Below are positions 1-20,156 of a stretch of DNA of 20,156 bases, piece after piece. The position numbers and the translations under genes are program-made. Source of the stretch: a virus. Location of the stretch: positions 1 to 20,156 of IMG/VR virus record IMGVR_UViG_3300043409_000419; one strand, given 5' to 3'. The first letter of the stretch is position 1. The number at the start of each line of letters is the position of its first letter. Under the pieces are notes generated by a model that saw only the letters and a list, made by a program, of their open reading frames with translations, ran no database searches and was not told the DNA's origin.

Positions 1-685
1 ACGCACGATCAACCGCATCCTTCTTAAATGACTGACCGTTCAATTCAGCCGTGTTATAATGACCTGATCCGATACGTCCAATAGTTACAGGCGTTAGGTA
101 TCCAAGATCAAGCAAGTATCTTGCCGTTACCCGATAAACCAGCTTAGTGAAGTATGGGTCTTTTGTTTGAAAGTCAGGAACTGGTTTATCTTTTTCATCA
201 ATCTTGTAAATATAGCCCGTGCCTAATCTATAAGGCGTGGCGGTTAATCCAACAACTCGAACATTAGGGTTTTTAGACCTGATAGTGTCGATTATATGAA
301 TAATGGTAGGGGTAATACCGTGGCATTCATCAACGATTATAAGGCCGAATTTATCCCCAAATCGTGACAGTTTATTCTTTACGGAAACAGGCGTTCCAAA
401 AACAACTGGAAACCTTGTGCTAATTGATCCTACAGCCGCGCTAAAAATAGATGCGCGGTTGCCAGTTGCTTCATATTTTTCATGGTTTTGTTTTACTAAT
501 TCTTCTCCGGGCTGTAAAACCAAGACTGATTTACCATTGCTAATATCATGGATTGTTTTAGCCAATTCGGCAATGATATGGCTTTTACCTGCCCCAGTTG
601 CGGCTTCTACAACGCAAGGATCGCGGGACAAGCGAATGTGTTGCACGACAGCATCGTGCGCGGCCTGCTGATATGGGCGCAACAT
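1..685 (-). CDS. DEAD/DEAH-box helicase, superfamily 2 (partial, C-terminus outside window)
   Basis: ATP-dependent nucleic-acid helicase of superfamily 2, expected to unwind DNA during phage replication or recombination. The first 228 residues are visible. They begin with an MLRPYQQAA Q-motif-like start, then Walker A ATGAGKS (residues 29-35), Walker B DECH (119-122) and motif III TATP (148-151), all in the usual order. The second RecA-like domain with the arginine-finger motif VI should lie beyond the left edge. ATG is chosen because it sits two bases after the stop of the exonuclease gene and places the YQQ motif at residue 5, as usual for this family. It is the last visible gene of the leftward replication operon, and the tight coupling implies co-transcription with the exonuclease. 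Family assignment is secure. The substrate (fork, D-loop or other) is inference. Confidence 0.9.
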   Translation of the reverse strand, partial: MLRPYQQAAHDAVVQHIRLSRDPCVVEAATGAGKSHIIAELAKTIHDISNGKSVLVLQPGEELVKQNHEKYEATGNRASIFSAAVGSISTRFPVVFGTPVSVKNKLSRFGDKFGLIIVDECHGITPTIIHIIDTIRSKNPNVRVVGLTATPYRLGTGYIYKIDEKDKPVPDFQTKDPYFTKLVYRVTARYLLDLGYLTPVTIGRIGSGHYNTAELNGQSFKKDAVDRA

Positions 686-687
686 GG

Positions 688-1554
688 TTAAGTAAACTTC
701 CAATATTCGCTAGAATTGCCAGTGTAAGGCGAAAGATCAGCTTTTGGCAATAGGTCTTTAATTGCCTTTGCATAGCTGATAGCGCCCGTTTTTTGCACTT
801 TAGTTAACTTGCGCCCACAAATCAATGCGTCCTTAAACCCTGCCGCCTCTTGCATGGCGTCCATGATTTCATCAATGCGTTCTTTTGCCCGATCCTGAGC
901 CTCTTTCATATCGTCATATTCCGCAATCAACTGCGCAAGACGCGGCGTGTTGATCTCTCGGCGCTTAGGTTCAAGGTGAATTGGGTTTTCAATCTGGACT
1001 AGGTAGTATTTGTAGAAATCACGCAACTTAGGAATGTTTTCGTTTACCCAATCCTGATCTTTCTTAACATGTTCGACATAATCACCGTTTGGCGTCCACT
1101 GCGCAAAGATTGCCTTGTTGCGTCCAGATGCCAGCATTTCGATTTGAATTTGACCGTAGTAATGGGTTTGATCCAATCTCTTAAACGGCACTGGATCAGG
1201 TTTGTTTCTGATGCCGTAGGGGCACTTAAACTCTAGGATGGTGTCGTCTCCGATAAGACCATCAGGGCTAGCACCTATCCAATCCTCATACGGAAAAAAA
1301 CCGCATTTCTGCACATCAAGACCAGTTGACAACTCAAACAAGCCAATAGCGTTAGCCTCATTTGATCGGCCCCAAGCCATTGCCGGATTGTCTGGAAACT
1401 CGCTTTCCACGCCGTGATAATCCCGAACCATACCGCGCAATACATCACCAGCCGTGCGGTAAGGATCATCACCAAGGATTGCTGCAACGTTAGACCCAGT
1501 AACTCTGCCCTTGCGTTGGTTAAACCATGCGGGGGACCGTTGTTCTACTTCCAT
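688..1554 (-). CDS. YqaJ-like / lambda-exonuclease family viral recombinase nuclease
   Basis: Predicted 5'-3' double-strand DNA exonuclease that makes 3' single-stranded tails for phage recombination. The 288 residues match the YqaJ family. The N-terminus has RSPAWFNQRKGRVTGSN (6-22), with the conserved Arg and Gly-Ser used for DNA entry. The nuclease core follows: WGRSNE (61-66, Glu66), SPDGLI (96-101, Asp98) and LEFKCP (107-112, Glu108 and Lys110), the expected E-D-ExK metal centre. YYGQIQIEM further on matches the downstream QxQ motif. The C-terminal third is helical and charged, possibly for oligomerisation or partner binding. The gene is followed after two bases by the helicase and preceded by a 68-bp gap holding its own promoter. 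With the SSB and Sak4-like genes upstream it completes an annealase-SSB-exonuclease module. Confidence 0.93.
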   Translation of the reverse strand: MEVEQRSPAWFNQRKGRVTGSNVAAILGDDPYRTAGDVLRGMVRDYHGVESEFPDNPAMAWGRSNEANAIGLFELSTGLDVQKCGFFPYEDWIGASPDGLIGDDTILEFKCPYGIRNKPDPVPFKRLDQTHYYGQIQIEMLASGRNKAIFAQWTPNGDYVEHVKKDQDWVNENIPKLRDFYKYYLVQIENPIHLEPKRREINTPRLAQLIAEYDDMKEAQDRAKERIDEIMDAMQEAAGFKDALICGRKLTKVQKTGAISYAKAIKDLLPKADLSPYTGNSSEYWKFT

Positions 1555-1591
1555 CTCATATCCATCCTATCTACACAATGTAAGAGCGGCC

Positions 1592-1620
1592 ATTATAGCC
1601 GCCCTTGTGTTATCTGTCTA
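1592..1620 (-). promoter_or_regulatory. Predicted sigma70-type promoter for exonuclease and helicase
   Basis: On the minus strand a -35 TAGACA (1620-1615, five of six consensus bases) is separated by exactly 17 bases from a perfect -10 TATAAT (1597-1592). Transcription would start near 1585, about 30 bases before the exonuclease ATG. The -10 lies in the loop of an inverted repeat (1582-1606). The element would let the exonuclease and helicase be expressed apart from the upstream replication genes. Assignment is from consensus match and position only. Confidence 0.6.
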
Positions 1621-1622
1621 TA

Positions 1623-2246
1623 TCAGAACGGGATTTCGTCGTCCATATCTTGACGCGACCCGCCGGAACTGGACGACATAGAAGACCCCCTAGGCGTCTC
1701 GTCACGCTCATTATAGGATAGCTTACCGTTTATTTCGGGGGCGCGATTAGGTGCGCCAATGCCAGATAGATAGTTGATAATTTTACCTTCTTTAGACTTC
1801 ATCGCTCCAATCCGCCATGAAAACGGCTTATTAATAATTTCAACCAAGTCTTCGTCATTTGGACTCCAATCTTGGTTACCAGATTTCACTGCCTTCTTTA
1901 GCAACACCTTACCTGTATGGGCGTCAATACCCATCAAAAGCGTCTGGTGCTTCTTCTTGTAAGCATCAGCCGTATCTTTCTTGCTTTCAAGGTTTCCATC
2001 TACAATCCAAAGCTTCGCAAAAACCTTCCTATTGGAAATTTTCACGCCATCATATTCCTGTGGCGCAAGAATTGAACCGCGCAAGGAAATATGACGTTCA
2101 CCGCCATTGAACGAGTTCCACTTAGCTTCATCAAGCGAAACAGTCAACCATGTTCCGTCAGGAAAAGCAAGATCACCCCCGCCTTGTGTCACCACAGTCT
2201 CTTGCGGTGGCGTTTCGTTTACGCTTGAAAAATCCCAAAAACTCAT
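1623..2246 (-). CDS. Phage single-stranded DNA-binding protein (SSB-like)
   Basis: Likely binds single-stranded DNA during replication and recombination. The 207-residue protein has a beta-rich core (about 25-160) compatible with an OB-type fold. A low-complexity linker rich in Ser and Gly (about 187-200) follows, then an acidic tip ending DMDDEIPF. That tip closely imitates the C-terminal peptide of bacterial SSB (DDDIPF) that recruits replication and repair partners. Primary-sequence similarity to E. coli SSB is otherwise weak, so it is probably one of the divergent phage SSB families. Its ATG overlaps the ATPase stop (ATGA), with GGAG eight bases upstream, indicating translational coupling. 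Its position between a Sak4-like ATPase and a YqaJ exonuclease supports the role. The C-terminal tip is directly visible; the fold is inferred. Confidence 0.75.
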   Translation of the reverse strand: MSFWDFSSVNETPPQETVVTQGGGDLAFPDGTWLTVSLDEAKWNSFNGGERHISLRGSILAPQEYDGVKISNRKVFAKLWIVDGNLESKKDTADAYKKKHQTLLMGIDAHTGKVLLKKAVKSGNQDWSPNDEDLVEIINKPFSWRIGAMKSKEGKIINYLSGIGAPNRAPEINGKLSYNERDETPRGSSMSSSSGGSRQDMDDEIPF

Positions 2247-3037
2247 TTTGTCGCTCCATCTTTTGTTTCAATTGCCGGAATAAAAGGTACAAGTCCCGCT
2301 AATGGGTTTACACCCAACTCAACAGTGATTGCATCCGTAATTCCGAAACGGTTTTTAGACACGTTGCTTGCCGTGGCAAAGCAAATCAACTCACGCGCAC
2401 CTGTTGACATTGCTTTCTTGACTTCGCCTTCCGCCCCTTTGGCAAAAGTCTTTAACTTGATAAATCCAACCAAATCAACGTCATTGATATAAGGATCAGC
2501 GCAGTTGACTTTGTTATTCGCCGTGATCTTCATCACATACTTGGAATAACCCGCCATATCCGGCGGCTCAATCTTATCAACGTCCGCATGTGCGAGGAAA
2601 ACGATATTCATGCCTTTCTTGTCCTGCAAAACCTGACAAGCCTTGCGCAACCGTTGGTGCATACCGAACAACACCTGAAAGCCTGCGCCATAACCTCCCG
2701 CACATTGTGCAAGATTATTCTTGCCATCAACTTTCATTATTTCTTCGGTAAACAGAACATCAAGTTTTGACACGCTATCAATGACAAGCGTTTCAAATTC
2801 ATGATCTTCTTTGATCAATGCCGTAATCTGATCCCACAAGTCTTGTGCAGACTTAAGCAATGGGAAAGCCTTGGGTCGCTTTTCACTCGGAACAGCCTTC
2901 AATCCATCCTCGGCGCGGATGAAAATAGGCTTTGGGAATGTAGCGGCAAGGCTTGTTTTGCCGTTGCCTGCATCGCCAAAGATAGTCACAAAACCCGGAC
3001 CATCGACGGGTGTTTCAATGTCGTCTAAAATAGCCAT
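2243..3037 (-). CDS. Sak4-like RecA-family ATPase (AAA_24-type phage nucleotide-binding protein)
   Basis: Predicted RecA-fold ATPase of the Sak4 type, which promotes single-strand annealing or strand exchange with a partner SSB. With the start at 3037 the protein has 264 residues, typical for the group. Walker A is GDAGNGKTS (21-29) and Walker B is TLVIDS (83-88, Asp87). Later NIVFLAHADVDK resembles the sensor strand with a catalytic His/Asp region. The ATG at 3037 is preferred over an upstream in-frame TTG at 3055 because AAGGAG lies six bases before it. The gene sits 33 bases after the primase-polymerase stop and overlaps the SSB start by four bases. Family membership is strong. A recombinase role, rather than a generic ATPase, rests on the SSB and exonuclease neighbours. 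Confidence 0.85.
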   Translation of the reverse strand: MAILDDIETPVDGPGFVTIFGDAGNGKTSLAATFPKPIFIRAEDGLKAVPSEKRPKAFPLLKSAQDLWDQITALIKEDHEFETLVIDSVSKLDVLFTEEIMKVDGKNNLAQCAGGYGAGFQVLFGMHQRLRKACQVLQDKKGMNIVFLAHADVDKIEPPDMAGYSKYVMKITANNKVNCADPYINDVDLVGFIKLKTFAKGAEGEVKKAMSTGARELICFATASNVSKNRFGITDAITVELGVNPLAGLVPFIPAIETKDGATK

Positions 3038-3069
3038 TAGTCGCTCCTTTTCCAATAGTTAAACGCTTA

Positions 3070-5322
3070 TCATACTTTTTTATACCTTGCAACAACCTTC
3101 TTGGATTTAGAATGAACCTTTTCTTCTTTGGAAACATGGCCTTCACTACATAGAGCCGCCAATGCCGTTTCAATGTCTGCCCGCTTGTATCCCCGGCACC
3201 TGTTGATAATAACCCCGGACGTTTCGCCATCATCGCCACTAACAAGCCCTAAAATCCGAGCCTTCAAAGCTAAAGCTGGTGCATCCTTCGCGCGATCATT
3301 AGACACAACGAGAGCAATCTTTTCCTCAATATCATTACGTACCAGAGCAAATGCCCATCGCACATGTTCAGCCGTGCGCAACCCCTCGCCAACTGACAAG
3401 ATCAAGCTAACCTTGGCAACCAACTCATAAGCCCCCAAAACCAGAGCCTCCAAGCCGCTGCGCCCCTTTTGGTTTTCGGCGCTGTCTTCGATCCAATCCA
3501 GTACCGCATCAAGCATCTTTTCAGCGTCCGCAGTTGAAGGGACTTCAATCCTATCGCCTATAAATTGCACCCTAGCCCGTGAATTAACCTCAAATTCACC
3601 GCCACTATACAGTTGCATAAAAGTCATTTTCAGAGGATCTGGCATAGGTCGCGCCTTAAATCCACGTTTAGCCCTTGGAACAGTTTCACGTTCATAAAAA
3701 AGCAATGATCGACCGATAAATCCGTTAGTGGCGCTGCGATGGTCAACCATGCTGTCGAATGTTTCCGGGATGGTGTAACCATGCAATGACAAGAAAGGCT
3801 TTTCTAACCCGCTATCAATCGACACTATCGCCCGGTCAATTTCGCCTATCCTCACATCATCTTCGGCAACGTCACCTTTAAGCAACAATGCCTTTTCCTT
3901 CAAAAGCATTTCCCGAACTTCTTCCTTGCGGTCGCCCTGCAATAGCATGTACTTGTTAGCCTTGGAATATGCAGACATAAGCATACCAATAACGCCGTCA
4001 AGATATACAGCGCCGCCTTTATCCTGAGCGTTCTTAATCTTGCGCAACAATTCTCCGATCTCATCGACAACGTAAAGCGCAGACTGGTGACGCACAAGGT
4101 TAGAAACAATCTCTTTTTCAGACTTGATAGAGCCATGAGTTGCAGCAATAATCCCCGCAGCCCGGTGAATGTCCGCAACGGCCTGTTGCACTGCTTCTTT
4201 GCCAGTCCGTGACCCTGCAACGCAGAACGTGAATAGGTTGCAAGTAGCGCCCTCTCTAGCGTCGGTATAGCGTAATCCTGCAAGGTTGCCCATGGCTGTC
4301 AACGCCGCCGCGACAGCAAGCTTCCTACGCGGTCTACGGCATTGATCATTGATCCACTCTGTCACAACCCCGACAAGCCCCGGGGGGCAGTTTAGATCAA
4401 CGCCACTTATGTCAAATGGCAACCCATCGTGCGGTGTATCAGTCACAGGCGCATCCGGTTCGTCAAACACAACACTTCTAATCCATCCGCCTTGCTCTGC
4501 GTGATAGATCAACGTGCCAATTGTGACGGGGTTTGCAGACTTGCCGAAAGAATGCCATTTAGCGGCCATGCCATCACCGTCATGCTTAGCTGATGTAGAT
4601 GACCATTGTTCCCATAGGTGCAATCCGTCGCCACCTGTCGCGCTATGAAGGGCCATCCCGACCCTAATCCAGTCCTCATAGTCTAGTTCGGCGTTTTTGT
4701 AGTGTTTAAGCATATCCGCCAAGTCATCATGGCTAACGTCCATCACCCCACCGTTGTATTCCGCCCTATGCCTTTCCGGCTTGCGTAGCAATGCCACAAG
4801 CGCGTCAGGCGCTGGACCTATGCTGTAGGCGTCACCATCAAGCACCTCGTACCTAGCGCCGCTGGCATGAAGTGAACCCGGCCCAACAACGTAACCGCTA
4901 CTCTTGAAGTCGATACCTTTGAACTCTGGCAAGTGCGTCACCATCGCAACACCTTCCGGTGCAGTGAAATACAAATGCCGGGAACCATTGCCGCTACCAG
5001 TCGCAACAATCAGCCCACAGTTTGCAAGATCAGGCACAGCCTCGGCCAACTTGGCCCAGCTATCAACACCACCATTGCGCGCATCAATATCCACAACGAT
5101 AAGACCACGGCACAAAACGCCGTACCCGGTTGATAGCTGGCCCGTCATTTTCATGACTTCTATCTGATCGTCTGACCATTCAGGACTATGCTGCCATGAG
5201 GATGAATAGGGGTGTTTACCCGGAACCTTGCATTCAGGATCACCGCAGCCACAACTCTTACACTTGATAGGGTATAGGCCGAAAATGCGAAACCCGGCTT
5301 CCCGAAAATCTTGATACTGCAA
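3070..5322 (-). CDS. Bifunctional primase-polymerase with PriCT and DUF3987 helicase-like domain
   Basis: Probable replication initiator that makes primers and moves along DNA. The N-terminal prim-pol domain (about 1-180) has a Cys/His cluster (C21, C24, C26, C31, H37), the metal-binding pair D78-x-D80 in VVDIDAR, H116 in RHLYF, and GIDFKSSGYVVGPGS (136-150), the hallmark of the bifunctional DNA primase/polymerase family. A PriCT-like module (about 200-275) contains DYEDWIRVGMALH. From about 315 to 700 the sequence matches DUF3987, with a P-loop-like AGSRTGKE (369-376) and a VVDE Walker B-like motif (418-421). The start is TTG: AGAGGGG lies six bases upstream and translation begins directly with the conserved FREAGFRIFG segment. 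At 750 residues it is full length. It has its own predicted promoter just upstream. Confidence 0.9.
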   Translation of the reverse strand: MQYQDFREAGFRIFGLYPIKCKSCGCGDPECKVPGKHPYSSSWQHSPEWSDDQIEVMKMTGQLSTGYGVLCRGLIVVDIDARNGGVDSWAKLAEAVPDLANCGLIVATGSGNGSRHLYFTAPEGVAMVTHLPEFKGIDFKSSGYVVGPGSLHASGARYEVLDGDAYSIGPAPDALVALLRKPERHRAEYNGGVMDVSHDDLADMLKHYKNAELDYEDWIRVGMALHSATGGDGLHLWEQWSSTSAKHDGDGMAAKWHSFGKSANPVTIGTLIYHAEQGGWIRSVVFDEPDAPVTDTPHDGLPFDISGVDLNCPPGLVGVVTEWINDQCRRPRRKLAVAAALTAMGNLAGLRYTDAREGATCNLFTFCVAGSRTGKEAVQQAVADIHRAAGIIAATHGSIKSEKEIVSNLVRHQSALYVVDEIGELLRKIKNAQDKGGAVYLDGVIGMLMSAYSKANKYMLLQGDRKEEVREMLLKEKALLLKGDVAEDDVRIGEIDRAIVSIDSGLEKPFLSLHGYTIPETFDSMVDHRSATNGFIGRSLLFYERETVPRAKRGFKARPMPDPLKMTFMQLYSGGEFEVNSRARVQFIGDRIEVPSTADAEKMLDAVLDWIEDSAENQKGRSGLEALVLGAYELVAKVSLILSVGEGLRTAEHVRWAFALVRNDIEEKIALVVSNDRAKDAPALALKARILGLVSGDDGETSGVIINRCRGYKRADIETALAALCSEGHVSKEEKVHSKSKKVVARYKKV

Positions 5323-5347
5323 TGAAAGCCCCTCTTCTGTGGCGTTA

Positions 5348-5377
5348 TGTGTAGCATAGGCGGGAAGATGGTGTCAA
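5348..5377 (-). promoter_or_regulatory. Predicted promoter for primase-polymerase, shared-core type
   Basis: Minus-strand -35 TTGACA (5377-5372), an 18-base spacer, then TACACA (5353-5348) preceded by TGC, an extended -10 arrangement. Its spacer and -10 (CGCCTATGCTACACA) closely resemble the plus-strand promoters at 6036 and 7785. The predicted start near 5341 gives a short leader containing the AGAGGGG ribosome site of the TTG-started primase-polymerase gene. The -10 hexamer alone is weak, so the claim rests mainly on the perfect -35 and the repeated core. Confidence 0.55.
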
Positions 5378-5381
5378 TATG

Positions 5382-5618
5382 TCATGCAATTCTAATGATA
5401 CGATAAACGCCTTCTGAAACTTTCCTACATGAAAACTTCTTTCCCGACATTTTTCCGTAAATGTGGGGATACGTGGATACATTAGATGCTCCATATTCAC
5501 CTTGGGTGATGGTGATAGCGTCACCTACGTGCATTTCTGGCATAGGCCATTTCTGTTTCGCTCCTTTTTTCCCAACAACTGCCATTTCGTCCTTCGTGGC
5601 GCGATCAAACTTAAACAT
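5382..5618 (-). CDS. Small conserved-type phage protein, function unknown
   Basis: A 78-residue protein, first gene of the leftward operon. The pattern KWPMPEMHVGDAITI followed by GKKFSCRKVSEGVYRIIRI resembles a small protein family common in phage replication regions, with the general layout YP-F-x-M-x-VGD ... GKKF-x-R-x-V-x-x-G-x-R-x-W-R-I. I believe a domain of unknown function covers it, but I cannot confirm its number. It is rich in basic residues and predicted to be mostly beta strand; no membrane segment or catalytic motif is visible. The ATG has AAAGGA seven bases upstream. Its place at the head of the replication operon hints at a DNA-associated role, but function is not known. Confidence 0.8.
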   Translation of the reverse strand: MFKFDRATKDEMAVVGKKGAKQKWPMPEMHVGDAITITQGEYGASNVSTYPHIYGKMSGKKFSCRKVSEGVYRIIRIA

Positions 5619-5650
5619 TTACAATTCCTTTATGTGACTTGTGTTGAAAA

Positions 5651-5679
5651 TCAATAATGTAATTATAAAACTGTGTCAA
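5651..5679 (-). promoter_or_regulatory. Predicted leftward promoter of the replication operon
   Basis: A consensus -35 TTGACA on the minus strand (5679-5674) is followed after 17 bases by a weak -10 TATTGA (5656-5651). The segment is strongly A+T rich and lies 33 to 61 bases upstream of the 78-residue gene, with no other strong candidate nearby. An inverted repeat, TGTGC-N6-GCACA (5680-5695), directly abuts the -35 and could be a repressor or activator site. Only three of six -10 bases match, so the exact start is uncertain. Confidence 0.4.
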
Positions 5680-5695
5680 TGTGCAAAATCGCACA
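5680..5695. promoter_or_regulatory. Inverted repeat beside the leftward -35 box, candidate operator
   Basis: TGTGC and GCACA form perfect 5-bp arms around the spacer AAAATC. The element touches the upstream edge of the TTGACA at 5679-5674. Such small dyads next to a -35 are typical of dimeric regulator sites, but no cognate repressor gene is visible in the window. A related half-site, TTTGCACA, lies at about 5719-5726. Confidence 0.3.
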
Positions 5696-5790
5696 ATAAA
5701 ATGAAAAACTTCTCGCATATTTGCACAGAAGTTAGATAATAACGCGCAAGTCATTGAAAGTAATGGTTTATAGCAAGGTTTCATGCTTAG

Positions 5791-5850
5791 TAGCATAACC
5801 ACCCCCTTATAAAGGTATGGATAGCGGATAACACCCCCCCCTTATAAGGT
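5791..5850. repeat. Pair of imperfect direct repeats with C-tract and TTATAA core
   Basis: Copy 1 (5791-5816) and copy 2 (about 5823-5850) share the layout TAGC-ATAAC-ACCCCC-TTATAA-GGT. Copy 2 has eight Cs instead of five, two extra Gs before ATAAC, and an exact 10-bp palindrome CCTTATAAGG (5840-5849). Copy 1 has one extra A (CCTTATAAAGG). The cores are 35 bases apart, between three and four helical turns. The copies are close enough in sequence to suggest one protein binds both. Confidence 0.7.
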
Positions 5851-5952
5851 TTGAAGATGCAAAGAGAGGTAAAGAAAGCAATGGGTGGGGGTAAGCTACT
5901 AACCAACTAAAGAAGAGATGTATCTAAGAGAGTATCTCCTTATTTCATTAGA

Positions 5953-5968
5953 CCCAAAGCGCTTTGGG
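5953..5968. promoter_or_regulatory. Perfect 16-bp palindrome, candidate operator
   Basis: CCCAAAGCGCTTTGGG reads identically on both strands with no spacer. It lies about 70 bases upstream of the rightward -35. No T-run follows on either strand, so it is a poor terminator; a dimeric DNA-binding protein site is the better reading. No regulator gene is recognised in the window to pair with it. Confidence 0.45.
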
Positions 5969-5980
5969 AAGGTTGGTTTA

Positions 5981-6026
5981 ATGCTTATCCGGCGTCGGAT
6001 ATCCAGCGGTATCCTTGAATAAGCAT
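5981..6026. repeat. Inverted repeat ATGCTTAT / ATAAGCAT upstream of rightward promoter
   Basis: Perfect 8-bp arms at 5981-5988 and 6019-6026 enclose 30 bases that themselves include the palindrome GGATATCC (about 5997-6004). The right arm ends ten bases before the -35 of the rightward promoter. It could form a cruciform or act as paired regulator sites. Function is not shown by sequence alone. Confidence 0.4.
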
Positions 6027-6035
6027 GAAGTGGTA

Positions 6036-6065
6036 TTGACACCACCCGCGCCGTCATGCTATACC
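6036..6065 (+). promoter_or_regulatory. Predicted rightward promoter, shared-core type
   Basis: Perfect -35 TTGACA (6036-6041), an 18-base spacer ending ATGC, and -10 TATACC (6060-6065), with TGC before the -10 giving an extended -10 element. The predicted start near 6072 places a short leader before AAGGGG (6076-6081) and the ATG at 6088. The same -35, spacer length and CATGCTATAC-like core recur upstream of the primase-polymerase gene on the other strand and in part upstream of the large terminase. Confidence 0.7.
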
Positions 6066-6087
6066 TACATCAACCAAGGGGCACATC

Positions 6088-6267
6088 ATGACGCGCGCAG
6101 AATTTATCACCAAACACCGCCAAACAAGCACCGTCCTAGTGTATGCGTTCGGGCGTCCGTCGTTCCGTATTACCGCAAAGTCAAAACATGTAATCGTTGA
6201 CGACTGCGTGGCATATAACGGCGCATCAACACCACTAGACGGCTACACCGTGGCATTGCGTCCATGA
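6088..6267 (+). CDS. Small protein of unknown function (59 residues)
   Basis: A 59-residue frame beginning MTRAEFITKHRQTSTVLVYAF and ending DGYTVALRP. It has its own strong promoter, AAGGGG seven bases before the ATG, and its stop overlaps the next gene's start (ATGA, 6264-6267). Together these are good evidence of translation despite the short length. It is basic at the N-terminus with alternating hydrophobic residues suggesting beta strands; no signal peptide, membrane helix or known motif is seen. Being the first rightward gene next to the control region, it could be a regulator, but nothing in the sequence proves it. Confidence 0.7.
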   Translation: MTRAEFITKHRQTSTVLVYAFGRPSFRITAKSKHVIVDDCVAYNGASTPLDGYTVALRP

Positions 6268-6692
6268 GCCTATTCGATTGGGTATCTGGGCCATACGTCA
6301 AGCCAATGCCAGATAACTATCAGGACGTGTACAGGCGCGCGCTAATCAAGCAATGGGATGCAGACCTTGAAGCCATACGGTCACTCGGCATCTATCCACC
6401 GTGGCGACTAGAACCTGATGACCTGCACAAAGACGAATATCGCTTGCTTGCCGCATGTGCCGATCATGGGGGCGTGTTATGGGCAGACAATAACACTGAC
6501 CTATGCCTGACGACTACCCGTGGCATTGGTCTAAAGGCAATCGGAAACGCAAAGGCCGTAATTGCAAAGTGTCAAGACTTAGGGTATATTACGTGCATGT
6601 TCAATGGCACAAGCTTTACAATCAATGCAACACCACTCGGAATGAACATGCTCGAAGATTACGAGGACCAGAAAGAGGCGGGGATTTTGTGA
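6264..6692 (+). CDS. Hypothetical phage protein, possible winged-helix fold
   Basis: A 142-residue soluble protein translationally coupled to the preceding small gene through an ATGA overlap. The N-terminal half is acidic and Trp/Tyr rich. Residues about 58-130 run as DEYRLLAACADHGGVLWADN, a turn, KAIGNAKAVIAKCQDLGYIT and CMFNGTSFTINATPLGMNML. That order of helices followed by a beta hairpin is reminiscent of MarR-like or replication-initiator winged-helix domains. This is a shape argument only; no family was recognised. It lies just upstream of the TTGCACGAT repeats and the small terminase, so a role in transcription control or packaging is possible. Confidence 0.75.
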   Translation: MSLFDWVSGPYVKPMPDNYQDVYRRALIKQWDADLEAIRSLGIYPPWRLEPDDLHKDEYRLLAACADHGGVLWADNNTDLCLTTTRGIGLKAIGNAKAVIAKCQDLGYITCMFNGTSFTINATPLGMNMLEDYEDQKEAGIL

Positions 6693-6706
6693 ATATAATC
6701 AGTCTT

Positions 6707-6779
6707 TTGCACGATCGGTCTCGTATTTTGCACGATCGGTCTCTTGCACGATACCCCTTCTCTTGCACGATAGGTGCAA
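6707..6779 (+). repeat. Four TTGCACGAT repeats before small terminase, candidate packaging or regulatory site
   Basis: TTGCACGAT occurs at 6707, 6728, 6744 and 6763, all in the same orientation and 16-21 bases apart. The first two copies extend to the 16-base TTGCACGATCGGTCTC. The last copy runs into GTGCAA, giving the perfect dyad TTGCAC-GATAG-GTGCAA (6763-6779). The cluster fills most of the gap between a hypothetical gene and the small terminase. Terminase-binding repeats in phage lambda (cosB R sites) sit at the same place relative to the small terminase gene, so a cos/pac-type recognition site is a reasonable inference. An operator array is the alternative. Confidence 0.6.
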
Positions 6780-6794
6780 TGCTGAGAGCAGCAA

Positions 6795-7154
6795 ATGGCT
6801 AATCCAGACCCAGCCCCAGAGCATCGTTGGAAACCCGGCCAATCTGGCAATCCCGGCGGCATCAATTCCGAAACGCATCGTCTAATCAAAGACAGTGCCG
6901 AGAAAGCCGCGCGATTGCAGAACCTGTTAATCGAGGGCGTGTTGGCAAAAATAGAGATGGTCCAGCCGGAAGCGCGGGAAGAATTATTGCGCGCAGACAT
7001 TAACAAGATCATTGGCGATGCGCTGGACCGTCACCTAGGCAAGGCCACGCAACCTATCGACAACACGTCCAGCGATGGAACTATGACGCCAACTGTGATC
7101 AATCTTGTGCCTGTTGGGGTTAAGGCTGATCAATCAGCCAAAGCCTCATCGTGA
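6795..7154 (+). CDS. Probable terminase small subunit (DUF5681-like)
   Basis: Likely recognises the packaging site and loads the large terminase. The 119-residue protein starts with EHRWKPGQSGNPGG (9-22), the W-K-x-G-Q-S-G-N-P signature of the DUF5681 phage family normally encoded beside the large terminase. A helical, charged middle (about 28-90) fits oligomerisation and DNA binding. The C-terminal TVINLVPVGVK resembles the short beta segment that ends many small terminases. The ATG at 6795 has only a weak GAGAG site 10 bases upstream. It is separated from the large terminase by a reversed gene and another small gene, which is unusual, and its 3' end overlaps the reversed gene by 25 bases. 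Confidence 0.75.
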   Translation: MANPDPAPEHRWKPGQSGNPGGINSETHRLIKDSAEKAARLQNLLIEGVLAKIEMVQPEAREELLRADINKIIGDALDRHLGKATQPIDNTSSDGTMTPTVINLVPVGVKADQSAKASS

Positions 7155-7345
7155 AGCGCATCAAAGTTTGACTGCAACACCGCTGCAAACTTCTTTGCGG
7201 CCGTCATGCTGTAAAATGAATATGTGAGGCGATCTTCGCCCATGATGTCAGCCGCATCTTGATCCAGCGTCAACTCAAAAATCACAACGTTGTTTGAGTT
7301 CAATGTCAAGGCAATGGTTGCGACGTTCTGGAATGAGGTGTTCAT
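7130..7345 (-). CDS. Small reversed gene between terminase subunits, unknown function
   Basis: A 71-residue protein, MNTSFQNVATIALTLNSNNV onward, with an acidic C-terminus (DALHDEALAD). A longer frame starting at 7399 exists, but the start at 7345 has AAAGGAAAC just upstream, and the predicted promoter would begin transcription downstream of 7399. It looks like a beta-rich N-terminus followed by a helix (AAKKFAAVLQSNFDALHDE); no family is recognised. It runs against its neighbours, overlapping the end of the small terminase by 25 bases. Having its own promoter in reverse orientation makes it a moron-like candidate. Confidence 0.65.
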   Translation of the reverse strand: MNTSFQNVATIALTLNSNNVVIFELTLDQDAADIMGEDRLTYSFYSMTAAKKFAAVLQSNFDALHDEALAD

Positions 7346-7383
7346 GGCGTTGTTTCCTTTGTTTGCGTTGTCTCTATGACTAA

Positions 7384-7412
7384 ACACTAAACCGATCATC
7401 TATACCTGTCAA
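7384..7412 (-). promoter_or_regulatory. Predicted promoter for the reversed 71-residue gene
   Basis: Minus-strand -35 TTGACA (7412-7407), a 17-base spacer and -10 TAGTGT (7389-7384). The start would lie near 7377, giving a leader of about 30 bases with the AAAGGAAAC ribosome site before the ATG at 7345. The -35 is perfect but the -10 matches only three positions. Confidence 0.45.
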
Positions 7413-7507
7413 CAGAATAAATCTGCATTTGGTGCGATTATTTCGCTTGCATGACGCGTGGGATGGTGTAGTCTGTATATATCGAAACGCAAACAAGGAT
7501 GATGAAG

Positions 7508-7768
7508 ATGAACCTGATTAAAGCAATCCGCGCGGTCGAAGCCTACAGCAACGGCGAAGAAGTAGGAGTAGTATTGGTAGGCGCACGTAGCGCAGACATT
7601 GCAGACCGTTGGTTCATTATAGAAGGTGTACGCCGAGCATATCGTCGGGTCTACGTTGTTGATTGCAGCACGCCTAACGGCTACGTTGTCGAAGTAATCG
7701 GAGGTTCTCAAATGGACGAAGCCGACCTTATCACATTTGCAATTGGTCAACGTAAATCAGAACACTAA
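7508..7768 (+). CDS. Small protein of unknown function before large terminase
   Basis: An 86-residue soluble protein, MNLIKAIRAVEAYSNGEEVG onward. AAGGA (7495-7499) favours the ATG at 7508; in-frame ATGs at 7499 and 7502 are possible but sit on or too close to that site. It reads as alternating helices and strands (EEVGVVLVGARSADIADRWF, VYVVDCSTPNGYVVEVI) without a recognisable motif, membrane segment or signal. A TATATAT stretch (about 7476-7482) may be its -10, but no clear -35 is seen. It is closed by a strong terminator that begins inside its stop codon, so it forms a single-gene unit. Confidence 0.7.
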   Translation: MNLIKAIRAVEAYSNGEEVGVVLVGARSADIADRWFIIEGVRRAYRRVYVVDCSTPNGYVVEVIGGSQMDEADLITFAIGQRKSEH

Positions 7769-7786
7769 GCCCCTTCGGGGGCTTTT
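7767..7786 (+). terminator. Rho-independent terminator with UUCG tetraloop
   Basis: AAGCCCC-TTCG-GGGGCTT forms a perfect stem closed by the very stable UUCG loop, and the stem end runs into TTTT (7783-7786). It starts within the stop codon of the preceding small gene. The T-run overlaps the first bases of the next -35 box, so transcription stops and restarts within about 30 bases. Confidence 0.88.
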
Positions 7787-7813
7787 GCCTTTCCACATCG
7801 CCTATGCTATACC
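7785..7813 (+). promoter_or_regulatory. Predicted large-terminase promoter giving a leaderless mRNA
   Basis: TTGCCT (7785-7790), a 17-base spacer, then TATACC (7808-7813) with TGC before it as an extended -10. The core CGCCTATGCTATACC matches the promoters at 5348-5377 (minus) and 6036-6065. The usual distance from -10 to start puts the first transcribed base at about 7820, the A of the terminase ATG. Confidence 0.6.
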
Positions 7814-7819
7814 ACACGC

Positions 7820-9061
7820 ATGGAAGTGAACGTCCAAATCCCGCAAGCCCTGGCGCCCGTGTTTGCGCCACCAATTGGCGCTGTGGCATACCGTGGCGCA
7901 TATGGTGGCCGAGGTAGCGCTAAAACCCGCACATTTGCCCGCATGGTGGCCGTACGCGCCCTTGTGTTTGAAACTATGGGCCTACGTGGCGCAATCCTTT
8001 GTGGCCGTGAATTTATGGGGTCATTGGCTGACAGTTCTATGGAGGAATTGAAGTCAGTCATTCAGGAAGATGATTGGCTTGCGGCTCACTTCTCAATTGG
8101 TAAAGAGTACATCCGCACCAAGTCTGGTAACATATGGTTTCTATTCGTCGGTTTGCGCCATAACTTAGACAGCCTTAAGTCAAAAGCCAAAGTCCTGCTA
8201 ACGTGGATTGACGAAGCGGAAAACGTATCAGAGTTGGCATGGCGCAAGCTTATCGCTACAGTCATGCGTGAACCTAACTCCGAAATATGGCTAACGTGGA
8301 ACCCGGAAAGCGAGGAAAGCGCAACTCACAAGCGCTTCCGCGTCTCATACGACCCAAAGCGCATGGTCATTGTCGAATGTAACTATTCCGACAATCCTTG
8401 GTTTCCACAGGGCCTAGAAGATGAGCGCAAGGCCGATCTGGAATTTCGACCTGACACATACGATCACATATGGGAAGGCCAGTTTCTAACGCTCACAGAG
8501 GCGCAAATCATGGCGGGCAAATATGAGATCAAAGAGTTTGAAGTCGATGGCCCCGGTTGGCAAGGCCCATACTTAGGTGGCGACTTTGGCTATTCACAAG
8601 ACCCGACTGCCGCAGTCCGTGCATGGGTCAAAGACAACTGCCTATACATCGACTATGAGGCGGGCGGCACTCGCATTGAAATTGACGATATTGTCAGCCG
8701 CGTATCTGCCAGTATTCCAGACTATGACAAGCATGTCAGTCGATGGGATAGCGCGCAACCGGGCATGATATCGCACATTCAGCGCAAGGGCTTTCACCGG
8801 GCTATCGGTTGCGTCAAGGGTAAGGGCAGCGTTGAGGACGGTATTCAGTTTATCCGATCATTCAAGCGCGTGTATATCCATCCCCGTTGCGTTCAAACGG
8901 CGCGGGAATTCAGGCTGTACTCATGGGAAATTGACAAACTATCAGGCGCGATTAAGCCTAAGCCCGTCGATGCGAATAACCATTACATCGACGCGCTTAG
9001 GTATGCGTTAAACCCGATTATGAAGCATGTCGGGATCAACTGGGCGGCATTAGGATCGTGA
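7820..9061 (+). CDS. terL: Terminase large subunit
   Basis: Packaging motor ATPase and genome-cutting nuclease. The 413 residues contain all expected motifs of the PBSX/Terminase_3-type family: Walker A GGRGSAKT (29-36), Walker B VLLTWIDEAE (125-134, Asp131 and Glu132), the coupling motif WLTWNPE (157-163), and an RNase H-like nuclease with GGDFGY (Asp255), RWDSAQP (Asp310) and NHYIDALRY (Asp391) forming the acidic triad. Length is normal. No Shine-Dalgarno sequence precedes the ATG; instead the predicted promoter places transcription start at or next to the ATG, suggesting leaderless translation. The stop overlaps the convergent reversed gene by 12 bases. The portal gene normally next door is displaced by a 1.7-kb reversed cassette. 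Confidence 0.96.
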   Translation: MEVNVQIPQALAPVFAPPIGAVAYRGAYGGRGSAKTRTFARMVAVRALVFETMGLRGAILCGREFMGSLADSSMEELKSVIQEDDWLAAHFSIGKEYIRTKSGNIWFLFVGLRHNLDSLKSKAKVLLTWIDEAENVSELAWRKLIATVMREPNSEIWLTWNPESEESATHKRFRVSYDPKRMVIVECNYSDNPWFPQGLEDERKADLEFRPDTYDHIWEGQFLTLTEAQIMAGKYEIKEFEVDGPGWQGPYLGGDFGYSQDPTAAVRAWVKDNCLYIDYEAGGTRIEIDDIVSRVSASIPDYDKHVSRWDSAQPGMISHIQRKGFHRAIGCVKGKGSVEDGIQFIRSFKRVYIHPRCVQTAREFRLYSWEIDKLSGAIKPKPVDANNHYIDALRYALNPIMKHVGINWAALGS

Positions 9062-9421
9062 CACTACGCGGAATAGGGGGCGTTCGCCTTTGGTAATGGA
9101 CGAAGGATCACGAATTATATGATAGAAGTCATCTCTTAGCGATGCACCATCATAAGTGTACTCTTTCCCAATTCCTGATAATTCTCCATCTTCCCAAGCA
9201 ACCAACTCCACCACATCGCCGGGTTTGAGGTCCAGCTTATGTGCTGGTTTCGGTTTTTTGTAATAGCGGCGGATTAGGTTGTGGCTTCCAACGCCCGCCC
9301 CATCAGAACGCCATAGTCTATTTGACACATCACTTTCATAAAAGTATCCGTCGTTCATATCGCGCACCCGATAAACAACACCATCAGCCGTTTCGTATTT
9401 CTTGCCATGTTTCAGTTTCAT
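9050..9421 (-). CDS. Hypothetical protein, last gene of reversed cassette
   Basis: A 123-residue basic protein, MKLKHGKKYETADGVVYRVR onward. The sequence is beta-rich with repeated aromatic and Gly positions, and the segment HKLDLKPGDVVELVAWEDGE resembles a small SH3-like barrel; that is a visual impression, not a family match. The first half (YETADGVVYRVRDMNDGYFY) could be a related barrel. Its ATG overlaps the previous gene's stop (ATGA), and its own stop lies inside the 3' end of the large terminase on the other strand. No catalytic motif, signal peptide or membrane segment is seen. Confidence 0.72.
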   Translation of the reverse strand: MKLKHGKKYETADGVVYRVRDMNDGYFYESDVSNRLWRSDGAGVGSHNLIRRYYKKPKPAHKLDLKPGDVVELVAWEDGELSGIGKEYTYDGASLRDDFYHIIRDPSSITKGERPLFRVVSRS

Positions 9422-9612
9422 TTTGGTACACCATAAGTTAAGATTACTAGATCAATACATTTTTTAGCATCTTCTAATGTATCACACTCCGCAACAAAGT
9501 TTACGAATGTGTGTTCATATGTCTCATCTAAAAACTTGAGTGATGGATTGGTCACATGCGACTTGACAACAAACTTGCCGTTTTCTTCGGTTATTTTGTA
9601 TTCGGTTTTCAC
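9418..9612 (-). CDS. Small hypothetical protein with GTG start
   Basis: A 64-residue protein, MKTEYKITEENGKFVVKSHV onward (GTG read as Met). A longer in-frame version begins at 9732 but would overlap the neighbouring gene by 124 bases. The GTG at 9612 overlaps that neighbour's stop (GTGA) and has GAGG seven bases upstream, so it is preferred. It looks like a single alpha/beta unit, with strands followed by the helix EDAKKCIDLVILTYG. Function unknown. Confidence 0.68.
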   Translation of the reverse strand: MKTEYKITEENGKFVVKSHVTNPSLKFLDETYEHTFVNFVAECDTLEDAKKCIDLVILTYGVPK

Positions 9613-9995
9613 TTCACCACCTCTTTCATCGCGACCCCGTGAATGTGAGGGACGCCGTTGATTGTTTCGATGTCGAAGTAGTTTTTGAAATGCGGCTCGT
9701 GGAATGGAAAAATTGATCCATTGTGAAACCATCGGCGTTCCACCACTGGCATCGCATCCAACTGTTTCTGCAACGCCTCAATCTGCGCCGTGATCTGTTC
9801 GCGTGTCATTTTTGGTTCGTGATCCTCTATGATGCGGTAAGCGATGATAGTACCAGTACCACCATATTCCCAGTCCAACCTATGACATCCACGGGTTGGA
9901 GTGGCAATTTTACCGCCAACCAGCTTAACCTGAAACAACGTATCATCCGACTTAAGCGGGCATTCTCCACCGTTCCATTCGACCCAGTTTGTCAT
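9609..9995 (-). CDS. Conserved-type phage protein with WVEWNGGECP motif, unknown function
   Basis: A 128-residue protein. The N-terminal part (2-55) reads WVEWNGGECP ... VKLVGGK ... LDWEYGGTGTIIAYRI. This pattern is frequent in small phage proteins of otherwise unrelated phages and appears to be a compact beta module (W-x-E-W-x-G-G-x-C-P to D-I-x-A-Y-R). A short coiled-coil stretch (TREQITAQIEALQKQLDAM, about 64-82) follows, then a beta C-terminal part. AGGAG lies seven bases before the ATG, two bases after the methyltransferase stop. Recognition of the N-terminal pattern is from memory of phage annotations; no biochemical role is known to me. Confidence 0.78.
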   Translation of the reverse strand: MTNWVEWNGGECPLKSDDTLFQVKLVGGKIATPTRGCHRLDWEYGGTGTIIAYRIIEDHEPKMTREQITAQIEALQKQLDAMPVVERRWFHNGSIFPFHEPHFKNYFDIETINGVPHIHGVAMKEVVK

Positions 9996-9997
9996 AA

Positions 9998-10726
9998 CTA
10001 ACTCCTATGCGTTTCAAGAATAGCATTGCCTATCATCGTGGCAATGTCAACATAAATCGAGTTTCCTAATGCTGCAAGTCTGTCCATTTGTGAGGGAAGC
10101 CCATTAGCCATTCGGTCCACTCCGGGTTTATCTTTCCCCCAGCATGCGTTGCTAAAGTCGGCGTGTTGCGAGTATACTCTGCGGGATATGCCCCCTCTTT
10201 CGAGTTGTGTTTCGTGGGGGTAGGCAATAATCCATACCCTGTCACGCTCGTGCGCCGCGCCAATGCTGGCAGCGGTAATACAAAACCATTCTGCATTATA
10301 CCCGATCTCGGCCAATGACCTGAGAAACTCATAGAACCATTGCCCGGGATTTTCCGTTGGCCCGCTAAGAAACCGTGCGACGTTTTCAAAGATGATAATT
10401 GGACGGCCACATTCATCTGCAAGTCTGAGCATTTCGCGGAAAAGCCCGCTTCTAGTGCCTTCTCCAATGCCTTTTTGGTCCCCTGCCGACGACAAGTCTT
10501 GGCAAGGGAAGCCTCCGCAAATAAGGTCAACTGTTCCGACATCTGATCCTTTCAATGTTCTTACATCATCAAAACACGGCACATTAGGCCAATGCTTTGC
10601 TAACACCTTTCGAGGGAATTTTTCAATCTCACAAAATGCGACAGTTTCAAATCCGCCAGTGCGTTCAAGCCCCAAGCTAAACCCGCCAATGCCGCTGAAT
10701 AGGTCTAATATGCGTAATTTTTCCAT
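9998..10726 (-). CDS. Orphan DNA (cytosine-5) methyltransferase
   Basis: Transfers a methyl group from S-adenosylmethionine to C5 of cytosine in DNA. All key motifs are present: I DLFSGIGGFSLGL (8-20), IV GGFPCQDLS (71-79) with catalytic Cys75, VI FENV (113-116), a motif VIII-like HERDRVW (159-165) and X-like ALGNSI (219-224). The stretch between motifs VIII and IX/X is only about 35 residues, so the target recognition domain is very short and total length (242) is below the usual 300 or more. No restriction endonuclease gene lies nearby; in phages such enzymes usually protect DNA from host restriction. It heads the reversed cassette between terminase and portal. Confidence 0.93.
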   Translation of the reverse strand: MEKLRILDLFSGIGGFSLGLERTGGFETVAFCEIEKFPRKVLAKHWPNVPCFDDVRTLKGSDVGTVDLICGGFPCQDLSSAGDQKGIGEGTRSGLFREMLRLADECGRPIIIFENVARFLSGPTENPGQWFYEFLRSLAEIGYNAEWFCITAASIGAAHERDRVWIIAYPHETQLERGGISRRVYSQHADFSNACWGKDKPGVDRMANGLPSQMDRLAALGNSIYVDIATMIGNAILETHRS

Positions 10727-10732
10727 ACTTCA

Positions 10733-10762
10733 CCCATACCACAACCCCGCTTTGCACGTCAA
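10733..10762 (-). promoter_or_regulatory. Weak predicted promoter for methyltransferase cassette
   Basis: Minus-strand TTGACG (10762-10757), an 18-base spacer and TATGGG (10738-10733). The -10 is poor (three of six). Its -35 overlaps that of the divergent portal promoter, so the two could compete. The -10 ends only six bases before the methyltransferase ATG, which would give almost no leader; the real start could therefore lie further upstream. Confidence 0.3.
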
Positions 10763-10780
10763 GCCCCTTTCGCATATAAT
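10752..10780 (+). promoter_or_regulatory. Predicted portal / structural-operon promoter
   Basis: -35 TTGCAC (10752-10757), exactly 17 bases, then a perfect -10 TATAAT (10775-10780). Transcription would begin near 10787, just before AAAGGG and the portal ATG at 10804. No terminator appears before the right edge, so this promoter probably drives the whole structural block. Confidence 0.7.
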
Positions 10781-10803
10781 TGCAACAAACAAAGGGCGCG
10801 CGC

Positions 10804-12213
10804 ATGATCACTGACGGTTTCCAAAACGTAATGGCAGGATTACACCCCGGACGCGATAAAGCGATGATGGCTGGCCATGTCAAGTCACTATGGACCACTG
10901 CACAGTTTGAGGCGGTCTATTCCGATAGTCCAGCCGCTAAAGCCGCCATTGATCAAATCCCGGACGATAGCTTTCGCAAGTGGCGCGTATGGCAGGGCGA
11001 TGATCCGCAAGTAAACATGCTGGAATCTGTCGAGAAGAAACTAAAGATCAAACAAACCCTAAACTGGGTCGATAAGATGAGCCGCCTCTATGGCGAGTAT
11101 TATGCTTACATCGACGTTGGTCAAAAGCCAGAGAAGCCGCTAGACCCCGCAACTGTTGGCAAGGATGGACTGCGGTTTGTCATTCCTATGTCACCTTTGC
11201 AGCTAACCGTGGGCGACTGGGAAAACGACCCTCTATCTGCTGAATACGGTCGGCCTAAGTACTACACCGTATCTGGCAGCGATCAGGGCATGGTGCAAAT
11301 CCATCCTAGCCGGGTGATCCGCATGTTCGGCACTGAAACGCCTTCTCAGGGTTTCGGTTTTCAGCGTGGCGAGAGTGTGCTGCAATATCTTATGACGTCG
11401 GTCATGCAATACGATAGCGTCATGGCTAACGTGTCGTCATTGATCTATGAAGCCAAAGTTGATGTTATTCAATATCCCGGATTGTCGCAGGTTCTAGACG
11501 GTGGCGCGCAAGAGGCCGCGTTCCTTAAAGCGCAAAACCTAGCGATGATGATGAAAGGCAACAACGGCGTGTTGTTGCTAGAGGGCGCAACGTCAAAGGA
11601 TGGCGTGGGCGCGGTATACTCGCAGAAGCAAATGTCATTCGCCACATTGCCAGATCTTATCGACCGTTTCCAAGCCCAGCTCGCTGGGGCTGCAAACTCC
11701 AACCGTTCGCGTATGTTCGGGGTATCGTCGGGCGGTCTGGGCAGCAACGGCACGTTGGAGCTATCAACGTATTATGACTTCATTAATTCGCGGCAAACAA
11801 ACTATCTTGAACCTGCGCTAACCATCCTTGATGAGTGCATTATTCGTTCGGCGCTAGGGTCACGGCCTGATGATCTTTGGTATGAGTGGTCTAGCTTGTG
11901 GCAGATCAGCGATAAGGAACGTGCGGACATTGGCGCGCAACTCGCTAACGCGGCTAAGACGCTGGCTGATGCGGGTATCTTGCCTGCCGAAGTATTGAGT
12001 GAGCCTGTAACTCTGGCATTGGTAAACGCGGGCGTATTCCCCGGACTTGATAAATCGCTCGGTGATTTTATCAGGGGAGGCGGCGAGATTGATCCTGAGC
12101 CTACAATCGAAGAACTGCCGCCATCCGCACCTAAGCCCGCTGTTAAGGATGAGTTGCCAGAGATTGACCCGACATTACAGCTATTGACAGATTACCTAAG
12201 CGGGGCAAAATGA
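10804..12213 (+). CDS. Phage portal protein (DUF1073 type)
   Basis: Forms the dodecameric ring at the capsid vertex through which DNA is packaged and ejected. The 469 residues match the DUF1073 portal group. Visible landmarks are a YSDSPAAKAAIDQIPDDSFRKW-type N-terminal segment, SRLYGEYYAYIDV, SRVIRMFGTETP, the helical LQYLMTSVMQYDSV, and the C-terminal NSNRSRMFGVSSGGLGSNGT with ELSTYYDFINSRQTNYLEPAL, typical of the portal clip and stem. The ATG at 10804 is preferred over an in-frame TTG at 10780 because the latter lies within the predicted -10 box and AAAGGG precedes the ATG. The last residues overlap the fibre gene (ATGA). The C-terminal tail is Pro/Glu rich and probably flexible. Confidence 0.9.
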   Translation: MITDGFQNVMAGLHPGRDKAMMAGHVKSLWTTAQFEAVYSDSPAAKAAIDQIPDDSFRKWRVWQGDDPQVNMLESVEKKLKIKQTLNWVDKMSRLYGEYYAYIDVGQKPEKPLDPATVGKDGLRFVIPMSPLQLTVGDWENDPLSAEYGRPKYYTVSGSDQGMVQIHPSRVIRMFGTETPSQGFGFQRGESVLQYLMTSVMQYDSVMANVSSLIYEAKVDVIQYPGLSQVLDGGAQEAAFLKAQNLAMMMKGNNGVLLLEGATSKDGVGAVYSQKQMSFATLPDLIDRFQAQLAGAANSNRSRMFGVSSGGLGSNGTLELSTYYDFINSRQTNYLEPALTILDECIIRSALGSRPDDLWYEWSSLWQISDKERADIGAQLANAAKTLADAGILPAEVLSEPVTLALVNAGVFPGLDKSLGDFIRGGGEIDPEPTIEELPPSAPKPAVKDELPEIDPTLQLLTDYLSGAK

Positions 12214-14249
12214 ATACAGTTGAACTCGCTGCCATTATCGCCGTTGCCAAGCGCGAAGTCGAGTTGCGCGTTACTGAGAACGGCGCGGTAAAGGGCGATC
12301 AGGGTCTACCAGGCAAAGATAGCGTAGTCCCCGGCCCTAAAGGTGAACGGGGAGAACGGGGTGGTGATGGCAAGGATAGCTTTGTTCCGGGGCCTAAAGG
12401 CGATACGGGGGCCAAGGGTGACAAAGGCGATACGGGGCCGCAAGGCGAGACTGGACCTAAAGGTAATGACGGCAAGGACGGGACGGATGGTAACAACGGC
12501 GTTTCGATCCGTGACGTTTATGTTGATCCTGATGATGGTGACTTGTACGTTGAACTAACTAACTCGCGACTAATCAATGCAGGCCACGTTAAGGGTGAGG
12601 ACGGCAAGCCGGGCAAGGATGGCCGCAACGGGTTTACAGGCGGCGGTGGTAGTAGCACGGGCGGCGCGTCACTGCCCGCTGGTGGATCGACTGGGCAGGT
12701 ATTGGCTAAGGCTAGCAATGCCGATCAAGACGTGTCATGGCAAACTGTATCGGGCAGCGGCGTTGCGGATGGTGACAAGGGCGATATTACTGTAAGCGGC
12801 GGTGGTACTGTCTGGACCATTGATCCGGGCGCTGTAACGCTTGCCGATATGGCAAACATCGCCACTGCCACGCTGATAGGTCGCACCACGGCTGGCACGG
12901 GCGTTCCTGAAGCATTGACGCCCACGCAGGGTCGCACGGTACTTGGCTTGGGTACGCTTGCCACGCAGTCGGGCACGTTCTCTGGCACGTCAAGCGGCAC
13001 TAACACTGGCGACGAAACGGCAGCGGGTATTCTTGCCAAGCTGATCACTGTTGACGGTCCGGGTTCCGGGCTTGACGCTGACTTGCTTGACGGATTGTCT
13101 AGTGCGGCGTTTGCTACTGCGGCGCAAGGCACGTTGGCATCGACTGCGGTTCAGCCTGCTGCCTTGGCGGGATATCAGCCGTTAGATAGTGATCTGACAA
13201 CGATTGCGGGATTGACTGCCACAACTGACAACTTCATCCAGTCCAAGGCGGGTGCATGGGCATCTAGGACGGTTGCGCAGGTTAAGACTGATCTAGGCTT
13301 GACGGGTACTAACAGCGGCGATCAGACTTCGATTGTCGGGATTACTGGGACCAAGGCGCAATTCGATACGGCGGTTACTGATGGTAACTTTATGTATGTC
13401 GGTGATGCGCCAACTGCTCATACTCACTTGCTTGCGGCTGGCGCTACCGATGTGACCATGACTGCGGCTAACCTTAACACGCTTGATGATGGTGTGGACA
13501 CAACTCTGCACTTCCACGCGGCTGACAGGGATAGGTCTAACCATACAGGCACACAATCTGCGGCGACGATCACCGGGCTTGCTGCTATTGCTACATCAGG
13601 ATCGGCATCAGACCTATCGGCGGGTACGTTACCTGCTGCGCGGTTTGACGATACGGCACATGGTTCACGCGCAGGCGGTACATTACACGCTGTAGCAGTC
13701 GCTGCGGGTGCGGCTGGATTTATGTCGGGCGCGGACAAGACGAAGCTGGACGGCATCGCGGCGGGTGCGCAGGTCAACGTCGGCACTGACATCACCTACA
13801 ACGCGGGCACTCGGTTGCTATCGTCATCGACTGGTAACGACGATACCTTGCCGCTTGTCACGACCGCCAACGCTGGCCTAGCTCCTGCATCGGGCGGGGG
13901 AACGACTAACTTCCTACGCGCAGACGGGACTTGGGCGGCACCTGCTGGGGGTGGCGGGGGAGGCGCAACGGGGGGGACTGCGACTATCGACTTCGGTGCC
14001 GCACCGGGAACTAACATCGCATCCTTGGTTGTAACTGGACAGGCGGCAATTGGCGCTTCGTCCAATATTAAGGTATGGTTTCAGGGAGGTTCAACGGCTG
14101 ATTTTAACGAATATGAGCATCTATTTATTTTGCCCGGTTCGGTTTCATTAGTGGCGGGAACAATCGTTAACGGCGTCGGCTTTACTATCTACGCAACAAC
14201 GCAACTTAGAATTAGAGGCAACGTTGTTTGCCGTTGGGAATGGAGTTAA
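12210..14249 (+). CDS. Collagen-like phage tail fibre protein
   Basis: Predicted trimeric fibre. An N-terminal helix (1-24) precedes interrupted Gly-X-Y collagen repeats (about 29-97), including two copies of a GKDS-V/F-VPGPKG block, and a short second collagen stretch (about 124-146). The remainder is made of repeats common in phage fibres: STGQVLAKASNADQDVSW, GTNTGDET and GTNSGDQT, ADLLDGLSSAAFATAAQ, and SNHTGTQSAATITGL. Two HxH motifs (404-406 and 434-436) resemble the metal-binding sites of T4-like fibre needles. A glycine run (580-588) links to a beta-rich C-terminal module ending RIRGNVVCRWEWS. The start is translationally coupled to the portal stop. Fibre identity is strong; which virion part it occupies (tail tip, side fibre or capsid) is unknown. 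Confidence 0.88.
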   Translation: MNTVELAAIIAVAKREVELRVTENGAVKGDQGLPGKDSVVPGPKGERGERGGDGKDSFVPGPKGDTGAKGDKGDTGPQGETGPKGNDGKDGTDGNNGVSIRDVYVDPDDGDLYVELTNSRLINAGHVKGEDGKPGKDGRNGFTGGGGSSTGGASLPAGGSTGQVLAKASNADQDVSWQTVSGSGVADGDKGDITVSGGGTVWTIDPGAVTLADMANIATATLIGRTTAGTGVPEALTPTQGRTVLGLGTLATQSGTFSGTSSGTNTGDETAAGILAKLITVDGPGSGLDADLLDGLSSAAFATAAQGTLASTAVQPAALAGYQPLDSDLTTIAGLTATTDNFIQSKAGAWASRTVAQVKTDLGLTGTNSGDQTSIVGITGTKAQFDTAVTDGNFMYVGDAPTAHTHLLAAGATDVTMTAANLNTLDDGVDTTLHFHAADRDRSNHTGTQSAATITGLAAIATSGSASDLSAGTLPAARFDDTAHGSRAGGTLHAVAVAAGAAGFMSGADKTKLDGIAAGAQVNVGTDITYNAGTRLLSSSTGNDDTLPLVTTANAGLAPASGGGTTNFLRADGTWAAPAGGGGGGATGGTATIDFGAAPGTNIASLVVTGQAAIGASSNIKVWFQGGSTADFNEYEHLFILPGSVSLVAGTIVNGVGFTIYATTQLRIRGNVVCRWEWS

Positions 14250-14252
14250 TCA

Positions 14253-15725
14253 ATGCCGGGTTTTAGAATTGAGGGCAATACTAGCGGAAACGTTGCCGAG
14301 GTTAATGACGCTAACCAAATCAAAGTCGTGCCCGAAACGGACGCATCTACCAACCCCGGAAACGTGGGTGGCGTTCGTGCGTTTGGTGAAAACGATCAGG
14401 GCTTGATTACTGGCATTACCTCGCTGGCATCGCCTGAGATTGACGTTGATTATAGGATGCGCGTCGCGCAAGACACCATGCTTGACGAAGAGGTGTTCTC
14501 TTACACCGCGCAAAACACGGGCAAGCACAACCTTAGCTCCACGACTATGGCCGCATCGTTTACTGCAGGTCAGTATACGTCCAACTCGGCGTCTATTACC
14601 ACGATCGCAACCGGAACGCAGCTTGCGACTTACGCTTACTTTCCGAACATCGGCGCGAATACTTTGGCGGCTGATTATGAATTGGCGTTTTCGGCGCAAC
14701 CTACGACTAACTCGTTTATTGAGTTTGGCTTAGGTCTGCCGGGTGGCGCTACTGCTGCACCGACTGACGGCGTATTTTTCCGGCTTAACTCGGCGGGCTT
14801 GCAGGGTATTGCATCGAACAACGGCACCGAAACAAGCACGGGTGTTTTCCCACTAGCGGCTGGTTCGGGCGTTTGGGCTTATATCAATAACAAGCGTTAT
14901 CAGTTCATCGTTTACATGGGCGCAGTTGAAGCTGAATTTTGGGTGAACGACGGCACGGGCGCGGTTAAACTAGGTCAAATCCCGCTTCCTGCTGGACAAG
15001 CTAGAATGTGCATGGCGCAAGGGATGCAGGTTTTTCACAAGCACCGCATCGTAGGCGGCGCGGCTGGTGGTGTGTTGCAATCGTTCCTTGGCGCGTATTC
15101 GGTAAGGCTTGGCGGCGCTAATATTAGCACTCTGGCAAGTACGCTAGGCAATCGGATGTATGGCTCTTATCAGGGCTTGTCGGGCGGCACGATGGGCAGC
15201 TTGGCTAACTATGCCAACTCTGCCAACCCGACTGCGGCTGTACCAACAAACACGACTGCGGCGCTTGGCGTCGGCCTTGGCGGGCAATTCTGGGAAACGG
15301 ACACGCTCGCAGTTACGACTGACGGTATTATCCAATCCTACCAAGTCCCGCAAGGCACGGCTAACGTGCAAGGGCGGCGTCTTGTTATTCGCGGCGTGAA
15401 AATTCAGACCTACGTACAGACCGCGCTAACGGGCGGCGGTTATGTCGCGCAATGGTCGCTGGCATTCGGTCACACAGCGGTTTCTCTAGCAACGGCGGAA
15501 GGCGTCACATCCAAGGCCCCGCGACGTATTCCACTCGGCATTCATGGCGTACCATCGGCTGCGGCGGTAAACTCCACGCTTGGTGATATCATAGTCGACT
15601 TCGGGGATGCGCCTGTATTCGTAAACCCCGGCGAGTTTGTGCAAGTCGTCAAAAAGAAAGTCGGAACCGCGCCAACTGCGGGCACCTTAGCTTATACGAT
15701 AACTTATCTGTACGGGTGGGAATAA
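14253..15725 (+). CDS. Putative virion structural protein (GNTSGNVAEV family)
   Basis: A 490-residue protein beginning MPGFRIEGNTSGNVAEVNDA followed by ETDASTNPGNVGGVRAFGEN. I recognise this opening from structural-region proteins of many environmental phages that lack an assigned function. Residues about 75-290 (LDEEVFSYTAQNTGKHNLSS ... FGLGLP ... DGVFFRLNSAGLQGIASNNG ... RYQFIVYMGAVEAEFWVNDG) read as a jelly-roll or concanavalin-like beta sandwich. The C-terminal part (about 310-490) is a second beta-rich domain. There is no membrane segment or enzyme motif. GGAG lies seven bases before the ATG, three bases after the fibre stop. Position among fibre genes suggests a virion surface or tail component; the exact role is not known. 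Confidence 0.78.
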   Translation: MPGFRIEGNTSGNVAEVNDANQIKVVPETDASTNPGNVGGVRAFGENDQGLITGITSLASPEIDVDYRMRVAQDTMLDEEVFSYTAQNTGKHNLSSTTMAASFTAGQYTSNSASITTIATGTQLATYAYFPNIGANTLAADYELAFSAQPTTNSFIEFGLGLPGGATAAPTDGVFFRLNSAGLQGIASNNGTETSTGVFPLAAGSGVWAYINNKRYQFIVYMGAVEAEFWVNDGTGAVKLGQIPLPAGQARMCMAQGMQVFHKHRIVGGAAGGVLQSFLGAYSVRLGGANISTLASTLGNRMYGSYQGLSGGTMGSLANYANSANPTAAVPTNTTAALGVGLGGQFWETDTLAVTTDGIIQSYQVPQGTANVQGRRLVIRGVKIQTYVQTALTGGGYVAQWSLAFGHTAVSLATAEGVTSKAPRRIPLGIHGVPSAAAVNSTLGDIIVDFGDAPVFVNPGEFVQVVKKKVGTAPTAGTLAYTITYLYGWE

Positions 15726-15728
15726 CAC

Positions 15729-15980
15729 ATGGCTAAAGTTACGGTCACATCGGCGGGAACGCAAATTCTAAACGGAGCGCAATCGACTAACACGGTTGTG
15801 GTGGTAGGTTCAACTCCTGTACGTTTTGGTACAGGCACAATTGGCGCTAGGGTGTTCGATGATCTTGCCCCTTTAGGCGCGGGCCAATATATTGTCTTTC
15901 CGCCTTCAATCATCGTCACGGTCTACGCTCTGCCAACTAAGACACAAGCGTTTATCTACACTGAGGGCTTCGGCGCATGA
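15729..15980 (+). CDS. Small beta-rich protein, possibly virion-associated
   Basis: An 83-residue protein, MAKVTVTSAGTQILNGAQST onward, ending IYTEGFGA. Almost all predicted strand (VTVTSAGTQIL, NTVVVVGSTPVRFG, IIVTVYALPT), consistent with a small beta sandwich. It starts three bases after the previous gene, has only a weak GGGA site, and its stop overlaps the start of the giant downstream gene (ATGA, 15977-15980). Such small beta proteins between fibre genes can be decoration or fibre-attachment proteins; that role is inference only. Confidence 0.72.
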   Translation: MAKVTVTSAGTQILNGAQSTNTVVVVGSTPVRFGTGTIGARVFDDLAPLGAGQYIVFPPSIIVTVYALPTKTQAFIYTEGFGA

Positions 15981-18900
15981 TCATTATCGGGCTAACTGAA
16001 AACAATCGTATCGGGCAGCCCGGCGGCGTTCTTGCTAGGTATAAAAGGGGCGGCGCGCTTACTGCCCCTGTTTTTACGTCTAACCCTTCAATCACTGGTT
16101 CTGATGCAGTTGGCAGCGTTTTAACGGTTAACTTCTCGGCAACTGGAAACCCTATTCCAACCGCAACTTATCAATGGACAAATGCGGGCGTTGATATTGG
16201 TGGCGCTACATCCACGACTTACACTTCGACAACTGCGGGTCAGACACTTCGTTGCCGTGTAACGCTAAACAACGGCGTTGGTGGCCCTGTTGTAATGACG
16301 TCCAACTTAATCACGGTTACGTCCGCAGATTACATCATTACGACCGACGCTGAATGGACCGCGCTTATGGCAAACAGCGCCGCAACCCTTTCTGGCAAGA
16401 CTGCCGAGATTAGGGGAGCTCTTGGCGATACAACAATCAGCAGCAAGGCTTTCACAACCCCGTTTGTGGTGCGTGGGGGCGTTGGCGGTTCGGTTCGCCG
16501 GATGAACTTCAACGGCACAATCACCAACCTAACATTCAGGGGCTTGCTTCACCAAATGACTGGGTGGCCTAAAACGCATGACAGCACGGTCATGTTCAAC
16601 ACCTGCAACCTGTCCGGGATGCGGTGGGAAAGCTGCACATTCCGCCACGGATACGGCGCGGGCCTGGTTAATTTGGACCCAACGGCAAATTACCCTGAAT
16701 ATATCAGAACGGACAACGTTCAAACGGCCACGACAACTTCGGCAAGATATGCGCTTACATTCCAAGACCCAGCGGCAACATCGGCGTGGATTGAGTTTTT
16801 CAACCGTGGCTCGGCCAGTGTCTATTACAAAATAGGCGATAATACCGTTGTTGCGACAACTTCCGACACATTGGCTACTACCGGCACAGGATCAACTAGA
16901 TCATCGTCATTTAACCCGCAAACGGCAACCCACATTGCCATTCTTGCGGCGTCTGGGTCGCAGCAAATTAACGCGCGAACAGAGATTGGAATTGCGCACT
17001 ACCTTGCCGATGCGTTCAACTCTAGCGGAGCGGCTAGCGCAACTGACGTTTACTTCCAAGATTGTGAAGTTAGCGACATGGCTAACGGGTTCAAAAAAAT
17101 TACCCCTCCAACAAGTGGCGCGGGTGTTTTAATGGATTGTCGCACCCGCCGCGTTTATATGGACCAATCGGCTTTCGTTGTAGATCCCGGCGCGACACTT
17201 TATGTGCTACGGAATAGCTTTGGTATGCCTTTCGCGCGTTCCGGCATAGCAGAAGCGAATAACGGTGATGCGCGCGACCCCCACGGCGATATTGCGCAGC
17301 ACTTCGGGCCGGGTATTGGTACGCTTGGCCCGCTATACTACGCTGGAAACCGCCATTATATGGAAAACAAGCGATCAGGCGTTGATAGTCAAGGCTTGTT
17401 TGTAAACAGCAACAATTTCACGCCTTCTTATAATCGCGTGTTCTCGATTAGTGACATTTTCTTAGGCGGTGCGGCAAACGGAATTACAGTCGGGGATACT
17501 ACTTACCCTGCCGAGGCAACAATGATTTATGGCGCAACGATTGTTGATCCTAGGGATATTACGACACAAACCCGACTAAGGTTTGAAGATGGGAAAAACA
17601 ATCAAATCTATATAGGTAAGTCTCTCGCCGTTGGGATAGTTGGAAATCCATTACTGGATCAGTCCATAGACATAACTGGAATATCTACGCCATCTTCTGT
17701 TTTTTCTAATCTAAGCGCAGCGCAAACAGCAACTACAAGGGCATCACTTGAAGCCGCTCTGACAACTGTTGGCCCAGCGGCCGGTATTGGTGCTGTAGCA
17801 ACCTCAAACGCAATCGACTGGACTACAACCGATCATACGCAGGTTATCTTGTGGGCAAACGTTCCTAGCGGCGCTGAATGGCTAGACCTTCCGCTTCAGT
17901 CAATTAACGCCATGATCACACTGCCACTGCGCCGCATCTTGAACCGCCGCGCTTCGCAAACTGTTGTGCCTGGAACTGGCGTCGAATGGCGTTCAGTCGC
18001 AACTGATGGCACGACGCAAATTCAGGCGTGGACTACAACTTCTGGAACTATTCAGCCTGACCAATACATCCAAATCCGTAAGATGTCCTCGGCTTCTGGT
18101 TTGACGGCTGTTGATTTCGCTGTGACCATTAACGGGTTTACGCAAATATGCTCTGTTACAACACAAGCTGCGGCCCCAGCAGTCTTCCATATTCAAAGCG
18201 GAACTGGCCCGTATTTCCGCGACCCCGCTAATAGCACTCCAGCCAGCACGACGCGCATGGAGTTTCGGGCTAACATCTACCCAACGTCTCTGCCGGGATC
18301 ATCGGTAAGGCTATTTACCCAAGAAAGCAACTCATGCGATCTTGAACTTACCACGACTGGCGGGTTCCGTCTTTACGTTAGAGATGGCGCGGCTAACTCT
18401 GTTTTGTCTGGAGTAGGTGCATCTACCGGATTTGCGCTAAACCAATGGCAGACAATAGTCGTTGATGTAAACCATTCGGCTGGTACGGCTTCAATCACTA
18501 ACAACGGAACTGTAGCAGGTTCTTGGACTTGGACCCCAACAGCGTCACCGACATTCCCGACAATTCGTGAAATTTCGTTTTGCGGAACAACTGCGGGTGC
18601 AAGTCTAGTTCCATCAGGATGGCAAATTGAATATGCTGAATGTTATTTCACCACAGGCGGAACTCGTACTTTGCGCAAAAACGTTTCAGGCAATGCGGCA
18701 ACGGTAAACGCTGACCCGTGGCGTCAAGGCGCTGGGGACGCTACTTCCCCATCTCTACCTGTAGGCCTGATCTTCACAACGGGCAACAGCCACATGGACG
18801 GCAGGGATAGCGCATCTGGTGAAACATTCGCTGCTAATGTCTACGAATACAATCAATCTGGGGTTATTGCTCAGCCAGTTGGTGCAATCCTTGACACTGG

Positions 18901-20156
18901 CGACGTATCTGGAAACCATCAGGCTGGCGATATTAGCCCAATGGTTTCTTTCGCCAATGCTCTTTCTGCGGCGCGACCAGACCTTAACCGGATTGTGTTT
19001 GTCGGTAATGCGCAGGGCTCTACCGGGTTTGTCGATGGCACATGGTCGGGAAATCCTGCAAATCACCCTAATAGACTTACAACTGCGGTTTCCCGTTGGA
19101 ATGCTGCAAAAACTGCGCTAGAGGGGCAAGGGTTCACAGTGCAACCTCTTGGGGCGGTTCATATTAGCTCTAATCCAGACGCATCGACTGTTGTGGCAAC
19201 GGACGCAAACGTCACTGCAAACGCACTGGTATACCAAAACAGCCAATCGGAATATGTGGACTACCTGCGTGCAAACCTAAACGGCGTTAGCCCAACATTC
19301 CCTGTCATTGTTTCCAACGGGATGCTTTTCGTTGACGCGAACGCTGGAACAAATACCCAAGCGGGCGTGTCTGCTGGTCAGGGCGTTCCTTTTGTCCGCC
19401 CATATACTTGGTTTATGGACCCAATTAATGATTGGAATGACGGCGAAACGGCTAATCTTCCAGTGGCTGACTTTGACGGACTTCACGCCAATAGAGTTGG
19501 GGAAGCCACTAAAGGGCGATTGACCTACGCTGCACTTGCCCGCGCAAATAATAACACCCAAGAAAGCGCCCCATTCTCTTCATTGTCATCGTGGGCAAAC
19601 ATGGAAAGCCTATATGACTTCCGTTCTGGAACGGGCAAGGATATTGTTGGCGCATATAATCTGACGCAAGGGAGCGGTTCACAGCCGGGGCTTATTCGGT
19701 GGGCAAGTGCTTTCGGAACTCGTGTCTTTGACAGACCATCTGGTGCTAACAGGGTATTTTTCCGCAACAGATACCTTCCGGCCCAATACACAATATCGAC
19801 GCGGGTACGGTTTGACAGCTTGTCGGCGGCGCAAGGACTGTTCATGAACACGACTGGGTCGGGATCGGTGCAACAGCGTTTCTTCATTAACGCGACCAAC
19901 TTTGTCGCGGGCAACGCTGGACAAACAGACATAACCACAGCGCACGGCATGTCGATCAACACGACATATAACCTTGCAGTGACTTATGACGGCACCAACA
20001 TTCGAGCCTATAAAGACGGGGTTTTGCTAGGTTCCGCAGTTGCTTCTGTAACGCCTGATCAAACTCGCGGCCTTTATATTGGTTGCCAAAACGACGTATT
20101 CGCGGGGCCGTTTCTTGGCGATATGCAATGGGCTGCAATTTACAATACAGCCTTGT
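15977..20156 (+). CDS. Giant multidomain tail/receptor-binding protein with SGNH esterase and two LamG-like domains (partial)
   Basis: An uninterrupted frame of at least 1393 codons that leaves the window without a stop. Domains read in order: a short N-terminal segment; an Ig-like domain (about 33-115, with YQWTNAGVDIG and LRCRVTLNN); a long beta-rich region (about 116-580) with repeated short strands and Asn/Gly turns resembling a beta-helix; a linker; a first concanavalin/LamG-like domain (about 735-890, FRANIYPTSLPGSSVRLFTQ); an SGNH/SASA-like esterase domain (about 930-1180) with nucleophile block GNSHM (Ser938) and the catalytic Asp-x-x-His block DGLH (Asp1167, His1170); and a second LamG domain (about 1215 to the edge, ISTRVRFDSL, YNLAVTYDGTNIRAYKDGVL). 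This fits a tailspike that binds and deacetylates surface polysaccharide. Start is coupled to the previous stop. The substrate is unknown. Confidence 0.85.
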   Translation, partial: MIIIGLTENNRIGQPGGVLARYKRGGALTAPVFTSNPSITGSDAVGSVLTVNFSATGNPIPTATYQWTNAGVDIGGATSTTYTSTTAGQTLRCRVTLNNGVGGPVVMTSNLITVTSADYIITTDAEWTALMANSAATLSGKTAEIRGALGDTTISSKAFTTPFVVRGGVGGSVRRMNFNGTITNLTFRGLLHQMTGWPKTHDSTVMFNTCNLSGMRWESCTFRHGYGAGLVNLDPTANYPEYIRTDNVQTATTTSARYALTFQDPAATSAWIEFFNRGSASVYYKIGDNTVVATTSDTLATTGTGSTRSSSFNPQTATHIAILAASGSQQINARTEIGIAHYLADAFNSSGAASATDVYFQDCEVSDMANGFKKITPPTSGAGVLMDCRTRRVYMDQSAFVVDPGATLYVLRNSFGMPFARSGIAEANNGDARDPHGDIAQHFGPGIGTLGPLYYAGNRHYMENKRSGVDSQGLFVNSNNFTPSYNRVFSISDIFLGGAANGITVGDTTYPAEATMIYGATIVDPRDITTQTRLRFEDGKNNQIYIGKSLAVGIVGNPLLDQSIDITGISTPSSVFSNLSAAQTATTRASLEAALTTVGPAAGIGAVATSNAIDWTTTDHTQVILWANVPSGAEWLDLPLQSINAMITLPLRRILNRRASQTVVPGTGVEWRSVATDGTTQIQAWTTTSGTIQPDQYIQIRKMSSASGLTAVDFAVTINGFTQICSVTTQAAAPAVFHIQSGTGPYFRDPANSTPASTTRMEFRANIYPTSLPGSSVRLFTQESNSCDLELTTTGGFRLYVRDGAANSVLSGVGASTGFALNQWQTIVVDVNHSAGTASITNNGTVAGSWTWTPTASPTFPTIREISFCGTTAGASLVPSGWQIEYAECYFTTGGTRTLRKNVSGNAATVNADPWRQGAGDATSPSLPVGLIFTTGNSHMDGRDSASGETFAANVYEYNQSGVIAQPVGAILDTGDVSGNHQAGDISPMVSFANALSAARPDLNRIVFVGNAQGSTGFVDGTWSGNPANHPNRLTTAVSRWNAAKTALEGQGFTVQPLGAVHISSNPDASTVVATDANVTANALVYQNSQSEYVDYLRANLNGVSPTFPVIVSNGMLFVDANAGTNTQAGVSAGQGVPFVRPYTWFMDPINDWNDGETANLPVADFDGLHANRVGEATKGRLTYAALARANNNTQESAPFSSLSSWANMESLYDFRSGTGKDIVGAYNLTQGSGSQPGLIRWASAFGTRVFDRPSGANRVFFRNRYLPAQYTISTRVRFDSLSAAQGLFMNTTGSGSVQQRFFINATNFVAGNAGQTDITTAHGMSINTTYNLAVTYDGTNIRAYKDGVLLGSAVASVTPDQTRGLYIGCQNDVFAGPFLGDMQWAAIYNTAL

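What the first reader, a model, noticed from the sequence alone, without database searches (positions are those of the whole stretch)
15977..20156. Unterminated giant receptor-binding protein combining Ig-like, beta-rich, LamG, SGNH esterase and LamG modules
Manual translation shows one open frame of at least 1393 codons with no stop. An esterase domain flanked on both sides by lectin-like LamG domains on one phage polypeptide suggests a tailspike that recognises and removes acyl groups from a host glycan. This arrangement is not one I recognise as a standard phage tailspike.
Basis: partly seen in the sequence, partly recalled or inferred. Interest (0 to 1): 0.7.

Follow-up and report, generated by a model that had tools for sequence, protein, structure and literature searches.

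The report
Phage spike chimera with esterase module
The end of this phage contig encodes a very long receptor-binding spike made by joining two mobile parts, and the second part (an esterase-like plus a lectin-like domain) is also found as a free secreted protein inside a soil bacterium's slime-polysaccharide gene cluster, which suggests that the phage edits the host's sugar coat, although no activity has been shown.

Summary
The open frame is real: 1,393 codons from ATG at 15977, no stop, cut only by the contig end. It is a tail receptor-binding protein (RBP) in a slot (83-aa gene – RBP – 118-aa gene – head-maturation protease) where sister phages, with near-identical portals, carry unrelated RBPs of 1,093 and 1,444 aa.

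The protein is a chimera. Residues 172 to ~921 (probable beta-helix plus first LamG) match an RBP of an unrelated phage at 41% (E 8e-160), which continues with cadherin/Ig repeats instead. Residues 929-1393 (SGNH plus second LamG) match, at 38% (E 4e-86), a whole secreted protein of Allorhizobium borbori lying in a polysaccharide cluster with three acyltransferases. So the LamG-esterase-LamG "sandwich" is a seam between two cassettes.

The esterase-like domain is a relative of SASA esterases. It keeps Ser938/Asp1167/His1170 but lacks both SASA oxyanion-hole signatures (GQSN, HQGE). Most likely it de-acylates host exopolysaccharide; activity is inferred. Esterase tailspikes are known; this is a new variant. 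Structure predictions were too weak to use.

The parts
15729..15980 (+). 83-aa gene directly upstream; its stop overlaps the ATG of the spike gene (ATGA)
   Evidence: 74-93% identical in sister phages
15977..20156 (+). receptor-binding spike gene, 1393 codons, cut by the contig end
15977..16051 (+). lineage anchor, residues 1-25; DNA similarity to sister phage L004 stops at codon 25
   Evidence: blastn 13577-16051 against L004, 79.7%
16064..16321 (+). Ig-like domain, residues 30-115
   Evidence: PHROG 3995 tail E 2.9e-5; Ig_3 E 0.02; 31-41% to L004 Ig-like segments
16325..17896 (+). probable right-handed beta-helix, residues 117-640; conserved GDARDPHGD at 430-438 (17264-17290)
   Evidence: 41% identity to L037; AF2 confident (pLDDT 74-91) only for about the first 50 residues; no significant fold match
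17765..18181 (+). conserved stretch, residues 597-735, between beta-helix and LamG1
   Evidence: 38-60% identity per 40 residues to L037
18182..18739 (+). LamG1, residues 736-921; same cassette as the beta-helix
   Evidence: Laminin_G_3 E 2.3e-5 on 18137-18727; in L037 too
18740..18760 (+). seam between the two cassettes, residues 922-928
   Evidence: L037 similarity ends here and A. borbori similarity begins at residue 929
18761..19564 (+). SGNH esterase-like domain, residues 929-1196
   Evidence: 38% to A. borbori L023; profile to SASA proteins
18788..18790 (+). Ser938, candidate nucleophile, in T-G-N-S-H (block I); Asn937 stands where SASA has Gln
19160..19180 (+). block III, residues 1062-1068 (HISSNPD; HLSSRPD in A. 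borbori), in place of the HQGE motif of SASA
19475..19486 (+). Asp1167-Gly-Leu-His1170, candidate acid and base (block V DxxH)
19583..20155 (+). LamG2, residues 1203-1393; same cassette as the esterase; ends at the contig end
   Evidence: Laminin_G_3 E 5.5e-13; A. borbori

Best explanation
It is the receptor-binding tailspike of a tailed phage. A short anchor and an Ig-like domain hold it on the virion; these are the only parts it shares, weakly, with sister-phage RBPs. A probable beta-helix with a LamG domain (one mobile cassette) binds, and may cut, a surface polysaccharide. An SGNH esterase-like domain with a second LamG domain (another mobile cassette, shared with a secreted protein of an Allorhizobium polysaccharide cluster) removes O-acyl groups from the same or a linked polysaccharide, with LamG2 holding the chain. 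Shown here: the frame, the slot, the exchange of RBPs in the slot, the two cassettes and their seam, the conserved Ser/Asp/His, and the gene cluster around the bacterial homologue. Inferred: virion location, beta-helix fold, catalysis, substrate, and that the two cassettes act together.
For: Slot and neighbours: portal, collagen-like, 490-aa and 83-aa genes upstream; 118-aa gene and head-maturation protease downstream in a sister. Sister RBPs in the same slot are unrelated beyond the anchor and Ig part, though portals are 91-95% and the 490-aa and 83-aa proteins 74-93% identical. Cassette 1 occurs in an unrelated phage with a different terminase family. Cassette 2 occurs as a free protein with a signal-like N-terminus in a cluster with a polysaccharide export protein (Poly_export/SLBB), Wzz/kinase, Wzy_C, three glycosyltransferases and three Acyl_transf_3 proteins. 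SASA relationship by profile, including R7L gp40, a phage virion protein that also puts a SASA domain before a LamG-like C-terminus (its C-terminus judged by eye). TGNSH, QGSTGFV and DGxHAxR blocks are identical at 38% overall identity. Phage SGNH tail proteins de-acetylate host polysaccharide in tested cases: Aristophanes gp41 (PMC8471582), Possum gp66 (PMC9569702), and G7C gp63.1 as cited in PMC13123978.
Against: No activity data. Both oxyanion-hole signatures of SASA are missing, and their substitution is reported to abolish activity in that family (PMC9487903). Neither AlphaFold model is usable overall. No fold match of the beta-helix is significant. The host is unknown. Only one bacterial homologue of cassette 2 was found, so its link to a polysaccharide cluster rests on a single genome.
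Confidence: 0.6

Rival explanations
1. The SGNH-LamG cassette is not an esterase on the spike but a binding module, or works as an O-acyltransferase: the altered oxyanion hole has lost hydrolysis, and the bacterial copy helps to acylate the polysaccharide, as AlgJ, AlgX and PatB do.
For: GQSN and HQGE replaced by GNSH and [IL]SS[NR] in both known copies; three acyltransferases beside the bacterial copy; SGNH folds serve as acetyltransferases in other polysaccharide clusters (PMC9487903; PMC4148444 by title and abstract).
Against: Ser, DxxH and the block II Gly stretch are identical in the two copies at 38% overall identity, as expected of a working hydrolase site. A phage outside the cell has no acyl donor at hand (inference). 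Phage SGNH tail proteins tested so far in the papers read are esterases.
Confidence: 0.2
2. The LamG-esterase-LamG stretch is one functional and evolutionary unit: two lectin arms feeding one esterase.
For: Both LamG domains are there and both match Laminin_G_3.
Against: L037 has LamG1 without the esterase or LamG2; A. borbori has the esterase and LamG2 without LamG1; the seam lies at residues 922-928.
Confidence: 0.1
3. The contig is a metagenome assembly chimera joined at about 18750, so the two cassettes never lie in one gene.
For: The seam coincides with the end of similarity to one relative and the start of similarity to another; no second copy of the joined gene was found.
Against: A false join would have to keep the frame and fall exactly between domains. 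G+C content is even across the seam, 0.51 on both sides. The sister phage L005 has an SGNH-like motif set in the same slot (by eye).
Confidence: 0.05

Closest known systems
Allorhizobium borbori secreted SGNH-LamG protein (L023:4914-6428, NZ_JACIDU010000008.1)
   Same: same two domains in the same order, 38% identical over 465 residues, same candidate catalytic motifs and same loss of the SASA oxyanion motifs
   Different: free secreted protein of about 505 aa in a chromosomal polysaccharide cluster; no anchor, beta-helix or LamG1
RBP of IMG/VR phage contig 3300038701_001570 (L037:6836-10234)
   Same: beta-helix and LamG1 cassette, 41% identical over about 750 residues
   Different: ends in cadherin/Ig-like repeats, no esterase, unrelated phage, no Ig anchor
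Dinoroseobacter phage R7L gp40 (NC_070859.1)
   Same: virion protein with a SASA domain followed by a LamG-like C-terminus (by eye); GSTGFVDGxWS block shared
   Different: canonical GQSN and QGE motifs, F5/8-type N-terminal domain, no beta-helix seen; weak overall similarity
Phage SGNH tail deacetylases: Aristophanes gp41 (PMC8471582), Possum gp66 (PMC9569702), G7C gp63.1
   Same: SGNH domain on a tail protein; removes O-acetyl from host polysaccharide
   Different: activity proven there, not here; no LamG pair and no beta-helix reported in the passages read
SASA-type tailspikes of Acinetobacter phages (PMC11126041, PMC11058221)
   Same: tailspike esterase parts homologous to bacterial sialate O-acetylesterases
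   Different: surveys list SGNH and pectin-lyase (beta-helix) tail proteins as separate classes; here both seem to lie on one chain

Membership tests
SGNH hydrolase superfamily | block I nucleophile Ser | tested here: met
   TGNSH, Ser938, identical in A. borbori and aligned with GQSN of R7L and L028
SGNH hydrolase superfamily | block V Asp-x-x-His | tested here: met
   D1167-G-L-H1170; DGTH in A. borbori
SGNH hydrolase superfamily | block II Gly | tested here: met
   QGSTGFV 1013-1019 identical in A. borbori; GEGSTGFV in R7L
SGNH hydrolase superfamily | block III Asn | tested here: not met
   Asn1066 in the window but Arg in A. borbori; true SASA members also lack this Asn (PMC9487903), so this does not exclude the superfamily
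SGNH hydrolase superfamily | alpha/beta/alpha SGNH fold | tested here: inconclusive
   AF2 pLDDT 36.6; fold search uninformative for the SGNH part
SASA / CE6 esterases (PF03629) | profile score above the curated cut-off | tested here: not met
   13.3 bits against 24.8
SASA / CE6 esterases (PF03629) | Gln before the catalytic Ser (GQSN) | tested here: not met
   GNSH in both copies
SASA / CE6 esterases (PF03629) | block III (H)QGE motif | tested here: not met
   ISSN and LSSR at that place
SASA / CE6 esterases (PF03629) | homology to SASA members | tested here: met
   two-sequence profile hits R7L gp40 (6e-10) and L028 (1.4e-6), both Pfam SASA; a sister group, not filed as a member
Laminin_G_3 (PF13385) | profile score above the cut-off | tested here: met
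   50.7 bits for the whole protein, LamG2 49.8 alone; LamG1 alone 25.0, just under 27.6
beta-helix tailspike | right-handed parallel beta-helix | tested here: inconclusive
   no Pfam match; N-terminal cap pLDDT 74-91; best fold matches are beta-helix lyases but at E 1.4 or more
beta-helix tailspike | trimer on the virion | not testable with these tools
   needs purified protein or virions

The most novel reading that the evidence does not exclude
A two-enzyme tailspike: a beta-helix polysaccharide-cutting cassette and an esterase-lectin cassette on one chain, the latter founding a group of SGNH esterases with a rebuilt oxyanion hole (Asn next to the Ser, no QGE) that passes between phage spikes and the bacterial gene clusters making the very polysaccharide it edits.
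Probability: 0.3. Interest if true: 0.62.

Novelty: new variant of a known kind. Interest (0 to 1): 0.42.

Why it matters
Which bacteria a phage can infect is set largely by such spikes. This one gives a clear case of a spike assembled from two separable cassettes, and its esterase cassette points to a named bacterium and a named polysaccharide cluster, so the substrate can be tested. The missing SASA oxyanion motifs make the domain a good test of how far that active site can change and still work.

Tried and rejected
Whole-protein and domain tblastn in phages and plasmids: none or very weak. Viral-contig scans with the whole protein, the esterase part and its A. borbori pair: none. Searches of 1,588 genomes and records in all, mostly genomes of the order, family, class and phylum of A. 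borbori: no other full-length copy of cassette 2, mostly LamG-only hits plus one SASA protein. PDB sequence searches: nothing useful. AlphaFold of cassette 2 and of the beta-helix with two rows each: mean pLDDT 37 and 38. Foldseek for cassette 2 returned lectin-like jelly-roll domains of many unrelated proteins from this poor model; read as the common LamG fold only, not as kinship or function. Pairwise and profile matches of the window's SGNH part with L005 were not significant, so L005 is not claimed as a relative. The 490-aa neighbour was used to collect more RBP slots; in remote phages the next gene is a different (MSLLLAL...) protein.

Full report
Observation. The frame 15977-20156 is open over 1,393 codons; the window is the whole IMG/VR record, so the missing stop is a contig end. 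The chance of such a run is about 2e-28 at this composition. Residue 1393 lies 17 residues before the end of the A. borbori homologue and at position 145 of 151 of the LamG profile, so little may be missing, though extra domains beyond the edge cannot be excluded.

Surroundings. Upstream lie terminase, portal, a collagen-like tail protein, a 490-aa and an 83-aa gene; replication genes are on the other strand. A portal search found seven sister contigs with 81-96% identical portals. Two reach the slot: L004 (RBP of 1,093 aa, beta-helix region by PF13229, E 5e-4 on the piece but under the curated cut-off) and L005 (1,444 aa). Both are followed by a gene of 117-118 aa and then one of 329-336 aa, identified in L004 as the head-maturation protease. 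The proteins just upstream are 67-93% identical, yet the RBPs share only the first residues and an Ig-like domain at 31-41%; DNA similarity to L004 stops at codon 25 and to L005 at the start codon. The slot therefore exchanges RBPs. L005 carries SGNH-like motifs by eye (DGQSELS, GDQLHP), but no alignment with the window is significant.

Two cassettes. A scan with the beta-helix part found L037, an RBP of 1,132 aa in a phage with a different terminase family. It matches residues 172 to ~921 at 41% (E 8e-160), then turns into cadherin/Ig repeats. A genome scan found L023 in Allorhizobium borbori: 38% over residues 929-1393 (E 4e-86), a whole protein of about 505 aa with a signal-like N-terminus. 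The seam is at residues 922-928. So LamG1 belongs with the beta-helix and LamG2 with the esterase.

The bacterial copy lies among a polysaccharide export protein, a Wzz/kinase, a Wzy_C protein, three glycosyltransferases, a phosphomannomutase-type enzyme, an AMP-binding enzyme and three Acyl_transf_3 proteins. That is a polysaccharide cluster with acylation genes. Searches among 1,588 genomes and records in all gave no second full-length copy. Whether phage or bacterium was the donor cannot be told; the bacterial gene is at 62% G+C and the phage part at 51%, and they are 38% identical, so any transfer is not recent.

The esterase site. A profile of the window and A. borbori SGNH parts hits R7L gp40 (6e-10) and L028 (1.4e-6), both Pfam SASA (3e-12 and 5e-30), against 1.5 for the best of 900 shuffles. 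The review PMC9487903 defines SASA by a Gln beside the catalytic Ser and an (H)QGE block III, which together form an inverted oxyanion hole; their substitution abolishes activity. Window and A. borbori have GNSH and [IL]SS[NR] at these places but keep Ser938, the block II Gly stretch and Asp1167-x-x-His1170. This is a sister group of SASA with a changed oxyanion hole. Activity is plausible, because the triad is kept at 38% overall identity, but not shown.

Structure. AlphaFold with two rows gave mean pLDDT 36.6 (cassette 2) and 38.3 (beta-helix), with good confidence only for about the first 50 residues of the latter, a helix and first strands as in a beta-helix cap. Fold searches were not significant or not specific. 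The beta-helix is therefore a reading from sequence pattern, not a result.

Literature. Phage SGNH tail proteins that de-acetylate host polysaccharide are established: Aristophanes gp41 (PMC8471582), Possum gp66 (PMC9569702), and two Klebsiella prophage tail fibres active on p-nitrophenyl acetate (PMC13123978). Acinetobacter surveys list SASA tailspikes homologous to bacterial sialate O-acetylesterases (PMC11126041, PMC11058221). These papers treat beta-helix and SGNH tail proteins as alternative classes in the passages read. Searches for a tailspike with both gave none recognisable from titles and abstracts, but the library is open-access only and not every hit was read.

Verdict. Observation confirmed; interpretation partly supported; a new variant of a known kind. 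The most useful result is the two-cassette anatomy and the tie of the esterase cassette to a bacterial polysaccharide cluster.

Noticed in passing
L005:4123-6432: The terminase large-subunit gene of the sister phage L005 carries an in-frame insert of about 318 codons that matches the Pfam intein splicing domain (PF14890, E 2e-7, under the curated cut-off) and begins with Cys and ends His-Asn before Cys; the window's own terminase (413 aa) has no insert.
   Followed up: partly
window 12210-14249: Collagen-like tail protein (679 aa), 67-69% identical in sisters but varying in length (572-679 aa), directly after the portal.
   Followed up: no
window 14253-15725: 490-aa protein with no Pfam family and no tblastn match in the phage collection, yet found in 14 IMG/VR loci at 37-92% identity; in remote phages it is followed by a different protein beginning MSLLLAL.
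   Followed up: partly
window 16685-17026 (residues 237-350): Stretch inside the probable beta-helix that is 55-72% identical to L037 while its flanks are 20-45%; may be a separately exchanged insert.
   Followed up: partly
window 17264-17290 (residues 430-438): GDARDPHGD, identical in L037; a candidate active-site block of the beta-helix.
   Followed up: no
L005:11992-16326: Sister RBP of 1,444 aa with SGNH-like motifs (DGQSELS at 780, GDQLHP at 1022) and a LamG-like C-terminus by eye; no Pfam match.
   Followed up: partly
L004:2805-5453 versus window 3070-5322: Sister phages carry primases that match different PHROG families (phrog_35358 and phrog_3022) despite about 90% identical terminase and portal DNA.
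   Followed up: no
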